A DNA stretch of 64,000 nucleotides, taken from contig SVJS01000002.1 of NCBI GenBank assembly GCA_015068855.1, positions 1 through 64,000 on the forward strand, read 5' to 3'. Shown here in pieces: positions 1 through 64,000 of the stretch. Source of the stretch: Oscillospiraceae bacterium (GTDB taxonomy: Bacteria; Bacillota; Clostridia; UBA1381; UBA9506). The first letter of the stretch is position 1, and every line of letters begins with the position of its first letter. The notes beneath the pieces are model-generated. The model was not told where the DNA came from. It ran no database searches and saw only the letters and a program-made list of their open reading frames with translations. The position numbers were made by a program, and so were the translations under genes.

Positions 1-2
1 GC

Positions 3-1115
3 GATAAAGCTCTGAACGTGAGCCCCACCGCAAGCCAGGAGACAGGTAATGACTGGTTTGGTATGAGACATGCTGATGTTGGTAGTGCTACATTTACAGA
101 AAGTGAATATACTAACGAGTTCCGCTTTAATTTGAGCAACTATGTAACAAAGGCTGGCGACGCGGGTCGTACCATCGCTTACATTCAGATTGGTGGCAAC
201 AACTACATCGCTATGAACTCCACAGAGGAAGGCCTGCTGAACCTGTGGCTGACAAAGGATGCCAGCCAGTCTAACCCCACTTGGATCGGTGAAACAAGCA
301 AGGTTTCCTTGGGTAGCATCACAATGGGTGAGTATCACACCATCGCCGTTCGCAACTACTTAGATGGCGGTGCTGTTAAGACGGATGTTACCATTGACGG
401 CAGAACTACGAAGGGTCTTTCCATGAGCATGAGTGCATCCCTTGTTCCGGCAGTTAATACTGCTGCATACGGTAGCTTTATTTTCTACCATATGATGAGT
501 AATGCAATCGGTGTTCCCACAAACGCTTACGGTTATGTTGATTATGACGTGGCTTATGACTATGTTGCCTTAAAGACTCCGACGGCTGAATATCGTAACG
601 ACTTTACAGCTACAACGGCTGCTGCCGGTACTATTCCTACAGAGTCCATCAGTAACGGATTCACTTATACAAATCGTTTGAATAATCCCGCGAAATTTGA
701 TGTAACAATCGTTGCTGATGCAGCTGATGCAGATAAAGCAGGTCTTGCTTCCGGTTCTGGCGCCGCTGTTCTGACAGCAGCAGGCGTTAAGGGCGGCGTT
801 GAAGTTATCTCCAAGATTGCAGCCGGTTCTGCTAAGAACTATGGTATCATCGTCAGTGAAGAAGCTCTGACAGGCACCATCACAGCAGCAGACATCGCAG
901 AATGGACTGTTACCGAGGCAGAAGCTGAATACAGAAAGACATCCGCTTTTGCAGCTTTGGTTGCAGGTGACGACGGACGCTTTGCTGTCAACGTGTTCGA
1001 CGGTGCAGCAACTGAGTATTTCAAGGATAAGACATTATTTGTTTATGTTTACGCTGCAAACGATTCAACAGTAGATTATGCTCCGGTTTACAGTGCAGCC
1101 GGCTTTGCATATTAA
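3..1115 (+). CDS. C-terminal part of a large secreted or surface protein (partial)
   Basis: The reading frame is open to the left edge of the window, so the GTG at 18 is probably not the real start and this is only the C-terminal 370 or so residues. The sequence is rich in Thr, Ser, Ala, Gly and aromatic residues, has no cysteine, and alternates short polar and beta-prone stretches, as in extracellular beta-sandwich modules. I see no membrane helix, LPXTG or SLH motif in the visible part. It may be a lectin-like or adhesin-like module followed by an Ig-like module from about residue 195, but no family was recognised. A small peptide gene starts 12 bases downstream on the same strand, so the two are probably co-transcribed. 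Confidence 0.6.
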   Translation, partial: DKALNVSPTASQETGNDWFGMRHADVGSATFTESEYTNEFRFNLSNYVTKAGDAGRTIAYIQIGGNNYIAMNSTEEGLLNLWLTKDASQSNPTWIGETSKVSLGSITMGEYHTIAVRNYLDGGAVKTDVTIDGRTTKGLSMSMSASLVPAVNTAAYGSFIFYHMMSNAIGVPTNAYGYVDYDVAYDYVALKTPTAEYRNDFTATTAAAGTIPTESISNGFTYTNRLNNPAKFDVTIVADAADADKAGLASGSGAAVLTAAGVKGGVEVISKIAAGSAKNYGIIVSEEALTGTITAADIAEWTVTEAEAEYRKTSAFAALVAGDDGRFAVNVFDGAATEYFKDKTLFVYVYAANDSTVDYAPVYSAAGFAY

Positions 1116-1127
1116 TAAAGGGAGGAT

Positions 1128-1289
1128 ATGAAAATGAAAAAGTATGAAAAGCCTGCAATGCAGGTTCGCGAAATCAGAGTTAAAGAGAACCTGGCAAGAT
1201 TGTCCGCTACCAGCGCTGTTGACTGGCTGAAAAATAACGGTGTTGTTGCAACATCCGTTTGGACACTCTCTTCCGTAACTCCTTCCTGA
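1128..1289 (+). CDS. small 53-residue peptide of unknown function
   Basis: This ORF is too short for the track. It starts at ATG 1128 behind GGGAGG and has a second in-frame ATG two codons later. The product is 53 aa with a charged N-terminal half (MKKYEKP, then REIRVKENLARLS) and an uncharged, Ser/Thr/Val-rich C-terminal half ending in TPS. A basic KKYEKP start followed by an acidic segment and a small-residue tail resembles the many short orphan peptides of gut anaerobes, some of which look like leader-core precursors. There is no cysteine, and no modifying enzyme is beside it. It sits between a surface protein and a strong terminator, so the two form one transcription unit. Function unknown. 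Confidence 0.6.
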   Translation: MKMKKYEKPAMQVREIRVKENLARLSATSAVDWLKNNGVVATSVWTLSSVTPS

Positions 1290-1306
1290 TTGGTCTAACT
1301 GATGAA

Positions 1307-1337
1307 AGCACCCGCGTGGATACGCGGGTGCTTTTTT
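1307..1337 (+). terminator. Rho-independent terminator after the small peptide
   Basis: An 11-bp perfect stem (AGCACCCGCGT pairing with ACGCGGGTGCT) with a four-base loop is followed by a run of six T. It lies 18 bases after the stop codon of the 53-aa peptide and would end the surface-protein transcript. Confidence 0.9.
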
Positions 1338-1406
1338 CGTTTTTATTGGGCTGCAATAAAGGCCACACTTGTGCTCAGGAGAAGCCTTGAAAAGTGACAA
1401 CATAAA

Positions 1407-1620
1407 GCCCTCCTTGTGTAAAGGAGGGTGGCACGCGGAGCGTGACGGGAGGATTGTCAATACAATAATGAAACCAACTCCTCAGTCAGCTGCGCTGCCA
1501 GCTCTCTCCTGTGCCCGGAACGGGTATTACACAGGGGAGCCTAAGTGCATTCCTCAGTCCAACCTAACGGTTTGCCAGCTCCCTCCTGTGCCCGGAACGG
1601 GTATTAGGCAAGGGAGGCTA
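1407..1620. repeat. composite intergenic repeat (palindromic module plus two degenerate direct copies)
   Basis: The first module has CCCTCCTT paired with AAGGAGGG around a short loop, followed by GGCACGCGGAGCGTGAC. Then come two related units, about 1479-1541 and 1551-1619. Both share a CCTCAGTC start, a GCCAGCT segment and the identical stretch CCTGTGCCCGGAACGGGTAT. The short ORF across this stretch has no ribosome-binding site. From memory, such modules are common non-coding intergenic repeats in clostridial genomes. The origin is unknown and a genome-wide count would be needed. Bases 1338-1406 hold nothing recognisable. Confidence 0.6.
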
Positions 1621-1655
1621 TATACATCTTTTTGCATGTAATTGAAAATTTCCTA

Positions 1656-1684
1656 TTGACAAATGTATATACATCCGATATAAT
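1656..1684 (+). promoter_or_regulatory. sigma-A promoter of the Fur/PerR-type regulator
   Basis: TTGACA at 1656-1661 and TATAAT at 1679-1684 are both perfect consensus with a 17-bp spacer. The spacer contains a perfect 12-bp palindrome ATGTATATACAT (1663-1674), a possible second binding site. Transcription would begin near 1691. Confidence 0.85.
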
Positions 1685-1695
1685 AAAAATGAAAT

Positions 1696-1710
1696 TAATA
1701 ATCATTATTA
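1696..1710. promoter_or_regulatory. PerR-box-like operator (autoregulation)
   Basis: TAATAATCATTATTA is a perfect 7-1-7 inverted repeat between the -10 element and the start codon of the regulator gene. Against the known PerR box TTATAATNATTATAA it matches 12 of 14 informative positions. Its position at the transcription start fits autorepression. A Fur-type reading of the same AT-rich palindrome is also possible. Confidence 0.6.
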
Positions 1711-1728
1711 TTTTTAGGATTGATTTCT

Positions 1729-2118
1729 ATGAGAAAATACAGCAGGCAAAGAGAGATGATTTTAGAATATTTGAAAAACACAACGGCCCATCCTACGGCA
1801 GAGCAGGTTTATGATGACCTACGGGAGGATTGCCCCGGCCTCAGCCTTTCAACGGTTTACCGCAATCTGCGGCTTTTGTCAGAGGACGGTGTGATTCGCC
1901 GGATGGATACGGGCGAAAGTGTTGACCGCTTTGATGCGGACACAAGCCCTCACACTCATTTCATTTGTTCACATTGCAAGCAGGTAACTGATGTTTTCCA
2001 AACGCTCATTGAAGCAGAACAGTTAACATCAGCGCTGGGCAAAGACTATCAGGTCAAACAGCACACGCTGTATCTTTATGGCCTGTGTAATCAATGCACA
2101 GCATCCGAGCAAGCATAA
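1729..2118 (+). CDS. perR: Fur family transcriptional regulator, PerR-like
   Basis: A 129-aa metal-dependent repressor. The N-terminal winged helix (about 1-75) includes the family sequence STVYRNLRLL. The dimer and metal domain carries the HTHFICSHC segment and a second CNQC pair near the C-terminus, which together would form the structural zinc site. The ATG at 1729 is chosen over the TTG at 1720 because AGGA lies 9 bases upstream of it. In Firmicutes, PerR senses peroxide through Fe-catalysed oxidation of its metal-binding histidines. Rubrerythrin and ferritin genes follow directly, which favours PerR over Fur or Zur, but paralogue assignment from sequence alone is uncertain. A palindromic operator overlaps its own transcription start. 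Confidence 0.8.
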   Translation: MRKYSRQREMILEYLKNTTAHPTAEQVYDDLREDCPGLSLSTVYRNLRLLSEDGVIRRMDTGESVDRFDADTSPHTHFICSHCKQVTDVFQTLIEAEQLTSALGKDYQVKQHTLYLYGLCNQCTASEQA

Positions 2119-2153
2119 AATAAAATTTATATTATATAATGGAGGTTTTTAGT

Positions 2154-2741
2154 ATGAAAAAGTTTGTATGTTCCGTTTGTGGTTATGTTCATGAAGGTGA
2201 TGCTCCGCCGGCCAACTGCCCCGTTTGCAAGGTTCCGGCTGATAAGTTTAAGGAAATGGCAGAGGATGCGCCCCTGGCTGCACAGCATGAATATGGTGTT
2301 TATGGCAAAACCGTTAAAAACAACCCCGATGTTTCCGAAGCTGATAAGAAATATATCTTTGAGCAGCTGATGGCAAACTTTAACGGCGAATGTGCCGAGG
2401 TTGGTATGTATCTGTGCATGGCCCGCATCGCACACAGAGAGGGCTATCCCGAAGTTGGTCTTTACTGGGAAAAGGCAGCCTATGAAGAAGCAGAGCATGC
2501 TGCCAAATTTGCTGAACTGTTAGGCGAAGACTTAGAGCCCAACATGAAAGCCACCACCAAGGATAACCTTGCCTGGAGAGTTGATTGCGAATACGGTGCA
2601 ACCCAGGGCAAGTTTGATTTAGCCGCTTGCGCTAAGAAGAACGGTCTTGATGCTATCCATGACACCGTGCATGAAATGGCCCGCGACGAAGCCCGCCACG
2701 GCAAGGGCTTAGAAGGATTACTCAAGAGATACTTCAAATAA
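2154..2741 (+). CDS. reverse rubrerythrin (NADH peroxidase component)
   Basis: A 195-aa diiron protein that reduces hydrogen peroxide, and oxygen in clostridia, with electrons from NADH carriers. The rubredoxin domain comes first, with CSVCGYVHEG and CPVC giving the Fe(SCys)4 site in residues 1-35. The ferritin-like four-helix domain follows, with iron-ligand motifs such as NFNGECAE, EEAEHA and ARDEARH. This domain order is the reverse of classical rubrerythrin and is typical of clostridial peroxide reductases. The upstream in-frame ATG at 2139 overlaps the Shine-Dalgarno GGAGG, so ATG 2154 is the start. It lies 35 bases after the PerR-like gene, in the same probable regulon. Confidence 0.9.
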   Translation: MKKFVCSVCGYVHEGDAPPANCPVCKVPADKFKEMAEDAPLAAQHEYGVYGKTVKNNPDVSEADKKYIFEQLMANFNGECAEVGMYLCMARIAHREGYPEVGLYWEKAAYEEAEHAAKFAELLGEDLEPNMKATTKDNLAWRVDCEYGATQGKFDLAACAKKNGLDAIHDTVHEMARDEARHGKGLEGLLKRYFK

Positions 2742-2750
2742 AATAAAACA

Positions 2751-2785
2751 TGCAGGCGGCCGCGTTCTCGGTCGCCTGCTTTGAA
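2751..2785 (+). terminator. hairpin between rubrerythrin and ferritin
   Basis: GCAGGCGGCCG pairs with CGGTCGCCTGC (11 bp, one G-U), followed by only three T. The short U tract suggests partial termination or mRNA end protection rather than a full stop. It could set a lower ferritin level relative to rubrerythrin. Confidence 0.55.
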
Positions 2786-2800
2786 GAAGGAGAAAGAATT

Positions 2801-3313
2801 ATGGATGCAAAGGTTTCAAAATTGCTTAACGAGCAAATTACAAAAGAGTTTTATTCGGCATATTTATATCTTGATTTTTCAGTTTTTTATGAAGCACAGG
2901 GACTCGACGGCTTTGCAAACTGGTATATGATTCAGGCGCAGGAAGAACGAGATCACGCAATGCTTTTCTTAAAATATTTGCAGATGTGCGGAGAGGCAGT
3001 CGAGCTTGGCGTGATTGACAAGCCGGATAAGGCGCTTAAAACGCTGATGGACCCCTTACAGGCAGGTCTTGAACATGAGCAGTATGTAACAAGCCTTATC
3101 AATGACATCTATAGTGCGGCATACGACGTCAAGGATTTCAGAACCATGCAGTTTTTAGACTGGTTTGTCAAAGAACAGCTGGAAGAAGAAAAGAATGCCG
3201 ACGATATGATTAAAAAAATGGAGCTTTTCGGAAGCGACGCAAAAGGACTCTATTCACTCGATGCAGAATATGCAGCCAGAATTTACACGGCTCCATCGCT
3301 TGTTCTTGACTAA
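2801..3313 (+). CDS. ftnA: ferritin (non-heme iron storage protein)
   Basis: A 170-aa bacterial ferritin that oxidises Fe(II) at a diiron centre and stores iron in a 24-mer cage. Visible ligand motifs include the early helix EFYSAYLYLDFS, QEERDHAM, and the late helix FVKEQLEEEKN. There is no heme-binding signature, so it is FtnA-like rather than bacterioferritin. The ORF track starts upstream at 2750, but that would run through the hairpin; ATG 2801 follows AAGGAGAAAG. Iron sequestration next to a peroxidase and a PerR-like repressor is a coherent defence against Fenton chemistry. Confidence 0.9.
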   Translation: MDAKVSKLLNEQITKEFYSAYLYLDFSVFYEAQGLDGFANWYMIQAQEERDHAMLFLKYLQMCGEAVELGVIDKPDKALKTLMDPLQAGLEHEQYVTSLINDIYSAAYDVKDFRTMQFLDWFVKEQLEEEKNADDMIKKMELFGSDAKGLYSLDAEYAARIYTAPSLVLD

Positions 3314-3434
3314 ATGCCCCGAGAAATTGAAACAAAGTCACAATGAGCGGCTTTTGGCAAACGAGGAAAGAGGCAGCAAAGGTTTAGAAACTTTATCAAT
3401 GAGAGATTTCAAATAAGAAAGGACGTAGGGCACT

Positions 3435-3641
3435 ATGAAGGAAAATTATACCGTTTGCAATTGTAAGCAGGTGACTTACAATGATATTGCAGATGCCATT
3501 CATAACAATGCAAAGTTTGATGATGTTTTGAAAACGTTTGAGGGCGTGCAGAAGATTACGAACTGCTCCACGGGTTGCGGCGGTTGCTATCAAAAGGTTT
3601 TGGATATTATCTCCAATGTCTTGAACGGCGCGGAGATATAA
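3435..3641 (+). CDS. BFD-like [2Fe-2S]-binding protein
   Basis: A 68-aa protein matching the BFD-like domain (bacterioferritin-associated ferredoxin and NifU/NirB middle domains). It has a CNC pair near residue 8 and a second cluster CSTGCGGC near residue 44, a typical four-Cys [2Fe-2S] arrangement with one extra Cys. Next to ferritin the natural inference is a role in electron delivery for iron release, as for Bfd in proteobacteria; that partnership is inferred. There is a 121-base gap after ftnA with no clear promoter, and the RBS (AAAGGA) sits rather far upstream. Confidence 0.75.
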   Translation: MKENYTVCNCKQVTYNDIADAIHNNAKFDDVLKTFEGVQKITNCSTGCGGCYQKVLDIISNVLNGAEI

Positions 3642-3655
3642 AAATCAAGTTTGTC

Positions 3656-3684
3656 AGGGCTGAGCGTTTGCTCGGCCCTTTTTG
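3656..3684 (+). terminator. terminator after the oxidative-stress cluster
   Basis: AGGGCTGAG pairs with CTCGGCCCT (one G-U) around a six-base loop and is followed by TTTTT. It lies 14 bases after the BFD-like stop codon. Confidence 0.8.
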
Positions 3685-3769
3685 TTATGAGAGCCGGCCT
3701 CACCGGAGTATCGGAGCGGAGAATTGTGCGGCCCCGGGGTTTGACAAAAAAAATTTTTCAAAAAAACTC

Positions 3770-3798
3770 TTGACAAACTAATTTTTGTAAAGTATAAT
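3770..3798 (+). promoter_or_regulatory. promoter of the T-box transcript
   Basis: TTGACA (3770-3775) and TATAAT (3793-3798) are both perfect consensus, spaced 17 bp. Transcription would begin around 3805, about 20 bases before stem I of the T-box. Confidence 0.85.
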
Positions 3799-3804
3799 AT
3801 GTTA

Positions 3805-4092
3805 TAAATTTGAATATCACAAAAAACAACTGTGACGAGGACGGTCGGAATGAGAAGCCCGGAGAGAGTTGCCGGATGGTGCGAGGCAACGGCGAGGCAT
3901 TCCAATGACTTATCACCTCTGAGTTGGAGGACCGAAAGGCTTGGCCGAGTAGACTCCTTCCGTAATGCTGCGTAAAGGCAAAGAGCTTGTTTGAGCTCGG
4001 TAAGTGACGGGAATTTTGTTTTCCGTAATTTGAGTGGTACCGCGGGTTTATAATAACTCGTCTCAAAAGTTTTTTTGAGACGGGTTTTTTTG
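3805..4092 (+). promoter_or_regulatory. T-box riboswitch, probable isoleucine (AUC) specifier
   Basis: All parts of a T-box leader are visible. Stem I has a base helix CAAC/GUUG, a K-turn-like internal loop, GAGG/CCUC (3837-3840 with 3916-3919), GGAAUG/CAUUCC (3847-3852 with 3898-3903), an AGAGAG bulge and a distal GGAUGGUGCGA loop. The T-box sequence GAGTGGTACCGCGGG is at 4032-4046. A terminator, CTCGTCTCAAAA pairing with TTTTGAGACGGG, ends in seven T at 4056-4092. The codon just 5' of the ACC/CUC helix is ATC (3912-3914) followed by A, which reads as isoleucine. The specifier assignment is by position only; the T-box call itself is firm. Confidence 0.85.
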
Positions 4093-4151
4093 TTTTATTC
4101 AAATTCGTAACCAGGACACAATTTGTCAAAAAGCGAAAGGAGACAAAAACA

Positions 4152-6452
4152 ATGGATTACAGTTTGAAAGAAGTCGCAGGTAGAATCAAAGACCTGCGCG
4201 AAGCAAAGGGATTTACACAGGAAGAGCTTGCAAAGCTTTGCGGTGTGACAGCGGAACAGTACAAAATTCTGGAAATGGGTGAGACTGATTTCAGTTTCAC
4301 ATTTATCTACAAGTGTGCCAAAGCATGCGGCGTTGAGGTTGTTGATTTGTTAGAGGGAACAAGCACAACGCTGACCTCCTTTGCCATCACAAGAAAAGGC
4401 GAGGGTCTTAAAATTATGAAACAGCACGGCGTTGAATACGATAACCTGGCGCCTAAGTTCAGGGATAAGCTGGCAGAGCCGTTCCTTGTTAAGTTCCCCT
4501 ATCTTGAAGAGGAGCAGAATAAACCCATGGAGCTTAATTCCCACAACGGGCAGGAGTTTGACGTGATTGTTAAGGGTTCACTCAAAGTGCAGGTTGGTAA
4601 CCACGTTGACGTTCTGCATGAAGGCGATTCGATTTTCTATAACAGCATCATCCCGCATGGTATGATTGCTGTTTCAGAGGGCGGTTGCGAATTCCATGCG
4701 GTTGTCTTAAATCCCCAGGACGGCAGCGTTGGCGAAGAATATCCCGAGGCGCCCGTGGTTTTAGCAAAGGCGGCGGCCAAAAAAGAAAAAGCAGAAACCG
4801 TTGCCGATAAGTTTATTGAATCATCCTATGATGAAAACGGCGTGTTCAGCGGCATTACATTCAAAAATGAAGACAGCTTCAACTTTGCCTTTGACTGCGT
4901 AGATGCTATCGCAGACAAGACCCCGGATAAGCTGGCTATGTTATGGGTGGCAAACGACAAGACGGACAGACGCTTTACATTCAGCGACATGAAAAAGTAT
5001 TCTGCCAAAACGGCAAACTACTTTGAGTCTCTTGGCATTAAAAAAGGCGATACCGTAATGCTTGTATTAAAACGCCATTATCAATTCTGGTTCTCAATGC
5101 TTGCGCTTCATAAAATCGGCGCTATCGCAATCCCTGCCACCAATCAGCTTGTAGAACACGATTTTGATTACAGATATAAAGCGGCCAAGGTAAAAGCCGT
5201 TGTGTGCACAGCCGATGGTGATGTATCAACTGAGGCCGAAAAAGCAGCGGCGAACTATCCCGGCATGGTTAAGGTTTTGGTCGGCGGTAAAAAAGAAGGC
5301 TGGCACGATTTCAACGTTGAGATGGAACGTTTTAGCACACACTTCGACCGTACAGAAAACACGCCTTGCGGCAACGACCCCATGCTGATGCTCTTTACCT
5401 CAGGCACAACGGGCTATCCCCGCATTGCAACGCATTCCTATAAATATGCGCTCGGTCATTATCCCACAGCAAAGCATTGGCACAATGTTAACCCTGACGG
5501 GCTGCACTTTACCATTTCCGACACGGGTTGGGGCAAGGCTCTTTGGGGTAAACTTTACGGTCAATGGCTCTGCGAGGCAGCACAGTTTACATATGACTTT
5601 GACAGATTCCATTCGGAAGACATCCTGCCGATGTTTGCAAAATACCATATCACAACATTCTGCGCACCGCCTACCATGTATCGTTTCTTCATCAAAGAGG
5701 ATTTGTCAAAATATGACCTTTCTTCTATCGAATATGCAACAACAGCAGGCGAGGCGCTGAACCCCGAGGTGTTTAACCAGTTCAAGAAAGCGACGGGGCT
5801 GACCATCATGGAAGGCTTTGGGCAGACGGAGACAACCCTTTCCATTGCAAACTTTGTTGGCTCTACGCCGAAAATCGGCTCCATGGGTAGACCGAGTCCG
5901 CTTTATGATGTGGCTGTTTTAGACCCTGACGGAAACGAATGTAAGACGGGTGATACAGGTGAAATCTGCATTCGTGTCAAGGATAGTGTTCCTTGCGGTC
6001 TCTTCATCGGCTATTATCTTGATGAAGAAAAGACCAACGAGGTTTGGCATGACGGCTATTATCATACCGGTGACCAGGCGACCATGGACGAAGACGGATA
6101 TCTTTGGTATGTGGGCAGAATTGATGATGTTATTAAATCATCCGGTTACCGCATTGGGCCTTTTGAAATCGAGAGTGTTATCATGGAGCTGCCTTATGTT
6201 TTAGAGTGTGCAATCACACCGGTTCCTGATGAAGTACGCGGTCAGATTGTTAAAGCCACCATCGTTCTGGTTAAGGGAACGCAAGCAACAGATGAACTGA
6301 AAAAAGAAATTCAGGACTATGTTAAAACACATACGGCGCCTTACAAATATCCGAGAATCGTTGAATTTGTGGAGGAGCTTCCCAAAACAATCAGCGGTAA
6401 GGTAAGACGTGTTGAAATCCGCAAGAATGACCTGGAGAAAATGAACAAATAA
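4152..6452 (+). CDS. HTH-cupin-acyl-CoA synthetase fusion protein (MACS/ACSM-like)
   Basis: A 766-aa three-part protein. Residues 1-67 form an XRE helix-turn-helix; 75-190 form a single cupin barrel; about 220-766 form an ANL-superfamily adenylating enzyme. Visible ligase motifs are FTSGTTGYPR (about 415-424, with Arg where the P-loop motif usually has Lys), GFGQTETT (about 555), YHTGDQ (about 637), the GRIDDVIKSSGYR hinge and the catalytic-lysine motif ISGKVRR near 750. ISDTGWGKALWGKLYG is characteristic of medium-chain acyl-CoA synthetases. The enzyme should activate a short or branched carboxylic acid to its CoA ester. The HTH-cupin half suggests ligand sensing or autoregulation. An Ile-type T-box precedes it, so a branched acid feeding isoleucine, such as 2-methylbutyrate, is inferred as substrate. 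Confidence 0.8.
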   Translation: MDYSLKEVAGRIKDLREAKGFTQEELAKLCGVTAEQYKILEMGETDFSFTFIYKCAKACGVEVVDLLEGTSTTLTSFAITRKGEGLKIMKQHGVEYDNLAPKFRDKLAEPFLVKFPYLEEEQNKPMELNSHNGQEFDVIVKGSLKVQVGNHVDVLHEGDSIFYNSIIPHGMIAVSEGGCEFHAVVLNPQDGSVGEEYPEAPVVLAKAAAKKEKAETVADKFIESSYDENGVFSGITFKNEDSFNFAFDCVDAIADKTPDKLAMLWVANDKTDRRFTFSDMKKYSAKTANYFESLGIKKGDTVMLVLKRHYQFWFSMLALHKIGAIAIPATNQLVEHDFDYRYKAAKVKAVVCTADGDVSTEAEKAAANYPGMVKVLVGGKKEGWHDFNVEMERFSTHFDRTENTPCGNDPMLMLFTSGTTGYPRIATHSYKYALGHYPTAKHWHNVNPDGLHFTISDTGWGKALWGKLYGQWLCEAAQFTYDFDRFHSEDILPMFAKYHITTFCAPPTMYRFFIKEDLSKYDLSSIEYATTAGEALNPEVFNQFKKATGLTIMEGFGQTETTLSIANFVGSTPKIGSMGRPSPLYDVAVLDPDGNECKTGDTGEICIRVKDSVPCGLFIGYYLDEEKTNEVWHDGYYHTGDQATMDEDGYLWYVGRIDDVIKSSGYRIGPFEIESVIMELPYVLECAITPVPDEVRGQIVKATIVLVKGTQATDELKKEIQDYVKTHTAPYKYPRIVEFVEELPKTISGKVRRVEIRKNDLEKMNK

Positions 6453-6493
6453 TACCTCCGTGGAACCATTTTGCAGACGGGGAGGGAAGACAG

Positions 6494-7657
6494 ATGAATC
6501 GATATATCGTTCGGTTGTTCGTTCGAAACGACACAGAAACAAATAATCCGGCGGTGCGGGCGGCTTATGGAAAGCTTGCCGGACTGGTTGGTATTCTTTG
6601 CAACGTCCTTTTATTCGGGCTTAAAATCTGGGTTGGCTTAATTAGCGGCTCCGTTGCCGTGCTCTCCGATGCTTTTAATAATTTATCGGATATGGGAACA
6701 TCTGTGGTTTCCCTGATTGGCACGTCCGCGGCCAACCGGCGCGCGGACGAGGACCATCCTTTTGGTCACGGGCGCTCAGAATACATTGCTGCGCTGATTG
6801 TTTCCTTTTTCATTATGCTGGTGGGCTTTGAGCTTCTGCGCAGCTCGGTGACAACAATCTTTCAGGGGAAGAACCCCGTCTTTGACCTTGTGACGGTGGC
6901 CGTTATGGCTGCTTCCATCTTGGTTAAGCTCTGGATGTTCAGCTTTTACCGTTTCTGCGGAAAGAAAATTCAGTCACCGGTTTTGCAGGCTGCTGCCGCT
7001 GACAGTGTGAATGATGTGTACGCCACAAGCGCCGTTGTGCTTGCTCTGTTTGTGAGTCGTTTCGTCTCAATTCCTGTTGACGGGCTTATGGGTCTAGCTG
7101 TTTCTGTTTTGATTATGATAACGGGTTATCGGCTTGCGCGTGACACCATAACCGTTCTTTTGGGGACCGCTCCCGACCCGATGCTTTCGGAGACAATCTG
7201 CGATATGATTTTAGAGCAGGAGGGCATCATAGGCGTTCACGATCTGGTGCTGCATGATTACGGTCCGGGGCGCTGTCTGGCTTCTGTTCATGCTGAGGTT
7301 TCGGCTCACAATGACATTGTCACAATTCATAATGCCATTGATGCGGCAGAAAAGCGGATTGAACGGGAAACCGGTGTTCATATTGTCATTCACATGGACC
7401 CCATGGGGCAAGGAGACGAGACAGAAGCGATTCGTCATCTGGTTTTAGATTGCGTCCACAAGGTTAACCCTGTTTTTGGCATTCATGATTTTCAAATTGT
7501 GGAGCAGGGAGAGGCGCTTGGCCTTTTGTTTGACCTTGAGGTGCCGTACAGCATGAAGCAGGCAGAACGTGACGCAGCGATAGCACAAATTTGTGCGTTA
7601 ATTCACAGCCATGATGAACGATTTGTCGTCACCTTGCGGGTGGATAATAAAAAATAG
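6494..7657 (+). CDS. cation diffusion facilitator (CDF) family divalent metal exporter
   Basis: A 387-aa inner-membrane metal/proton antiporter. The N-terminal half has six hydrophobic helices. Metal-site motifs are DAFNNLSD in TM2 with the following HPFGHGRSE loop, and the second DxxxD-type pair in AADSVND in TM5. The C-terminal cytoplasmic part is long (about 180 residues) and seems to include the usual CDF alpha-beta domain with the HxHMDP-like segment VIHMDP plus an extra domain. The substrate (Zn, Mn, Fe or Cd) cannot be read from sequence; proximity to iron and peroxide genes makes Fe or Mn worth considering. ATG 6494 follows GGGGAGGG. It may be co-transcribed with the upstream ligase (41-base gap). 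Confidence 0.9.
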   Translation: MNRYIVRLFVRNDTETNNPAVRAAYGKLAGLVGILCNVLLFGLKIWVGLISGSVAVLSDAFNNLSDMGTSVVSLIGTSAANRRADEDHPFGHGRSEYIAALIVSFFIMLVGFELLRSSVTTIFQGKNPVFDLVTVAVMAASILVKLWMFSFYRFCGKKIQSPVLQAAAADSVNDVYATSAVVLALFVSRFVSIPVDGLMGLAVSVLIMITGYRLARDTITVLLGTAPDPMLSETICDMILEQEGIIGVHDLVLHDYGPGRCLASVHAEVSAHNDIVTIHNAIDAAEKRIERETGVHIVIHMDPMGQGDETEAIRHLVLDCVHKVNPVFGIHDFQIVEQGEALGLLFDLEVPYSMKQAERDAAIAQICALIHSHDERFVVTLRVDNKK

Positions 7658-7694
7658 AGGCAGGACGCGCCTGTCAAAATGCACAAAAATAGTA

Positions 7695-7740
7695 AAAAAC
7701 AAAGAAAAAAGTTTGTTAAACTTTTTTCTTTGTTTTTTTT
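7695..7740 (+). terminator. terminator after the CDF transporter
   Basis: AAACAAAGAAAAAAGTTT is followed by its near-perfect complement AAACTTTTTTCTTTGTTT and extra T, giving a long AT-rich stem with a U tail. Confidence 0.85.
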
Positions 7741-7749
7741 ATTGAAAAC

Positions 7750-7778
7750 TTGCAATTTAGCATGGGGTAGTGTATAAT
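7750..7778 (+). promoter_or_regulatory. promoter upstream of the S10 operon
   Basis: TTGCAA (7750-7755) and TATAAT (7773-7778) are separated by 17 bp. It lies directly after the CDF terminator and about 400 bases upstream of rpsJ, leaving a long leader. Confidence 0.7.
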
Positions 7779-7799
7779 TAAAGGGCTGTGACATGACAT

Positions 7800-7994
7800 A
7801 CGATGATGCGGGAGGTTGCCGCCGTTTGGCGGGTTTTTCCGCGGAGAATGTCCGATTCAAGAAACCGGGCGACTAGTCATACGCAAATGGATAGGAAAAA
7901 GCTTATCAGAGGCGGCTTTGTCTGCCTTTTTGCCCTTTTTCATTTCGTTTGTGTTCGGGATTTCCAAATGGGGAATACCGCAAAAGCGTGACGA
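7800..7994 (+). promoter_or_regulatory. structured 5' leader of the S10 operon
   Basis: This non-coding stretch contains a compact fold. UGCG (7807-7810) can pair with CGCA (7882-7885), enclosing the hairpin CCGCC-GUUU-GGCGG (7819-7832) and a second helix GUCCG/CGGGC. Short ORFs here lack credible start sites and similarity to known proteins. Together with the terminator at 7995-8026 it has the anatomy of an attenuating ribosomal-protein leader. The ligand, if any, is unknown; L4 does this job in E. coli, but no specific match is claimed. Confidence 0.45.
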
Positions 7995-8026
7995 GCCCAA
8001 AAACAAAGGTTTTTTGGGTTTTATTT
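7995..8026 (+). terminator. intrinsic terminator inside the S10 leader (candidate attenuator)
   Basis: CCCAAAAAC pairs with GTTTTTTGGG around AAAG and is followed by TTTTATTTAT. It lies about 155 bases before rpsJ and about 215 bases after the leader promoter, so full-length operon mRNA must read through it. The 8027-8182 stretch beyond it holds one more stem (GTGCAAGC/GCTTGCAC) and a TATAAT at 8143 with no good -35. Confidence 0.7.
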
Positions 8027-8182
8027 ATGGCCGAAAGTGAAACACCCGGCCGTGTGTACGCTTTTTGTGCAAGCCTGTGGAAACTCACCCAAAGCTTGCA
8101 CGAGCCGTTTCTTCATGACACAGACAAAAAAATCGCTTCTATTATAATAGGAAGCGGCAAAATCGATAAGGAGGAAAGAAAA

Positions 8183-8494
8183 ATGGCACAAAGTCAGAAA
8201 ATCAGAATCAGACTGAAGGCTTATGACCACGTTCTGTTAGATCAGTCCGCTGAGAAGATCGTGGAAACAGCCAAGAGAACCGGCGCGAAGGTTTCCGGAC
8301 CGATTCCGCTGCCGACCAAGAAAGAGGTTGTTACCATCCTGCGTGCTGTTCACAAGTACAAAGACTCCCGTGAGCAGTTCGAGATGAGAACACACAAACG
8401 TTTAATCGACATTCTGCTGCCTACCAGCAAGACCGTTGATGCTCTGATGCGCATCGAACTGCCTGCCGGTGTGGACATTGAAATGAAGTATTAA
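8183..8494 (+). CDS. rpsJ: 30S ribosomal protein S10
   Basis: A 103-aa S10 that also forms the NusE transcription factor with NusB. Family sequences [16 protein letters not shown] and GPIPLPT are intact. The ORF track extends upstream to 7949, but ATG 8183 has AAGGAGGAAAG in front and gives the usual family length. First gene of the S10-spc-alpha cluster. The rpsL-rpsG-fusA-tuf genes that often precede it in Clostridia are not upstream here. A 123-base gap before rplC contains possible stems, for example GTTCCC/GGGGAAC. Confidence 0.97.
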
Positions 8495-8617
8495 TGCGTT
8501 TCGCAAACCGAAAGGCCACCGGTCAGACGGTTTGTTAAAAGGCACTGCTGCACAGCAGCGGGTCATGTTCCCTGCTTTTCGGGGAACCAATAACCAACAT
8601 TTTTAGGAGGTGCTTTT

Positions 8618-9250
8618 GTGAAAAAAGCGATTTTAGGCACAAAGCTTGGTATGACACAGCTTTTTGGCGAAGACGGCGTTTTGATTCCCGTTACCGTCAT
8701 TCAGGCCGGTCCCTGCCGAGTTATCCAGAAGAAAACCGTTGAAAACGACGGCTATGACGCTGTTCAGGTTGGTTTTCTGGAAAAGAAAGAAAAACACACA
8801 ACAAAGCCCCTGCAAGGTCATTTCAAAAAGGCCGGTACCGGTTACATGAAATACCTGAAGGAATTCAAGCTGGAAAACGCAGCTGAAATGAATGTGGGCG
8901 ACGAAATTAAGGCTGACATTTTTGCTGAAGGTGACGTTGTTGACGTAACCGGTATCAGCAAAGGTAAAGGTTATGCCGGCACAATCAAGCGCTGGGGCAC
9001 ACATCGTGGTCCTATGACGCACGGTTCCGGTTACCACAGAGGCCCCGGTTCTATGGGCGCCTGCTCCTCTCCCTCTCGTGTTATGAAGGGTAAGAAGTTA
9101 GCCGGTCACTTGGGTGTTGAGAAAGTTACGATTCAGAACCTGTCTGTTGTTAAGCTTGATGCTGAAAACAACATTCTGGCAATTCGTGGCGCAGTTCCCG
9201 GACCCAAGGGCGGTTTGTTAGTGATTAAAAATTCTGTAAAGGCGCGGTAA
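8618..9250 (+). CDS. rplC: 50S ribosomal protein L3
   Basis: A 210-aa early-assembly 23S rRNA-binding protein whose loop reaches the peptidyl transferase centre. The loop is seen as [20 protein letters not shown]. The start is GTG 8618 behind AGGAGGTG. Full length compared with the family. Confidence 0.97.
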
Positions 9251-9278
9251 GCGACCTGTATCGAAAGGAGGAAGTATC

Positions 9279-9896
9279 ATGCCGAACGTGGTATTATACA
9301 ATATGGAAGGCAAGGAAGTTGGCAACTATGAACTGAATGACGCTGTTTTCGGAATCGAGCCCAGTGAAGCTGCTGTTCATACAACTGTTGTTGCATATCT
9401 TGCTAATCAGAGACAAGGCACACAGAGTGCATTAACTCGCGCAGAAGTTCGCGGCGGCGGCGCTAAACCCTGGAGACAGAAGGGTACAGGCCGTGCAAGA
9501 CAGGGTTCCACCCGTGCACCGCAGTGGACAGGCGGCGGCGTTGTTTTTGCTCCGAAGCCGAGAAGCTACGCTATGAGCGTAAACAAGAAGATTCGCGCAC
9601 TGGCTATGAAATCTGTTTTATCTGCTAATGTAGCAAATATTAAACTGGTTGACGACATTGCCGTTTCTGAAATCAAAACCAAGCAGATCACAGCAATGCT
9701 GAGCAATCTGAAAGCAGACGGCAAGACCTTAATCGTTCTGCCGGAGAAAAATGATGCTGTATACCGCAGCGCAAGAAACATTGAGGGTGTTAAGACCAGC
9801 TTTGTTGGTACGCTGAATGTATACGATCTGCTGAATTGCAGCACAATCATCATGGCAAAGGATGCTGCTGAAAAGTTAGGGGAGGTGTATGCATAA
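9279..9896 (+). CDS. rplD: 50S ribosomal protein L4
   Basis: A 205-aa protein that lines the exit tunnel through its long basic loop, here [19 protein letters not shown], where macrolide-resistance mutations arise in other bacteria. In E. coli L4 also represses its own S10 operon; whether it acts on the leader here is unknown. Its TAA overlaps the ATG of rplW by one base, suggesting translational coupling. Confidence 0.97.
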
Positions 9897-10189
9897 TGAC
9901 ATCCGCATACGATATCATCATTAAGCCTATCATTTCTGAGCAGAGCATGGATCAGCTTGCTGACAGAAAGTACACCTTCTGTGTTGCGAAAGCAGCCAAT
10001 AAAATCGAAATCAAAAAAGCAGTTGAAGAGATTTTTGGCGTTAAGGTTGAAAGCGTTAACACACTGAACATGTTAGGCAAAATGAAGCGCATGGGTCGCA
10101 ACGAAGGCAGACGTCCCAACTGGAAGAAAGCCATTGTTAAATTAACGGCAGACAGTAAGACCATTGAGTTCTTCGATGGCATGGCATAA
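9896..10189 (+). CDS. rplW: 50S ribosomal protein L23
   Basis: A 97-aa protein at the tunnel exit and a docking site for trigger factor and SRP. It begins with the family pattern [14 protein letters not shown] and ends after the basic [11 protein letters not shown] segment. The start codon overlaps the rplD stop. Confidence 0.97.
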
Positions 10190-10224
10190 GCCGACAGTAT
10201 TATTTTAGTATAGGAGGAAAAAGG

Positions 10225-11058
10225 ATGCCTACAAAGAAATTTAATCCTACCTCTCCTGCCAGAAGATTTATGACCGTTTCCACCTTCGAGGAAATCACCA
10301 AGAGTGAGCCCGAACGTTCCTTGCTGACAACCCTCAGCAAAAACGGCGGTAGAAATAACTACGGTAGAATCACTGTACGGCACAGAGGCGGCGGAAATAA
10401 GAGAAAGTACAGAATTATTGACTTTAAGAGAAACAAGGTTGGCGCAGCAACTGTTATCGGTATCGAGTACGATCCGAACCGCTCCGCTAACATTGCACTG
10501 GTGCAGTATGAAGATGGCGAAAAACGCTACATCTTAGCTCCCCTGGGCGTTACAGACGGCCACGTTATCGTAACCGATCCCATGGGCGCAGACATTAAGC
10601 CCGGTAACGCAATGCAGATTCAGTTCATCCCTGTTGGTACTTTAATCCACAACATCGAGCTGATGCCCGGTAAAGGCGGTCAGTTGGTTCGTAGCGCCGG
10701 CGGTGCTGCACAGCTGATGGCAAAAGAGGATAAGTATGCACAGGTTAGACTGCCGTCCGGTGAAGTTCGCTACATTCGTTTGAATTGTATGGCAACCATC
10801 GGTCAGGTTGGTAACCTGGATCACGAGAACGTTTCCATCGGTAAAGCCGGTCGTAAACGTCACATGGGTATTCGTCCGACAGTCAGAGGTTCTGTTATGA
10901 ACCCGAATGACCATCCCCACGGTGGTGGTGAAGGTCGTTCCCCGATCGGTCGTCCCGGACCTGTTACGCCTTGGGGTAAACCGGCGCTTGGTCTTAAAAC
11001 CAGAAAGAAAAAGAATCTTAATGATAAGTTCATTGTTAAACGCCGCGGTACTCGCTAA
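10225..11058 (+). CDS. rplB: 50S ribosomal protein L2
   Basis: A 277-aa protein required for subunit association and peptidyl transfer. The conserved C-terminal segment [17 protein letters not shown], with the functionally important histidine, is intact, as is the RNA-binding [14 protein letters not shown] near the N-terminus. RBS AGGAGGAAAA precedes ATG 10225. Confidence 0.98.
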
Positions 11059-11128
11059 GATAGCCGCGTGATGCTGCCGAGCCGCCTGCCGGCTCCGGCA
11101 AGCCAATTTGGGCGAAGGAGGAAAAAGA

Positions 11129-11404
11129 ATGGGCAGATCTATTAAAAAAGGACCTTTCGTTGCTGAAAGCCTGATGAAGAAGATTGTTGCTATGAACGAG
11201 TCCGGCGACAAGAAAGTCGTTAAGACTTGGTCCAGAAGCTCTACAATTTTCCCGGAAATGGTTGGACATACAATTGCTGTACATGACGGTAAAAAGCATG
11301 TTCCCGTATTCGTTTCTGAGGACATGGTAGGTCACAAACTGGGTGAATTCTCACCGACAAGAACCTACAAAGGTCATGCAGGCAATAAAACGTCAGGTAA
11401 ATAA
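11129..11404 (+). CDS. rpsS: 30S ribosomal protein S19
   Basis: A 91-aa protein in the head of the small subunit that partners S13 near the A-site t[18 protein letters not shown] and [15 protein letters not shown] are diagnostic. The ORF track starts at 11108 inside the leader; ATG 11129 follows AAGGAGGAAAA and gives the normal length. Confidence 0.97.
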
Positions 11405-11436
11405 TAAATTTTCCTTGTAGGAAAGGAGGAATTTTT

Positions 11437-11772
11437 GTGGAAGCCAGAGCAAAACTGAGCTATGCACGTATTTCATCAAGAAAAGTTAAAATTGTGATAG
11501 ATTTAATCAGAAACAAGCCCGTAGCTGCTGCACTGGGTATCTTAAAGAACACCCCGAAAGCTGCCAGCGAGCCTGTTGAAAAACTGTTAAAGTCTGCTAT
11601 TGCTAACGCAGAGAACAATCACAGCATGGATGTAAGCAAACTGTATGTTGCTGAAATCTTTGCTTGCCAGGGTCCGACCTTGAAAAGAGTTCGTCCCCGC
11701 GCACAGGGTAGAGCGTTCCGTATCAGAAAGCGGACCAGTCACATCACAATCGTGTTAAAGGAAAAAGAATAA
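11437..11772 (+). CDS. rplV: 50S ribosomal protein L22
   Basis: A 111-aa protein whose beta hairpin, [20 protein letters not shown], forms part of the exit-tunnel constriction. GTG start at 11437 after AAAGGAGGA. Confidence 0.97.
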
Positions 11773-11792
11773 GATAGAAGGAGGTAAGAAGC

Positions 11793-12461
11793 TTGGGTCA
11801 GAAAGTAAATCCGCATGGATTAAGAGTCGGTATCATTAAGGATTGGGATTCCAGATGGTTTGCACAGGATTCTCAGTTTGGCGATCTGCTGGTTGAAGAC
11901 TATAAGATCAGAGATTTCTTAAAGAAGAAATTATTTGCATCCGGTGTGTCCAAGGTTGAGATCGAACGTACCGCAAAACGGATTAAAATCAACATTTTCG
12001 CAGCTAAACCGGGTATCATCATCGGTCGTGGCGGTAGCGAAATTGAAAAGGTTAAAAAAGAATTAGAAGTTATGACCGGCAAGAACATTGCGCTGAATAT
12101 TGAAGAGGTTAAACATCCTGATGTTGATGCGCAGTTGGTTGCTGAGAACATTGCAGCACAGCTGGAAAGAAGAATTTCCTTCCGTAAAGCAATGAAGTCC
12201 ACTATGGGTCGTGCCATGAAGTTAGGTGCAAAGGGTATTAAGACAAGCTGCTCCGGTCGTTTAGGCGGCGCTGAAATCGCAAGATCAGAGCACTATCATG
12301 AAGGAACTATTCCCCTGCAAACTCTTCGTGCAGACATCGACTATGGTTTCTGGGAGGCTAACACAACCTACGGTAAAATCGGTGTTAAGGTTTGGATTTA
12401 CAAGGGTGAAATTCTTCCCGAAAGCAAGAAGAGCCAAAAGCCTGCTGCTGCAAAAGCTTAA
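11793..12461 (+). CDS. rpsC: 30S ribosomal protein S3
   Basis: A 222-aa protein at the mRNA entry tunnel with helicase activity shared with S4 and S5. The type II KH domain shows [13 protein letters not shown], and the C-terminal domain contains [15 protein letters not shown] start at 11793 with AAGGAGGTAAG in front, consistent with the [12 protein letters not shown]-terminus. Confidence 0.97.
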
Positions 12462-12503
12462 AGCACGGCGATTGTGTATTCTGAAAGAAAGGAATGAAAA
12501 AGC

Positions 12504-12929
12504 ATGTTATTGCCTAAAAGAGTGAAATACAGAAGAGTCATGCGTGGCAGAATGACAGGCAAAGCAACCCGTGGTAACACCGTAACTTACGGTGAATACG
12601 GTTTGCAGGCATTAAGCCCGGCCTGGATCACTTCAAATCAGATTGAGGCTGCCCGTATTGCCATGACCCGTTATATTAAGAGAGGCGGACAGGTCTGGAT
12701 TAAGATTTTCCCGGATAAGCCCATCACTGAGAAACCGGCTGAAACCCGTATGGGTAGCGGTAAAGGTTCTCCCGAGTACTGGGTAGCTGTCGTAAAGCCC
12801 GGCCGGGTTATGTTTGAAATCGGCGGCGTTTCCGAGGAGGTAGCAAGAGAGGCCATGCGTCTTGCGGCACACAAGCTGCCTGTTAAGTGCAAGTTCGTAA
12901 CGCGCGCCGCAAATGAAGAGGAGGCGTAA
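12504..12929 (+). CDS. rplP: 50S ribosomal protein L16
   Basis: A 141-aa protein that helps position A-site tRNA. Diagnostic sequences are [11 protein letters not shown] and [18 protein letters not shown]. The spacing to rpmC is 4 bases, and the RBS for rpmC lies inside its last codons. Confidence 0.97.
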
Positions 12930-12933
12930 GCAT

Positions 12934-13137
12934 ATGAAGGTTACAGAAATTCGCGATTTTACAAATCAAGAGCTCGAAAGCAATTTAGCTGACCTGAAAA
13001 AAGAATTGTTTAACCTGCGTTTCCAAAACGCCACGAATCAGCTGGAAAATCCCATGCGAATCGTTGAGGTTAAAAAGACAATTGCCAGAATCAAGACTGT
13101 TTTAGCAGAAAGAAAGCTGGAAGAAGAAGCTAACTAA
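12934..13137 (+). CDS. rpmC: 50S ribosomal protein L29
   Basis: A 67-aa, two-helix protein near the tunnel exit. ATG 12934 ([14 protein letters not shown]) is preferred to the upstream track start because GAGGAGG is just in front of it. The conserved [15 protein letters not shown] helix is present. Confidence 0.96.
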
Positions 13138-13165
13138 TTGCAACTGAGTGGAAAGGAGTGAAATC

Positions 13166-13420
13166 ATGGAACGTAATTCCAGAAAGCAAAGAACCGGTAA
13201 AGTCGTAAGCGACAAGATGGATAAGACAATTGTTGTTGCGATTGAATATAATGTGAAGCATCCGCTTTACGGTAAAATTGTTAAACGCACCTACAAGCTC
13301 AAGGCCCATGACGAAAACAACGAATGCCGCATTGGCGATCGCGTTCGCGTTATGGAGACCAGACGTCTGTCTAAGGACAAGAGATGGAGACTGGTTGAGA
13401 TTGTAGAGAAAGCTAAGTAA
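13166..13420 (+). CDS. rpsQ: 30S ribosomal protein S17
   Basis: An 84-aa OB-fold primary 16S rRNA-binding protein. Family sequences include [17 protein letters not shown] and the [20 protein letters not shown] end. ATG 13166 follows AAAGGAG; the track start at 13148 lies inside the RBS region. Confidence 0.97.
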
Positions 13421-13459
13421 TAGAGCCTTGGCTTGATACTAAATAAGGAGGAAACCGAA

Positions 13460-13828
13460 ATGATTCAACAGCAAACGCTTTTGAAGGTTGCCGACAACAC
13501 AGGCGCAAAGGAACTGATGTGCATCCGCGTATTGGGCGGTTCTGGCAGAAAGTATGCAGCAATCGGTGATGTTGTGGTTGCTTCCGTTAAGAAGGCGACA
13601 CCCGGCGGTGTTGTTAAAAAAGGCGACGTTGTTAAGGCTGTTATTGTACGGTCCGCAAGTGGCGTTAGACGCAACGACGGTACCTACATCAAGTTTGATG
13701 AAAATGCAGCCGTTATCATAAGAGACGATAAAAATCCCAGAGGAACCCGTATTTTTGGGCCTGTTGCAAGAGAGCTTCGTGAAAAGGAATATATGAAGAT
13801 TCTCTCTCTGGCTCCTGAGGTGCTGTAA
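13460..13828 (+). CDS. rplN: 50S ribosomal protein L14
   Basis: A 122-aa protein forming an intersubunit bridge and the docking site of the silencing factor Rsf[20 protein letters not shown] and [14 protein letters not shown] are intact. ATG 13460 has AAGGAGGAAA upstream and gives the exact family length. Confidence 0.98.
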
Positions 13829-13845
13829 GGAGGAGGTACGTTATT

Positions 13846-14169
13846 ATGGCGAAAATGCATATTAAATCCGGCGACGAAGTCATCGTAATCTCCGGTAAGG
13901 ATAAAGGCAAAAAGGGTAAAGTGCTCAGCGTTATCCCCGAAAAGGGTCGCGCAATCGTTGAGGGTGTTGCTATTGCAACCAAGCACGTTAAACCCCGTCG
14001 TGCCGGCGATCCGGGTGGCATTATCAAGCAGGAGGCATCAGTTGATGCTTCTAATCTGATGAACATTTGTGCTAAGTGCAACAAGCCTACACGCGTTGGC
14101 CGCAAGGTATTGGAAAACGGCGATAAGGTTAGATATTGCAAAAAGTGCAATGAAGTCTTCAGTGATTAA
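13846..14169 (+). CDS. rplX: 50S ribosomal protein L24
   Basis: A 107-aa assembly-initiator protein with an N-terminal KOW motif (GDEVIVISGKDKGKKG). The C-terminal part carries two CxxC pairs (CAKC and CKKC), forming a possible zinc knuckle that many L24 proteins retain. Confidence 0.97.
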   Translation: MAKMHIKSGDEVIVISGKDKGKKGKVLSVIPEKGRAIVEGVAIATKHVKPRRAGDPGGIIKQEASVDASNLMNICAKCNKPTRVGRKVLENGDKVRYCKKCNEVFSD

Positions 14170-14197
14170 TGAGTGAAGCAAAGGAGGTTAAAGGCTA

Positions 14198-14740
14198 ATG
14201 TCTAGAATGCAGGATAAATATATCGGCGAAGTTGCACCGGCTCTGATGGAAAAATTCAGCTACAAGAGCACCATGCAGATTCCGAAGCTCGAGAAAATCG
14301 TTGTTAACATCGGTTTAGGCGAAGCTAAGGAAAACGCTAAGGCGCTGGATAGTGCAGTAGAGGATTTGACAGCCATCACCGGTCAGAAGCCTGTTATTAC
14401 AAAAGCAAAGAAATCTGTTGCTGCGTTTAAGGTTAGAGAAGGCATGAACATCGGCTGCAAGGTTACACTGCGCGGTCAGAAGATGTATGAATTCTTAGAC
14501 AGACTCTTCTCCGTGGCTCTGCCCCGTGTAAGAGACTTCAGAGGAATTAACCCCGACTCTTTTGATGGACGTGGTAACTATTCTCTGGGTATTAAGGAAC
14601 AGCTTATTTTCCCGGAAATTGATTATGATAAGATCGATAAAATCAGAGGTATGGACATTATTGTCGTTACCACAGCCAAGACCGACGAGGAAGCAAGAGA
14701 ATTGCTCACATTGATGGGCGCTCCCTTTGCAAGTCGATAA
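14198..14740 (+). CDS. rplE: 50S ribosomal protein L5
   Basis: A 180-aa 5S rRNA-binding protein that contacts P-site t[19 protein letters not shown] and [19 protein letters not shown] match the family closely. RBS AAAGGAGG precedes ATG 14198. Confidence 0.98.
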
Positions 14741-14765
14741 GTTCTGATTGTGAAGGAGGAAAATC

Positions 14766-14951
14766 ATGGCTAAAAAATCTATGGTTAACAAACAGCAGAG
14801 AACGCCTAAGTTCAGCACCAGAGCATATAATCGCTGCAAAATTTGCGGTCGTCCCCATGCTTATTTGAGAAAGTATGGCATCTGCCGTATTTGTTTCAGA
14901 GAACTGGCATATAAAGGCCAGATCCCCGGTGTGAAAAAGGCCAGCTGGTAA
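14766..14951 (+). CDS. rpsN: 30S ribosomal protein S14, zinc-binding type Z
   Basis: A 61-aa short S14 with the zinc ribbon CKIC followed by CRIC, the ancestral C+ form. Many Firmicutes also keep a zinc-free paralogue used under zinc starvation; none is in this window. Confidence 0.97.
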
Positions 14952-14976
14952 AACAATTTGGAAGGAGGCTAAAATC

Positions 14977-15372
14977 ATGCAAGTGACCGATCCTATCGCG
15001 GATATGTTAACAAGAATCAGAAATGCGAACTCCGCACGGCACGAATCAGTTGATGTACCCGCTTCTAACATGAAGAAGGCTATTGCGGCCATTCTGCTTG
15101 AAGAAGGGTATATAAAGAATTATCAGGTCATTGAGGACGGAAAACAGGGTATCATCAGAATTGCCCTGAAATATGTTGGAAAAGAAAAGGTTATCTCCGG
15201 TATCCAGAGAGTATCAAAGCCGGGTCTTCGTATTTACAAGAATACAGAGGAATTACCGAAGGTCTTGAAAGGCTTGGGTATTGCGATCATTTCCACATCT
15301 AAAGGTATTATGACCGATAAAAAGGCAAGGCAGGAAAACGTCGGTGGCGAGGTCCTGGCCTTTGTCTGGTAA
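14977..15372 (+). CDS. rpsH: 30S ribosomal protein S8
   Basis: A 131-aa central-domain 16S rRNA-binding protein. It starts [18 protein letters not shown] and ends with the GGEVLAFVW motif. In E. coli S8 represses the spc operon; no equivalent site was identified here. Confidence 0.98.
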
Positions 15373-15397
15373 AAACTAGACAAGGAGGTGTCAGAGA

Positions 15398-15943
15398 ATG
15401 TCCAGAATTGGTAGAATGCCGATTACGGTTCCCGGCGGCGTTGATGTTACCATTGGTGCAGGCAACGATATTACCGTTAAGGGTCCGAAAGGCACATTAA
15501 CAAAGAAATTACATCCTGATATGATCATCAAGAAGGCTGACGGTGTTGTGACCGTTGAAAGACCTTCGGAAATAAAGGCTCACAAATCTCTGCATGGTCT
15601 GACCCGTACACTGCTCAACAATATGATTGTTGGCGTAACGGAAGGCTATGAAAAGACACTGGAAATTAACGGTGTTGGTTACAGAGCACAGATGCAGGGC
15701 AAAAACCTGCTGATGAACCTGGGCTATTCCCATCCTGTTGAAATGGCTCCTGTTGATGGAATCACCATTGAAGTTCCCAACCCGAACACGATTATCATTA
15801 AGGGAACCGACAAGCAGGTTGTTGGCGAATTTGCCGCAAAGGTAAGAGAAAAGAGATTGCCTGAACCCTACAAAGGAAAAGGTATCAAATACTCTTACGA
15901 GCACATCAGACGTAAGGAAGGCAAAGCAGGCGGTAAGAAATAA
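15398..15943 (+). CDS. rplF: 50S ribosomal protein L6
   Basis: A 181-aa two-domain protein near the GTPase-associated centre. MSRIGRMPITVPGGVDV and PEPYKGKGIKYSYEHIRRKEG are diagnostic. Confidence 0.98.
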   Translation: MSRIGRMPITVPGGVDVTIGAGNDITVKGPKGTLTKKLHPDMIIKKADGVVTVERPSEIKAHKSLHGLTRTLLNNMIVGVTEGYEKTLEINGVGYRAQMQGKNLLMNLGYSHPVEMAPVDGITIEVPNPNTIIIKGTDKQVVGEFAAKVREKRLPEPYKGKGIKYSYEHIRRKEGKAGGKK

Positions 15944-16005
15944 TAGCTTTTCTTTCCTAACTCAGCATGGCAAAATCCATGCAGCATAAAAAAGGAGTGA
16001 AAAAC

Positions 16006-16368
16006 GTGATTAAGAAGTCTGTCAGCAATGTAGCTAGACTTAGAAGACATAAGAGAGTTCGTAAGCTGATCAGTGGTACAGCAGAACGTCCCAGACTGAA
16101 CGTATTCAGAAGCTTAAAGCACATTTACGCACAGATTATTGACGATACCAAAGGCGTTACTCTGGTTTCCGCTTCTACCTTGGACAAAGAGCTCAAGGAA
16201 AATTACGGCGGTAACAAGGAAGCTGCACATGCAGTTGGTAAGCTGGTTGCAGAACGTGCACTGGCAGCCGGTATCAAAACGGTTGTTTTTGACCGTGGTG
16301 GTTACATTTACCATGGACGTGTGCAGGAATTAGCCGAAGGCGCCCGTGAAGGCGGCCTGGAATTTTAA
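16006..16368 (+). CDS. rplR: 50S ribosomal protein L18
   Basis: A 120-aa 5S rRNA-binding protein. The track starts at 15967, but AAAGGAGTG lies 6 bases before GTG 16006, which gives [19 protein letters not shown] and the usual length. The C-terminus keeps [27 protein letters not shown]-type family sequence. Confidence 0.96.
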
Positions 16369-16386
16369 GAAAAGGAGGAAACCAGT

Positions 16387-16890
16387 TTGGCTCAGTTAAT
16401 AGATGCAAGCGTATTAGACATCAAAGAAAAAGTTGTAAAGCTCAGCCGTGTTGCTAAGACGGTTAAGGGTGGTCGTAGCATGCGTTTTTCTGCACTGGTT
16501 GTTGTTGGTGACGAAAACGGCCATGTAGGCTGCGGCACCGGTAAAGCAATCGAAATTCCCGAAGCAATCCGCAAGGGTATTGAAGATGCAAAGAAAAACA
16601 TGATCACAGTTAACCTGTCCGGCACTACAATTCCTCATGAAACAATTGGTGAATTTGGTGCAGGCAGAATCCTGTTAAAGCCTGCTGCTCCCGGTACCGG
16701 TGTTATCGCCGGCGGTGCAGCCAGAGCTGTTGTTGAGCTTGCCGGTATTCGTGATATCAGAACGAAGTCTCTTCGTTCAAACAATGCAAGAAATGTGGTA
16801 AAAGCCACCATTTCCGGATTAGCCTCCTTGAAGGATGCCGGTGAAGTGGCAAAGCTGCGTGGCAAATCCAAGGAAGACTTAGTAGATTAA
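16387..16890 (+). CDS. rpsE: 30S ribosomal protein S5
   Basis: A 167-aa protein important for decoding accuracy and mRNA unwinding. The double-stranded RNA-binding segment [19 protein letters not shown] and the [19 protein letters not shown] core are intact. TTG start at 16387 behind AAAGGAGGAAA. Confidence 0.97.
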
Positions 16891-16904
16891 GGAGGTATGG
16901 TATT

Positions 16905-17084
16905 ATGGCAATGCTTAAGGTGAAATTGGTTAAGAGCACCATCGGCAGAAAAAAAGACCATATTGCTACGGTACACGCACTCGGATTAAAGAAAGTCCGT
17001 GACGAGAAAGAACACCAGGACAATGCAGCCATTCGTGGCATGATTGCCAAGGTGAGCTATATGCTCGAGGTAGAAGAAATATAG
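16905..17084 (+). CDS. rpmD: 50S ribosomal protein L30
   Basis: A 59-aa protein just too short for the ORF track. It starts [19 protein letters not shown] after AAGGAGG and ends at TAG 17082-17084. The KVKLVKS and ALGLKKV patterns and its place between rpsE and rplO identify it. Confidence 0.96.
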
Positions 17085-17103
17085 TAGAAGGAGGTGCTTT
17101 AAT

Positions 17104-17547
17104 ATGAAACTGAACGAATTAAAGCCTGCTGAAGGCTCTAAAAAGGCAGCGTTCAGAGTTGGTCGTGGTCACGGTTCCGGTAACGGTAAAACTGCAGGTC
17201 GCGGTCACAAGGGTCAGAATGCCCGCTCCGGCGGTGGCGTTAGACCCGGTTTCGAAGGTGGCCAGATGCCCCTTTACAGACGTCTGCCGAAGAAAGGCTT
17301 TACCAATATTTTTGCGAAGACCTATTCGCAGATTAATGTTTCAGATTTGAACAAATTTGCTGACGGTACGGAGGTAACAGCAGAGATGTTAAAGGCTGAA
17401 GGTATCATCAAGAAGTTAAATGACGGTGTTGTTGTTTTAGGTCGTGGTGATTTAACAGCTAAGAATCTGACTGTTAAGGCAGCACGCTTCTCTGCTACTG
17501 CGGCTGAAAAAATCGCAAACGCCGGAGGAAAGGCGGAGGTGGTATAA
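17104..17547 (+). CDS. rplO: 50S ribosomal protein L15
   Basis: A 147-aa late-assembly protein with the long basic glycine-rich N-terminal extension ([20 protein letters not shown]) followed by [18 protein letters not shown]. Its stop codon directly abuts the secY ATG. Confidence 0.98.
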
Positions 17548-18840
17548 ATGCTGCAAACGCTCAAAAACGCATGGAAGATTGCTGACCTCAGAAAGAAAAT
17601 GCTTTATACACTGCTTTTGCTTGTCGTTTTCCGCTTAGGTTCATACATTCCCGTTCCGGGACTCAATCCGGAAGCCGTCAAGGAAATGATGGGTGGTTTT
17701 TCCGAAGGCATGCAGGGACTATTAAATAACTTTTCCGGCGGTGCCTTAGAGCGTGGCTCCATTTTTGCCATGAGTATTTCTCCCTATATTAATGCGTCCA
17801 TTATTATTCAGCTTTTGACAGTTGCGATTCCTGCTTTGGAACGTTTGTCAAAAGAGGGTGAAGAGGGTAGAAAGAAGCTTTCTTCCTACACTCGTTATGG
17901 AACCGTTATTTTAGGATTTCTGCAAGCAACTGGCTTGTATTTTGGTCTGCGCAACAGCTTAGTTGGCGGCCCCAGCTTCATGAACTATGTTGTCCTGACT
18001 CTGTCCTTTACAGCAGGTACAGCATTCCTCATGTGGTTAGGTGAAGAAATTACAGAAAAGGGTATCGGTAACGGTATTTCCCTGTTAATCTTCACAGGTA
18101 TCGTGTCCCGTGGTCCGGCTATGATTCAGTCTTTGCGTGCTAGCTTAGTGACAGCAGAGGGCATGAACATTCAGGGCCTTGTGACCATCGTTGCACTTGT
18201 TGCTGTGGCTGTTCTGGCAATCGCATTTGTTGTTTTCATGAACGATGCAGAGCGCAGAATCCCCGTGCAGTATGCTAAACGTGTTGTTGGCAGAAAAATG
18301 TATGGCGGACAGAGCACACACATTCCTATGAAGGTTTCTATGGCCGGCGTTCTGCCGATCATCTTTGCAATTTCCATCATGTCTTTCCCCCAGACCATTA
18401 ATATGTTCATTAACGGGGAAACCATTCCTGATGGTTTTTGGGGTATCATCCTGCGTCTCTTTGATCAGAGACATCCGTTCTACATTGTTGTGTATTTCTT
18501 GTTGATTGTTTTCTTCTCCTATTTTTACACAGCAATTCAGTTCAACCCCATTGAAGTTGCAAACAACATGAAGAAAAATGGTGGTTTTGTTCCGGGTATT
18601 CGTCCCGGCAAACCGACTTCCGATTTTATTTCGAGAGTTTTATCCAAGATTACTCTCTTCGGAGCATTGTTCTTAGCTATCATTGCAATTTTCCCGATTG
18701 CTTTGGCGTTCGTGCCCAACCTGTCCGGTATCTCCATTGGCGGTACCTCATTGTTGATTATGGTTGGTGTTGCACTTGAAACAGTGAAGCAGCTGGAATC
18801 CCAGATGATGATGCATCACTATAAGGGCTTCTTGGAATAA
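17548..18840 (+). CDS. secY: preprotein translocase subunit SecY
   Basis: A 430-aa channel of the Sec translocon in the cytoplasmic membrane, with ten hydrophobic segments. Conserved stretches are RLGSYIPVPG, the plug region, ISPYINASIIIQLL in TM2, and RRIPVQYAKRVVGRKMYGG in a cytoplasmic loop. It starts immediately after rplO with no gap, so it is translationally coupled. YajC, an accessory component, is encoded at 39908-40270. Confidence 0.98.
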   Translation: MLQTLKNAWKIADLRKKMLYTLLLLVVFRLGSYIPVPGLNPEAVKEMMGGFSEGMQGLLNNFSGGALERGSIFAMSISPYINASIIIQLLTVAIPALERLSKEGEEGRKKLSSYTRYGTVILGFLQATGLYFGLRNSLVGGPSFMNYVVLTLSFTAGTAFLMWLGEEITEKGIGNGISLLIFTGIVSRGPAMIQSLRASLVTAEGMNIQGLVTIVALVAVAVLAIAFVVFMNDAERRIPVQYAKRVVGRKMYGGQSTHIPMKVSMAGVLPIIFAISIMSFPQTINMFINGETIPDGFWGIILRLFDQRHPFYIVVYFLLIVFFSYFYTAIQFNPIEVANNMKKNGGFVPGIRPGKPTSDFISRVLSKITLFGALFLAIIAIFPIALAFVPNLSGISIGGTSLLIMVGVALETVKQLESQMMMHHYKGFLE

Positions 18841-18856
18841 TAGGGAGATTTGCGAT

Positions 18857-19498
18857 ATGAAACTAGTATTTTTTGGACCGCCGGGTGCCGGCAAAGGTAC
18901 CCAGGCGGCTAAGCTCTCTGAGGCTTTGGGAATCCCGGCCATTTCCACCGGACACATTATCCGTCAGGCAATGGAAAAGGGAACCGAGGTCGGCAAAATT
19001 GCCGAGGGTTATATCAAGACCGGTGCGTTGCTGCCGGACGATGTTGTAACCGCCTTGGTGGCAGAACGTCTTACAGAGGACGAATGCCAAAAGGGGTATA
19101 TTTTAGATGGCTTCCCCCGAACCGTTGTGCAGGCACAACTTATGGATGAACGAGGCATTGGTGTTGATGCGGTTTTGGACATTGAGGTTTTGGATGACTC
19201 CATTGTACGCCGCATGTCAGGCCGCCGCGTTTGTAACCATTGCGGGGCAGCGTTCCATGTAGAATTTAATCCCCCGAAAGTGGCAGATGTTTGTGATACC
19301 TGCGGCGAAGCTCTTTCCACCCGTGCGGATGACGCACCGGAGGTTGTGCTGAAACGCTTAAACATTTATCACGAACAGACAGAGCCCTTAAAGGCGTATT
19401 ATCAGCAGCAAGGCAAGCTGATTGTCATTGATGGCGAAGGCGCCATGGAGAGTGTTTTCCAGCAAGTGCAGGCTGCAGTTTCTAAGGTGGGGAAATGA
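18857..19498 (+). CDS. adk: adenylate kinase
   Basis: A 213-aa enzyme (ATP + AMP to 2 ADP). The P-loop is GPPGAGKGTQAAKL near residue 7, and DGFPRTVVQAQ is the AMP-site segment. The LID has a four-cysteine zinc site (CNHC, then CDTC), as in Gram-positive long-form enzymes. The next gene begins one base after its stop. Confidence 0.97.
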   Translation: MKLVFFGPPGAGKGTQAAKLSEALGIPAISTGHIIRQAMEKGTEVGKIAEGYIKTGALLPDDVVTALVAERLTEDECQKGYILDGFPRTVVQAQLMDERGIGVDAVLDIEVLDDSIVRRMSGRRVCNHCGAAFHVEFNPPKVADVCDTCGEALSTRADDAPEVVLKRLNIYHEQTEPLKAYYQQQGKLIVIDGEGAMESVFQQVQAAVSKVGK

Positions 19499-19499
19499 T

Positions 19500-20249
19500 A
19501 TGATTAAAATTAAAGCCCCCCACGAAATTGAAGCGATGCGCGGAGCAGGCCAGATTACAGCAGCCGTTTTTGAACGTTTGGCAGAAGCCATTCAGCCGGG
19601 CGTGACAACAGCGGAGCTGGACGACATTGCGGCACGGTTTATCCGCAGCAACAATGCCTCCTGTTCTTTCTGGCATTACAACGGCTACCCTGCTCATATT
19701 TGTACCTCCGTTAACGGACAAGTGGTGCATGGCATTCCCTCGAAGCAAGTGATTCTTCGTGAAGGCGACATTGTCAGCGTGGATATCGGCGTTTGTTATC
19801 GCGGATACCATGGCGATAGCGCCAGAACGTTTCCTGTGGGGCAAATCAGCCCTGAGGCCGCGCGGTTAATCCGTGTGACTGAGGAAAGCTTTTATGAGGG
19901 TTTACGCCAGGCACATACAGGCAACCGTGTTTTTGATATCGGCGCAGCGATTCAAAGCTACGTTGAGAAAAACGGTTACTCTGTTGTGAGAAGCCTGGTA
20001 GGCCATGGCGTAGGCAGTTCGCTGCATGAAGACCCTGAGGTGCCGAATTTCGGTACGAAAGGGCGCGGCGCTCGTTTGATGGCGGGGATGACCCTGGCCA
20101 TTGAGCCCATGGTTAATCAAGGTACGTATCATGTCAATACATTGTCTGATAACTGGACAGTTGTAACAGCAGATGGAAAACTTTCCGCGCATTACGAACA
20201 TTCTGTTTTAATTCGGGATGGAGAAGCGGAAATCTTAACCACTTGCTAA
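19500..20249 (+). CDS. map: methionine aminopeptidase type I
   Basis: A 249-aa dimetal enzyme that removes N-terminal Met from new proteins. Metal ligands are seen in SVDIG, GDSART, GHGVG, IEPM and YEHS. The track start at 19422 lies inside adk; ATG 19500 follows GGGGAAA and yields MIKIKAPHEIEAMRGAG. It has no N-terminal extension. Confidence 0.97.
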   Translation: MIKIKAPHEIEAMRGAGQITAAVFERLAEAIQPGVTTAELDDIAARFIRSNNASCSFWHYNGYPAHICTSVNGQVVHGIPSKQVILREGDIVSVDIGVCYRGYHGDSARTFPVGQISPEAARLIRVTEESFYEGLRQAHTGNRVFDIGAAIQSYVEKNGYSVVRSLVGHGVGSSLHEDPEVPNFGTKGRGARLMAGMTLAIEPMVNQGTYHVNTLSDNWTVVTADGKLSAHYEHSVLIRDGEAEILTTC

Positions 20250-20270
20250 ACTTTTTTGAGGTGATGATGT

Positions 20271-20546
20271 TTGGACATTTTTGCCGGTGATATTGTGTAT
20301 TCGAAGGCAGGAAGAGATAAAGACAGACCCTTTGTGGTTATGTCAGTTTTGGATACCGACTACGTTATGTTGGCCGATGGCCGCGTGCGACGGACGGATA
20401 AGCCAAAAAAGAAGAAAATTAAACATCTTGCAAAGAGTGGTCAGTCCTCTGCGGTGATTGCAGACAAAATCAACGCAGGCCTTAAGGTGACCAATCCGGA
20501 TCTGAAAAAAGCTTTGGCAGAGTTTGTTGAGGACTATGATGCATAA
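20271..20546 (+). CDS. KOW-domain RNA-binding protein (L14e/L6e/L27e-like)
   Basis: A 91-aa protein with an N-terminal KOW-type motif (FAGDIVYSKAGRDKDRPFVV) followed by a strongly basic linker (KPKKKKIKHL) and an acidic tail. This small gene is found between map and infA in many Clostridia and is annotated as an L14e-like or KOW RNA-binding protein. Its place in a ribosomal operon suggests a ribosome-associated role, but the function is unproven. The start is TTG 20271 with GAGGTGATGATG upstream. Confidence 0.8.
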   Translation: MDIFAGDIVYSKAGRDKDRPFVVMSVLDTDYVMLADGRVRRTDKPKKKKIKHLAKSGQSSAVIADKINAGLKVTNPDLKKALAEFVEDYDA

Positions 20547-20558
20547 GGAGGAAGAATA

Positions 20559-20777
20559 GTGGCAAAGGAAGGCGTTTTAGAGTTAGAGGGCACAGTATTA
20601 GAATCGTTGCCCAACGCAATGTTTCAGGTAGAGCTGGAAAACGGACATCAGATTTTAGCGCATATATCCGGTAAACTCCGGATGAATTTTATCAGAATTT
20701 TACCGGGCGATAAGGTAACCGTGGAACTTTCGCCCTATGATCTGACGAAAGGCAGAATCACCTGGCGTGCAAAATGA
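20559..20777 (+). CDS. infA: translation initiation factor IF-1
   Basis: A 72-aa OB-fold factor that binds the A site of the 30S subunit during initiation. Sequences [20 protein letters not shown] and the [14 protein letters not shown] end are diagnostic. GTG start at 20559 after AAGGAGGAAG. Confidence 0.98.
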
Positions 20778-20829
20778 CGCCGGTGCGATGAGCCGCATTT
20801 TAGATTTAAGACGAACCATCGTCTTTTAA

Positions 20830-20955
<126 letters not shown>

Positions 20956-21085
20956 GAACAAAGCAGCCCCCATATGGGGGTGCAAGGCCACATGTTAAAA
21001 CCCACGCGGGGCGGCTGCACGCTTTATGTGTGACCCGCGAGGTTAGGCATATACACGATGAATGAAATGTATTGGAGGTGCAAAA

Positions 21086-21454
21086 ATGGCAAGAATTTCA
21101 GGTGTTGACTTACCCAGAGACAAACGAGTAGAGATTGGTTTAACCTACGTATTCGGTATTGGTTTAACAAGCTCCCGTAAGATTCTGGCAGCTACCGGTA
21201 TTAATCCCGACACAAGAGTAAAGGATTTAACTGAGGACGAGGTATCCAAGCTGAGAGAAATCATTGACCGTGACTATACGGTTGAAGGTGATTTGAGAAG
21301 AAACGTTGCCTTAGATATCAAGCGTCTCATGGAAATCGGTTGTTACAGAGGTATCCGTCACAGAAAGGGCTTACCCGTTCGTGGACAGAGAACCAAGACA
21401 AATGCAAGAACCAGAAAGGGTCCTGCAAGAACAATCGCGAACAAGAAAAAGTAA
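21086..21454 (+). CDS. rpsM: 30S ribosomal protein S13
   Basis: A 122-aa head protein contacting the P-site tRNA and L5. [19 protein letters not shown] and [20 protein letters not shown] are diagnostic. ATG 21086 follows TGGAGGTG. Confidence 0.98.
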
Positions 21455-21520
21455 TCCCTTTATCATACATGATCCGATATTTGGATATGATTTTCTAGCT
21501 TTGTGAAAGGAGGAACAAAC

Positions 21521-21913
21521 ATGGCTAAAGTAGCAAGAAGAACTACTCGTAGAAAAGTTAAGAAAAATATTGAGCGTGGTGCAGCACATATCTGTTCCAG
21601 CTTCAATAATACAATCGTAACAATTACAGACGTAGCCGGCAATGCAATCAGCTGGGCGTCCTCCGGCGGACTGGGCTTCCGTGGCTCCAGAAAGAGCACA
21701 CCGTTTGCAGCACAGATGGCTGCAGAAACAGCAGCAAAGGCTGCTCAGGAACATGGCCTGAAAACCGTTGAGGTTTATGTTAAAGGTCCCGGTTCCGGCA
21801 GAGAAGCGGCTATTCGTGCACTGCAAGCAGCAGGTCTTGAGGTTAGCATGATTAAAGATGTAACCCCGATTCCCCACAACGGTTGCAGACCGCCGAAAAG
21901 AAGAAGAGTTTGA
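21521..21913 (+). CDS. rpsK: 30S ribosomal protein S11
   Basis: A 130-aa platform protein near the E site. IDGVLxx-type assembly features are replaced by the family sequences [15 protein letters not shown] and [21 protein letters not shown] 21521 follows AAAGGAGG. Confidence 0.98.
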
Positions 21914-21983
21914 TTTTATACAAGGTTTGTCCAGGCCATTTGGCCTATGGCAAACGCAAATAATTGAGGAGGTGTAGATCCGA

Positions 21984-22613
21984 ATGGCACGTTATACAGG
22001 TGCAGTGTGCAGACTTTGTCGTAGAGAAGGCCAAAAGCTGTTCTTAAAGGGCGAACGTTGCTACACTGATAAATGCGGTATAGAAAAGAGAAAATATGCT
22101 CCCGGCATGCATGGCCAGAGCAGAAAGAAACTGTCTGAGTACGGTATTCAGTTGAGAGAAAAGCAGAAAGCCAGAAGATATTACGGCGTTTTAGAATCTC
22201 AGTTTGAAAAATACTTTGAGATGGCAAACAAGATGAAGGGCATCACCGGTGAAAATCTGTTGACTATTTTGGAAAGCAGATTGGACAATGTTGTTTACAG
22301 ACTGGGCTTTGCTCTGTCTAGACCGGAAGCTCGTCAGCTGGTTACTCATGGTCATTTCACTGTTAATGGTAAGAAGGTTAACATTCCTTCCTATCTGGTT
22401 AGCGCCGGCGATGTAATCGCTATTTGCGAAAAGAGTCGCGGCAGCGAAAAGATTAAGGAACTGCTGGAAAAGACCGAATCCAGAATTATCCCCAAGTGGT
22501 TAGATCTGGATCGTAACACACTTTCCGGTAAGGTGCTCACACTGGCACAGCGTGATGATATCGACCTGGAACTGGCAGAACATTTAATTGTCGAGCTGTA
22601 TTCAAAGAACTAA
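21984..22613 (+). CDS. rpsD: 30S ribosomal protein S4
   Basis: A 209-aa primary 16S rRNA-binding protein. The N-terminal CRLCRREG and ERCYTDKC region has four cysteines, the zinc-binding C+ form. The S4 RNA-binding domain is [20 protein letters not shown]. In other bacteria S4 represses the alpha operon or its own gene. The 229-base gap before rpoA has no convincing gene. Confidence 0.98.
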
Positions 22614-22842
22614 GGTTGATCGTGGCGCTGCGTTGCAAAATGAATTGCTTCAATTTGTTTTGTATGGTTCCTTTGGGAATCAAGGTAACACCTACGCGGT
22701 CCTTTGCGCAACAATTGCGTGAAACCAAACCTAAGAAAGTGTTCGATGCGTTGTCATCGGAACACGCGAAAGAGCACTTTTTTGTTGATGGAGGCAAGCG
22801 GACGCTTCTTCTGTACAATAAAAAAGAGGGAGGGTTTAGTCT

Positions 22843-23793
22843 ATGTTGGAAATTGAAAAACCAAATGTTGAGTGTTTGGAAATCAGTTCGGACGGAAAAT
22901 ATGGTAAGTTTACAGCAGAGCCCTTAGAGCGTGGCTACGGTACAACCTTAGGCAACTCGCTGAGAAGAATGCTGTTATCTTCGCTGCCCGGCGCAGCAGC
23001 AACCAGCGTCAAGATTGACGGTGTGCTCCACGAATTTTCCACCATTCCGGGCGTTAAAGAGGACGTGACGGAGATTATCCTCAACATCAAGCAAATTGCC
23101 TGCAAGCTCCATTGTGACACACCGAAAGTTGTGTACATTGAAATGGAAGGCGAGGGCGAGATTAAAGCCGGCGACATTAAGCTGGATGCTGATATTGAGA
23201 TTTTTAATCCCGAGCTCCATATTGCCACACTGAACAAAGATGCGAAGCTGTACATGGAGATTACATTCAGCAAGGGCAGAGGTTATGTTTCTGCTGAGCG
23301 GAATAAGCAGCTGAATCAGAACATCATCGGTGTTATCCCGGTGGACTCCATTTACACCCCTGTTCATCGTGTTAACTACTATGTAGAGAACACCCGTGTT
23401 GGACAGATTACCGATTATGATAAGCTCACATTAGAAGTTTGGACAGATGGTTCCATCCGTCCTGACGAGGCAGTCAGCCTGGCGGCTAAAATCATTAACG
23501 AGCATTTGATGCAGTTCATCGACCTGTCGGAAGAAGCAAAGAATGCTGAGATTATGATTGAGAAGGAAGAGGGCAAGAAGGAAAAGGTTCTGGAAATGAC
23601 CATTGAAGAGCTTGACCTTTCTGTTCGTTCCTACAACTGCTTAAAGAGAGCCGGTATTAATACGGTTGAAGATCTGACAAAGAGAACCGAAGAGGATATG
23701 GTTAAGGTTAGAAACTTAGGCCGCAAGTCCTTGGAAGAGGTTATCGAAAAACTGCATGGTTTAGGTCAGACCTTTGCGAAGAAGGAAGACTAA
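22843..23793 (+). CDS. rpoA: RNA polymerase alpha subunit
   Basis: A 316-aa subunit that starts polymerase assembly. The dimerising N-terminal domain has [20 protein letters not shown]. The C-terminal DNA-contact domain (about 245-316) is seen as [19 protein letters not shown] and [11 protein letters not shown]. Full length. Confidence 0.98.
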
Positions 23794-23898
23794 GCTTCGT
23801 TTATTGAAGGATTATAAACTTTTGGCAGGTAGCATCCTCTATGCAGCCCTGTGCTGCCCTATCTGCTGAACAAATTGATTAAAAGGAGGGTAATCAAG

Positions 23899-24243
23899 AT
23901 GCCGGGAACAAGAAAACTCGGTCGTCCTACCGACCAGAGAAATGCTATGCTCAGAAACCTTGTTACTTCTCTTTTAGAGAACGGTCGTGTTGAAACAACA
24001 CTCAGCCGTGCTAAAGAGACAAGATGTATGGCCGAAAAAATGATTACGCTGGGCAAGGACAACACCCTTGCATCCAGAAGAAACGCTCTCTCTTACATCA
24101 TGAAGAAGAGTGTGGTATACAAGCTGTTTGAAGAAATCGCTCCGAAATATGCAGAGCGTAACGGCGGTTATACCAGAATCATCAAGGCTGGTCCCAGACG
24201 TGGTGACGCAGCTGAAATGGCTATCATTGAGCTGGTAGACTAA
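23899..24243 (+). CDS. rplQ: 50S ribosomal protein L17
   Basis: A 114-aa bacterial-type L17 ending the alpha operon. [20 protein letters not shown] is diagnostic. The track start at 23851 is upstream of the RBS (AAAAGGAGGG), so ATG 23899 is used. Confidence 0.97.
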
Positions 24244-24256
24244 GAGTTAAAGACGA

Positions 24257-24290
24257 AAAGGACTGTTCTGCTGAACAGTCCTTTTTTACA
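24257..24290 (+). terminator. terminator of the ribosomal protein cluster
   Basis: AAAGGACTGTTC pairs perfectly with GAACAGTCCTTT around TGCT, followed by T. It ends the transcript after rplQ. Confidence 0.92.
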
Positions 24291-24323
24291 TTTCATTTGA
24301 TAGAACGTATGGATGGAAAGGTC

Positions 24324-24358
24324 GAAGGGACAGCGCATGGGGCGCTGTCCCTTCTTTT
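24324..24358 (-). terminator. bidirectional terminator between convergent genes
   Basis: AAGGGACAGCGC pairs with GCGCTGTCCCTT. T runs suit the plus strand best (CTTTTT), but the palindrome also lies about 30 bases after the SLH gene stop on the minus strand. It separates rplQ from that gene. Confidence 0.75.
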
Positions 24359-24389
24359 TGAGGTGTGGTATATTAATTGGTTGGTTGGC

Positions 24390-26984
24390 TTATTTTACGA
24401 TAACGATTTCTTCAACTACATCTTTATACATTTTGATTAAGACGCGGCTTTCATCCAAATCGTCATACTGAGTGATTTCGTTTGCATCAACAACCTTGAT
24501 TGCGTTGGAGTTCTTAGTGGTGTTCAGTTCATATACGGTTACGTTATCTAAGCTGTAATTGGAGATTGCACCGTCTGCCACCTGAACATTGATGGAGCCG
24601 GGGAATTTCTTCGTTACTCGACCGTAAATGATGTCTAAGTCTGTGCCGATGGTGGCAGTAAACTCAGTTCCTTTTTCTGCGGCCAGGAACAGAACACGAA
24701 CACCGGTAATTTCGTTCTTCGTATTCAGTTTCAGCTGAACCACATCACCACGTTTTAACATCTCGCCGTCTTCGTTAACCAAGAGACCATCGGACTCTGT
24801 TTCGAAGGAAACGCGCTGGCCGTTCTGGTAAGCATACAATCTCTGTACGATTTCGTTATCCTCGTTCTGGACCTCCGCAATCTGGTCAATAATGGCCAGG
24901 GGTGCTTCGGCGCTCGCAGAAGCGGTGGCGCTGGTTACAATAACAAGCTGTGCGCTGAAATCCTCACGTACATCGTAAACCTGTACGGTATAAGGCTGAT
25001 TATCATCGAAGAAGGATGCTTTTTCAACAGAGTATTCTGTGGGTTCAAGCTCGCCTGCGGGGATGTTTAAGATAATGGTGTTATCTGTGATGCGATACGC
25101 ACCCAGCTTTTTAGAGGTCGCGTTGTAGGTCATTTCACCTGCGGCGTTTAAGGCAAAAGCATTTTTATCAATCTCGCCGGAAGCGCTCAGGTCCTTTGCG
25201 GTGTTAAGCTGTGTGATGGCACCGTCTGCGTTCTTCTCAAAGGTGATGAGCTGTGCGCTGACGCTGTCGCCACCGTTTTTAAGGTGATCAAGAACCTCAG
25301 CCGGTGTTTTACCGCTGACACCGTTTAACTTGATTTTGTTGGTTGATTTAACAACGCTTACTTCACCATCTTTGGTAAAGAGCATCATTTCCAGAACAGG
25401 GTTAAAACCTGTGGAAAGAGCTGCGCTGGTTACATAGGCATAGTTAGAAGAAAGTGTTGACTGAGCGTTCACAGCGGCGATTTTGCCCTCGATATCCAGG
25501 TAGAAGTCACCTTCGTCGCCCAATTTGATTTCTTCAACATAATTCTTGGCGATTTCATACTGAACGCCGTTAATGGTTCTCTTGTCATCTTCAATTTCTG
25601 TGACCTTACCGCTTACCTTTTCGGTAGCAACTTCGATGGAGATGATGGAGCCGTCCAAGCTTTTGGCGACGCTTAAAACATCCCATTCTTTCAGGTCGGC
25701 AAGAGAGATAACCTGACCGGAGCGCAGGATGGTGAATTTAACATCCTTATCCTCAGGGTCTAAGACCAAAGAGGGGTTACCGTACTTATCGGTTACCTTG
25801 TGGCTGCCGGTTAAAACATTTTCAACAACAATGTTGGAAAGAGACGTAACAAAGACTAAATCATAAACGTCATCGCTGTCAATATCTAAGAAAGTAACAC
25901 GGCCGGATTCAGGTTTGATTTTGTCAACATCAAAATCAATGGCCTTTCCGTTGTAAATCATTTTAGCACTTTCAGAAACGGAGAGGGATTTTGTGTTTTT
26001 ATCGTTTTCCTTATCGAGCCAATAGCGAACAATGATGTTTTTGCTGGGTTCAGCCTTGACGTCTTCGATATTGCCGGTTACGATGGTTGTTGCATTGTTA
26101 TAGTTTTCGTTGGAACGGGCCAAAATCAGCTCGCTGTTGCCTTTGGCACGCTCAGCAACATAATAGGTGACAGTGAAGCCCAACAGATTACGAACCTCAG
26201 GCAGAGCAGACTCTGCAACGGTGAAGACCTCATCACCAATACGGACTTCGTTATCCTTCAAGGTGCTGTTGCCGCTGATGCTGCTGATGCCCACAGCGGA
26301 AATCTGACCCATGCCCTTTGTGACATCCAAAACATCTTCTAACAGAGTTTTGTCAACCACTTCAAATTTTGCTTCGTTGCCAAAGCCGACTTGTTCCATC
26401 AGATTAACAGTTAAAGCATTGAAGCTCATTTGTGCTACCATGCCACGGCTGACATCCTGATTGGAAGAAGCAGCGGCGTTTTTAGAAATACCGTTTTGTG
26501 CACCGACTACCATATAGCCTGTGGGGAAGCCGCCACGGGACAGAGCTGCCGGTTCATAGCCTGTAATTCTGACAAGCATAGCCATGGCTTCTGCATAGGT
26601 GATAGAGTCATCAGGACGGAAGTTGCCCTCATCATCACCAATGATAACGCCCTGCTGTGTTGCAACGTTGATATAACCATTTGCCCAGTGGTTTGCAGCA
26701 ACATCAGGGAATTTGGTTTGATAATTGGAAGATGCGGCTACATCGGCAAGGCCCATTGCTGTAACAGCAACCTTGGCAAATTCAGAACGACGAATTGTAG
26801 CCTCGGGACGGAACTTACCGTCATCGTCGCCCACCATGATGCCCAAAGCACCTAAGGTTTCAATCGCTTCTGCATAGGGAGTGTCCGTTGCGTCAGAGGG
26901 CAGCGCTGCGAAGCTGGTCACTGCCATAGAAAGTGTCATCATCGCCGACAGAATACCGGCGGTCAGTTTTTTAGAAATAGACAT
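24390..26984 (-). CDS. S-layer homology (SLH) domain surface protein
   Basis: An 864-aa exported protein anchored to secondary cell-wall polymer. A signal peptide lies at 1-26 (KKLTAGILSAMMTLSMAV, cut near SFA). SLH1 follows (EAIETLGALGIMVGDDDGKFRP, shortened here), then SLH2 (FPDVAANHWANGYINVA) and a degenerate SLH3 up to about residue 195. The remaining 650 residues are beta-rich, acidic, low in cysteine and of unknown fold, and would be the exposed region. The start is ATG 26984 behind TAGGAGGAAA rather than the track start at 27068. Its size and strong RBS fit an abundant envelope protein, perhaps the S-layer itself; that is inference. Confidence 0.85.
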   Translation of the reverse strand: MSISKKLTAGILSAMMTLSMAVTSFAALPSDATDTPYAEAIETLGALGIMVGDDDGKFRPEATIRRSEFAKVAVTAMGLADVAASSNYQTKFPDVAANHWANGYINVATQQGVIIGDDEGNFRPDDSITYAEAMAMLVRITGYEPAALSRGGFPTGYMVVGAQNGISKNAAASSNQDVSRGMVAQMSFNALTVNLMEQVGFGNEAKFEVVDKTLLEDVLDVTKGMGQISAVGISSISGNSTLKDNEVRIGDEVFTVAESALPEVRNLLGFTVTYYVAERAKGNSELILARSNENYNNATTIVTGNIEDVKAEPSKNIIVRYWLDKENDKNTKSLSVSESAKMIYNGKAIDFDVDKIKPESGRVTFLDIDSDDVYDLVFVTSLSNIVVENVLTGSHKVTDKYGNPSLVLDPEDKDVKFTILRSGQVISLADLKEWDVLSVAKSLDGSIISIEVATEKVSGKVTEIEDDKRTINGVQYEIAKNYVEEIKLGDEGDFYLDIEGKIAAVNAQSTLSSNYAYVTSAALSTGFNPVLEMMLFTKDGEVSVVKSTNKIKLNGVSGKTPAEVLDHLKNGGDSVSAQLITFEKNADGAITQLNTAKDLSASGEIDKNAFALNAAGEMTYNATSKKLGAYRITDNTIILNIPAGELEPTEYSVEKASFFDDNQPYTVQVYDVREDFSAQLVIVTSATASASAEAPLAIIDQIAEVQNEDNEIVQRLYAYQNGQRVSFETESDGLLVNEDGEMLKRGDVVQLKLNTKNEITGVRVLFLAAEKGTEFTATIGTDLDIIYGRVTKKFPGSINVQVADGAISNYSLDNVTVYELNTTKNSNAIKVVDANEITQYDDLDESRVLIKMYKDVVEEIVIVK

Positions 26985-27289
26985 GAAGAATTTCCTCCTA
27001 AAAAAGTTTTTGTTTCTGTCATTTCTCTGACTGCCATTGTTCCTGTCAGTTTTATATGATATGGGCAAAACAAACCAGTCAGTATGTGATTTGACTGCTT
27101 TGTCTTATGTCGATTTTCGCACTGTGCATCAGGCTGATAGTATGTATACGAACAAGACGGAAAAAAGGTTCCCGAAAACGCAGAATTTATACATTCCAAT
27201 TCTTGCCGCATGGACGAAAGACTGCGCGGGGACGGCGATTGAGGAATGTGATGAGAAAGAAATTTTTTATGTAAACTTCCGTACTTTCC

Positions 27290-27318
27290 TTGACTTACGG
27301 CACAATTTTCGGTACAAT
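27290..27318 (+). promoter_or_regulatory. promoter of the FAD-dependent oxidoreductase gene
   Basis: TTGACT (27290-27295) and TACAAT (27313-27318) are spaced 17 bp, 32 bases before ATG 27350. The rest of the 365-base divergent intergenic region from 26985 holds no gene I can support and no clear promoter for the SLH gene. Confidence 0.75.
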
Positions 27319-27349
27319 AGTAAGGAGACTTTGAAAAGAGGCTTTTATT

Positions 27350-28918
27350 ATGGTTGTTAGAGTTCAAAATATAAAGCTTTCGCCGGATGAGGAGATAGAA
27401 ACCCTGCATCAAATTGTGCAATCACGGCTGAAAATCAAGGCAAGTGACATAGCGTCCTTTCGCATCAGCAGACGGTCTGTGGATGCGCGAAAGAAGCAGG
27501 TCCATTTTGTTTACAGCGTGGATGTGACCCTGGCAGGGGAGAGGAAGATATCGACAAGTGCTGACATACATATTTTGCCGGAGCAAACGGCGGAGTCGCC
27601 ACAAAAGAGCCGCCTAAAACAACGCCCGGTTGTTGTGGGGACGGGTCCTTGCGGCCTGTTTTGTGCCTTAGAGCTGGCACGGGCCGGCGCACCGCCCATC
27701 ATCTTAGAACGGGGCGCACGGGTTTCGGAGCGAGCCAGGCGCGTGGAACGCTACTGGGAGCAGGGAGAGCTTGATGTGAATTCCAACGTACAGTTTGGCG
27801 AGGGCGGTGCCGGAACTTTTTCGGATGGGAAGCTGACCACACGCATCAGCGACCCGCGCAGCGCCGTTGTTCTTTCAGAATTTCATCGCTTTGGTGCGGA
27901 CGGCGACATTCTTTACATGGCAAAGCCCCACATAGGGACGGATGTTTTGCGAAAGGTCATTACCAACATGCGGCTGCATTTAGAGTCGCTGGGCTGTGAA
28001 TTTCGCTTTGAAACCAAGCTTTGTGATTTGGAGATAGCGGACGGAAAAGTGTGCGCCGTTATCACATCCGATGAGGAGCGCATTACGTGCAGCCATCTGT
28101 TTTTAGCGATTGGTCACAGCGCACGGGATACCTATGAAATGCTGCACCGTCGCGGCGTCAGTATGGTGCAGAAGCCTTTTTCTGTGGGTGTTCGCATTGA
28201 GCACTTGCAGGCGGATATTGACAGGGCTATGTATGGCGATTTTGCAGGCCATCCAAAGCTTGGGGCGGCGGAATATCAGCTGTCTTACCGAGAGGGCGAG
28301 GATGCCTGTTACAGCTTTTGCATGTGCCCCGGGGGTCTGGTTGTTGCAGCAGCATCAGAACCGAATTCCATTGTAACCAACGGCATGAGTCTGCGTGCCA
28401 GAAATGAAAGAAACGCCAATTCTGCCCTTTGCGTGACGGTGGATGAACGGTATTTTGCCTCGTCTCATCCTTTGGCGGGTGTTTTGTTTCAGCGGGAGCT
28501 GGAACAGAAAGCCTTTTCCATGACAGGCGGCAAAGGGGCAGCGCCAACACAAACGGTGGGCGGTTTTATGACGGGGAAAATCATGCCCTACGGCAAGGTT
28601 TTACCCAGCTATACAGGGCCGGTGGCACCTGCCGATTTGAGCAGCTTGTTCCCGAAGCCCGTAACGGAGCTGTTGCGACGGGGGTTACGGCGCTTTGGCC
28701 ATAAAATAGAGGGCTTTGACAGCCCCGACGCCCTTTTGACAGGGCCGGAAACACGCACCAGCGCTCCGCTTCGCATGTTGCGGGATGAAAACTATGAAAG
28801 CATCAGCCTGTCGGGACTCTATCCAATGGGCGAGGGAGCCGGCTATGCAGGCGGTATTATGAGTGCCGCGGTGGATGGCATGCGTGTTGCGCAGGCCGTT
28901 TTAAGCCGTGAGGAATAA
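27350..28918 (+). CDS. NAD(P)/FAD-dependent oxidoreductase (COG2509 type)
   Basis: A 522-aa flavoprotein of a family conserved in Firmicutes but without assigned substrate. The first 90 residues form a family-specific N-terminal domain rich in beta-prone segments. The FAD-binding Rossmann motif follows as VVGTGPCGLFCALELARAG with GEGGAGTFSDGKL downstream. The C-terminus has GLYPMGEGAGYAGGIMSAA, which closes the flavin site. It should be soluble and cytoplasmic. ATG 27350 follows a consensus-like promoter and AAAAGAGG. The EamA transporter gene begins 27 bases later. Confidence 0.85.
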   Translation: MVVRVQNIKLSPDEEIETLHQIVQSRLKIKASDIASFRISRRSVDARKKQVHFVYSVDVTLAGERKISTSADIHILPEQTAESPQKSRLKQRPVVVGTGPCGLFCALELARAGAPPIILERGARVSERARRVERYWEQGELDVNSNVQFGEGGAGTFSDGKLTTRISDPRSAVVLSEFHRFGADGDILYMAKPHIGTDVLRKVITNMRLHLESLGCEFRFETKLCDLEIADGKVCAVITSDEERITCSHLFLAIGHSARDTYEMLHRRGVSMVQKPFSVGVRIEHLQADIDRAMYGDFAGHPKLGAAEYQLSYREGEDACYSFCMCPGGLVVAAASEPNSIVTNGMSLRARNERNANSALCVTVDERYFASSHPLAGVLFQRELEQKAFSMTGGKGAAPTQTVGGFMTGKIMPYGKVLPSYTGPVAPADLSSLFPKPVTELLRRGLRRFGHKIEGFDSPDALLTGPETRTSAPLRMLRDENYESISLSGLYPMGEGAGYAGGIMSAAVDGMRVAQAVLSREE

Positions 28919-28945
28919 ACAGACAGGAAAGAAAGGTATTTTAAC

Positions 28946-29857
28946 ATGACAGCAACAAAAGCAAGCCTTTTAGCCGTCGCAGTTACCGCGACCTGGGGCT
29001 CTTCCTTTATATTAATGAAAAATGTGGCGGACAGCGTACCTGCGCTGGGTTTTCTGAGCCTGCGCTTCGGTCTTTCGGCCATTATCTTAGCTTTGATTTT
29101 TTTTCGTCAACTCAAACGGTATACTCGTAAGACTGTGCTGCATTCTTTGGTTTTAGGGGCGCTGTTGGCGGCCTATATGATTTTTCAGGTAACGGGGCTC
29201 AGATACACCTCGGCCTCCAATTCTGCATTTATCACAAGCCTGAGCGTTTTAATGGTGCCGTTTTTATCGGCTCTTTTATTGAAAAAATCGCCAACAAAAA
29301 GTAACTGGACCGGTGTTTTCATGGCGCTTTTGGGCCTTGTGTTCATCACGGGGATTTATCAGGGCATCACGGCTCTTACTATCGGCGATTTACTGACCTT
29401 TATTTCGGCTATCTTTGTCGCCATTCACATTATTGTGGCAGATTATTACTTAAAAACGGATGACTCCCTTTTGCTCGGCATCGGGCAAATTTTTGGCGGT
29501 GCGATTCTGTCCATTGTAGTCTGGACCATCAAGACGCCGCAAAGCTTTTTGACTGTTGCCTACACGCAAACGCTGCTTACTTCTGTGATTTTAACATCGC
29601 TGCTTTGTACCTGCTTTGCATTCACGGGCCAGCTGATTGTGCAAAAGCACCTGCCTCCGGCAAGAGTGGCGGTTCTGTTTACGTTAGAGCCTGTTTTTGC
29701 CTATCTGTTTGCCCTGGTCATTCCGGGGACAGAGGGCGTCACGGAGCCGCTTTTGTGGAGTAAAGTGCTGGGCTGCGTTTTGGTTGTGGGCGGTATGATT
29801 GTTTCGGAAAGCGGAATTTTGAACCGAGGCAAACAGCTGCCCGGGGTAGAGGGCTAA
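28946..29857 (+). CDS. DMT superfamily (EamA) transporter
   Basis: A 303-aa membrane protein made of two EamA repeats of five helices each. The family signatures are the N-terminal ATWGSSFILMKN with LRFGLSAIIL, and the second-half FTLEPVFAYLFALVIPGTE. Such proteins export or import small metabolites such as amino acids or nucleosides; the substrate cannot be told. RBS GAAAGG precedes ATG 28946. Confidence 0.88.
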   Translation: MTATKASLLAVAVTATWGSSFILMKNVADSVPALGFLSLRFGLSAIILALIFFRQLKRYTRKTVLHSLVLGALLAAYMIFQVTGLRYTSASNSAFITSLSVLMVPFLSALLLKKSPTKSNWTGVFMALLGLVFITGIYQGITALTIGDLLTFISAIFVAIHIIVADYYLKTDDSLLLGIGQIFGGAILSIVVWTIKTPQSFLTVAYTQTLLTSVILTSLLCTCFAFTGQLIVQKHLPPARVAVLFTLEPVFAYLFALVIPGTEGVTEPLLWSKVLGCVLVVGGMIVSESGILNRGKQLPGVEG

Positions 29858-29981
29858 CGGGATATACAGATAAAAAAGGAATTGCTTTATAAGAAAAGCG
29901 GGACAAGAAGTCATTTTTTCCTCCGTTTCATCATAGGTTATTGTGAGTGTGACAATACCGGATGCGAAAGAGGGGAAGACT

Positions 29982-30599
29982 TTGAGAACAAAAAAACATT
30001 GGCTGTGGGACTATCTGGAAGGTTGGGGCATCAGCTACGAGCATTGCCTGTGGATTATGATTGCGTTTGGATTAGGGTTTGTTGCTTCTGCTGTTTTTGT
30101 CTTTACAATGCAGGATACGGTGTGTCAGGAGCTGTCCATCTATTTGCAGGATTTTTTTCACAATATTGCTGAAAGCGGAACCGATTCCGCCGTTTTGTGT
30201 AAAACGGGCATCGGGATGAATTTCCGCAATGTTTTGTTTTTGCTGTTGTGTTCGTTTCTCATCATAGGCGCATTTTTCATTGTTGGGTTTTCAGTCCTGG
30301 GGGGATTTGTGCACGGCTTTACGTTTTTCTTCTTTTGCAAGCAATATGGCATCAAGAGCTTACTGTTTTTCCTTTTGGGGATGTTGCCGCATTATACGCT
30401 GCTTGCACCGGCTTACTTGTTCTTTTTGGTGCTTGTCCTGCGGTTTTCCTTGCTGCTGCGGGAAAAACACGAGCTTAAACGGCGGGTTGTGTCACTTTTT
30501 GCGAAAACAGCCGTTTTATTTGCGCTTATGCTGATGGCAACGCTGTTACAGGCCTATGTTGAACCTGCGTTAATTGGTTTGATTGCAGGCATGTTTTGA
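29982..30599 (+). CDS. spoIIM: stage II sporulation protein M (SpoIIM family)
   Basis: A membrane protein of about 205 aa with five to six hydrophobic segments. SpoIIM with SpoIID and SpoIIP drives septal peptidoglycan hydrolysis during engulfment. The central FRNVLFLLLCSFLIIGAFF and GGFVHGFTFFFFCKQYG regions fit the family. TTG 29982 has AGGGGAAG in front and is preferred; the track start GTG 29943 would add 13 residues and is not excluded. A xerD-type recombinase follows, a gene pairing known from spore formers. Confidence 0.75.
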   Translation: MRTKKHWLWDYLEGWGISYEHCLWIMIAFGLGFVASAVFVFTMQDTVCQELSIYLQDFFHNIAESGTDSAVLCKTGIGMNFRNVLFLLLCSFLIIGAFFIVGFSVLGGFVHGFTFFFFCKQYGIKSLLFFLLGMLPHYTLLAPAYLFFLVLVLRFSLLLREKHELKRRVVSLFAKTAVLFALMLMATLLQAYVEPALIGLIAGMF

Positions 30600-30629
30600 T
30601 ATAACAAATGATACGAAGGATGAAAGATA

Positions 30630-31514
30630 ATGGTAGATGTACTGAACGGGTTTATACGGTTCTTAGATAAGGAAAAAAAGCTGGCAAAAAACACGCAGGA
30701 TTCTTATCGTCGTGATTTGCAGCTGTTCTTTGACTATGCAAAGGGGGCGGGCTTTAATCCCCTTGCAGCGGAGAAAAAAGACATTGAACGGTATTTGTCG
30801 GCACAGAAAAAAGCAGGACGGGCAGGGAGCACCATGGCAAGGGAACTTGCATCCCTAAAAGGGTTTTATGCTTACCTGAAAGAGCAGGGACAAATCGAGC
30901 AGAACCCAACGCTTTCCGTCCGCACGCAAAAAGTGAAGAAAAAATTACCCAGAGTTATGACAACGGGCGAGGTGGAACGGCTTTTAGAAGTGCCCGTTTG
31001 CCGTGATGTGAAAGGGTTTCGGGATAAAGCGATGCTGGAGCTTTTATATGCCACGGGTTTACGTGTTTCCGAGCTTCTTGCCCTGGATGTGGCGGATGTG
31101 AATCTGGATATTGGTTTCATTCATTGCACAGGCACAGACGGCAGAGAGCGCATTATTCCCATGGGAAAAATCAGCACGGAGGCACTCTCAAGCTATCTGC
31201 AACAGGCAAGACCCATGCAGCCGCATCATGAGGAGGAGCCAGCCCTGTTTTTGAACCTGCAGGGCAGGCGCATGACACGGCAGGGATTTTGGAAATTGTT
31301 AAAGCAATATGCCGTGGCGGCGGGGATTGAAATGGAAATCACGCCCCACGTTCTCCGTCATTCCTTTGCGGCGCACCTCTTGGAAAACGGCGCTGATATT
31401 CATTCTATTCAGTCGATGCTTGGACATGCTGACATTGCGACCACAAAGGTCTATATGCAGCTTGCCAACACGAAGCTCAAGGATGTGTATGCAAAGGCAC
31501 ATCCGCGTGCCTGA
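30630..31514 (+). CDS. xerD: tyrosine recombinase, XerD-like
   Basis: A 294-aa site-specific recombinase. The SAM-like N-terminal domain covers 1-85, and the catalytic domain has the Arg in YATGLRVSELLAL, HxxR in HVLRHSFAAHLL, the His in LGHADIATTKVY and the following Tyr nucleophile. Length and sequence fit the housekeeping Xer that resolves chromosome dimers at dif, rather than a phage integrase. It forms a pair with spoIIM and ends at a strong terminator. Confidence 0.88.
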   Translation: MVDVLNGFIRFLDKEKKLAKNTQDSYRRDLQLFFDYAKGAGFNPLAAEKKDIERYLSAQKKAGRAGSTMARELASLKGFYAYLKEQGQIEQNPTLSVRTQKVKKKLPRVMTTGEVERLLEVPVCRDVKGFRDKAMLELLYATGLRVSELLALDVADVNLDIGFIHCTGTDGRERIIPMGKISTEALSSYLQQARPMQPHHEEEPALFLNLQGRRMTRQGFWKLLKQYAVAAGIEMEITPHVLRHSFAAHLLENGADIHSIQSMLGHADIATTKVYMQLANTKLKDVYAKAHPRA

Positions 31515-31520
31515 TATATG

Positions 31521-31568
31521 AAAAAAGGCTGTAGCAAAATGGCTTTCATTTTGCTACAGCCTTTTTTC
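31521..31568. terminator. bidirectional terminator between xerD and htpG
   Basis: AAAAAGGCTGTAGCAAAATG pairs with its 20-base perfect complement around a five-base loop, with A and T runs on both flanks. It serves both convergent genes. Confidence 0.93.
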
Positions 31569-31569
31569 T

Positions 31570-33450
31570 TTATCGCATTAGCTCACAAATAGCATTTGTG
31601 TATGCCACGGGGTCCTCAATGGGCAATCCCTCAATTAAGAGAGCGCTGTCGTACAAAACAGAGGCATATTGTTTCAGTTTTTCCTTGTCTGTATCATATA
31701 GCGGCGCAATGGTGGCAAAAATGGGATGATTGATGTTGATTTCCAGTACGCGTTCAGCTTTCACCTTTTGGTTGTTGGGCATAGAATTTAACACCTTTTC
31801 CATTTCGATGGATAGCATGCCTTCGCTGGTCAGGCAAACAGGGTGGGATTTTAAGCGGGTGGAGGCACGAACCTCTTTGACCTTGTCGCCTAAGGCATCC
31901 TGCATGAAGAGGAAGAGGTCTTTGTTTTCGGCCTTCTTCTTTTCAAGCTCCTTTTTTTCGTCCTCGGACTCTAGGTTCAAATCCCCTGCGGCAACGGATT
32001 TGAATTCTTTGTCCGCATAGCCCTGCAGCATTTGAATGACAAATTCATCCACATCCTCTGTGAAATAGAGAATTTCGCAGCCTTTTTCCGTCAAAAGCTC
32101 TGTTTGCGGCAGCTTGTTAATCTTATCAACGGTTTCGCCGCAGGCGTAATAGATGTGCTTTTGGTCTTCTTTCATGCGGGAGACGTATTCATCCAATGTA
32201 ACAAGTTTTTTCTCGGTTGAAGAGTAGTAGAGTAACAAATCCTGCAACAGCTCTTTATCGCGGCCGAAATTATCATAGATGCCGAACTTTAACTGGCGGG
32301 AAAAATTCTGATAGAACGTTTCATATGTTTCGCGCTTGTTTTTGAGCATGGACAACAGCTCGTTTTTTATTTTTTTCTGCAAATGTGCGGCAATAACCTT
32401 TAACTGACGGTCATGCTGCAACAGTTCGCGGGAAATATTTAAGGATAAGTCCGCCGAATCGACAAGCCCCTTAACAAAGCGGAAACAATCGGGGAGAAGC
32501 TCTGCGCAGGCATCCATAATTAAAACGCCGTTGGCATACAGTTGCAGACCCTTTTCAAAATCCTTGGTGTAAAAATCATAGGGCGCATGGGCGGGGATGT
32601 ATAAAAGCGCGGTGTAGCTTGTCACACCGTCAGCACTTGTATGAATTACGGACAGGGGATTTTGAAAATCAAAGAACTTGTCCTTATAAAAATTATTGTA
32701 GTCCTCGTCTGTTAGCTCGGCTTTGGTCTTTTTCCAGATGGGAACCATGGAGTTTAAGGTTTCAAGCTCCTGATAGTCCTCAAATTCCTGTTCGTTATCT
32801 GCCTTGGGACGGGTTTTCGTGACCATCATCTGAATGGGGTAGCGGATGTAATCAGAATATTTTTTGATGATGCCGCGGATGCGATATTCATCCAAAAATT
32901 CATCGTAGCTGTCATCTTCTGTGTTGGGCTTTAGGTGCAGCACAATCTGCGTGCCGACGGTTTCCTTTTCGGCAGGGCTGATGGTGTAACCCTCTGTGTC
33001 CTCGGCTTCCCAGCAGCATGCCTCCTCACTACCCAAAGCGCGGCTTGTGACGGTTACTTTGTCGGCCACCATAAAGGCAGAATAAAAGCCGACACCAAAC
33101 TGACCGATAATGTCCACATCAGCGGGGGTTTCGTTATCTTTCTTAAATTGCAGAGAGCCGCTTTTGGCGATAGTGCCCAGGTTTTCCTCCAGCTCTTCCT
33201 TGGTCATGCCGATGCCGGTGTCGGTTATCGTCAGCGTTCGGGCCTTGCTATCAGCATCAATGCGGATGAAGAAATTATCGCGGTTAAAGCTTAAATTTTC
33301 ATCGCTTAAGGTTTTGTAGTAAAGCTTATCCATAGCGTCGCTGGCGTTTGAAATCAGCTCGCGCAGGAAAATTTCTTTGTGTGTGTAAATGGAATGTACC
33401 ATCAGCTCCAAGAGTCGTTTGGATTCTGATTTGAATGCTTTTTTTGTCAC
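31570..33450 (-). CDS. htpG: molecular chaperone HtpG (Hsp90)
   Basis: A 626-aa ATP-dependent chaperone. The N-terminal GHKL ATPase shows [13 protein letters not shown] and [16 protein letters not shown]; middle and dimerisation domains are complete. The track start ATG 33465 overlaps the Shine-Dalgarno (GGAGGCG), which is correctly spaced for the in-frame GTG at 33450, giving [16 protein letters not shown]-like inverted repeat sits at the transcription start, suggesting HrcA control of heat-shock expression. Confidence 0.93.
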
Positions 33451-33474
33451 AAAAGTCGCCTCCATAAATCATTC

Positions 33475-33500
33475 GTAGCACTCCCCAACAGGAGTGCTAC
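33475..33500 (-). promoter_or_regulatory. CIRCE-like inverted repeat (HrcA operator candidate)
   Basis: GTAGCACTC and GAGTGCTAC are separated by 8 bases, and the inverted repeat extends to CGTAGCACTCC/GGAGTGCTACG. The canonical CIRCE is TTAGCACTC-N9-GAGTGCTAA, so both core arms match except the outermost bases, but the spacer is one base short. It lies just downstream of the -10 element of htpG. Confidence 0.7.
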
Positions 33501-33504
33501 GACT

Positions 33505-33532
33505 ATTGTACCATATTGTAACGCTTTGTCAA
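33505..33532 (-). promoter_or_regulatory. htpG promoter
   Basis: On the minus strand, TTGACA (33532-33527) and TACAAT (33510-33505) are separated by 16 bp. The CIRCE-like element overlaps the expected start of transcription. Confidence 0.8.
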
Positions 33533-33554
33533 GGGCACTTGCAGTTTTTTACAA

Positions 33555-34907
33555 TTACCAACCGAACCAGGAGAAGGGGAAGGGGATTTGCTGCTGGGGC
33601 GTTTGGGGGACCTGTTCTGTTTGCGGCGCCTGGAGCTCTGCGCTGGGCTTTTCCTCTTGCAGTTTCAGGCGGATATCAATGTTTTTGTTATTGCGGTACA
33701 CCGTCAGGGTCATAGAATCGCCCACCTTATGTGAATCACGGATTGCATTGATTTCATCTACGGTTTTGACTGCTTTACCGTCGCAGGCAACAATGACATC
33801 GCCGATGGCAAGCCCTGCCTTTGCAGCAGCACTGTCAGCAACAATGTTTGTCACATAAACGCCCATGGGCAGATTGTTTGCCTGGGCAATGGCCTCGGTG
33901 ACGTTTTGCCCCACAAGCCCAATGACCACGCGGCCTGTAACATAGCCATTTTCAATAATGGACTCAATAATCGGCTTGGCTTCGTTGACAGGGATGGCAA
34001 AGCCCAAACCCTCAACGTCGTAACCCGTGGATTTGGCGGTGTTAATACCGATGACGTGTCCCTGCATGTTGAGGAGAGCACCGCCGGAGTTACCGGGGTT
34101 GATAGCGGCATCGGTTTGCAGCATGGTCATTTGCTTGCCGTCAATCACCATAGAGCGGTTAATTGCGCTGATGTAACCAACCGTTAAGGTGCCGGCAAGT
34201 TCCTCACGCAAGGGGTTGCCGATAGCAAGAGCCATGTCGCCAACCTTTAAGGTTGAAGAATCACCTAAGGTTGCATAGGGAAGCGGCTGGTCCGCTTTAA
34301 CCTTTAATACAGCGAGGTCCGTGCGCGCATCTCTGCCGATGAGCTCGGCTTTCATGCTCTGGCCGGCAATGGTATTTACCGTGATTTGGGAAGCTCCCTC
34401 AATCACGTGGTTGTTTGTGACGATATAACCATCCTGTCGCAGAATGATGCCGGAGCCGCTGGACATTTGGCTCTGCAAATAGCTGCCGTTCTGATTCTGG
34501 CATAAAATAGTGACAACAGCGGGGGAGACAGCATCATAAATCTGGGGGATGGATGCTGCGTTATTGCCGCTGACCATAGGGGTAACCTGGTCGCCGGAAG
34601 TAATCGGCGGTGCCGCATCAGGCAGGATGTTGCCGCTTGCTTTCGGCCGGTAGAGGGCGGCGAAAATTCCAAAGCATAAGGAACAGGTCAGGACCGAGCT
34701 GATAATGGCGGCCACAGCGGGCTTGCGGAAAAAGGTTTTAACGCGGCTAGTTTTTGGCATGTACACGGTCAAAGAACGATGCTTGGGAACGGCACGCCTA
34801 AAATGTTCTTCAAAATCGTCCGAAAACCAACTTGCTTCGGTGTTTTCTTTTTCTGTATTCATCACGGGGTCGTCATTGTGTAAAAACTCAAATTTGTTGT
34901 TTTCCAT
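33555..34907 (-). CDS. htrA: membrane-anchored HtrA/DegP-like serine protease
   Basis: A 450-aa envelope protease that degrades or refolds misfolded exported proteins. A cytoplasmic N-terminal tail (1-60) is followed by one membrane helix (about 63-86). The trypsin-like domain has the catalytic triad His167 (TNNHVIEG), Asp197 (ARTDLAVLK) and Ser274 (NPGNSGGALL). One PDZ domain spans about 345-425, then a Gln/Pro-rich tail ends in FPFSWFGW. It is convergent with no gene and is transcribed toward htpG, both being stress proteins. RBS AAAGGAG lies 9 bases before ATG 34907. Confidence 0.92.
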   Translation of the reverse strand: MENNKFEFLHNDDPVMNTEKENTEASWFSDDFEEHFRRAVPKHRSLTVYMPKTSRVKTFFRKPAVAAIISSVLTCSLCFGIFAALYRPKASGNILPDAAPPITSGDQVTPMVSGNNAASIPQIYDAVSPAVVTILCQNQNGSYLQSQMSSGSGIILRQDGYIVTNNHVIEGASQITVNTIAGQSMKAELIGRDARTDLAVLKVKADQPLPYATLGDSSTLKVGDMALAIGNPLREELAGTLTVGYISAINRSMVIDGKQMTMLQTDAAINPGNSGGALLNMQGHVIGINTAKSTGYDVEGLGFAIPVNEAKPIIESIIENGYVTGRVVIGLVGQNVTEAIAQANNLPMGVYVTNIVADSAAAKAGLAIGDVIVACDGKAVKTVDEINAIRDSHKVGDSMTLTVYRNNKNIDIRLKLQEEKPSAELQAPQTEQVPQTPQQQIPFPFSWFGW

Positions 34908-35045
34908 GTGGTAACTCCTTTCGACTTTAAGAGTAGTATACCTACGTTATTGTATCTATATTAATTAAACCACACTTTTTTTAATTAGGTATGAATAAAT
35001 TGTAAATTCAATGTAGAAATTAACTGCCTCCTTGGTATGGTGGCA

Positions 35046-35106
35046 AGGGTTCGAATCCCTACCAATAAAAAATAACTGTATCACCTTACGGCAATACAGT
35101 TATTTT
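35046..35106 (+). repeat. 61-bp direct repeat, copy 1 (tRNA T-arm remnant plus terminator hairpin)
   Basis: This 61-base stretch is repeated exactly at 35443-35503. It begins with a tRNA T-arm-like AGGGTTCGAATCCCT and ends with a terminator hairpin (AATAACTGTAT/ATACAGTTATT plus T). Just upstream, TTGGTA (about 35029) can pair with TACCAA (35060-35065), giving an acceptor-like stem with the D and anticodon arms missing. It looks like the remnant of a tRNA gene with its terminator. Confidence 0.7.
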
Positions 35107-35442
35107 GGAAAAGACGAATGGTTTAGGGGGTAATTACGGCGAAGATAACTCGTAAAAAGGTGGTAGCGACAGCGAACCGTCGTGAGTGCGCTTGCAAACG
35201 AACAGGGAAGCCGAGCGTGCCTTTTTACGAAAAAGGAGGAACAGTGAAGCAAGTGACTGATTTTTTGCATAAAAAATCGGAACAAGCGAAACTTGTTCCG
35301 ACGTGGCGGAGAGGGTGGGATACAGTCTTGCTACGCAAGCCTTGCCTGCTCATCGACCCAAGCCGTTGGCTTTGGTACCCGATTCGCATCTTTTTGCTAA
35401 AAACAGTTCACAGAACTGTTTTCTTTACGCAAAAACCCTCTC
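35107..35442. other. non-coding spacer with several inverted repeats
   Basis: No credible gene. The stretch has multiple short palindromes (AAAAAGG...CCTTTTT, GGAACAAG...CTTGTTCC, AAACAGTTC/GAACTGTTT). An 18-base copy of the tRNA-Ser 3' end, TGGCGGAGAGGGTGGGAT, lies at 35304-35321, exactly 200 bases from its match at 35504-35521. ORFs predicted here are typical artefacts of tRNA-linked repeats. Bases 34908-35045 contain the htrA leader and nothing else I can name. Confidence 0.5.
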
Positions 35443-35503
35443 AGGGTTCGAATCCCTACCAATAAAAAATAACTGTATCACCTTACGGCAATACAGTTAT
35501 TTT
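35443..35503 (+). repeat. 61-bp direct repeat, copy 2
   Basis: Identical over 61 bases to 35046-35106, offset by 397 bases. It directly abuts the 3' CCA end of the tRNA-Ser gene on the other strand, so its hairpin may also act as the terminator of that tRNA. Confidence 0.85.
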
Positions 35504-35590
<87 letters not shown>

Positions 35591-35704
35591 ACGCCTATGA
35601 ACTCATTTAGTATACCAATTTTTTGGGAGTTTGTCAAGCGTTTTTCAAAGATTCAAATAAGAAACTCGAAGCGTTTTGTGGCCTATATCAAAACGCAGGC
35701 GTTG

Positions 35705-36334
35705 TTATTTTCGAAAACAAGCCGTCACCTGCTCGGCGATTTGTTTCATGCCCAGTTCGGTGGGGTGACCGTTTACTCTGTCGAGTTCTTTAAGGTGTAC
35801 ATATTTAACCCGGTTCGTTTCGCAAATGGCAATGATGCCATTTGTAATCTCTTCTTTCAAATCGGAGTTTATGATGACAATAACGTCACGAACCACTTCC
35901 TTTGCTTTGTGGATGAGGTAGCCAAAAGCGGGCAGCACACAGAGCAGGTCATCCTGAGTCCAGTCAGCATATACAGGCTCGCCGATGGGAGCGTCAGTCC
36001 AGCAATCGTTTGTGCCGCCGAAGATGAGCATGGTGTCAATGGTATTCTCCGTAAAGAAATTTTCAGCTATGTATTTGTCCATTCGGCTGATGAATGAGCT
36101 TTCCACGGTCAAAGTTTCCCGCACTGTGTTGCAAACCGTGGAGCCGGAAAAACTATCGTTGAGCACGATGTTGAGCTCGTTTTCCTTGGCAAAAAGCTTC
36201 CACCAGGTTTTTTCAACGCCATAAACCACGGGCTCTTCCTGTCTTGTGTCGCTGTAATATGTGTGATAACCTGTCGGAATATAGCCCTCATAGGTGGAGT
36301 AACTGTCTCCCATAATGCATATGTTTTGTTTCAT
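35705..36334 (-). CDS. SGNH/GDSL-type hydrolase
   Basis: A 209-aa probable esterase or lipase. Block I is IMGDSYSTYEG (Ser nucleophile near residue 11), and block III is FGGTNDCW, with Asn in the oxyanion hole. The conserved Gly block is less clear (DSFSGSTVCNT). There is no signal peptide, so it is probably cytoplasmic. A likely C-terminal catalytic Asp-His lies in the VNGHPTELG segment, where the His fits. Substrate unknown; family members deacetylate sugars or cleave acyl esters. RBS AAGGAAGGTG precedes ATG 36334. Confidence 0.82.
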   Translation of the reverse strand: MKQNICIMGDSYSTYEGYIPTGYHTYYSDTRQEEPVVYGVEKTWWKLFAKENELNIVLNDSFSGSTVCNTVRETLTVESSFISRMDKYIAENFFTENTIDTMLIFGGTNDCWTDAPIGEPVYADWTQDDLLCVLPAFGYLIHKAKEVVRDVIVIINSDLKEEITNGIIAICETNRVKYVHLKELDRVNGHPTELGMKQIAEQVTACFRK

Positions 36335-36359
36335 TTTTTTGCACCTTCCTTAAGTTTTG

Positions 36360-37724
36360 TTATCGGTTTCGACAGAGCAAAGCGCAGCACTCGATATGGC
36401 TGGTGTTTGGGAACATGTCTGTCGGGATGGACTTTATAAGAGAATAGCCATTTGCACAAAGGTATTTAGCATCGCGGGCCAAGGTGGCAGGATTGCAGGA
36501 CACATAGACCACCTTTTCGGGTGCCATTTTGATAATGGCATCTAACGCCATAGCGTCAGCACCCTTGCGGGGCGGGTCGATGCAAATCACATCAGGGCGG
36601 ATGCCTTTTTCCGCCAGCTGCGGGGCAATGGTTTCGGCGCTGCCTAAGATGAACTCGGCATTTTTAATGTTGTTCCGCATGGCGTTTTCTTTTGCGTTCT
36701 CGATGGCGCTGGGGACAATTTCAACGCCGATGACCCGCTTAGCTTGTCCTGCGGCAAAAAGAGAAATGGTGCCGATGCCGCAATATAGGTCAAGGACGGT
36801 TTCGTGTCCTGATAAGTCAGCCAGGCTAAGCGCTGTGTTATACAGGTTTTCCGTCTGGGGGGCATTAATCTGATAAAAACTATGGGCGGCGATGCGGAAA
36901 CGAAGTCCGCCCAGGATATCTTCAATATAGTCCCTGCCGTACAGAACTTTGTTCTCTTTGCCGAGCAGCAGGTTATCTGCTTTTGTGTGGCGGTTAAAGA
37001 GAATGCTTGTGAGTGTATACGGAGAGGGGACAGACAGAAGCTTTTCAACCAAAAGCTCGGGTTGTTTGAGCTTCTTAGCGTTGGCGGTCATTACAACCAT
37101 GGCTTCCTTTGTGCCCTCAGCCAGGCGGACAAACAGCCTGCGGGCTGCGCCGCGGTGGGTCAGCTCATCATAAAGGCTTGTGCCGGTTTCCTGCAAGTAT
37201 TCTATGGCGGCGGCTAAATAGCGGGATACCGTTTCGTCACCTTGCTTGCAATCAGTCAGGGGCACAAGGCTGTGGCTTGAGGGCGCATAAAAACCGCCGG
37301 CAAGGGCACCGTCTGCATCCCTGCCAAAAGGAAAAACCATTTTATTGCGGTAACGCATGCTGCGGGGAGACGCCAGAGTTTCGCAAACGGGTGCATCGGT
37401 AAAACCGCCGATGCGCTCTAAGGCGTCAACGACAATTTGCCGCTTAATGGTCAGTTGTTTTTCATAGCTGATGTGCGCCAAATCACACCCGCCGCAACGG
37501 TCAGAAACAGGACAAAAATCGATGCGACGAAAGGGCGAAGCCTCCAAAAGCTTCGTCACAGTTCCGAAAGCGCAGCCGGATTTAACCCGATCGATGCGAA
37601 TTTCAGCCTGATCTTCGGGGCAGGTTTGCGGCACAAAAACAGTCATACCGTCCACATGGCAAACACCGCTGCCGCCTGCCGCAACAGATTCAATTGTCAC
37701 AAGAGCACGAGCTCCTTTTTCCAT
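36360..37724 (-). CDS. rlmD: 23S rRNA (uracil-C5)-methyltransferase, RlmD/TrmA family
   Basis: A 454-aa SAM-dependent RNA methyltransferase. The N-terminal TRAM domain covers about 1-55. A [4Fe-4S] site follows, CPVSDRCGGCDLAHI with a preceding Cys. The Rossmann core has VLDLYCGIGTISLFAA, and the C-terminus has DPPRKGAD and the catalytic VYVSCNPATLARD. It methylates a uridine of 23S rRNA; which one (747 or 1939) cannot be told. ATG 37724 is favoured by AAGGAG 8 bases upstream. It follows scfB by 25 bases and may be co-transcribed. Confidence 0.9.
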   Translation of the reverse strand: MEKGARALVTIESVAAGGSGVCHVDGMTVFVPQTCPEDQAEIRIDRVKSGCAFGTVTKLLEASPFRRIDFCPVSDRCGGCDLAHISYEKQLTIKRQIVVDALERIGGFTDAPVCETLASPRSMRYRNKMVFPFGRDADGALAGGFYAPSSHSLVPLTDCKQGDETVSRYLAAAIEYLQETGTSLYDELTHRGAARRLFVRLAEGTKEAMVVMTANAKKLKQPELLVEKLLSVPSPYTLTSILFNRHTKADNLLLGKENKVLYGRDYIEDILGGLRFRIAAHSFYQINAPQTENLYNTALSLADLSGHETVLDLYCGIGTISLFAAGQAKRVIGVEIVPSAIENAKENAMRNNIKNAEFILGSAETIAPQLAEKGIRPDVICIDPPRKGADAMALDAIIKMAPEKVVYVSCNPATLARDAKYLCANGYSLIKSIPTDMFPNTSHIECCALLCRNR

Positions 37725-37749
37725 GACAAGCACTCCTTAACGGACGGTT

Positions 37750-39129
37750 TTAGTCTTCCTCTTTCTCGCCGGTCATAATGGTGCAATAGAGCGCACACTC
37801 GACACGCTTGCGCATTAAGGCACAGGACAGGGGCAGAGGATTGTTGATTCCGCCGCCATACTGAATGGCGTTAGCCGGGCAACCACCGCTGCAATAGAAT
37901 TTGGCAAAGCAATCCTTGCAGCTGGGCTTTGTATATACATTGGAGCTGCGGAAGAAGTTGCTGATGTCGGTGTTTATGCCGTCTTCTAAAACCGTGCCCA
38001 TTTTCATGGTTTCATCGCCTACGAACTGATGGCAGGGATAGATGTCGCCATCGGGAGACACAGCCACATATTCATGGCCGGCACCGCAGCCGGACAGACG
38101 CTTTAAGATGCAAGGGCCGCCGGAGAGGTCCACCATGAAGTGGAAAAAGTTAAAGCCACATCCTTCCTGTTTGCGGCGGACATACTCAGCAGCCAAGGCC
38201 TCATACTGCTCGAAAAGAACGGGGAGGTCATCCTCGCTAATCATGTAGTCCGCCTCGGGAGAGGAGACAACAGGTTCAACGGAAATCTGCTTAAATCCTA
38301 AGTCTGCAAGATGCAGAACATCCTTTGAAAAGTCTAAATTATAGCGGGTGAAGGTGCCACGGACATAATAATTATCCTGATTTCTGGACTCAGCCATGTC
38401 CTGAAAACGACCCACGATGGTATCATAACTGCCACTGCCGTCAACACGGCAACGCATGGTGTCGTTAACGCTTTTGCGACCGTCAATGCTAAGCACAATG
38501 TTGACCATTTCCGCATTGATGAATTCCTTTTTGGCTTCATCTAAAAGGAGACCGTTGGTTGTGATGGTAAACCGGAAATTCTTGCCGCTTTCGGCTTCTC
38601 TTCCTCTGGCATAGCGGACGATTTCCTTGACCACCTCAAAATTTAACAGCGGCTCGCCGCCAAAAAAGTCAACCTCTAAATTCCGACGGTGGCCGGAGGC
38701 TTTAATCAGGTAATCAATCGCTTTTTTGCCCACCTCGGCACTCATCAGCCCACGGGGGCCGTCATAACTGCCGGTTTCGGCAAAACAATAGCGGCAACGC
38801 AGGTTGCAGTCATGGGCGATGTGGAGACACATGGCCTTAATGACGCTTTCGTTTTGGGGGCGGGTAGCGGCTATATCAGCATAGGGGTCATCAGCAAAGA
38901 GAACACCCTCTTTTTTCAAGGCAAGAAGTTCGCCATAAGCTTCTTCCACAGAAGCGGCAGGGAAGGAGGCTGTTGCCTCTGAAACAGCAGGCGGAATTTC
39001 ACCCTCTGTGGGTGCCTTATCGCCCAAAGCCTGTAAAATGGCAAAGCTTATATCGTCCAGCAGGGAAACAGCACCGCTGTTTGAGTCCAAAACGATTTTT
39101 GTGCTGTTTATTTCAAAACTATGTACCAT
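37750..39129 (-). CDS. scfB: SCIFF peptide radical SAM maturase
   Basis: A 459-aa radical SAM enzyme with a SPASM domain that installs Cys-to-Thr thioether links in the SCIFF peptide. An N-terminal peptide-recognition-like region covers 1-90. The radical SAM cluster is CNLRCRYCF, with GGEPLLNFE typical of the family. The SPASM cysteines are visible in CGAGHEYVAVSPDGDIYPCH and CKDCFAKFYCSGGCP. The substrate gene scfA ends 92 bases upstream. The start is ATG 39129 after AAAGGAA. Confidence 0.93.
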   Translation of the reverse strand: MVHSFEINSTKIVLDSNSGAVSLLDDISFAILQALGDKAPTEGEIPPAVSEATASFPAASVEEAYGELLALKKEGVLFADDPYADIAATRPQNESVIKAMCLHIAHDCNLRCRYCFAETGSYDGPRGLMSAEVGKKAIDYLIKASGHRRNLEVDFFGGEPLLNFEVVKEIVRYARGREAESGKNFRFTITTNGLLLDEAKKEFINAEMVNIVLSIDGRKSVNDTMRCRVDGSGSYDTIVGRFQDMAESRNQDNYYVRGTFTRYNLDFSKDVLHLADLGFKQISVEPVVSSPEADYMISEDDLPVLFEQYEALAAEYVRRKQEGCGFNFFHFMVDLSGGPCILKRLSGCGAGHEYVAVSPDGDIYPCHQFVGDETMKMGTVLEDGINTDISNFFRSSNVYTKPSCKDCFAKFYCSGGCPANAIQYGGGINNPLPLSCALMRKRVECALYCTIMTGEKEED

Positions 39130-39221
39130 GGTTTTAATTCCTTTCGTCGGGGGTTGTTTTAGGAGTAACATGTAAAAAAAGCAAGGCCGGAACCATCCAG
39201 CCCTGCTTTTTTGCAGTTAGC

Positions 39222-39362
39222 TTACGCTCTTTCACACTTCTGGTTAGCGATTGTGCAAGATGTTTTGCAAGCGGACTGGCAGGATGTCTGACATTCGCCG
39301 CAACCGCCTTTTTTAGCACTTTCTTTCAAGGTACCTTTGGTTACAATCTTAATATGTTTCAT
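39222..39362 (-). CDS. scfA: SCIFF ranthipeptide precursor
   Basis: A 46-aa peptide missed by the ORF track. It starts MKHIKIVTKGTLKESAKKGG and has six cysteines at 21, 24, 28, 32, 36 and 43, the Six-Cysteines-In-Forty-Five signature. Thr35 and Thr37 lie in the core and are candidate thioether acceptors. RBS AAAGGAGGG precedes ATG 39362. SCIFF is nearly universal in Clostridia and is thought to act in signalling or redox physiology; its target is not settled. Confidence 0.95.
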   Translation of the reverse strand: MKHIKIVTKGTLKESAKKGGCGECQTSCQSACKTSCTIANQKCERA

Positions 39363-39422
39363 GTTATGCCCTCCTTTTGTATAAAGTCTCTATGCAGCAA
39401 GGCTGCTTCCTGTGGCAGAGAG

Positions 39423-39842
39423 TCAACGGCGTTGTTTACCGCGCCGGTTAATGCCGATAATACCGCCTATGGCACCGCCAAATAAACCAATTAATAAAAC
39501 AATGAGCACGTAGCCGTCAAGATACAGACGACCGGCAACAAAGAACGAAACAAGATAAAGCAAAGCTCCATAACAAAGTCCCATAATGCCGCCGTTTAAG
39601 TAACCATGATGGTTGATGTTTGCGGCAAAGCTTGCACCGGAAGCGATGACGCCCAAAAGCAAGCTGAGCAAAGCAACAAAGGGGATGGTGCTTTCGGGAA
39701 GGGCCGTGTAGGTTAAAAGCAAAGCGCCTGCGATTAAAAAGACAACAGAGACTAAAATTGCCACCAAAAGGGCCCGAAAAAAGCCGGACAATGAAAATCC
39801 TGCCGGACTTTCCTTACCTTGTTTATAAGCTACGTTAAACAT
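39423..39842 (-). CDS. TIGR04086 family membrane protein
   Basis: A 139-aa protein with four hydrophobic helices and a basic C-terminus (GINRRGKQRR). Clostridial genomes commonly carry this family between yajC and the SCIFF genes, exactly as here. Function unknown; the conserved position suggests a link to SCIFF or Sec export. ATG 39842 follows GGGGAGGA; the track start adds five residues over the RBS. Confidence 0.85.
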   Translation of the reverse strand: MFNVAYKQGKESPAGFSLSGFFRALLVAILVSVVFLIAGALLLTYTALPESTIPFVALLSLLLGVIASGASFAANINHHGYLNGGIMGLCYGALLYLVSFFVAGRLYLDGYVLIVLLIGLFGGAIGGIIGINRRGKQRR

Positions 39843-39907
39843 AAAATTCCTCCCCAAAAAAGTGTTAGTACACTGTATGCAGGGGCAGGGGAAAATATGT
39901 TTTACGA

Positions 39908-40270
39908 TTATTCTTCGCTATCATCAGCCGCGTTTTTCGCAGCCTTATCAACACTTCTAACAGCCCAACGTTCTAAGGTCATGGGAGTTTTTTCGGTTTT
40001 GGTACCGATTTCGATCACAATTTTTTCATCTTTAATCTTGCTGATGGTACCAACGATACCACCGATGGTTGTGATCTGGTCGCCAACTTTTAAGCTAGCC
40101 AGCATCTCTCTGTTTTCCTTGTCACGTTTGCGCTGGGGTCTGATTAACATAAAATAGAAAATAACCAATAAAAGAATCATGGGCAGGAAAGAAGCAATAG
40201 CTGCTGCGGGACCACCCTGTGCGGCTGCTTCTGCGCCCGTTGCTACGGGTTCTGCAAATACTGTAAGCAA
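39908..40270 (-). CDS. yajC: preprotein translocase subunit YajC
   Basis: A 120-aa Sec accessory protein. It has one N-terminal membrane helix (MILLLVIFYFMLIRPQRKR) with the diagnostic RPQ(K)R end, and a cytoplasmic domain with GDQITTIGGIVGTI. TTG 40270 is preferred because GGAGGTG sits 6 bases upstream; the track start at 40288 lies before the RBS. secD and secF, its usual partners, are not in this window. Confidence 0.93.
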   Translation of the reverse strand: MLTVFAEPVATGAEAAAQGGPAAAIASFLPMILLLVIFYFMLIRPQRKRDKENREMLASLKVGDQITTIGGIVGTISKIKDEKIVIEIGTKTEKTPMTLERWAVRSVDKAAKNAADDSEE

Positions 40271-40368
40271 TGTGGACACCTCCGTCAAAATTTACGTTTC
40301 AGGTTATAAAGATATAACCCGGTTTTATGCGCATGCGGCAGGGAAAACCCCGCCTATATGCACCTTAC

Positions 40369-40397
40369 ATTATACCTTTTTTCAAGGGATTTATCAA
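40369..40397 (-). promoter_or_regulatory. promoter of the yajC-TIGR04086-scfA-scfB group
   Basis: On the minus strand, TTGATA (40397-40392) and TATAAT (40374-40369) are spaced 17 bp, about 100 bases before yajC. Confidence 0.75.
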
Positions 40398-40439
40398 TAG
40401 CTTTTTCAAAGCTTTCCAATTTACAAGCAAACGATTGTA

Positions 40440-40976
40440 TTACGCATAGAGCATCCCGCTACGAAGAGCGGTTGTGTCAGCGCCCAGGGCTTCTGCCAGG
40501 GCAAACGCAAAGTCAGAAGCGGTGGCAGGGCCGCGGGAGGTGATGATGTTATCGTCGATGACAACACGGTCAGTAACATAATGGGCCCCTGTCAGCGCGC
40601 CCTCGCAGCCCGGATAGCAGGTTGCTTTTTTGCCGCTGACCAGACCCAAAGCACCCAGCATGCGCGGTGCAGCACAAATGGCAGCGACAATGCGACCGTC
40701 TTTTGCGGCGCGGCATAGCGCCTCGGCTAAGGGCTTGCAGGCTTGCAGGTTATCGGCGCCGGGCAGACCGCCGGGCAAAATGAGAGCTGCAGCTTCGTCT
40801 AATGCTGCATCGCAAAGGCAAAGGTCAGCAGTTACGGGAATGGAATGGGTACCGACGACGGTACGGCTTTCTGTGATTGACACCGTGGCGATATCCAGAC
40901 CCAGGCGGCGCAGAATATCCACAACGGTTAACGCTTCGATTTCTTCAAAACCATCGGCTAAAAAAATATAATTCAT
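40440..40976 (-). CDS. DJ-1/PfpI family protein
   Basis: A 178-aa class I glutamine-amidotransferase-like protein. The nucleophile-elbow cysteine is in AICAAPRML and the conserved acidic residue is in FEEIEALTVVDIL, as in DJ-1/YajL proteins. Members act as deglycases, chaperones or stress sensors; the substrate here is not known. RBS GAGAGGATG precedes ATG 40976. Confidence 0.9.
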   Translation of the reverse strand: MNYIFLADGFEEIEALTVVDILRRLGLDIATVSITESRTVVGTHSIPVTADLCLCDAALDEAAALILPGGLPGADNLQACKPLAEALCRAAKDGRIVAAICAAPRMLGALGLVSGKKATCYPGCEGALTGAHYVTDRVVIDDNIITSRGPATASDFAFALAEALGADTTALRSGMLYA

Positions 40977-40993
40977 ACGGACATCCTCTCTCG

Positions 40994-41022
40994 TTGACTT
41001 TTTTTCTTACCTATATTATACT
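40994..41022 (+). promoter_or_regulatory. promoter of the 41082 gene
   Basis: TTGACT (40994-40999) and TATACT (41017-41022) are spaced 17 bp. The -10 overlaps the -10 of the divergent DJ-1 promoter. Confidence 0.75.
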
Positions 41023-41043
41023 AATTTTAGCCGATAAATACAA
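41015..41043 (-). promoter_or_regulatory. promoter of the DJ-1/PfpI gene
   Basis: On the minus strand, TTGTAT (41043-41038) and TATAAT (41020-41015) are spaced 17 bp, 39 bases before the start codon. Confidence 0.65.
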
Positions 41044-41081
41044 GGACTAAATTGCTTTTTTGTAAAAGGGGAGTGAGGAAC

Positions 41082-41780
41082 ATGCCGGGCGTTTATATCG
41101 TAGACAGGCGCTATGTGGACAAAGTCGCAAAAGCGTTTGCGGCGCAAGGGACTTTTTTGCCCTCGTGCTGTCTTACAAGTCTTGATGAGCCGGTTTGCTG
41201 TCATCCCGATATGATGCTCTGCCGCGTCGGCGATACGCTGATTTGCGAGCCTACGGTGTTTCCTTATTATCAGAAAATTTTGTTGCCTTATGGCATTCAA
41301 TTGGTACAAGGCAAGCGGACGCTTCGGGGAGACTATCCCCATGATGTTGCATATAATATACTACAGGTGGGGCCCTACGGCTTTGGCCGTTGGGACGTGG
41401 CCGATGAGGCGGTTTTCCATGCTTTTGAGAGCCGGGGCATTCAAAGGGTTCCTGTGGCGCAGGGCTATGGTCGATGCAGCACGGTTTCCTTTGGACAGAA
41501 TTTGATTACGGCGGACCCCTCAATTCAAAAGGCGGCAGAGTCTCTGGGACTGGATGTGCTCTCTATTACGCCCGGGTATGTCAATCTCCCCGGCTATAAC
41601 TATGGATTCATTGGCGGCGTTTGCGGTGCGTCGGGAAGGACGCTTCTGTTTTTCGGCGGCCTGGACACCCATCCTGACGGAGAACGAGTGCGCGATTTCG
41701 TGCAGGCCCGCGGCTATACTGTTTTGGACATACCGGGGGAGCCGCTGACAGACATTGGAACCATTTTCAGAATTTTATAG
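41082..41780 (+). CDS. conserved clostridial protein (DUF6873-like)
   Basis: A 232-aa soluble protein. Repeated short units such as YGRCSTVSFGQNLITADPS and PGYVNLPGYNYGFIGGVCG alternate strand and turn, suggesting the arginine-deiminase-like (GME) propeller fold. My match to DUF6873 is from memory, and no catalytic activity is assigned. Conserved Cys, His and Asp residues (CEPTVFPYY, GGLDTHPDG) could form an active site. ATG 41082 follows GGGGAGTGAGG. The next gene is a sporulation protein, so expression during sporulation is possible. Confidence 0.6.
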   Translation: MPGVYIVDRRYVDKVAKAFAAQGTFLPSCCLTSLDEPVCCHPDMMLCRVGDTLICEPTVFPYYQKILLPYGIQLVQGKRTLRGDYPHDVAYNILQVGPYGFGRWDVADEAVFHAFESRGIQRVPVAQGYGRCSTVSFGQNLITADPSIQKAAESLGLDVLSITPGYVNLPGYNYGFIGGVCGASGRTLLFFGGLDTHPDGERVRDFVQARGYTVLDIPGEPLTDIGTIFRIL

Positions 41781-41847
41781 TTCCGTGCATAAAATACAGC
41801 AGATAAGGTAAAATAGAACCATTGTTTTCCGGAGGGAGTGAACCTAT

Positions 41848-42684
41848 GTGTTTGAAAAAATCACATTGGGGTTAAATGGGGATACGAACCTGATTCAATC
41901 GAGGCTGTATAACCACCCTGAATGTGTTTTTCCGATTACCGTCTTTAAGGAGCCGGGGACGGAGGCAGTGACGTATATTAAATGCGAACCGGCAGATGAT
42001 GTGATGATGCTTGACCGCTACCTTAGCGTTGTGGCGGAATATGTGATTGAGCGTTATGAAACCGGCATGCTGCGCAGAATTTTAGAGCGCTCTTATAAAG
42101 AACTGTCGGCTATGGATAAGCGTGAAATTCTGCAAAGCCGCGAATGCTTCTCCGATGACCCTGCCATTGGCTATCAGGCGCGCAAGCAGGCCATTCTGCT
42201 CAGCTTATATGATTATTTGCGAGAGGATTCCGTGATGCTTTTAGAGGGGTTTATCACCTTTCGATTAAAGGACTATGAAAAACTTCTGGAATGCCTGGCG
42301 GAGCGACTGGTGGAACAATATATCGCCCACAAGGAATATGGGGAATTTATCAGTCTTTTGCGTTATTTTGTTACGATACAGGAGCCGAGACCAAAGCTTG
42401 TCCATGTTGTGGTTTGTCCGGAGGGCGGCTACATGATTGCAGACGAACAGGGCACGGACATTACCGCTCGCTGTTATGCTGATTTTGTGGAGCAGGAGGC
42501 GCTGTTAACCGAGGAAGCCTATGACGACCTGCTCATTAGTGTTTTGATTACCCTGGCGCCGGAGGCAATTCAGGTGCATAACCGGAGCGCCATTCGGAAT
42601 CCAGAGCTTTTTTCCACCATTTTTCAGGTGTTCGGCGGGAGGATCAGCTATTGTGACGCTTGCCCGCTTTGTAAAACCATATAA
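41848..42684 (+). CDS. ytxC: putative sporulation protein YtxC
   Basis: A 278-aa protein resembling YtxC, a conserved but uncharacterised family of spore-forming Firmicutes. The characteristic EYVIERYETGMLRRILERSY segment lies near residue 66, and the C-terminal part is alpha-helical. It has no signal peptide. The GTG at 41848 (MFEKITLG) overlaps an out-of-frame ATG; GGAGGGAG lies upstream. It ends with CDACPLCKTI. Confidence 0.75.
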   Translation: MFEKITLGLNGDTNLIQSRLYNHPECVFPITVFKEPGTEAVTYIKCEPADDVMMLDRYLSVVAEYVIERYETGMLRRILERSYKELSAMDKREILQSRECFSDDPAIGYQARKQAILLSLYDYLREDSVMLLEGFITFRLKDYEKLLECLAERLVEQYIAHKEYGEFISLLRYFVTIQEPRPKLVHVVVCPEGGYMIADEQGTDITARCYADFVEQEALLTEEAYDDLLISVLITLAPEAIQVHNRSAIRNPELFSTIFQVFGGRISYCDACPLCKTI

Positions 42685-42720
42685 AAAAGAGGCTGTGAAT
42701 TTCACAGCCTCTTTTTTTTA
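42683..42720. terminator. bidirectional terminator between ytxC and the ClC gene
   Basis: AAAAAGAGGCTGTGAA pairs with TTCACAGCCTCTTTTT around a tiny loop, with A and T tracts on both sides. It overlaps the last codons of the ClC gene on the minus strand. Confidence 0.92.
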
Positions 42721-43974
42721 TTCTTCCGCTTGAAGCAGAGTATCCTCAATTTTAGAATACACAATGCGCTGACTCTGATAGAGCCCGTAGCGGCCGGACA
42801 TCATATAGCTGACGGCACAGACCAGAGCAAAGAGCGGGAGATTATCGCCGCCAAAGACCTCTAAGGACAGAATGATGGAAGCGATGGGGCAATTAACAGC
42901 ACCGCAGAACACCGCTACAAAACCCACGGCAGCGGCAAAGGCAGGGGACAGACCCAGCCAAGAACCGATCACACAGCCAAAGGTGGAGCCGATGAAGAAA
43001 ACGGGAACAATTTCGCCGCCCTTAAAGCCCGCGGCAATGGTGATGACGGTGAAAATCAGTTTCAGTAAAAAGGCCTCGGGGCGCGCACTCCCTGTCATGG
43101 CATTTGTGATGATGTCCATGCCGGCGCCATTATAATCACGGCTGCCAACTAACAAGGTTAAGGCAATCAGGATGATGCCGCCTGCGGCACCTCTAAGATA
43201 GGGGTTAGGCAGAAGCTTGTCAGCATAGTGCTCGCCTTTTTTGACGGCGACGCAGAAAACAATGCTGACCAAGGCACAAAGCAAGGCGAGGAGAATGATT
43301 TTCGCCAGATTTTCAGGGTTGATGGCGATGGCAGGAACGGTGGAAAAATGAACAGGATGCAGCTTGCACATAAGCGCTATACGGGATGCCACAATGGCAG
43401 ACAGGACGCAAGGCACTAAACCCGCATAATAGCTGATGCCGACACTGACAACCTCCAGGGCAAACACGGCAGCCGTCAAAGGTGTTCCGAACAGAGCAGC
43501 GAAAACGGCGCTCATGCCCGTCATGACGATGATGTGTAAATCCTTTTTGTTCAGGCGAAACAAACGACCGATGTTATAGCCAATGCTGCCGCCCAGTTGC
43601 AGGGCCGCACCTTCACGACCGGCAGAGCCGCCCACAAGGTGCGTGATAACGGTGCTGATAAAAATCAGGGGCGCCAAGATAAGTGGTATTTTACTTTCGC
43701 TTTTAACCGCATCAAAAACGCAATCTGTGTTCATCTTGCCGTATTTTTTGCAGACATGGTACAGAGCCGCCAGAATAACACCGCCGACGGGGAGCAGATA
43801 CAGCAAAAAGTTGTGGTCTGACCGCAGGGCGGTTACAGCGTCGATGGCAATATGAAACAGGCTGCCGACCAGGCCGCCCAAAAAGCCAATGAGGCAGGCT
43901 AAAAACAGCCATTTAACCAGCGCTTTTATGTAAGCATACGGTGATGCGATTTGCGAATGTAGTTTGTGTAACAT
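42718..43974 (-). CDS. ClC family chloride channel or transporter
   Basis: A 418-aa polytopic membrane protein. The selectivity-filter motif GREGAALQLGG is the GREGP motif with Ala in place of Pro; the gating glutamate is kept. GFKGGEIVPVFFIGSTFG is the second conserved motif. There is no CBS domain, so it is the short prokaryotic form. It may exchange chloride or fluoride for protons. ATG 43974 (MLHKLHSQ) follows AGAGGTG. It lies downstream of the CPA2 antiporter gene but a terminator separates them. Confidence 0.88.
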   Translation of the reverse strand: MLHKLHSQIASPYAYIKALVKWLFLACLIGFLGGLVGSLFHIAIDAVTALRSDHNFLLYLLPVGGVILAALYHVCKKYGKMNTDCVFDAVKSESKIPLILAPLIFISTVITHLVGGSAGREGAALQLGGSIGYNIGRLFRLNKKDLHIIVMTGMSAVFAALFGTPLTAAVFALEVVSVGISYYAGLVPCVLSAIVASRIALMCKLHPVHFSTVPAIAINPENLAKIILLALLCALVSIVFCVAVKKGEHYADKLLPNPYLRGAAGGIILIALTLLVGSRDYNGAGMDIITNAMTGSARPEAFLLKLIFTVITIAAGFKGGEIVPVFFIGSTFGCVIGSWLGLSPAFAAAVGFVAVFCGAVNCPIASIILSLEVFGGDNLPLFALVCAVSYMMSGRYGLYQSQRIVYSKIEDTLLQAEE

Positions 43975-44003
43975 AGGGCACCTCTTTTGTCTGTAAATCA
44001 TGT

Positions 44004-44038
44004 AAAAATCCGAACGCCCGAGAGCATTCGGATTTTTG
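44004..44038 (-). terminator. terminator after the CPA2 antiporter
   Basis: AAAAATCCGAA and TTCGGATTTTT form an 11-bp stem with a 12-base loop. It sits directly after the antiporter stop on the minus strand and before the ClC gene. Confidence 0.85.
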
Positions 44039-44040
44039 TT

Positions 44041-45345
44041 TTATTGCTGTTCTGATTTTGTTTTTGCTTCTTCCAGCTTGGTCTGGCGACGCATTTTAAC
44101 CTCATCAGACATGGGTTTGATTTCTCCTGCGGCGGTTAAGGCCATTTTGGTCATTAACGGGCCGACCAATTCGTAAATCAAAACGGCAAACAACGTGATG
44201 TTTCGAATCATGGCGCCTTCTCCCGGCAGTTCAACAGCTGCAATGGTACACATGCCCAGAGCAACGCCCGCCTGCGGGAACAAGGTGACGCCCAAATACT
44301 TGCAGATAGCCGGGCTGCACTTGGTGGCCTTGGCGCTCAACATAGCACCAAAATATTTACCAACGCAGCGGAAGATAATGTAAACAACACCAATGACAAC
44401 AATCGCCCAATCGGCAAATACATTCAGCTCGAGCTCTGCACCGCTGACAACAAAGAAGATAGCAAATAAAGGAGAGGTCCATTTATCGGCAGACTTCATT
44501 AAATCCTCAGACAAGGGGCAGAGGTTGCAGAACACGGTACCTAACATCATGCATACAAGCAGAGGAGAGAAACCGATGTGAACCAGACCTATTTCAATCT
44601 TAATCATAGACAGGGCAACGGTTACCAGAACAAAGGCAATGGTCATGTTCAGGCGGTTGGTGTTGGAGTTAAAGCATTTTTCAAGCTGTGTTAAAATCCA
44701 ACCCATCACAGCGCCCAAAAGGAGCGAACAAGCAATTTCAATCAGGGGATTGACCATGATGGAAATCATATCGGCATGGCCGAAGCACAGGGATTTTGCA
44801 ATGCCAAAGGAAACGGCAAAAACAATTAAGCCCACAGCATCATCTAAGGCAACGATGGGAAGCAAAAGCTTTGTCAGCGGGCCCTTAGCCTTATACTGAC
44901 GGACAACCATCAAAGTGGCCGCCGGCGCGGTTGCTGTTGCAATGGCACCTAAGGTTAAAAGCTGCGGAACGGTTAATTTATCCGGCATTAAAAGATGAAT
45001 GCCGTAGAGCGTGATATCAACCATCACAGTTGCAAACAGAGCTTGCACAACGCCGATAACGCTGGCTTGTTTACCGGTTTTTTTAAGGTCTGACATTCTG
45101 AATTCGTTACCAATGGAAAACGCAATGAAGCCCAAAGCTACGTCGGCAATCAAGGAAAGCGAATGAACGTCAGCCATGGTTTCAAAGCCTAAGCCGTGAA
45201 TGCCCAAACGACCCATACAGTAAGGGCCGATGAGAACACCGGCAATTAAATAGGCAGTAACCGACGGCAAATGAAGCGGCTTAAACGCTCTTGTCATCAA
45301 AAGACCTGCCAAAAGAGCAATGGAAACAGACAATAAAATACTCAC
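44041..45345 (-). CDS. cation:proton antiporter, CPA2 family
   Basis: A 434-aa membrane protein with about 12 hydrophobic helices. Family features include LPSVTAYLIAGVLIGPY near the N-terminus, the ATATAPAATLMVV segment and the ALDDAVGLIVFAVSFG helix with the ion-binding Asp pair. It exchanges Na or K for protons; the ion is not known. There is no C-terminal TrkA domain, only a short charged tail. GTG 45345 is preferred since GGGGGATG lies upstream; TTG 45363 would overlap the RBS. Confidence 0.88.
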   Translation of the reverse strand: MSILLSVSIALLAGLLMTRAFKPLHLPSVTAYLIAGVLIGPYCMGRLGIHGLGFETMADVHSLSLIADVALGFIAFSIGNEFRMSDLKKTGKQASVIGVVQALFATVMVDITLYGIHLLMPDKLTVPQLLTLGAIATATAPAATLMVVRQYKAKGPLTKLLLPIVALDDAVGLIVFAVSFGIAKSLCFGHADMISIMVNPLIEIACSLLLGAVMGWILTQLEKCFNSNTNRLNMTIAFVLVTVALSMIKIEIGLVHIGFSPLLVCMMLGTVFCNLCPLSEDLMKSADKWTSPLFAIFFVVSGAELELNVFADWAIVVIGVVYIIFRCVGKYFGAMLSAKATKCSPAICKYLGVTLFPQAGVALGMCTIAAVELPGEGAMIRNITLFAVLIYELVGPLMTKMALTAAGEIKPMSDEVKMRRQTKLEEAKTKSEQQ

Positions 45346-45440
45346 AATACATCCCCCAATCAAGTTCTTGCTGTTTACGTTTATGTTTATGTTTCTTTTG
45401 CCTGTGTAATGAAAGAGGATACATCAAAAATTTACATTAC

Positions 45441-45467
45441 AAAAGACATGCAAAAAACATGTCTTTT
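45441..45467 (-). promoter_or_regulatory. hairpin in the antiporter 5' leader
   Basis: AAAAGACATG pairs perfectly with CATGTCTTTT around a seven-base loop. It lies in the roughly 160-base leader of the CPA2 gene. A regulatory role is possible but unproven. The rest of 45468-45676 contains the promoter below and no gene. Confidence 0.4.
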
Positions 45468-45513
45468 CAGGCAAAAACAGTTATATATTATACCAGAAAC
45501 AAAAACCTTTACC

Positions 45514-45542
45514 ATTCTAACACAAAAAAAATGCGCTGTCAA
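45514..45542 (-). promoter_or_regulatory. promoter of the CPA2 antiporter
   Basis: On the minus strand, TTGACA (45542-45537) and TAGAAT (45519-45514) are spaced 17 bp. A TATAAT further downstream has no matching -35. Confidence 0.7.
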
Positions 45543-45676
45543 CAGAATATGCAGAGAAAATTGTCTAAGAATAGGGAGGAGAGGGCGGTAGAAAGTTGGG
45601 CATAGAGGACAAAGGAAACAGCATATATATCAATTGGGATTTATGATAGTGCCTTTAGGCGGAAAGGATAACAGAT

Positions 45677-46456
45677 ATGAAGATAATACTTTTCAGCAAG
45701 CGAATGGCAGCAGCTTATGTCACGGTTCTTTTCCTGGCTGTCGGATTGCTTGTTTTCAGCGGCAGCAGTACGGTTTCGGTTTTTAATGAAGCAGGGCAGG
45801 AACGATTGTTGCCAATTTACAATGTCGACAGAGGCGAGGAAAAGCTTTGCTCGCTGACCTTTGATGCAGCCTGGGATGATGCAGATACTGACCAGTTGAT
45901 TGAAATTTTAGACCGCTATCAGGTTAAGGCGACTTTTTTCATGGTGGGCGATTGGGTCTCAAAGTATCCGGAGTCTGTTAAGAAATTTGCTGACCACGGT
46001 CATGAAATCATGAATCATTCTGATACGCATCCGCATATTGACCAGCTTTCGCAAGACAAGGTCAGACGGGAGATTGTGGATTGTTCGGATAAAATTGAGG
46101 CACTTGTAGGCAAGCGCCCCACCCTGTTTCGCGGACCTTACGGAGAATATAACAACACGGTCATCCGCGAGGCGGAAGCGACCGGTCATAAGACGCTGCA
46201 ATGGGATGTGGACAGCTTAGACTGGAAGGAACTTTCGGCGAACGAGATGAAAGAGAGAGTGTTAAAGCGGGTTAAACCGGGCTCGGTGATGCTCTTTCAT
46301 AACGGGGCAAAGCACACCCCTGAGGCGCTGCCTGAAATTATTGAAGCCTTGCAGGCAGACGGCTACAAACTCGTGCCGGCCACAGAACTTTTGCTTCCCG
46401 AACCCACTGTGATTAACAGTCAGGGCATGCAGATGAAGCAGGAGTCAAACGGATGA
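45677..46456 (+). CDS. polysaccharide deacetylase, PdaB-like
   Basis: A 259-aa NodB-fold enzyme anchored by an N-terminal membrane helix (about 9-31). Motif 1 is TFDAAWDD, motif 2 HSDTHPH, motif 3 RGPYGEYN, and the late His is in LFHNGAKHTP. The TFDAAW form, in place of TFDDG, is typical of PdaB, which is needed for spore cortex integrity. It would act on peptidoglycan outside the membrane. RBS GGAAAGGA precedes ATG 45677. The M23 peptidase follows after 46 bases, a plausible two-gene wall operon. Confidence 0.85.
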   Translation: MKIILFSKRMAAAYVTVLFLAVGLLVFSGSSTVSVFNEAGQERLLPIYNVDRGEEKLCSLTFDAAWDDADTDQLIEILDRYQVKATFFMVGDWVSKYPESVKKFADHGHEIMNHSDTHPHIDQLSQDKVRREIVDCSDKIEALVGKRPTLFRGPYGEYNNTVIREAEATGHKTLQWDVDSLDWKELSANEMKERVLKRVKPGSVMLFHNGAKHTPEALPEIIEALQADGYKLVPATELLLPEPTVINSQGMQMKQESNG

Positions 46457-46502
46457 TGGCTTTGCGGGCCATTGGAACCAAACGTAGCGGAGGTGTTTTC
46501 TT

Positions 46503-47546
46503 TTGACGATTCATGTTGTGAGAAAAAGGACGCTCCTGCTTTCACTGCTCCTGATTGTCTTGTTTCTCGGCGGTGTTTTAATGCCTGCCGCCCGCTACAC
46601 GTTGGCGGAAAAGGCGCCGGAGGAGAAAAAGTTTATTAAGTGGGTGGATTTTAACGTGCCCTATGAGGCTCTGGCGGCAACCTTGGAGATAGACATACAG
46701 TCCCACACAACGGAGGGGGCCACCCCGGTCAGCTGGGTTGATTTGCTGGCATACCTGGGTGCACAATATGGCGGGGAGTTTTCCCGCTTTAAGAAAAGCG
46801 ACCTTACCAAACTGACGGAGCGACTCAAACAGGAGCAGACAGAGGTTGATGCTCTGGGAGCAAACCTTAAAACCTATGCTTATTTTAAGGAAGCCTATGG
46901 TGCTGTTTTGGACGGGTTTGTAGGGACACACAGCATAGAGGTGCCGGATGAGACGGCCCCCGGAGGGAAAAAGCTTGTGGAACGCTACGGGTTAAAGGCG
47001 TTTTCGCCCATTGCCAGGGGATACAGTTACAGCCATTATGATGATTTTGGTGCCTCACGCTCCTATGGCTACAAGCGAAAGCACTTAGGTCACGACATGA
47101 TGGGCGGGGTGGGAACGCCCATTATCGCCATTGAGTCCGGCATTGTGGAATGCGTCGGCTGGAATCAATATGGGGGTTGGCGCATCGGCATTCGCAGCTT
47201 TGACAGAAAACGCTACTATTACTATGCACACTTGCGAAAGGACCACCCGTATAACGACATGTATGAAGGGAAAATTGTGACGGCGGGGGATGTGATCGGC
47301 TATCTGGGCATGACAGGATACAGCGCAAAGGAAAATGTGAATAACATCAACACACCCCATCTCCATTACGGTCTGCAACTCATTTTTGATGAGGAAACCC
47401 AGAAAGACGGCACAAATCAAATCTGGATTAACCTCTATGGCATCACAAAATTGTTGGAGAAAAACCGTTCTGCCGTGTATCGGGATGAGGAGAGCAAGGA
47501 ATACGAGCGGCGTTATGCCATGTTTGAGGCATCGACCATGGAATAG
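46503..47546 (+). CDS. M23 family metallopeptidase
   Basis: A 347-aa exported murein-peptidase-like protein. A signal anchor spans about 9-29. A helical region with a coiled-coil-like segment (LTKLTERLKQEQTEVDALG) precedes the LytM/M23 domain (about 195-305). The zinc ligands are in HLGHDMMGG and PHLHYGLQ, so the site looks complete and the enzyme active. TTG 46503 is supported by GGAGGTG 8 bases upstream. It probably acts on cell-wall peptides with the preceding deacetylase. Confidence 0.88.
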   Translation: MTIHVVRKRTLLLSLLLIVLFLGGVLMPAARYTLAEKAPEEKKFIKWVDFNVPYEALAATLEIDIQSHTTEGATPVSWVDLLAYLGAQYGGEFSRFKKSDLTKLTERLKQEQTEVDALGANLKTYAYFKEAYGAVLDGFVGTHSIEVPDETAPGGKKLVERYGLKAFSPIARGYSYSHYDDFGASRSYGYKRKHLGHDMMGGVGTPIIAIESGIVECVGWNQYGGWRIGIRSFDRKRYYYYAHLRKDHPYNDMYEGKIVTAGDVIGYLGMTGYSAKENVNNINTPHLHYGLQLIFDEETQKDGTNQIWINLYGITKLLEKNRSAVYRDEESKEYERRYAMFEASTME

Positions 47547-47587
47547 GGCAGAGTGGAAATAAAATTTGGAAAAAAATAAAAAAGATA

Positions 47588-47616
47588 TTGACAAAGGCTT
47601 TGGGGTATGGTATACT
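47588..47616 (+). promoter_or_regulatory. promoter of infC-rpmI-rplT
   Basis: TTGACA (47588-47593) and TATACT (47611-47616) are spaced 17 bp, giving a leader of about 165 bases before infC. Confidence 0.85.
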
Positions 47617-47703
47617 ACGTAAGTACGAGTAAGCGGAAACAAATGTTTTCCACCATCAGGCTCAGCCTCCATGGTCAATATGCTTCTTTATGAAAGTGTA
47701 TTT

Positions 47704-47733
47704 GCGGATGGGCTATGCCTGTCCGCTTTTTTT
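47704..47733 (+). terminator. leader attenuator of the infC operon
   Basis: GCGGATGGGC pairs with GCCTGTCCGC (two G-U pairs) around a triloop and is followed by seven T. It lies between the promoter and infC, so it must be overcome for expression. In B. subtilis, L20 represses this operon through its leader; an L20-type mechanism here is inferred. Confidence 0.8.
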
Positions 47734-47788
47734 GTTCCGCATGGCTCGACGGTTTAGAAAAATCCCTGAAAAATGTGATGGAGGTGCT

Positions 47789-48310
47789 TTGGCTATTAGT
47801 AAGCAGGAATTGAGGATTAATGAGGAAATCAGAGTCGCTCAGGTTCGTGTTGTTGGTCCGGACGGAGAGCAGTTGGGTATCATGTCCAGCGCAGATGCGT
47901 TAGAACAGGCCTATCAGAAAAATTACGATTTGGTTTTGATTGCACCGAAGGCTGAACCGCCGGTTTGCAAAATTATGGACTATGGTAAGTATAAGTTCGA
48001 ATTGGCAAAGCGGGATAAGGAAGCGCGGAAAAATCAGAAGGTTACCAACATCAAGGAATTGCGTCTTTCCGCTTCCATTGATGAGCATGACTTTGAGACT
48101 AAGCTTAATCACGCCAAAAAGTTTTTGCAGGACGGGGATAAGGTTAAGGTTTCTATCCGTTTCCGTGGTAGAGAAATTCATCATTCAGCGCTGGGCGCTA
48201 AGAATTTAGAACGGTTTCGCGATGCACTGTCTGAGTACGGCACGGCTGATAAGCCGCCGAAGCTGGAAGGCCGCAGCATGATGATGATGATTTCCCCCAC
48301 AACGAAATAG
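47789..48310 (+). CDS. infC: translation initiation factor IF-3
   Basis: A 173-aa factor that keeps 30S subunits free and checks start codons. N-domain RINEEIRVAQVRVVGPDGEQ and C-domain IRFRGREIHHSALG match the family. The start is taken as TTG 47789 (GGAGGTG just upstream); infC often has a non-ATG start tied to autoregulation. The track start at 47690 runs through the attenuator and is rejected. Confidence 0.95.
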   Translation: MAISKQELRINEEIRVAQVRVVGPDGEQLGIMSSADALEQAYQKNYDLVLIAPKAEPPVCKIMDYGKYKFELAKRDKEARKNQKVTNIKELRLSASIDEHDFETKLNHAKKFLQDGDKVKVSIRFRGREIHHSALGAKNLERFRDALSEYGTADKPPKLEGRSMMMMISPTTK

Positions 48311-48366
48311 GGTTGAGATATTTTTAAGTTAGTATAATATTTATTGAGTGGAAGGAGTACCAAACT

Positions 48367-48564
48367 ATGCCTAAGATTAAAACACACAGGGCGTCAGCAA
48401 AACGCTTCAAGGTAACCAAGAACGGTAAAATCAAGATGAAACACGCTTTCAAGAGTCACATTCTGACCAAGAAGTCGACCAAGAGAAAACGTCTTCTGAG
48501 AAAGGGTGCCTACGCTTGCGATGCAAACGCTAAGGTAATCAAGAAGCTGATCCCGTACAAATAA
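48367..48564 (+). CDS. rpmI: 50S ribosomal protein L35
   Basis: A 65-aa, highly basic protein. [17 protein letters not shown] and [17 protein letters not shown] are diagnostic. Second gene of the infC operon, after GGAAGGAG. Confidence 0.97.
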
Positions 48565-48599
48565 TCACGAATTGAGAAAATTGCAGGAGGTAAGAAAAG

Positions 48600-48953
48600 A
48601 TGGCAAGAGTTAAAGGCGCGCTCAATACGCGTAAAAGACATAAACGAATTTTGAAACTGGCTAAGGGTTACAGAGGCGGGAAAAGCAAACTGTTCAGAAC
48701 AGCAAAACAGGCTGTTATGAAGTCTCTGTCCTATGCTTATGTAGGCAGAAAGCAGAAGAAACGTGATTTCCGTCGTCTGTGGATTGCCAGAATCAGCGCA
48801 CAGGCTAAGGCGTGCGGCATGAACTATTCTACTTTTATGAATGGTTTGAAAAAGGCAGGCATCACCATGAACAGAAAGATGCTGGCTGAAATTGCCGTTA
48901 GTGACAAGGAAGGCTTTGCAACATTAGTTGAAAAGGCAAAGGCAAGCCTGTAA
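48600..48953 (+). CDS. rplT: 50S ribosomal protein L20
   Basis: A 117-aa early-assembly protein that is also the known translational or attenuation repressor of this operon. [19 protein letters not shown] and [14 protein letters not shown] fit the family. RBS AGGAGGTAAG. Confidence 0.98.
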
Positions 48954-48970
48954 GTCAATACGTATTTTAT

Positions 48971-49005
48971 AAAAACTGACTCCCCGAGACGAGGAGTCAG
49001 TTTTT
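48971..49005 (+). terminator. terminator of the infC operon
   Basis: AAAAACTGACTCC pairs perfectly with GGAGTCAGTTTTT around a nine-base loop. Confidence 0.92.
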
Positions 49006-49023
49006 GTTTCTTATTGGAAAAAT

Positions 49024-49054
49024 AAACCCTCCTATGCAGGCATAGGAGGGTTTT
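49024..49054 (-). terminator. terminator after queA
   Basis: AAACCCTCCTATG pairs with CATAGGAGGGTTT around CAGG. It lies just past the queA stop on the minus strand and backs onto the infC terminator. Confidence 0.85.
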
Positions 49055-49068
49055 GTCTTTCTTATATT

Positions 49069-50094
49069 TTATTGGATAAACATCGCATCGCCGAAGCTGA
49101 AAAAACGATAACGTTCTTTCACAGCTTCCTCATACGCGGCAAGGATGTGCTCCCGGCCGGCTAAGGCGCTGACCAACATCACCAAAGTGGATTTGGGTAA
49201 ATGGAAATTGGTGATTAAGGCATCCGTCATTTTGAAACGATATCCGGGATAGATGAAAATCTTGGTCTCGCCGCTGCCGGCATGCATCACACCGTTTTCG
49301 TCGGCTAAGGTCTCCACCACACGGGTTGCAGTTGTACCAACACAGATAATGCGCCCGCCGTTTTTTCGGGTTTCATTGAGACGGGCCGCCGTTTCTTCAT
49401 CCACCATGTAAAACTCGCTGTGCATATCATGGTTTTCCACATTGTCCACCTTCACGGGACGGAAGGTGCCCAGACCGACATGCAGAGTTACATAAGCGAT
49501 ATGTATGCCTTTGGCTTCCAGAGCGGCAAGGAGAGCCTGATTAAAGTGCAATCCTGCGGTGGGAGCAGCGGCAGAGCCATCTATCTTGGCATACACCGTC
49601 TGGTAACGGTTGGGGTCGTGGAGTTTTTCCTTAATGTAAGGCGGCAGGGGCATTTCGCCCAAAGCATCTAAAATCTCGTTAAAAATGCCGTTATAATGGA
49701 AACGGACAAGGCGGTTGCCGTCTTCTTTTACCTGCACAATCTCGGCAATCAGCTGATTGTCGCCAAACACAATGCGGTCGCCTACGCGGCATTTCTTGCC
49801 GGGGCGCACTAAGGTTTCCCACGTATCGTTTTCCAGTTGTTTGAGCAGTAAAAGCTCAACAGCGCCGCCGGTGTGTTCCCGATGCCCCAAAAGGCGGGCG
49901 GGGATGACACGGGTGTTGTTCAGCACCAGGCAATCGCCCGGGAGAAGATACTCGCTGATATCGGCAAAGTGACGGTGGGAAATGGAACCGTCTTCCTTAC
50001 CCAGCACCAGGAGGCGGGACGCCGTACGATCAGCCAAAGGGGTTTGTGCAATCAGTTCCTCCGGCAGGTCATAATTAAAATCATTTACGTTCAT
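49069..50094 (-). CDS. queA: S-adenosylmethionine:tRNA ribosyltransferase-isomerase QueA
   Basis: A 341-aa enzyme that transfers the ribosyl part of SAM to preQ1 in tRNA, forming epoxyqueuosine in the queuosine pathway. [36 protein letters not shown] and [10 protein letters not shown] are family signatures. Last gene of the probable dnaD-dnaI-prs-queA unit, 35 bases after prs. The tgt gene that often follows queA is not here. Confidence 0.95.
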
Positions 50095-50129
50095 GGTTTA
50101 GTCTCTCTTTGGTCAGAATAAATCGGGCA

Positions 50130-51086
50130 TTAGCGGAACAGTTCGCTCATGGAAATGTCGCCGTAAATTCTCTTAATGGCTTCTGCAAAAACAGGCGCAA
50201 CAGAGAGAACCTTGATGGTATCAATTTTCTTTTCAGCAGGCAGGGGAATGGTGTCTAAAACTAAAAGCTCGGAAATGGGACTGTTGTTGATGCGCTGGAT
50301 GGCCGGTCCGGACAGAACGGCATGGGTGCAGCAGGCATATACTTCTTTGGCTCCGCGCTCTTTCAGGGCAGCAGCGCCGTTTGTGATGGTGCCGGCTGTG
50401 TCAATCATGTCGTCAATTAAGATGACCTTTTTATCCTTAATGTCGCCGATGATGTTCATAACCTCGGACACATTGGGCTTGGGACGGCGCTTGTCAATGA
50501 TGGCAATGGGCACGTTCAAGCGGGATGCAAAGGTTCTGGCACGGGTTACGCTGCCTAAGTCCGGAGAAACAACAACGAAGTTATCCAGTTCGTCACGGAA
50601 TTTTTCAAGATAGTAGGAAGCTAAGATAGGACCGCCTAAAAGATGGTCCACAGGAATGTTGAAGAAGCCCTGAATCTGGGCTGCGTGCAGGTCCATGGTC
50701 AGCACACGGTCAGCGCCGGCTGTTGTAATCAAATCAGCAACAAGCTTGGCTGAAATGGGATCACGTGCCTTGGCTTTGCGGTCCTGACGGGCATAACCGA
50801 AATACGGAATAACCGCGGTAATACGACCGGCGGAAGCGCGCTTTAACGCATCAATCATAATTAATAATTCCATCAGGTGGTCATTAACCGGATTGCAGGT
50901 GGACTGCACAACGAACACATCAGAACCACGAACGGTTTCATAGATGTTAACGCCGATTTCGCCATCGCTGAACATGTTCACTTCCGTGTCACAAACGCCC
51001 AGTCCCAGGCATTGTGCAACCTTCTGTGCCAAATCAGGATTTGCATTACAAGTAAAAATTTTCACGTCTTTGCCATGTGTAATCAT
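50130..51086 (-). CDS. prs: ribose-phosphate pyrophosphokinase
   Basis: A 318-aa class I PRPP synthase (ribose 5-phosphate + ATP to PRPP + AMP). Visible motifs are [11 protein letters not shown] (ATP flexible region), [13 protein letters not shown] and the PRPP loop [16 protein letters not shown] 51086 ([11 protein letters not shown]) fits family length and AAAGGGG spacing; ATG 51095 is the alternative. Confidence 0.95.
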
Positions 51087-51134
51087 GGTCAACATTCCCC
51101 TTTCCCTTTTCATAAAGTATATGCACTTGTTATT

Positions 51135-52139
51135 TTAATTAAATGGATTTACGGATGTTTTCAGGCGCAGGTCCTCGCCAATGAACTGCAAGGATTGGTA
51201 GCTGCCCATGATGCGGCTGATGACACGCTCAGAATAACGGTCAGCCAGCGCTTTCATATCTAAATTCGTATTGATAATGGTCTTTTTATTGGTAATCAGG
51301 CGGGAGTTTAAGATGTCAAACAGCGCTGCATTGGTGTAGGCAGTTGAGAACTCGGCCCCTAAATCATCCAAGATTAAAAGGTCACATTCATACAGGCGCT
51401 GTGCCTGCGCTTTCAAGGCGGCCATATCGTCACCACGCTTGAATTTATAGTCCTCTAAGAGGGATACAATCTGGTAGGTTGTTTCGTAAATAACAGAGTA
51501 TCCTTTTTTGATTAACTCTTTTGCAATGCAGGTGGAGAGGAAGGTTTTACCCAGTCCTGATTCGCCCCAGAACAAAAGGTTTTTATCGGTTTTATCAAAC
51601 TCGGCAATAAAGTCCATGCAAACGCCGACGATGTTGCGGATGGCCGTATAGGGAGAGACGCCATAGCGGGGGTCTGCCTCCTGAGAATACAGGGAGAAAT
51701 CAAAGGTCTTAAAGCTTTGGTTCCGAAGCTGTTGCGACAGGTTGGACTTTTCAAACGCTTTCATAATCAAACGACGGCGGTAGCATTCGCAGGGCTTGGT
51801 GCCACGGGTGCCGGTATCCTGACAATCCTCGCACATATAGCGCATGGAAAGCTCATCGCTGGCAAAGCCGTTTCGCATAAGAAGCTCTTTGCGGCGGGCC
51901 AGCAGCGCTGTTTGTTTATCTCTGAGCGCAGCAAGCTTCTGAGGTGTATCTGCGGCACTTGAAACGGCCAGAGAGACAATGGAAAGGCCGGCTGACTGAA
52001 TTTCACGGTCAATGGCCTCGATATCGGGAACCGCCAGATAGACAGCCTCACGACGGGCCTCTAAATCTTCCTGGTTGTGCCGACGAATGTCTTCATATTC
52101 TTGTTCAACGGTAGCATAAAGGGAACGCTCATAGGCCAT
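51135..52139 (-). CDS. dnaI: DnaI/DnaC-type helicase loader ATPase
   Basis: A 334-aa AAA+ protein. Walker A is LLFWGESGLGKTFLST and Walker B is LLILDDLGAEF. A cysteine cluster before the ATPase (CEDCQDTGTRGTKPCEC) is a probable zinc site. The N-terminal 90 residues are a coiled-coil-prone segment for helicase contact. It should load the DnaB/DnaC helicase with DnaD, encoded just upstream. ATG 52139 is favoured by AAGGAG 8 bases before it. Confidence 0.9.
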   Translation of the reverse strand: MAYERSLYATVEQEYEDIRRHNQEDLEARREAVYLAVPDIEAIDREIQSAGLSIVSLAVSSAADTPQKLAALRDKQTALLARRKELLMRNGFASDELSMRYMCEDCQDTGTRGTKPCECYRRRLIMKAFEKSNLSQQLRNQSFKTFDFSLYSQEADPRYGVSPYTAIRNIVGVCMDFIAEFDKTDKNLLFWGESGLGKTFLSTCIAKELIKKGYSVIYETTYQIVSLLEDYKFKRGDDMAALKAQAQRLYECDLLILDDLGAEFSTAYTNAALFDILNSRLITNKKTIINTNLDMKALADRYSERVISRIMGSYQSLQFIGEDLRLKTSVNPFN

Positions 52140-52144
52140 GGCTA

Positions 52145-53137
52145 TCACTCCTTTTTGGCGGGACGATTTACATGTTCAAACGCCAGACGTTGGAGAGCAT
52201 CAAAATCATAGCGGGATTTTTTAGACTCCTTGCCTTTGGCTTTGGTATCTCTTTTTATGTCCTCCTGCTTGCGGATGTTATCTGCTGCCCAGGATTCCAT
52301 AATTTTATTCATATAGGCAAAAGACAGGCGGCCTGTCTGGTCCACTGTTAATTCAAAGGCCTTTCTGACCATGTCAAGAGACATGGAAAGCTCATTTTGC
52401 CATTTATTTATATAGGTCAGCTCGCGGGTGGACAGGTGGCGCTCATGAATGCCTAAAATGGTGCGGACCTGACCGGCATAGCTTAAAAAGGCTTCGCGCT
52501 TTTCGATATAGGCCTTGGCTTTTTGCACAGTGTCAATGCCTGCTGAGGTCCATTTGCCGACCTCTTTTTCCATGTACTTCATGGAGCGTTTGCCTTTTCC
52601 CACGTAGTATTCAATTAAAACCAGAATAACCTCAATGGGCATGGCATAATAATCATGAAAGGAATATAAAAGCTCGGTATCGGCGCTGCTCAGGGTTTTG
52701 CCTAACATGCGACCGACCATTTTATACATCTGGCTCATGCGCGGGTTTTCGTGCAAGTGTCGACTGATTTCAGAGGACTTATAAGTAGGGCGAAAAGGCA
52801 GCGCATGCTTCGGGCTTTCCGGATTTTTAAAACAAAATTCGATATCAAAGTCACCATCGTCAACACTCGTGAAACGGTGGATTTTAAGCAGACCTTTTGA
52901 ACTAAAAAACATAAAGGCGTTAACAACGTCAATTAAGCTGACGTGCAAAGAGGCGGCAATATGTTCGTTGGACAGGTTAAGGTTGCCCGCTTGATACTGC
53001 CTGAGGGCATACAAATAAACAGCCAGATAGCTTGCGGGGCAGGAGGCTTCCACAAGCAAATCTGCCACACGCTCCGGGACACGGAAACTACCTATTTCGG
53101 GGCAGGGAGATGAAGCTGCAATAATCATAGCGGACAC
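52145..53137 (-). CDS. dnaD: DnaD domain replication protein
   Basis: A 330-aa primosome-type protein. The N-terminal region (about 10-120) looks like a winged helix with helix-turn-helix features. Two DnaD_2-like segments follow; the second has the family pattern FAYMNKIMESWAADNI near residue 280. In Firmicutes, DnaD remodels origin DNA and recruits helicase loading. Five bases separate it from dnaI, so the two are translationally coupled. GTG 53137 follows AGGAAAG. A hairpin-rich leader precedes it. Confidence 0.88.
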   Translation of the reverse strand: MSAMIIAASSPCPEIGSFRVPERVADLLVEASCPASYLAVYLYALRQYQAGNLNLSNEHIAASLHVSLIDVVNAFMFFSSKGLLKIHRFTSVDDGDFDIEFCFKNPESPKHALPFRPTYKSSEISRHLHENPRMSQMYKMVGRMLGKTLSSADTELLYSFHDYYAMPIEVILVLIEYYVGKGKRSMKYMEKEVGKWTSAGIDTVQKAKAYIEKREAFLSYAGQVRTILGIHERHLSTRELTYINKWQNELSMSLDMVRKAFELTVDQTGRLSFAYMNKIMESWAADNIRKQEDIKRDTKAKGKESKKSRYDFDALQRLAFEHVNRPAKKE

Positions 53138-53162
53138 CGTTACTTTCCTATGTATGGTAAGA

Positions 53163-53320
53163 ATTCGAGCACGATTTGTAAGTCAATTTTACCAGGAGTA
53201 AAAATGCTTGCTTGCAAGGGCGTTTTAGAGGGCGCCGTCAATTGACACAGTGCTCGAAAGAGCACAAAAGAGCGATAGCTCGCGAGAATTTTAAGCAATA
53301 AAATTCTCTATGTGTCAATT
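53163..53320 (-). promoter_or_regulatory. hairpin-rich leader upstream of dnaD
   Basis: Three perfect hairpins lie in tandem: GAGAATTTTA/TAAAATTCTC (53284-53308), GAGC/GCTC (53270-53281) and GTGCTC/GAGCAC (53250-53265). They are framed by the 10-bp inverted repeat AATTGACACA (53240-53249) and TGTGTCAATT (53311-53320). A further TCGAGCAC at 53165-53172 can pair with GTGCTCGA at 53250-53257 and would compete with the third hairpin, 16 bases from the dnaD RBS. No coding sequence is apparent. Because the outer arm overlaps the predicted start of transcription, part may act at DNA level. Confidence 0.5.
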
Positions 53321-53346
53321 ATACCATATCAAGAGCTAAAATGCAA
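53318..53346 (-). promoter_or_regulatory. promoter of the dnaD-dnaI-prs-queA unit
   Basis: On the minus strand, TTGCAT (53346-53341) and TATAAT (53323-53318) are spaced 17 bp. Confidence 0.7.
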
Positions 53347-53367
53347 ATGAGAAAATCGAATTTTGAC

Positions 53368-53408
53368 AAAAAAAATACCACGTCAGCGACTAGGCAGTAA
53401 CGTGGTAC
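53368..53408 (-). terminator. terminator after rpsO
   Basis: On the minus strand, TACCACGT and ACGTGGTA form a stem around a 16-base loop, followed by eight T. It lies about 38 bases past the rpsO stop. Confidence 0.85.
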
Positions 53409-53445
53409 CCTTTTAATTCCGCCGGGGCGGAATCAGAAACATAAA

Positions 53446-53715
53446 TTACTTTCTCAGACCGAGCTTTTCAACGATTGCACGGTATCTTTCAATATCGATT
53501 TTGGTCAGGTAATTCAAAAGACCTCTGCGCTGACCAACCATTTTCAAAAGGCCGCGTCTGGAATGATGGTCTTTCTTGTAAACCTTTAAGTGCTCGTTTA
53601 AGTGATTGATGCGCTCTGTTAAAATAGCGATCTGCACTTCCGGAGAACCTGTATCGGTTTCGTGGAGTTTGTACTTTGCGATGATTTCTTGCTTAACTTC
53701 GGGTCTCATTTTCAT
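53446..53715 (-). CDS. rpsO: 30S ribosomal protein S15
   Basis: An 89-aa primary 16S rRNA-binding protein. [20 protein letters not shown] and [21 protein letters not shown] are diagnostic. ATG 53715 (MKMRPEVK) or ATG 53709 is preferred to the track start at 53733, since AGAGAGG lies just before them. The leader between the promoter and start is about 85 bases, GC-rich, and could host S15 autoregulation. Confidence 0.95.
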
Positions 53716-53806
53716 TTTCCTCTCTTTACTCATTTAATTTCTCCGAACCCCGAGACAAGGGTCAAATGCGAGGGTCACCCATAGCCCGGCGATTGGAATA
53801 CGCTGT

Positions 53807-53835
53807 ATTATAGCACAAAAAAACCCGTTTGTAAA
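53807..53835 (-). promoter_or_regulatory. rpsO promoter
   Basis: On the minus strand, TTTACA (53835-53830) and TATAAT (53812-53807) are spaced 17 bp. The -35 sits in the loop of the upstream veg terminator. Confidence 0.75.
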
Positions 53836-53847
53836 GGGTTTTTTTAA
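53817..53847 (-). terminator. veg terminator
   Basis: On the minus strand, AAAAAAACCC and GGGTTTTTTT form a stem with a nine-base loop and U tail, about 100 bases after the veg stop. The stretch 53848-53949 holds nothing else recognisable. Confidence 0.8.
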
Positions 53848-53949
53848 GAAAAACAAAACTTTTTTCGCGCATTTTACTGATTTTTCAACAGTTTTTACCC
53901 GTTTGCCTGTTTTTATACGGCGCGGGGGAGAAAAGGTCGCCGCCAAAGT

Positions 53950-54219
53950 TTACTGAATGACCTGTTTGGTATCTAACACTGTGATTTCAATGGATTTGGT
54001 CAAAAGGTCGGCATAGCTGAAGGAAACAGTGCGCTCTGTGGTTGCAAATTCAGAAATGCTGTTGAGCACAACAATAAAAATAGAAGGGTAGGTTTCTTTG
54101 ATAATACCGTGACGCATAATAACGCGCTTTCTACCTTTTTTTGCGGAAAGACGAATTTGTTTTCCAATGTTTTGCGTAAGCAAATCCTTAACACGCTGAA
54201 TGTCGGATTTTTCAATCAC
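53950..54219 (-). CDS. veg: Veg family protein
   Basis: An 89-aa small protein of the Veg/DUF1021 family, linked to biofilm formation and spore outgrowth in B. subtilis. NIGKQIRLSAKKGRKRV, ETYPSIFIV and VSFSYADLLTKSIEITV align well with B. subtilis Veg. GTG 54219 follows AGGAGG at good spacing; the track start at 54279 would add 20 residues ahead of the RBS. Molecular role unsettled. Confidence 0.88.
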   Translation of the reverse strand: MIEKSDIQRVKDLLTQNIGKQIRLSAKKGRKRVIMRHGIIKETYPSIFIVVLNSISEFATTERTVSFSYADLLTKSIEITVLDTKQVIQ

Positions 54220-54409
54220 AGCTACCAATCCTCCTACCTTATTATATGTTACCACAAAAAGTGTAACATATTTTGACAATTATGTCAAGTATTCCTGCCA
54301 TTTTTTGAAAAAAATGTAAATTTTTGTTGAGAGAAAAGCGGTTTATTTTATCATTGGTAAATTTCTGCTATAAAAAAGAAAGCATGATTTGAAAAAAAAT
54401 AAAAAAAGG

Positions 54410-54438
54410 TTGACAAGGGCATGATAATTCGATATAAT
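54410..54438 (+). promoter_or_regulatory. promoter of yceD-rpmF
   Basis: TTGACA (54410-54415) and TATAAT (54433-54438), both perfect, are spaced 17 bp. The 5' leader would be only about 17 bases, carrying the RBS AGGGGA. Confidence 0.85.
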
Positions 54439-54461
54439 CAATAGTCAGGGGAGTGGGTATT

Positions 54462-54959
54462 GTGGTTTTTGATGTACAGTCAATTCTGAAAACTGATGGC
54501 GCAAAAATGCAGCTGGCCGGCCTTTTGGATGTGCCGGAGTTGTACCAGAACTCGGAATACGATTTTGGTGAGGGCGCCCGATTTTCCGGTGTTGTTGCAA
54601 ACATCGGAGGCGTTTTGGAATTGACGGTCAGTGCAGAAGGAACATTTTGCGTTCCTTGTGCCCGTTGTGCAAAAGAAACCCGCCAGACTTTCAGTGTTTC
54701 GGTTCGGGAAACCTTGACGGATTGCGACGGCAAGGCAACCGAAAGCGAGGAGAGGGTTTTGCTTTGCGGCACCAGTCTTGATATGGATGACGTTTTGTGG
54801 CCCGAGATTTTTCTCACACTGGAACCGAAATACCTCTGCAAGCCGGATTGCAAGGGCTTGTGCCCGCAATGCGGAGCAGATCTGAACGAAAATCCCTGTG
54901 ATTGCAAGGAAGATACGATTGACCCGCGTATGGCCGGCCTGGCTGATCTCTTGCAATAA
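54462..54959 (+). CDS. YceD/DUF177 family protein
   Basis: A 165-aa protein of the family that precedes rpmF in most bacteria and is linked to 23S rRNA accumulation. Cysteine pairs CVPC and CARC in the middle, and CKGLCPQCGADLNENPCDC at the end, form a probable zinc-binding site and are the family signature. GTG 54462 is preferred to GTG 54453, given AGGGGA spacing. Confidence 0.88.
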   Translation: MVFDVQSILKTDGAKMQLAGLLDVPELYQNSEYDFGEGARFSGVVANIGGVLELTVSAEGTFCVPCARCAKETRQTFSVSVRETLTDCDGKATESEERVLLCGTSLDMDDVLWPEIFLTLEPKYLCKPDCKGLCPQCGADLNENPCDCKEDTIDPRMAGLADLLQ

Positions 54960-55025
54960 AACATACGTTACTTTTGGCCTTTGGAGCATTACCCCGGGGC
55001 CTGACTAAAATAGGAGGTGTAGCAC

Positions 55026-55205
55026 ATGGCAGTACCTAAGAGAAGAACCTCAAAAGCAAAACGCGATTCAAGACGTGCCAATTGGAAGTTAGCGATTCCG
55101 GGCATCACGGCTTGCCCGCGTTGCGGCGAGTTTATCATGCCCCACAGAGTCTGCAAGGCCTGCGGATACTATAAGGGTAAGGAAGTTATCGCCAAGGCTG
55201 AGTAA
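55026..55205 (+). CDS. rpmF: 50S ribosomal protein L32 (zinc form)
   Basis: A 59-aa protein missed by the ORF track. It begins [19 protein letters not shown], and the zinc ribbon is CPRC followed by CKAC. AGGAGGTG precedes ATG 55026. The usual downstream plsX-fabH genes are absent; DUF512 and der follow instead. Confidence 0.97.
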
Positions 55206-55406
55206 GCTTGCGGATTATTCCTTCGAGGGATGACCGCATGCATTAAAAAGTTGTGGCAGGGCATAAAACCCTATGGCGGTTTGGCTTCTGTTATAGCTTG
55301 ATTTTGCTTGCAAAGGGGATGTAGCAAAACGATTGAAACAATCGGGTTGATACAGTCCCCTTTTTGCTTTTTATGTGGCTTGTTTTGCATAGAGGAGGTG
55401 GGAAGC

Positions 55407-56750
55407 TTGCAATATCATGCAAAAGTGTCTGCAGTGATGCAAGGCAGCATTGCAGAGGAGCTGGGGATTGAGCCGGGCGACACGGTTTGCACCGTGAACG
55501 GTCGCCGGATTGCTGATTTTCTGGATTATCAGTTTTTAACGGCATCGGAGAACATTTTGCTTACCATACAAAAGCCGGATGGGCAGATGCTGGAATTTGA
55601 TATTGAAAACGAGGACATGGAGGACCTTGGAATTGTCTTTTCCAATATGCTCTTTGACCCCGCCAAAAGCTGCACCAATCAATGCATTTTTTGCTTTATT
55701 GACCAGTTGCCGCCTGCTATGCGGGACTCGTTATATTTTAAGGATGATGATTCGCGCCTGTCCTTTTTATACGGGAATTATGTGACGTTAACGAACATGA
55801 AACCCGAGGATTTGGATCGCTTGATTGAATACAGAGTGTCACCGGTTAACGTTTCGGTGCACACGACAAACCCCGAGCTTCGGAAGATGATGCTCCATAA
55901 CCGTTTTGCCGGCACCATTATGGACGCCATGAAGCGGCTTAAAGAGGGCGGACTTTCGATGAACATGCAGATTGTCCTATGTAAAGGCATCAACGACGGA
56001 GAAGAGCTGTCCCGTACCTTGCAGGATTTAGCGACTCTCGCGCCGGCGGCATGCAGCGTTTCTGTTGTGCCGGTGGGCCTGACGCGCTACCGCGAGGGGC
56101 TATATCCCTTAGAGGCGTTTACCAGGGAGGATGCACAGGCTGTGATTGAACAGGTGGAGAACATGCAGCAGGCATTTTTAGCCTCCTTAGGGACACGGTT
56201 TGTCTATCTCTCCGATGAATTTTATCTGCTGGCAGAAAAACCGATTCCGCCTGCCGAAGCCTATGAAGGTTTTCCGCAGATTGAAAACGGCGTGGGTATG
56301 GAGGCCAGCATGGAAGAGGAATTTCTGGCAGCCTTAAAAGGCAAGCCTGCCATGGGAAAGCCCGGCAAAACCGTCATTGCCACAGGGGAGCTTGCCTATC
56401 CTTTTATGACCCGGCTCGTGGAACTTGCCAAGCAGCAGTATCCGTCTTTGGATGCTGAGGTTGTCCGTGTTTGCAACACCTTGTTTGGAGGCGGCGTAAC
56501 AGTTGCCGGTCTTCTGGGAGGCCGTGACCTTTTGTCTGCCTTAGCGGGCAAAAAGATGGAGCGACTTTTGATTACGTCATCCATGCTGAAAGCCGATGAG
56601 CCTATCTTTCTGGATGATGTAACGGTTGGCGAGATTGAAGAGACGCTTTCGGTTCGTCTGCTGCCGTGTGATAATGACGGAGCTGCCTTTTTAGGGTGCT
56701 TGTTAGACTGCGAAATAGCGCCGCTGGCGTTGCAGGATGATATATTTTGA
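55407..56750 (+). CDS. DUF512 radical SAM-like protein with PDZ domain
   Basis: A 447-aa protein. A PDZ-like domain (about 1-75, AEELGIEPGDTVCTVNGRR) precedes a radical SAM-like barrel with CTNQCIFCFIDQLPP, where the CxxxCxxC motif is present. The DUF512 domain follows to the end (about 300-447). Family members are annotated as FeS oxidoreductases of unknown substrate; in Clostridia the gene is commonly just upstream of der, as here. TTG 55407 is supported by GGAGGTG; the track start at 55308 runs through non-coding sequence. Confidence 0.88.
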   Translation: MQYHAKVSAVMQGSIAEELGIEPGDTVCTVNGRRIADFLDYQFLTASENILLTIQKPDGQMLEFDIENEDMEDLGIVFSNMLFDPAKSCTNQCIFCFIDQLPPAMRDSLYFKDDDSRLSFLYGNYVTLTNMKPEDLDRLIEYRVSPVNVSVHTTNPELRKMMLHNRFAGTIMDAMKRLKEGGLSMNMQIVLCKGINDGEELSRTLQDLATLAPAACSVSVVPVGLTRYREGLYPLEAFTREDAQAVIEQVENMQQAFLASLGTRFVYLSDEFYLLAEKPIPPAEAYEGFPQIENGVGMEASMEEEFLAALKGKPAMGKPGKTVIATGELAYPFMTRLVELAKQQYPSLDAEVVRVCNTLFGGGVTVAGLLGGRDLLSALAGKKMERLLITSSMLKADEPIFLDDVTVGEIEETLSVRLLPCDNDGAAFLGCLLDCEIAPLALQDDIF

Positions 56751-56848
56751 AAAATAGGGAAAACTAAGGAACGTTTTTACAGGAAAGCAAAAAGAGCGCA
56801 AGGCGAAAGCCGGGGCGTGAAGCGTTCCGATGAAATGGAGACAGAGTT

Positions 56849-58174
56849 ATGATTAAACCGGTTGTTGCGATTGTTGGCAGACCCAATGTGGGGAAGTCAA
56901 CCTTGTTTAACAAAATAGTCGGTTCCAGAATTTCCATTGTGGATGATACGCCGGGTGTGACCCGTGACCGTATTTACATGGAGACCGAATGGAACGGACG
57001 GGAGTTTCTGATGATTGATACGGGCGGTATTGAAAAAGGGGACGATGTGATTGTTTCCGGTATGCGCCGCCAGGCAGAACTTGCTATTTCGCAGGCAGAT
57101 GTGCTGATTCTTATGACCAACATTCACGATGGTCTGGTTGCAGCCGATGCTGATGTTGCCGCCATGCTGCAAAAGTCAGGAAAGCCGGTTCTTCTGGTTG
57201 TGAATAAGGTGGATAACATCGGGCAGCCGCCGGCAGAGCTCTATGAATTTTATAATCTGGGTTTAGGGGACCCCATTCCCGTTTCCTCCATTCACGGTCT
57301 GGGAGTGGGCGATCTTTTGGATGAGGTTGTGAATTTGTTTGGCGAGCCTACGGGAGAGGAAGAAGAGGACGCCGATGTCTTAAAAATTGCGCTGGTTGGT
57401 AAGCCTAACGTGGGAAAATCCTCTCTGGTGAATACCATTTTAGGCGAAGACAGAGTGATTGTCAGCAATATTGCCGGGACCACCCGTGATGCGATTGATG
57501 CACGCGTAAGCTACGGCGGACATGATTATGTTTTGATTGATACGGCCGGCATGCGACGGAAAAGCCGCATTGAAGCCGGTGTTGAACAGTATAGTGTCAT
57601 TCGCTCCTTAGGAGCGGTGGACAGGGCCGATGTGTGCGTTATCATGATTGACGCGACCGAAGGAGTCAGTGAACAGGACACCAAGATTGCCGGCTATGCC
57701 CATGAGCAGGGCAAGGCCTGCGTGATTGCCATTAACAAGTGGGATTTGGTGGAAAAAGACGGCAAAACCATGGACCAGTTCCGCAAAAAGGTTGTGGAGG
57801 GGCTGTCCTTTATGCAATATGCCCCCATTGTGTTTATCTCCGCACTCACGGGGCAGCGCATTGACCGTTTGTTTGAACTGGTACGCTATGTGCGTGAACA
57901 AAACACCATGCGTATTCGCACAGGTGCACTCAATGACGTTCTGAATGAGGCCACCATGCGTGTGCAGCCGCCCTCGGATAAGGGTAAGCGCCTGAAAATT
58001 TACTATATGACGCAGGCATCGACTGCACCACCCACGTTTGTACTTTTTGTTAACAATCGTGAGCTTGCCCATTTTTCTTATGTGCGTTATTTAGAAAATC
58101 AAATTCGCAGCGTGTTTGGGTTGGAGGGAACCCCTGTTCGTTTCGTGCTTCGGGAACGGGGCGACGAGAAATAG
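56849..58174 (+). CDS. der: ribosome-associated GTPase Der (EngA)
   Basis: A 441-aa essential 50S assembly factor with two GTPase domains in tandem. The first P-loop is GRPNVGKSTLF near residue 10, and the second is GKPNVGKSSLV near 186. G3 is DTGG in the first and DTAG in the second, and NKVD and NKWD are the G4 motifs. The C-terminal KH-like domain has RLKIYYMTQ. Complete. Confidence 0.98.
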   Translation: MIKPVVAIVGRPNVGKSTLFNKIVGSRISIVDDTPGVTRDRIYMETEWNGREFLMIDTGGIEKGDDVIVSGMRRQAELAISQADVLILMTNIHDGLVAADADVAAMLQKSGKPVLLVVNKVDNIGQPPAELYEFYNLGLGDPIPVSSIHGLGVGDLLDEVVNLFGEPTGEEEEDADVLKIALVGKPNVGKSSLVNTILGEDRVIVSNIAGTTRDAIDARVSYGGHDYVLIDTAGMRRKSRIEAGVEQYSVIRSLGAVDRADVCVIMIDATEGVSEQDTKIAGYAHEQGKACVIAINKWDLVEKDGKTMDQFRKKVVEGLSFMQYAPIVFISALTGQRIDRLFELVRYVREQNTMRIRTGALNDVLNEATMRVQPPSDKGKRLKIYYMTQASTAPPTFVLFVNNRELAHFSYVRYLENQIRSVFGLEGTPVRFVLRERGDEK

Positions 58175-58205
58175 AGACAGATACAGTTAGATTGAGGTGA
58201 CAACT

Positions 58206-58898
58206 ATGCAATATGTTATTTTGGTCGGCTGCCTTTTGGGTGGCTACTTACTGGGCAGCTTAAACGCTTCCATCATCTTCGGCAAGCTGTTTCGAGGGGC
58301 AGACATCCGTCAATCGGGCAGCAAAAATGCGGGGATGACCAATACCCTGCGCGTGTTCGGCAAGAGCGCAGCGGCGGTTGTTTTCCTGTTTGACCTTGTT
58401 AAGGCCATCATAGCCGTGCTTTTGGCAAAGTATGTATCATTGCGCCTGTCTGTTTCGGCAGAGGCAGTTTTGGGAGGCGCAGAGGCAGACCCTTTGGCCT
58501 TTTCACTTTTGTGCCAATACATGGCCGGTCTGGGTGCTGTTTTAGGTCATAATTTCCCCCTTTATTTTAGCTTCAAGGGCGGGAAGGGCATTTTGGCCTC
58601 CTGGGGCGTTATTATGATTTTAGATTACCGCATTGCCATTATTTTGCTGGTTGTGTTTGTGTTGGTGGTGGCAACGACACGATACGTATCCTTAGCCTCG
58701 ATTACCAGCGCCATTATTTACCCGTTGTTTGTGATTGCATTTAATGTGGGAAAACCCACGGTGACTACGTTTTATTATATTCTTTTGTCTGTTATTGTGT
58801 CTGCTTTGGCTGTGTATCGCCACAGGTCGAACATCAAGCGCCTGACGAGCGGTACGGAATCTAAACTGGGCGAAAAGCAGGGCGTAAAAAAGGAGTAG
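58206..58898 (+). CDS. plsY: glycerol-3-phosphate acyltransferase PlsY
   Basis: A 230-aa membrane enzyme that acylates glycerol 3-phosphate from acyl-phosphate, the first step of phospholipid synthesis. GSKNAGMTNTLRVFG, GHNFPLYFSFKGGKGILAS and a late conserved loop are the three catalytic motifs. GAGGTG precedes ATG 58206. The gpsA gene begins 6 bases later and supplies its substrate. Confidence 0.95.
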   Translation: MQYVILVGCLLGGYLLGSLNASIIFGKLFRGADIRQSGSKNAGMTNTLRVFGKSAAAVVFLFDLVKAIIAVLLAKYVSLRLSVSAEAVLGGAEADPLAFSLLCQYMAGLGAVLGHNFPLYFSFKGGKGILASWGVIMILDYRIAIILLVVFVLVVATTRYVSLASITSAIIYPLFVIAFNVGKPTVTTFYYILLSVIVSALAVYRHRSNIKRLTSGTESKLGEKQGVKKE

Positions 58899-58904
58899 GA
58901 AACT

Positions 58905-59921
58905 ATGAAGAAGATTGCTGTCATCGGTTCAGGTAGTTGGGGGACCGCTATTGCTTCCTTGCTGGCGGGGAATGGTCATGATGTTCTGCTTTGGTCTTAT
59001 TCCAAAGAGGAATCTGAAGCCCTTGCCCGTGATGGCGAGAACAAACGGTTTTTGCCGGGCGTTACACTGCCTGCATCCATTCGATATACAAACGCCTTAG
59101 AAGAAGCGGGCGACCATGGCGAGTATATTTTTATGGTTACACCGTCTCAGGCAACAAAGAAAACGGCGGAAAAACTGGCCCCCTTTGTGCGGGATGATAC
59201 CATTATCGTCAATGCCTCAAAGGGATTGGAGCAGGACACACAAATGCGCCTTTCCGAGGTGATTGCTGCGGCAATTCCCAAGGCGCGGGTTGCTGTTATG
59301 TCGGGCCCGTCTCACGCAGAAGAGGTGGCGCGAAATCTCCCCACCACCAATGTGATTGCGTCAGGCAGCCTTGCCGTTTCAGAAGAGATACAGGACATTT
59401 TGATGTGTGATACGTTCCGTGTTTACACGGGCACCGATATGATTGGTGTTGAATTGGGCGGTGCCTTAAAAAACGTTATTGCACTTTGTACGGGGATTGC
59501 TGACGGTATCGGCGTTGGCGATAATGCCAAGGCGGCGCTTATGACACGCGGTATGGCGGAAATCTGCCGTTTGGGTGTCAGCATGGGCGCTGACTCTGCC
59601 ACGTTCAGCGGCCTATCCGGCATGGGCGATCTGATTGTTACCTGCACCAGCATGCATTCCCGTAACCGCAGAGCCGGTATTTTGATTGGTCAGGGCAAGT
59701 CTCCGGAGGAGGCAATCAATGAGGTTAAGATGGTGGTTGAGGGCTTTTATGCAACCAAGGCGGCCCACACCCTGGCTAAACGCATGCAGGTGGAAATGCC
59801 TGTTGTGGAGCAGGCGTACCGCGTTCTGTTTGCGGGGATGGATCCCAAAGAAGCGGTGATGACGCTGATGATTCGTGACAGAAAACATGAAAGTGAACGA
59901 GATGTTATTGACGGTCGCTGA
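58905..59921 (+). CDS. gpsA: glycerol-3-phosphate dehydrogenase [NAD(P)+]
   Basis: A 338-aa cytoplasmic enzyme reducing dihydroxyacetone phosphate to glycerol 3-phosphate. The nucleotide site is GSGSWGTAIASLL; the catalytic lysine lies in GGALKNVIALCTGIADG, and SGLSGMGDLIVTCTS is the family sequence. It works directly upstream of PlsY in lipid synthesis. Confidence 0.97.
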   Translation: MKKIAVIGSGSWGTAIASLLAGNGHDVLLWSYSKEESEALARDGENKRFLPGVTLPASIRYTNALEEAGDHGEYIFMVTPSQATKKTAEKLAPFVRDDTIIVNASKGLEQDTQMRLSEVIAAAIPKARVAVMSGPSHAEEVARNLPTTNVIASGSLAVSEEIQDILMCDTFRVYTGTDMIGVELGGALKNVIALCTGIADGIGVGDNAKAALMTRGMAEICRLGVSMGADSATFSGLSGMGDLIVTCTSMHSRNRRAGILIGQGKSPEEAINEVKMVVEGFYATKAAHTLAKRMQVEMPVVEQAYRVLFAGMDPKEAVMTLMIRDRKHESERDVIDGR

Positions 59922-59959
59922 GGTCGGCTTTGGCAGATAGACAGAAATGAGGGACTGGC

Positions 59960-61075
59960 TTGTTTAAGAATTTTTTTGGTAAGAAAAAAGAACAAAATGC
60001 GCAGGATGCTGTGCTTTCCGCAGCGCTTGATGCCCTTGAAACAGAGGCGGACGCAAAGCCGGAGGAGACGGTGGAAGTCATGCCGGAAACAGAGGGCTTT
60101 GCACAAGCGGCTGATTTGCCAGAAAATGCGCCGGATGGAAATGAAGAGAAAGCAGAGGGAAAGGGCTTTTTTGGCCGCCTGGTTGCGGGTCTTCAAAAAA
60201 CCCGATCGGCTTTTTCCAATAAAATTGATGCCGTTTTGGCGGCTATGGGCAGCGTGAATGAGGAACTCTATGAGGAGCTGGAAGAAGCTCTGATTATGTC
60301 TGACATCGGCGCAGAGACAGCAGACTATATCATCACGGCACTAAAAGAGAGAGCCAGAAAAAACGGGATTACCGATGCATCCGACGTTAAAGGTCTGCTA
60401 CGTGAGATTATTACAGACATTCTGACTGAGCAGGATGGAGCAATGCATCTTGAAGGACAGCCCGCCGTGATTATGGTTATCGGCGTTAACGGTGTGGGTA
60501 AAACGACCTCCATCGGAAAGCTTGCCCATTACTATGGCGAGCAGGGCAAAAAGGTCATTTTAGCAGCGGGCGATACGTTCCGTGCAGCGGCCATAGACCA
60601 GCTTGCAGTTTGGGCAGAGCGTGCCGATGCTGCCCTGGTGAAGCATCAGGAGGGGGCAGACCCCTCAGCTGTTGTTTATGACAGCATCACAGCAGCAAAG
60701 GCAAGAGGCGCTGACATCGTAATTTGTGATACGGCAGGCAGGCTCCACAACAAGAAGAACCTGATGGAAGAGCTGCGTAAAACCACCCGTGTTGTTGAAC
60801 GGGAAATTGGCGAGGGTTGCTGCGAAACCCTGCTGGTGCTGGATGCATCCACGGGACAAAATGCCCTGAATCAAGCCCGAGAGTTTGCGCAGGTGGCCGG
60901 TATTACCGGTGTGATTTTAACCAAACTGGATGGCACGGCCAGAGGCGGCGTCATTTTAGCGCTGGCCCGTGAGCAGGGCATCGGTGTTAAGTTTATCGGC
61001 GTCGGCGAGGGGATTGACGATTTGCGTCCCTTTGACCCCAAGGCGTTTGCTGATGCATTATTTGGTACACAATAG
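59960..61075 (+). CDS. ftsY: signal recognition particle receptor FtsY
   Basis: A 371-aa SRP receptor GTPase. An acidic A region (about 10-70) gives membrane contact, and the N domain begins near GLQKTRSAFSNKID. The G domain has GVNGVGKTTS at 175-184, DTAGR and TKLDGTARGG. TTG start at 59960 with MFKNFFGKKK as a membrane-targeting basic segment. ffh, usually adjacent with ylxM, is not in the window. Confidence 0.96.
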   Translation: MFKNFFGKKKEQNAQDAVLSAALDALETEADAKPEETVEVMPETEGFAQAADLPENAPDGNEEKAEGKGFFGRLVAGLQKTRSAFSNKIDAVLAAMGSVNEELYEELEEALIMSDIGAETADYIITALKERARKNGITDASDVKGLLREIITDILTEQDGAMHLEGQPAVIMVIGVNGVGKTTSIGKLAHYYGEQGKKVILAAGDTFRAAAIDQLAVWAERADAALVKHQEGADPSAVVYDSITAAKARGADIVICDTAGRLHNKKNLMEELRKTTRVVEREIGEGCCETLLVLDASTGQNALNQAREFAQVAGITGVILTKLDGTARGGVILALAREQGIGVKFIGVGEGIDDLRPFDPKAFADALFGTQ

Positions 61076-61114
61076 GAAAATATAGTAAAAAGACCTGACA
61101 TAAGGAGGAACATC

Positions 61115-63877
61115 ATGAATCCTTTTTCACATGATACCCATGGGTTTGACGGGCAGGAAACGGACTGGGCAGAGATGGCAAAACAATTCAAAAAAAGAAA
61201 ACCGGTTTTTTGGATTATACTGGCAGCTGTTTTTGTATTTGCTGCCTGCGTTGTTTCGCCAGCCTACAAGCTGTTGATGGAATTTTTGCAGATTCAGGAA
61301 ATCGGAGAGGCATATACCTCGCTGTTTTTCACCAACCTGTGGGCGCGCGTTGCCACCTTATCGGTTGGATTTATAATTATTTTTGCATTTTTTACGGTCA
61401 ACATTCTTTTGATTAAAAAGATAGCGGTAACACCTAATTTTCATGCTGCTTTCTTACAGAAAAAATGGCCGTATTTGCTTTTATCTGTCGTTTTGTCCCT
61501 GTTTTTGGCACGGCTTGCTGGCGGCGGTCTTTATCAGAAACTGCTTTTAGCCATGAACAGCGAAAGCTTTGGGGTCACCGACCCGCTGTTTCAGCAGGAC
61601 GTTGGCTATTATGTTTTTGTTCGTCCGCTTTTGCAGAGCCTTGTCAGTGGCGGGAAAACGCTTCTGATGCTTTCGCTCATTGTTGCGGCAATTGTTTATT
61701 TTCTGATTTTTGTCAAGAACGGACAGAGAAATCTGCGTGAGGCGGTCAAAGAAGAGCCCATGGCCGTTGTGCATCTGATTCTGTTATTGGTTTTATATTT
61801 TGTCTTGTCCGTGCTGACCTATAAATTCACGGCGGAAAACATTTTGTTTTCGTCCTTTGGCTCCGGTATCGCCGGTGCGGGCTATGTGGCGGCGAAGATA
61901 TGGAAGCCGTATTACAAGTTCGTGCCCTATGTGGTTTTGGCCGTTGTTTGTTTTATTCTGTTTTGTCTGTACCGCAAAAAATACCGTCGGGCGCTGGTTG
62001 CTCTGGCGGTGATTCCTGCTTTGTTTATTGCGGTGACGGCGGTGGCTCTGGCGACGGATTCTTTGGTGGTCAGCCCCAATGAGCGGAATTTGGAAAGCCC
62101 CTACATTGCTCACAACATGGAAGCAACCCGCGCGGCCTATGGGCTGGATGCGGTTGCAGAGACAGAGTTTGTACCCAACTATACCATGAGTCAGGCGGAA
62201 ATGAATGAGGATAACACCTGGCTGGCCGGAACGCGCATAGCTGATTTTGGCTCAACGCTTACATCCTACAACCAGTTGCAATTTTTACGGAAATATTATA
62301 GTTTTTATGATGTTGATGTTGTGCCCTATGATATTGATGGCGAATTAAACGTTATCTTTTTGGCGGCAAGGGAAATGAACAAGGATAATGTGGATGAGGC
62401 GGCAAAGTCTTATGCGAATCAGGTTTTTCGCTATACGCATGGTTTTGGCGTTGTGGCAAGCCCGGTCAACCGTGTTACGGCGGAAGGACAGCCTGAATTT
62501 TTGATTAAGGACATCCCGCCCAAATCAACAGGCGGCATGCTGTCTGTGACACAGCCGCGCATTTACTACGGAGAGCTGACGAATGACTATGTTATTGTCG
62601 GCGGCGACAATAAGGAGCTGGACTATTCGCAAGGATTAGAGGATGTTGAATTTACCTATGACGGCGATGCGGGAATTCAAATGAATCTCGTTAATCGGTC
62701 GCTTTTTGCGGCGTATTACAAAGATTATCGCATGCTCTTATCCAGCAACGTCAGTCAGGACAGCCGTTTGCTGATTAATCGTAACGTGTTAGAGCGCGTG
62801 CAAAAGGTGGCGCCTTTTGTGGGCTTTGATGATGACCCGTATCTGGTTGTGGCAGACGACGGAACGCTCCGCTGGATCTTAAACGGCTATACAACTTCAT
62901 CTTACTATCCCTATGCGCAGAGCTACGGCGATGTTAATTATATCCGCAATTCCATTATGGCAGTTGTGGATGCATACAGCGGCGATGTGACGCTATACGT
63001 GATTGATGAAGAAGACCCCATTGCCAGAGCATACAGACGCATTTATCCCAAACTGTTTGCAGAAGGAGGCCTGCCCGAAGAGATTGCCTCTCACACGCGT
63101 GTGCCGGAGTATCTGTTTAAGGTGCAGTCGGCCATGTACTGTCGGTATCATGTGAGTGATGCGGGACAGTTCTATGACAGAGCCGATGTTTGGGACATTG
63201 CAAGGGAAAAATATCAGGATAACGAAATTTACGTTGAGCCCTATTACAACATTATGGAAATTGACGGGCGAAACGAAATGGTGCTCATGCGCCCCTTTGT
63301 TGTGCAGGGCAAGCATAACATGGTTGGGCTTTTGGTACAGCGTAATGACCCGGCCCATTACGGGGACTTGATTTTATATCGCTTCCCCAAGAATGAAACG
63401 GTTTATGGTCCCATGCAGATTGAAAACCGCATTGATAATGACCCGGATATTTCCCGTGAGATGACCCTTTGGGGGCAGGGCGGTTCCAGCGTCATTCGCG
63501 GCAATCTCCTGATTGTGCCTTTCCGTGATGCTCTCCTTTACGTGGAGCCGGTTTATATTACCTCTCAAAATAATGCCTCTCTGCCGGAGTTAAAACGCAT
63601 TGTTGTCAGCTACGGCGATGCGGTGGCTATGGAACCTACGCTGGAAGCCGCACTGCAAGCTGTGTTTGCTAAAAGACAGGGAAGCACGGGCACAGCACCT
63701 CAGCAGGAACCTGAGGAGGGAACAGAGGTGCAGCAGCCGGATATGGACGCTGCGGTGCAGGAATTGCTTGCCGGTTATGACCGCATGAAAGCATCTATGC
63801 AGGCGGGGAACTGGCAGGATATGGGTCAATATATGGAAGAATTGGAGCAGCTCATAGAGGGACTGCGGGCCAGATAA
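61115..63877 (+). CDS. UPF0182 family membrane protein
   Basis: A 920-aa protein. Seven hydrophobic helices occupy the first 320 or so residues (including VFWIILAAVFVFAACVVSPA), followed by a large exposed domain. Conserved family stretches include YIAHNMEATRAAYGLD and RIADFGSTL. Near the C-terminus a Gln/Glu-rich linker precedes a helical end. The family (COG1615) occurs widely in Actinobacteria, cyanobacteria and Clostridia and has no assigned activity. RBS AAGGAGGA precedes ATG 61115. Confidence 0.9.
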   Translation: MNPFSHDTHGFDGQETDWAEMAKQFKKRKPVFWIILAAVFVFAACVVSPAYKLLMEFLQIQEIGEAYTSLFFTNLWARVATLSVGFIIIFAFFTVNILLIKKIAVTPNFHAAFLQKKWPYLLLSVVLSLFLARLAGGGLYQKLLLAMNSESFGVTDPLFQQDVGYYVFVRPLLQSLVSGGKTLLMLSLIVAAIVYFLIFVKNGQRNLREAVKEEPMAVVHLILLLVLYFVLSVLTYKFTAENILFSSFGSGIAGAGYVAAKIWKPYYKFVPYVVLAVVCFILFCLYRKKYRRALVALAVIPALFIAVTAVALATDSLVVSPNERNLESPYIAHNMEATRAAYGLDAVAETEFVPNYTMSQAEMNEDNTWLAGTRIADFGSTLTSYNQLQFLRKYYSFYDVDVVPYDIDGELNVIFLAAREMNKDNVDEAAKSYANQVFRYTHGFGVVASPVNRVTAEGQPEFLIKDIPPKSTGGMLSVTQPRIYYGELTNDYVIVGGDNKELDYSQGLEDVEFTYDGDAGIQMNLVNRSLFAAYYKDYRMLLSSNVSQDSRLLINRNVLERVQKVAPFVGFDDDPYLVVADDGTLRWILNGYTTSSYYPYAQSYGDVNYIRNSIMAVVDAYSGDVTLYVIDEEDPIARAYRRIYPKLFAEGGLPEEIASHTRVPEYLFKVQSAMYCRYHVSDAGQFYDRADVWDIAREKYQDNEIYVEPYYNIMEIDGRNEMVLMRPFVVQGKHNMVGLLVQRNDPAHYGDLILYRFPKNETVYGPMQIENRIDNDPDISREMTLWGQGGSSVIRGNLLIVPFRDALLYVEPVYITSQNNASLPELKRIVVSYGDAVAMEPTLEAALQAVFAKRQGSTGTAPQQEPEEGTEVQQPDMDAAVQELLAGYDRMKASMQAGNWQDMGQYMEELEQLIEGLRAR

Positions 63878-63922
63878 CGATACAATCAAAAAGATGTATT
63901 TTGCGGAATGGTAAAAAAATAC

Positions 63923-63951
63923 TTGAATTTGTAAGATTTATGTATTATAAT
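63923..63951 (+). promoter_or_regulatory. promoter for a transcript running out of the window
   Basis: TTGAAT (63923-63928) and TATAAT (63946-63951) are spaced 17 bp. The last 40 bases are GC-rich (AGGCGGTCCGCTGCTCG) and contain no start codon with an RBS, so the product may be a structured RNA or a gene beyond the edge. Confidence 0.7.
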
Positions 63952-64000
63952 GTTATGGTAATTGTGCACTAGTAGAGGCGGTCCGCTGCTCGCTTGCCGG

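Follow-up and report, generated by a model that had tools for sequence, protein, structure and literature searches.

Linear polyphosphorylated peptides (LPPs) are RiPPs that were described in May 2026 by Popov et al. (PMC13381572). The LPP genes of Paenibacillus alginolyticus are LppA, K, B, S, D and N, encoding the precursor LppA with a YxxP leader, the RRE LppB, the signal-peptidase-like LppS, the MsbA-like LppD, the NTP transferase LppN and the HprK-like LppK, which polyphosphorylates Ser3 of the core; the set includes no cyclase (PMC13381572). YxxPx[hydrophobic] is the RRE-binding motif of the leader, and the crystal structure of LppB shows the Tyr and Pro of the leader held by N33, D70 and F74 (PMC13381572). 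The defining paper states the biological role of LPPs as unknown (PMC13381572). We analysed a 64,000-nucleotide stretch of an Oscillospiraceae genome (the window; positions 1 to 64,000 of contig SVJS01000002.1, assembly GCA_015068855.1), in which a short gene behind a surface-type protein quite probably encodes the precursor of an LPP-type linear RiPP, matured in trans and co-expressed with that protein.

The initial annotation had placed a 53-aa peptide at 1128–1289 of the forward strand. This open reading frame is present in the sequence of the window, 12 nt past the stop codon of a 370-aa open reading frame (3–1115) that is truncated where the window, and with it the contig, begins; its start codon, however, probably lies further in. 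We take ATG 1134 rather than ATG 1128 as the likely start because the Shine-Dalgarno sequence GGAGG lies 8 nt from the former and just 2 nt from the latter, and because the aligned homologs open with M-[KR]-[KRET]-[YF]. The peptide gene most likely spans 1134–1289 and would encode 51 aa, MKKYEKPAMQVREIRVKENLARLSATSAVDWLKNNGVVATSVWTLSSVTPS. The features of the locus are as follows.

3..1115, forward strand: surface-type protein, C-terminal 370 aa, cut by the contig edge; residues 263–358 (~789–1076) match the secreted-protein domain of relatives
1121..1125, forward strand: Shine-Dalgarno GGAGG, from the sequence
1134..1289, forward strand: probable precursor peptide gene, from RBS spacing, homolog starts, paralog dN/dS of ~0.07 and homologs
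1134..1196, forward strand: predicted leader MKKYEKPAMQVREIRVKENLA with the YxxP motif, a conserved block in 16–19 homologs; the end of the leader is inferred
1197..1286, forward strand: predicted core, Ser/Thr-rich and differing between species, from alignment and composition
1304..1342, forward strand: intrinsic terminator common to the surface protein and the peptide, z = −7.6

The terminator comprises a 14-bp stem at 1304–1335 and a U tract (z = −7.6 vs shuffles), which agrees with the strong terminator that had been noted behind the peptide. The charged, leader-like front and the uncharged tail described at the same time were borne out by the composition: residues 1–22 contain 7 K/R, 3 D/E and zero S/T, and the last 29 contain 1 K/R, 1 D/E and 10 S/T. 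The peptide has no signal peptide of its own, and no Pfam or NCBIfam model matches the peptide or the surface protein of the window.

Behind the terminator, the intergenic region carries two exact copies of TCCTGTGCCCGGAACGGGTATTA (1507–1529 and 1584–1606), 77 nt apart, suggesting that they belong to a small repeat element. The compact group that follows (1720–3641) resembles an ordinary oxidative-stress cluster: alongside a FUR-family regulator and a rubrerythrin, it encodes a ferritin-like protein and a small protein rich in Cys. Further downstream, a T-box leader at 3823–4068 (91.2 bits, just below the Rfam cut-off of 93 bits; E 1e-20) directly precedes an unusual T-box target (4152–6452), a 766-aa protein fusing helix-turn-helix, cupin and AMP-binding (acyl-CoA synthetase-like) domains.

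The genome itself (1.25 Mb in 21 contigs, 93% complete) contains a paralog of the peptide at G000:C17:67583–67741 that is 77% identical. The two genes differ at 39 nucleotides, 26 of them at third codon positions; of the codon differences, 17 are synonymous and 12 nonsynonymous (dS 1.87, dN 0.13, dN/dS ~0.07). Homologs were found in nine of the nine other genomes of the genus searched and in most of the family genomes searched. Judged by this third-position bias and by the homologs, the open reading frame is a real conserved gene under purifying selection rather than a chance reading frame. A chance frame might account for its shortness, for the lack of matching family models and for a pattern-based scan of a contig collection with the single peptide, in which no relatives appeared; that scan requires near-exact peptide words and may omit the window's own or very near genomes, and whole-genome searches did find relatives. 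With the low dN/dS of the paralog pair and homologs throughout the genus and family against it, a chance frame has next to no probability. The named relatives are mostly ruminant-gut Clostridia and Oscillospiraceae MAGs.

The alignment defines a conserved leader, K[K/E]YxKPxLxVxEIRVxEN[L/I]A, and a Ser/Thr-rich tail that differs between homologs. The leader Y and P are invariant in the 16-sequence family set, and a hydrophobic residue two positions after P occurs in nearly all; a YxxPx[hydrophobic] motif near the N-terminus is thus combined with a variable C-terminal part, as in LPP precursors. Of the full published LPP leader consensus, YxxPxVLxHQxIxFETxxS, just the YxxP-hydrophobic element and one glutamate match the window peptide, which has neither HQ nor FET. 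Relatives across the order with F..EN(I)xTxS are nearer to this consensus. Cleavage past the leader would leave the predicted core RLSATSAVDWLKNNGVVATSVWTLSSVTPS. The Ser3 position of the core is not conserved in the family, being Ser in the window (if the cut follows ENLA), Thr in the paralog and varied elsewhere. The core motif [ST]x[YFW][STNQK], which emerged from 16 peptides, reached just marginal significance (p = 0.056) when applied to an independent set of 30.

The gene order around the peptide is conserved as well. We aligned together 16 secreted proteins preceding family peptides, and residues 263–358 of the window surface protein resemble the C-terminal domain of these pre-peptide proteins (hhalign E 5e-7, probability 92%). 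At 16 of the 17 other family loci, the peptide lies on the same strand, within ~100 nt behind a secreted protein of ~310–390 aa. Only the own-genome paralog (L031) departs from this arrangement, being preceded by a Gfo/Idh-type oxidoreductase and not by a surface protein. Downstream of this paralog (L031 8001–9626 on G000:C17), the translation reads as an XRE-type helix-turn-helix apparently fused to a phosphoglucomutase/phosphoglucosamine mutase-like enzyme. A structure model of the secreted protein (mean pLDDT 77) retrieved just generic Ig/FnIII-like folds with low TM-scores and was uninformative on function.

Similar peptides were sought across the order with a DNA pattern, RBS + M-K-[KE]-[YF]-x-x-P, and with the reversed pattern as control; the former gave far more matches. 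In the genome under study it found the window gene alone, since the paralog starts with MKRY. After filtering, 31 peptides of 48–68 aa were left, most with a YxxPx[IML]x[IV]xxFxxEnIxTxS leader, and for 30 of them a same-strand open reading frame ends close to the peptide start, from 17 nt past it to 47 nt short of it. Among the upstream frames with a readable start (n = 14), 12 pass a strict signal-peptide test vs 77 of 312 control frames (25%; p 5e-6). A lenient hydrophobicity test was dropped, being positive for 14/14 but also for 166/312 controls. In a Paenibacillus contaminans cluster (L165), a long protein whose N-terminus is signal-like comes first, then a YxxP peptide, and after it the kinase, PqqD, protease and nucleotidyltransferase. 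These counts, together with the same gene order in that cluster, indicate that the pairing with secreted proteins is general, and that in the genus of the window the precursors, being dispersed, are probably served in trans. Several genomes of family f4 carry 2–5 different secreted-protein and YxxP-peptide pairs each (L110, L123–L131, L233–L258), some overlapping by 1–17 nt. Literature searches of open-access papers returned no earlier description of a pairing with secreted proteins.

Three suggestions of the initial annotation can be read against these data. Recurrence in gut anaerobes was confirmed by the homologs in the genus and family and by the similar peptides across the order, and conservation beside similar surface proteins, which had been proposed as a check, was found at the family loci. 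The idea of a small partner of the surface protein stands as genomic pairing alone (16/17 family loci; 30/31 distant peptides with a close upstream gene, of which 12/14 complete ones look secreted), whereas the own-genome paralog is unpaired. Of the options raised (precursor, signalling peptide or small partner), the precursor is favoured by the conserved YxxP leader, the variable core and the presence of an RRE, a protease, an exporter and a kinase in the genome.

The genome encodes one discrete RRE, a PqqD (PF05402, 61 bits), in one operon with an S24/S26 protease and an MsbA-like ABC exporter (L054), away from the peptide locus. Among solved structures, the chains closest to it are TbiB1, PbaB1 (9x90) and LppB (9x8z), and N33, D70 and F74 of LppB align to N45, D82 and F86 of this PqqD (HMMER alignment to 9x8z, numbering offset by hand). 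The protease gene (L054 9943–10428) overlaps the end of the PqqD gene. Its product matches PF00717 above the cut-off, has an archaeal-type signal peptidase I as the best NCBIfam match and retains Ser37, His75 and Asp90, which are invariant in the family alignment; we predict an active signal-peptidase-like serine protease beside the RRE gene, as in the LPP set. The exporter gene (L054 10428–12074) adjoins the protease gene and supplies the MsbA-like member of that set. An HprK-like kinase, likewise an LPP component, occurs in one copy, standing alone at another locus. Because its sequence matched no Pfam model and was not convincingly similar to any solved structure, its fold was predicted; the model (pLDDT 91) resembles PEPCK (PEP carboxykinase) and HprK/P (HPr kinase/phosphatase), and the P-loop (Walker A) SAPSGTGKSTHT and an NDD motif are largely invariant in 13 homologs. 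The one NTP_transf_5 in the genome lies inside a polysaccharide locus on another contig and may serve that locus.

Different contigs thus carry the peptide gene, the PqqD operon, the kinase gene and NTP_transf_5 here, in contrast to the clustered LPP genes; in some relatives (L043, L044 and L092) the genes are clustered. A kinase gene comes immediately behind that of the peptide in L039, L040, L043, L044, L045 and L047 (genera g3 and g6) and in L092 (g4), and PqqD and the ABC exporter stand ahead of the secreted protein in L043, L044 and L092. We assigned the peptide to the PqqD/kinase/ABC machinery because of this linkage in the loci of relatives.

The distribution of these genes points in the same direction. 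Of 61 genomes, 42 have both PqqD and the kinase and 16 have neither, which makes 58 in agreement; the three discordant genomes are G018 (54% complete), G020 (a contig begins inside the neighbouring ABC gene) and G060 (a weak PqqD match). The protease follows this pattern in the 33 genomes checked, G012 (67% complete) and G016 (74%) being without a match. The peptide, called by BLAST, DNA pattern and inspection (G012), was found in 29 PqqD-positive genomes and in one PqqD-negative genome (G020); 30 genomes have both peptide and kinase, and none has the peptide without the kinase. The family genomes G010 and G013 have neither peptide nor PqqD, kinase or protease. Fisher p-values for such co-occurrence ignore phylogeny. 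On this pattern of presence and absence, PqqD, kinase and protease are apparently gained and lost together. In G024, a genome without PqqD and kinase, a protease remnant broken by four stop codons (G024:C5:25529–25888) is consistent with loss of the whole system.

Combining these components, we infer leader binding, phosphorylation, the cleavage site, export and a joint function with the surface protein as follows. The surface protein and the peptide would be made from one transcript, and the YxxP leader would be bound by the single discrete RRE of the genome. Ser/Thr residues of the core might be phosphorylated by the HprK-like kinase, and the signal-peptidase-like serine protease might cut near ENLA while the RRE presents the leader. 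The MsbA-like ABC transporter would then export the core, whose action at the cell surface might be joint or coordinated with that of the co-expressed surface protein.

Phosphorylation might not be the defining step. The peptide could be a RiPP precursor for the same RRE, protease and exporter, with RRE and protease mainly trimming and exporting a short peptide, and with the kinase and the nucleotidyltransferase acting elsewhere, for example on surface glycans. The published phospho-acceptor position is not conserved in the family, neither the kinase nor NTP_transf_5 is linked to PqqD in this genome, and NTP_transf_5 sits among polysaccharide genes, all of which would favour this alternative; nevertheless, we consider it unlikely because seven related loci have the kinase gene immediately behind the peptide gene and no peptide was found in a kinase-negative genome. 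The paeninodin-like lasso peptides present a further alternative, as their leaders also carry [Y/W]xxP and their clusters also contain an HprK-like kinase and a nucleotidyltransferase. The YxxPxL-type leader would suit a lasso precursor, and the PqqD is nearest to lasso PqqD models, yet below their cut-offs. In this 93% complete genome, the search for a lasso B2 transglutaminase-like protease (PF13471) gave just one 12.8-bit match broken by stops, and the search for an Asn-synthetase-like cyclase (PF00733) just a 36-residue match and a weaker one. We rejected the lasso identity on these grounds and give it hardly any credence.

It is also conceivable, if rather improbable, that the product is an unmodified small protein acting directly with the surface protein as a chaperone, an assembly strand or a regulator, its likeness to RiPP leaders in YxxP being coincidental. 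The pairing with secreted proteins across the order would fit such a partner, as would the several peptides that overlap the upstream stop codon by 1–17 nt, suggesting translational coupling. However, the peptide lacks a signal peptide, its conserved part is the leader and not the tail, and the own-genome paralog is not beside a surface protein. The tight co-occurrence with PqqD, kinase and protease, and the operon linkage to them, argue further against this reading.

A broader possibility, which we put forward tentatively and which might well not hold, is that gut Clostridia possess a genome-wide system of trans-acting peptide tailoring, in which many secreted proteins each have their own YxxP precursor directly downstream, and in which the peptide, once tailored, serves that protein as an obligate accessory, be it a cofactor that is phosphorylated or glycosylated, a surface-polysaccharide anchor or an assembly strand. 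If so, this RiPP class would gain a structural role at the cell surface and not a diffusible, antibiotic-like one. The pairing of precursor and secreted protein across an order of gut anaerobes is itself a concrete, testable clue to the role of LPPs. It also suggests that RiPP mining near the RRE gene alone would overlook the majority of precursors here, as a single set of enzymes apparently serves dispersed genes of ~50 codons that are commonly skipped by annotation.

Among the known systems, the HPr-rel-A, GAK and SynChlorMet cassettes (NCBIfam HprK_rel_A/B, PqqD_rel_X, ScmC/ScmD) share an HprK-related kinase with a PqqD-family chaperone, but all matches here are far below the curated cut-offs. 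The paeninodin-like phosphorylated lasso peptides share the [Y/W]xxP leader, a discrete RRE, an HprK-like kinase, an NTP transferase and an ABC exporter, but neither a B2 protease nor a cyclase was detected here, the leader contains Tyr and not Trp, and PbaB1 has Gly and Gln in the alignments where the RRE of this genome has Asn and Asp (N45, D82). With LPPs, this system shares the YxxP-leader precursor, the discrete RRE, the signal-peptidase-like serine protease, the HprK-like kinase, the MsbA-like exporter and the lack of a detected cyclase, and the residues N, D and F with which LppB grips the leader are retained in its RRE; an NTP_transf_5 is encoded as well, but in the polysaccharide locus. 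It differs in that its components (precursor, RRE operon, kinase and NTP_transf_5) lie at separate sites in the genome, a secreted protein is encoded ahead of the precursor, the leader has the family's own consensus in place of the published one, the S3 phospho-acceptor is not conserved, and the hosts are Clostridia and not Bacilli. Because the full leader consensus and the gene clustering are lacking and the published phosphorylation site is not conserved, we do not file the peptide as a strict LPP member, even though its leader and the predicted enzymes of this genome suggest that it works like an LPP precursor.

Follow-up and report, generated by a model that had tools for sequence, protein, structure and literature searches.

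The dnaD gene (PF07261, DnaB_2 domain; 52145-53137, minus strand) of the window, i.e., the whole stretch of 64,000 nucleotides analysed here, lies upstream of dnaI and prs and downstream of rpsO (PF00312; 53446-53733, minus strand), a gene order that is the same in congeners lacking the element described below. Promoter scan located, on the same strand as all the features that follow, a -35 region (53342-53347, TTTGCA or TTGCAT) that goes back to the ancestral dnaD promoter, and the -10 box TATAAT (53318-53323). The dnaD promoter reads TTTGCA, 18 nt, TATAAT, with a preceding TATGG giving an extended -10, and the distance from TTTGC to TATAAT is 24 nt both in the window and in element-free congeners such as L043.

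Comparison of copies and empty sites delimited a mobile-element core of 132 bp (53186-53317), extending from the first base past TATAAT to an internal right end, GGTAAAAT. It opens with the 5' arm of an outer stem (TGACACA, 53311-53317), whose 3' arm (TGTGTCA, 53243-53249) was recognised by both sequence and covariation; the two belong to a 10-bp outer repeat (53311-53320 and 53240-53249) that is 100% complementary. Three perfect hairpins are enclosed: hairpin 1, of 10 bp (53284-53308; arms 53299-53308 and 53284-53293), hairpin 2, of 4 bp (53270-53281; arms 53278-53281 and 53270-53273) and of 6-7 bp in other copies, and hairpin 3, of 6 bp (GTGCTC TTTC GAGCAC, 53250-53265; arms 53260-53265 and 53250-53255), the last also marked by covariation. 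The outer stem is closed by the conserved motif CAATTGACGG (53235-53244), and motifs of ATTGACGG type occur in near as well as distant subfamilies. A terminator-like tail hairpin follows (53198-53228; canonical form GTAAAAATGC-CC-TTGC/GCAAGCATTTTTAC), weakened in the dnaD copy by a C.A mismatch: its fold was computed at -1.9 kcal/mol, against -8.9 or -10.9 kcal/mol, plus a T-run, in canonical forms. According to the alignments, the core ends with CTCCTGGTAAAAT (53186-53198), a TGnTATAAT-like sequence that in many distant copies is exactly TGGTATAAT, and is followed by a degenerate 3' tail (53154-53185) containing the TCGAGCAC complement, where other copies have ATCTAAATTGTGCACGAATTCTATAAT. On the opposite strand (window 53190-53240, plus strand), the tail resembles a ribosome-binding site and start (CAGGAGTAAAAATGCTTGCTTGCAAGGG), in other copies too, and short ORFs are present in several of them; this ORF start is probably fortuitous, because some copies have ATA and not ATG.

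The minimum free energy of the region 53138-53325 (minus strand) was -52.3 kcal/mol, compared with -35.0 for shuffled sequences (z -4.5). The three perfect hairpins and the 10-bp outer repeat, first described in a sequence-only reading of this DNA, are real, and they are conserved with covariation in other copies. The same reading had proposed a competing pairing, and indeed TTCGAGCAC (53164-53172) is complementary over 9 nt to the hairpin 3 region 53250-53258. When the RNA is started at the predicted transcription start, it lacks most of the outer 5' arm and this long-range pairing takes over in the computed minimum, so that the alternative fold is a fair reading of the single dnaD sequence. 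The complement, however, was found in no other copy, and the two-state switch was rejected.

A dispersed repeat inserted 3' of the -10 box

The dnaD leader is one member of a repeat of ~130-165 bp, present in the 1.25-Mb genome in five good copies (identity 100, 91, 82, 78 and 77%), with a sixth, decayed copy (L006) added by manual reading of the same genome. These copies precede dnaD, an unknown gene, pyruvate kinase, cysK, pyrK and a PHP-domain gene. The sequence-only reading had held that hairpins dispersed elsewhere would speak against a regulatory RNA, and this is the situation encountered; its fallback, a mobile palindrome overlapping the start of transcription, was essentially right, the feature being a dispersed repeat inserted just past a -10 box.

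Matches were obtained in 28 of 61 related genomes, with up to 11 per genome, some of them in tandem. Scanning GTDB contigs with the conserved tail retrieved 77 stretches, all from Clostridia and mostly from gut or rumen MAGs. A copy (L108) is also carried by Acetivibrio sp. MSJd-27, which is in culture. The exact tail pattern was present in 19 of 95 genomes of the order and in 22 of 391 genomes sampled from the class, figures to be read as lower bounds, since only the exact tail was sought. An assembly artefact was rejected, as copies with different flanks recur across many independent assemblies. When viral carriage was examined, one putative viral contig was found to carry an ordinary copy of the element.

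The aligned copies follow a constant plan: the host -35 region, TATAAT, the outer 5' arm starting 0-3 nt on, the three hairpins, the outer 3' arm, the ATTGACGG-type motif, a bulged tail hairpin (GTAAAAATGC-CC-TTGC-RA-GCAAGCATTTTTAC) and a TGGTAtAAT-like right end. In distant subfamilies plan and tail are kept, with hairpin sequences that are entirely different, and the right end is exactly TATAAT in 28 of 45 copies, mostly as TGGTATAAT. The window-type subfamily carries an extra tail of ~30 nt, with a TATAAT 24-36 nt past the core in 23 of 51 copies, so that its right boundary is ambiguous between the end of the core and the end of the tail. Some unusual arrangements were also observed. Three head-to-tail units with a period of 125, joined exactly at TATAAT and followed by the stub of a fourth, occupy L101:490-864. 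At L078:1-162 an inverted tail module at the opposite end turns the whole element into a near-perfect palindrome, either an inversion product or an effect of assembly, and the pyrK copy (L005) is directly followed, after its right end, by a second, partial cloverleaf without tail.

Three loci for which element-free relatives were available establish both insertion and its left boundary. At dnaD, the eight other genomes of the genus sampled (L039-L046) have an rpsO-dnaD gap without the element and with a matching distance from the -35 region to TATAAT, as exemplified by L043 (TTTGCTTTTTTGACATATGTATGCTATAAT) versus the window (TTTGCATTTTAGCTCTTGATATGGTATAAT). At pyrK, the site is empty in L173-L177 (in L173, TTGCAA-17 nt-TATAAT) and filled in L172 (TTGCAT-17 nt-TATAAT followed by the element). 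At ychF, in another species, L195 and L197 are empty and L193 is filled (TTGATAAAGTTACGATGATGTGATATAAT in L195 versus TTGATAAATGTACACCAATGTGATATAAT plus element in L193). In all three cases the promoter of the element-free species has the same -35/-10 spacing, and the base after TATAAT is the first of the element. For the pyk and cysK orthologues no informative empty site was obtained.

The preference for real promoters is strong: a TTG at the -35 distance accompanies 75% of 88 copies, versus 15% of 1,166 other TATAAT sequences in the same DNA, and an extended -10 (TGn) is present in 81% of the 88. One orientation dominates as well. According to mechanical ORF calling, the downstream gene is co-directional in 70 of 83 copies and opposed in 13, several of these exceptions resembling shadow ORFs because a correctly directed ribosome-binding site and start codon follow the element; genes upstream of the copies are split 43:32 in orientation. 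Placement exclusively at promoters could also reflect selection after insertion. Genes downstream of the copies share no obvious common function. Host genes that look replication- or partitioning-like by sequence were noted at L031, L070 (MinD-like), L034, L062 (ParA/Soj-like), L064, L132 (Xer-like) and in the window (dnaD).

The element is apparently mobile and, in gut and rumen Clostridia, is placed precisely at the -10 box of promoters that already existed. In the open-access literature on mobile promoters, promoter-targeting MITEs and Oscillospiraceae repeats, no description of this repeat family or of the choice of a -10 box as target was found, and the family apparently is an undescribed one.

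Covariation of the fold and the alternatives at dnaD

Covariation was evaluated on an alignment of 18 copies that had not been fitted to the structure. Paired cells amounted to 92.8%, versus 35-48% when partners were slid. Changes on both sides were seen in 20 of 37 pairs, including 6 of 7 in the outer stem and 4 of the 9 counted in hairpin 1, some of these changes being inherited together, since the count was made on paralogues with common ancestry. The covarying helices are the three hairpins, the outer stem and the tail hairpin. Moreover, 5' and 3' ends match better within a copy than between copies (mean stem score 6.8 versus 3.8).

Transcription from a standard sigma-70 promoter starts ~7 nt after the -10 box. 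The outer stem corresponds to bases 1-7 after TATAAT, hence its 5' arm would lie mostly upstream of +1; a stem that is mostly untranscribed at the predicted start and yet covaries favours a structure formed in single-stranded DNA. Selection probably acts on the folded DNA strand, RNA selection explaining the outer stem less easily, with the start predicted from the -10 box.

The position of the outer stem also weighs on the alternatives in which the product is an RNA. The copies might be small RNA genes forming one family, in which each captures a host promoter to make a structured RNA of ~115 nt while its extended -10 right end restores host transcription. A promoter directly ahead of nearly every copy, a tail hairpin resembling a terminator and the 28 of 45 distant copies ending in an exact TATAAT, mostly as the extended -10 TGGTATAAT, would all agree with such a family; we nevertheless consider it unlikely, as the outer stem reaches upstream of the expected start, the window-type right end is a poor promoter and the tail hairpin is weak in the dnaD copy.

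Slightly less probable still is a riboswitch or attenuator, a regulatory RNA in the leader, spread as a cis-regulatory module, with the cloverleaf as sensor and the tail hairpin with its T residues as terminator. Copies are regularly found in 5' leaders, with the gene in the same orientation, the fold covaries and canonical copies have a terminator-like tail hairpin. Against this, the covarying outer stem falls largely between the -10 box and the expected +1, the subfamilies, with their entirely different hairpin sequences, have no conserved binding pocket, near-identical copies are followed by unrelated genes, the other sampled congeners lack the element at dnaD and the tail hairpin of the dnaD copy is broken. 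Rfam gave no hit in the region at the gathering threshold, nor when E values up to 5 were admitted. Elsewhere in the window, an S10-Clostridia ribosomal protein leader (RF03136) was recorded above the gathering score at 7794-7875 (plus strand).

For dnaD itself, the specific proposal of a two-state regulatory RNA governing dnaD-dnaI-prs is not supported, given the near-identical copies preceding unrelated genes, a switch helix that is not conserved and the lack of an Rfam match; the riboswitch candidacy of the dnaD hairpins is refuted. The absence of the element from dnaD in all eight other congeners sampled speaks against a dnaD-specific role, and no evidence was found for the nucleotide-linked signal that had been suggested, leaving a regulatory role at dnaD unsupported. 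The gene retains its own -35 and -10 and gains a structured leader. Any influence on dnaD expression is likely to be passive, through the structured leader and possible attenuation, and not sensory; the mismatch-broken tail hairpin, as modelled, would fit transcription reading through into what is an essential gene.

A DNA operator at dnaD, serving a repressor or a regulator of replication, also raised as an alternative and seemingly favoured by the 10-bp inverted repeat overlapping the -10 and start region, is very improbable and largely refuted by the covarying arms, whose sequences change freely while complementarity is kept, the opposite of what is expected of a protein-recognised operator; the element is, moreover, also found at unrelated genes.

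Proposed mode of movement and relation to known elements

The reading we prefer, with a probability of roughly 0.7, is that the dnaD hairpins belong to a copy of a small, non-autonomous mobile element, inserted in one orientation immediately 3' of the -10 box TATAAT of a pre-existing dnaD promoter and now forming the 5' leader of the dnaD operon. Such an element would move as folded single-stranded DNA, and a transposase supplied elsewhere would recognise the cloverleaf and the bulged tail hairpin. The target would be TATAAT on the non-template strand, possibly when melted in the RNA polymerase open complex, and the right end, mimicking the target, would be where the second cleavage takes place. 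The host -35 and -10 would be kept upstream of the inserted element and a TATAAT-like box restored downstream, so that the host gene would stay transcribed.

In the open complex the -10 box is melted and its non-template strand unpaired, so that an enzyme acting on single strands might find a natural target there. Targeting of promoters via this melted box is speculation; it would account for insertion that is strand- and direction-specific and lands in the 5' leader. The wider proposal, that a new class of ssDNA mobile element aims at the melted -10 box and restores a -10-like box behind itself, is put forward as tentative, and we regard it as rather doubtful. If true, an element recognising the -10 box would have an unusual insertion specificity, the leader of a working gene being rewritten at every insertion with its promoter retained, and would make it testable whether transposition can be directed to the single-stranded DNA of the initiation bubble. 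It would also account for structured leaders resembling riboswitch candidates in gut Clostridia, that of dnaD included, and explaining such leaders as copies of the element would prevent false riboswitch calls.

Among known systems, IS608 inserts 3' of TTAC, which is retained in the left flank, and has TCAA at its right (PMC5934647). The dnaD-type element shares with the IS200/IS605 family and its non-autonomous derivatives (IS608, ISDra2) a fixed short target kept at the left with insertion 3' of it, folded subterminal hairpins, one of them bulged, a strand-specific orientation and a target-like right end. At the three loci compared, the left-hand TATAAT occupies the same place in element-free relatives, and the right end resembles the putative left cleavage site, as TGGTATAAT, TGGTARAAT or a TATAAT at the end of the tail. 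Pairing is possible between ATT in the conserved ATTGACGG and AAT in TATAAT, both being near-invariant among copies. The differences are that the target is a -10 promoter box and not a generic tetranucleotide, that the element has a four-helix cloverleaf with freely variable arms, and that no tnpA partner and no clearly matching guide were found; no copy lies near any of the Y1_Tnp (HUH) genes examined.

REP/REPIN sequences mobilised with RAYT (TnpA-REP) are likewise short, multi-copy, intergenic, hairpin-forming and non-autonomous, and RAYT-like genes are present in the same genome. REP architecture consists of a GTAG tetranucleotide plus palindrome (PMC8266576). This arrangement is absent from the aligned copies, the RAYT genes are not flanked by the element, and presence of the element tracks RAYTs poorly. 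By analogy, the element may work like a non-autonomous IS200/IS605-type or REP-like one, membership failing on the partner transposase and on REP architecture.

The BOX, RUP and SPRITE repeats of pneumococcus are similarly interspersed, with a strong predicted fold, and co-transcribed with their neighbours. They are over-represented between convergent genes (PMC3049150), whereas the present element follows promoters and does so in one orientation. Correia elements and promoter-carrying MITEs, short and mobile, lie ahead of genes whose transcription they can change (PMC10969869); the present element is also short, apparently mobile and upstream of genes, but Correia elements bring their own promoters, while this one uses the host -35 and -10 and has no terminal inverted repeats. 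Its left-end repeat pairs with an internal site and not, as in a classical MITE, with the right end. With regard to target-site duplication, a TATAAT-like box is found on both sides, the right box belonging to the element.

No transposase was found beside or inside any copy, and among 82 tail matches, nearly all of which have a promoter box less than 150 nt away, no autonomous version enclosing an ORF was seen. A RAYT/Y1 transposase as partner was rejected: these genes are present in 30-35 of 61 relatives, overlap weakly with the element and have no flanking copies. Y1 transposases of either IS200/IS605 or RAYT type do not have the element at their flanks and also occur in genomes lacking it, and the element is absent from 20 stretches around RAYT-like genes. 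Two RAYT-like Y1 genes were located in the genome itself (G000 C14:3304-3804 and C4:32288-32776; L146 and L147), with others in relatives. Their proteins differ in one segment (VGAIHELPEN, VGEGLCALPK, VGQGLAPAE), which looks like the in-frame insertion and translation of different REP palindromes.
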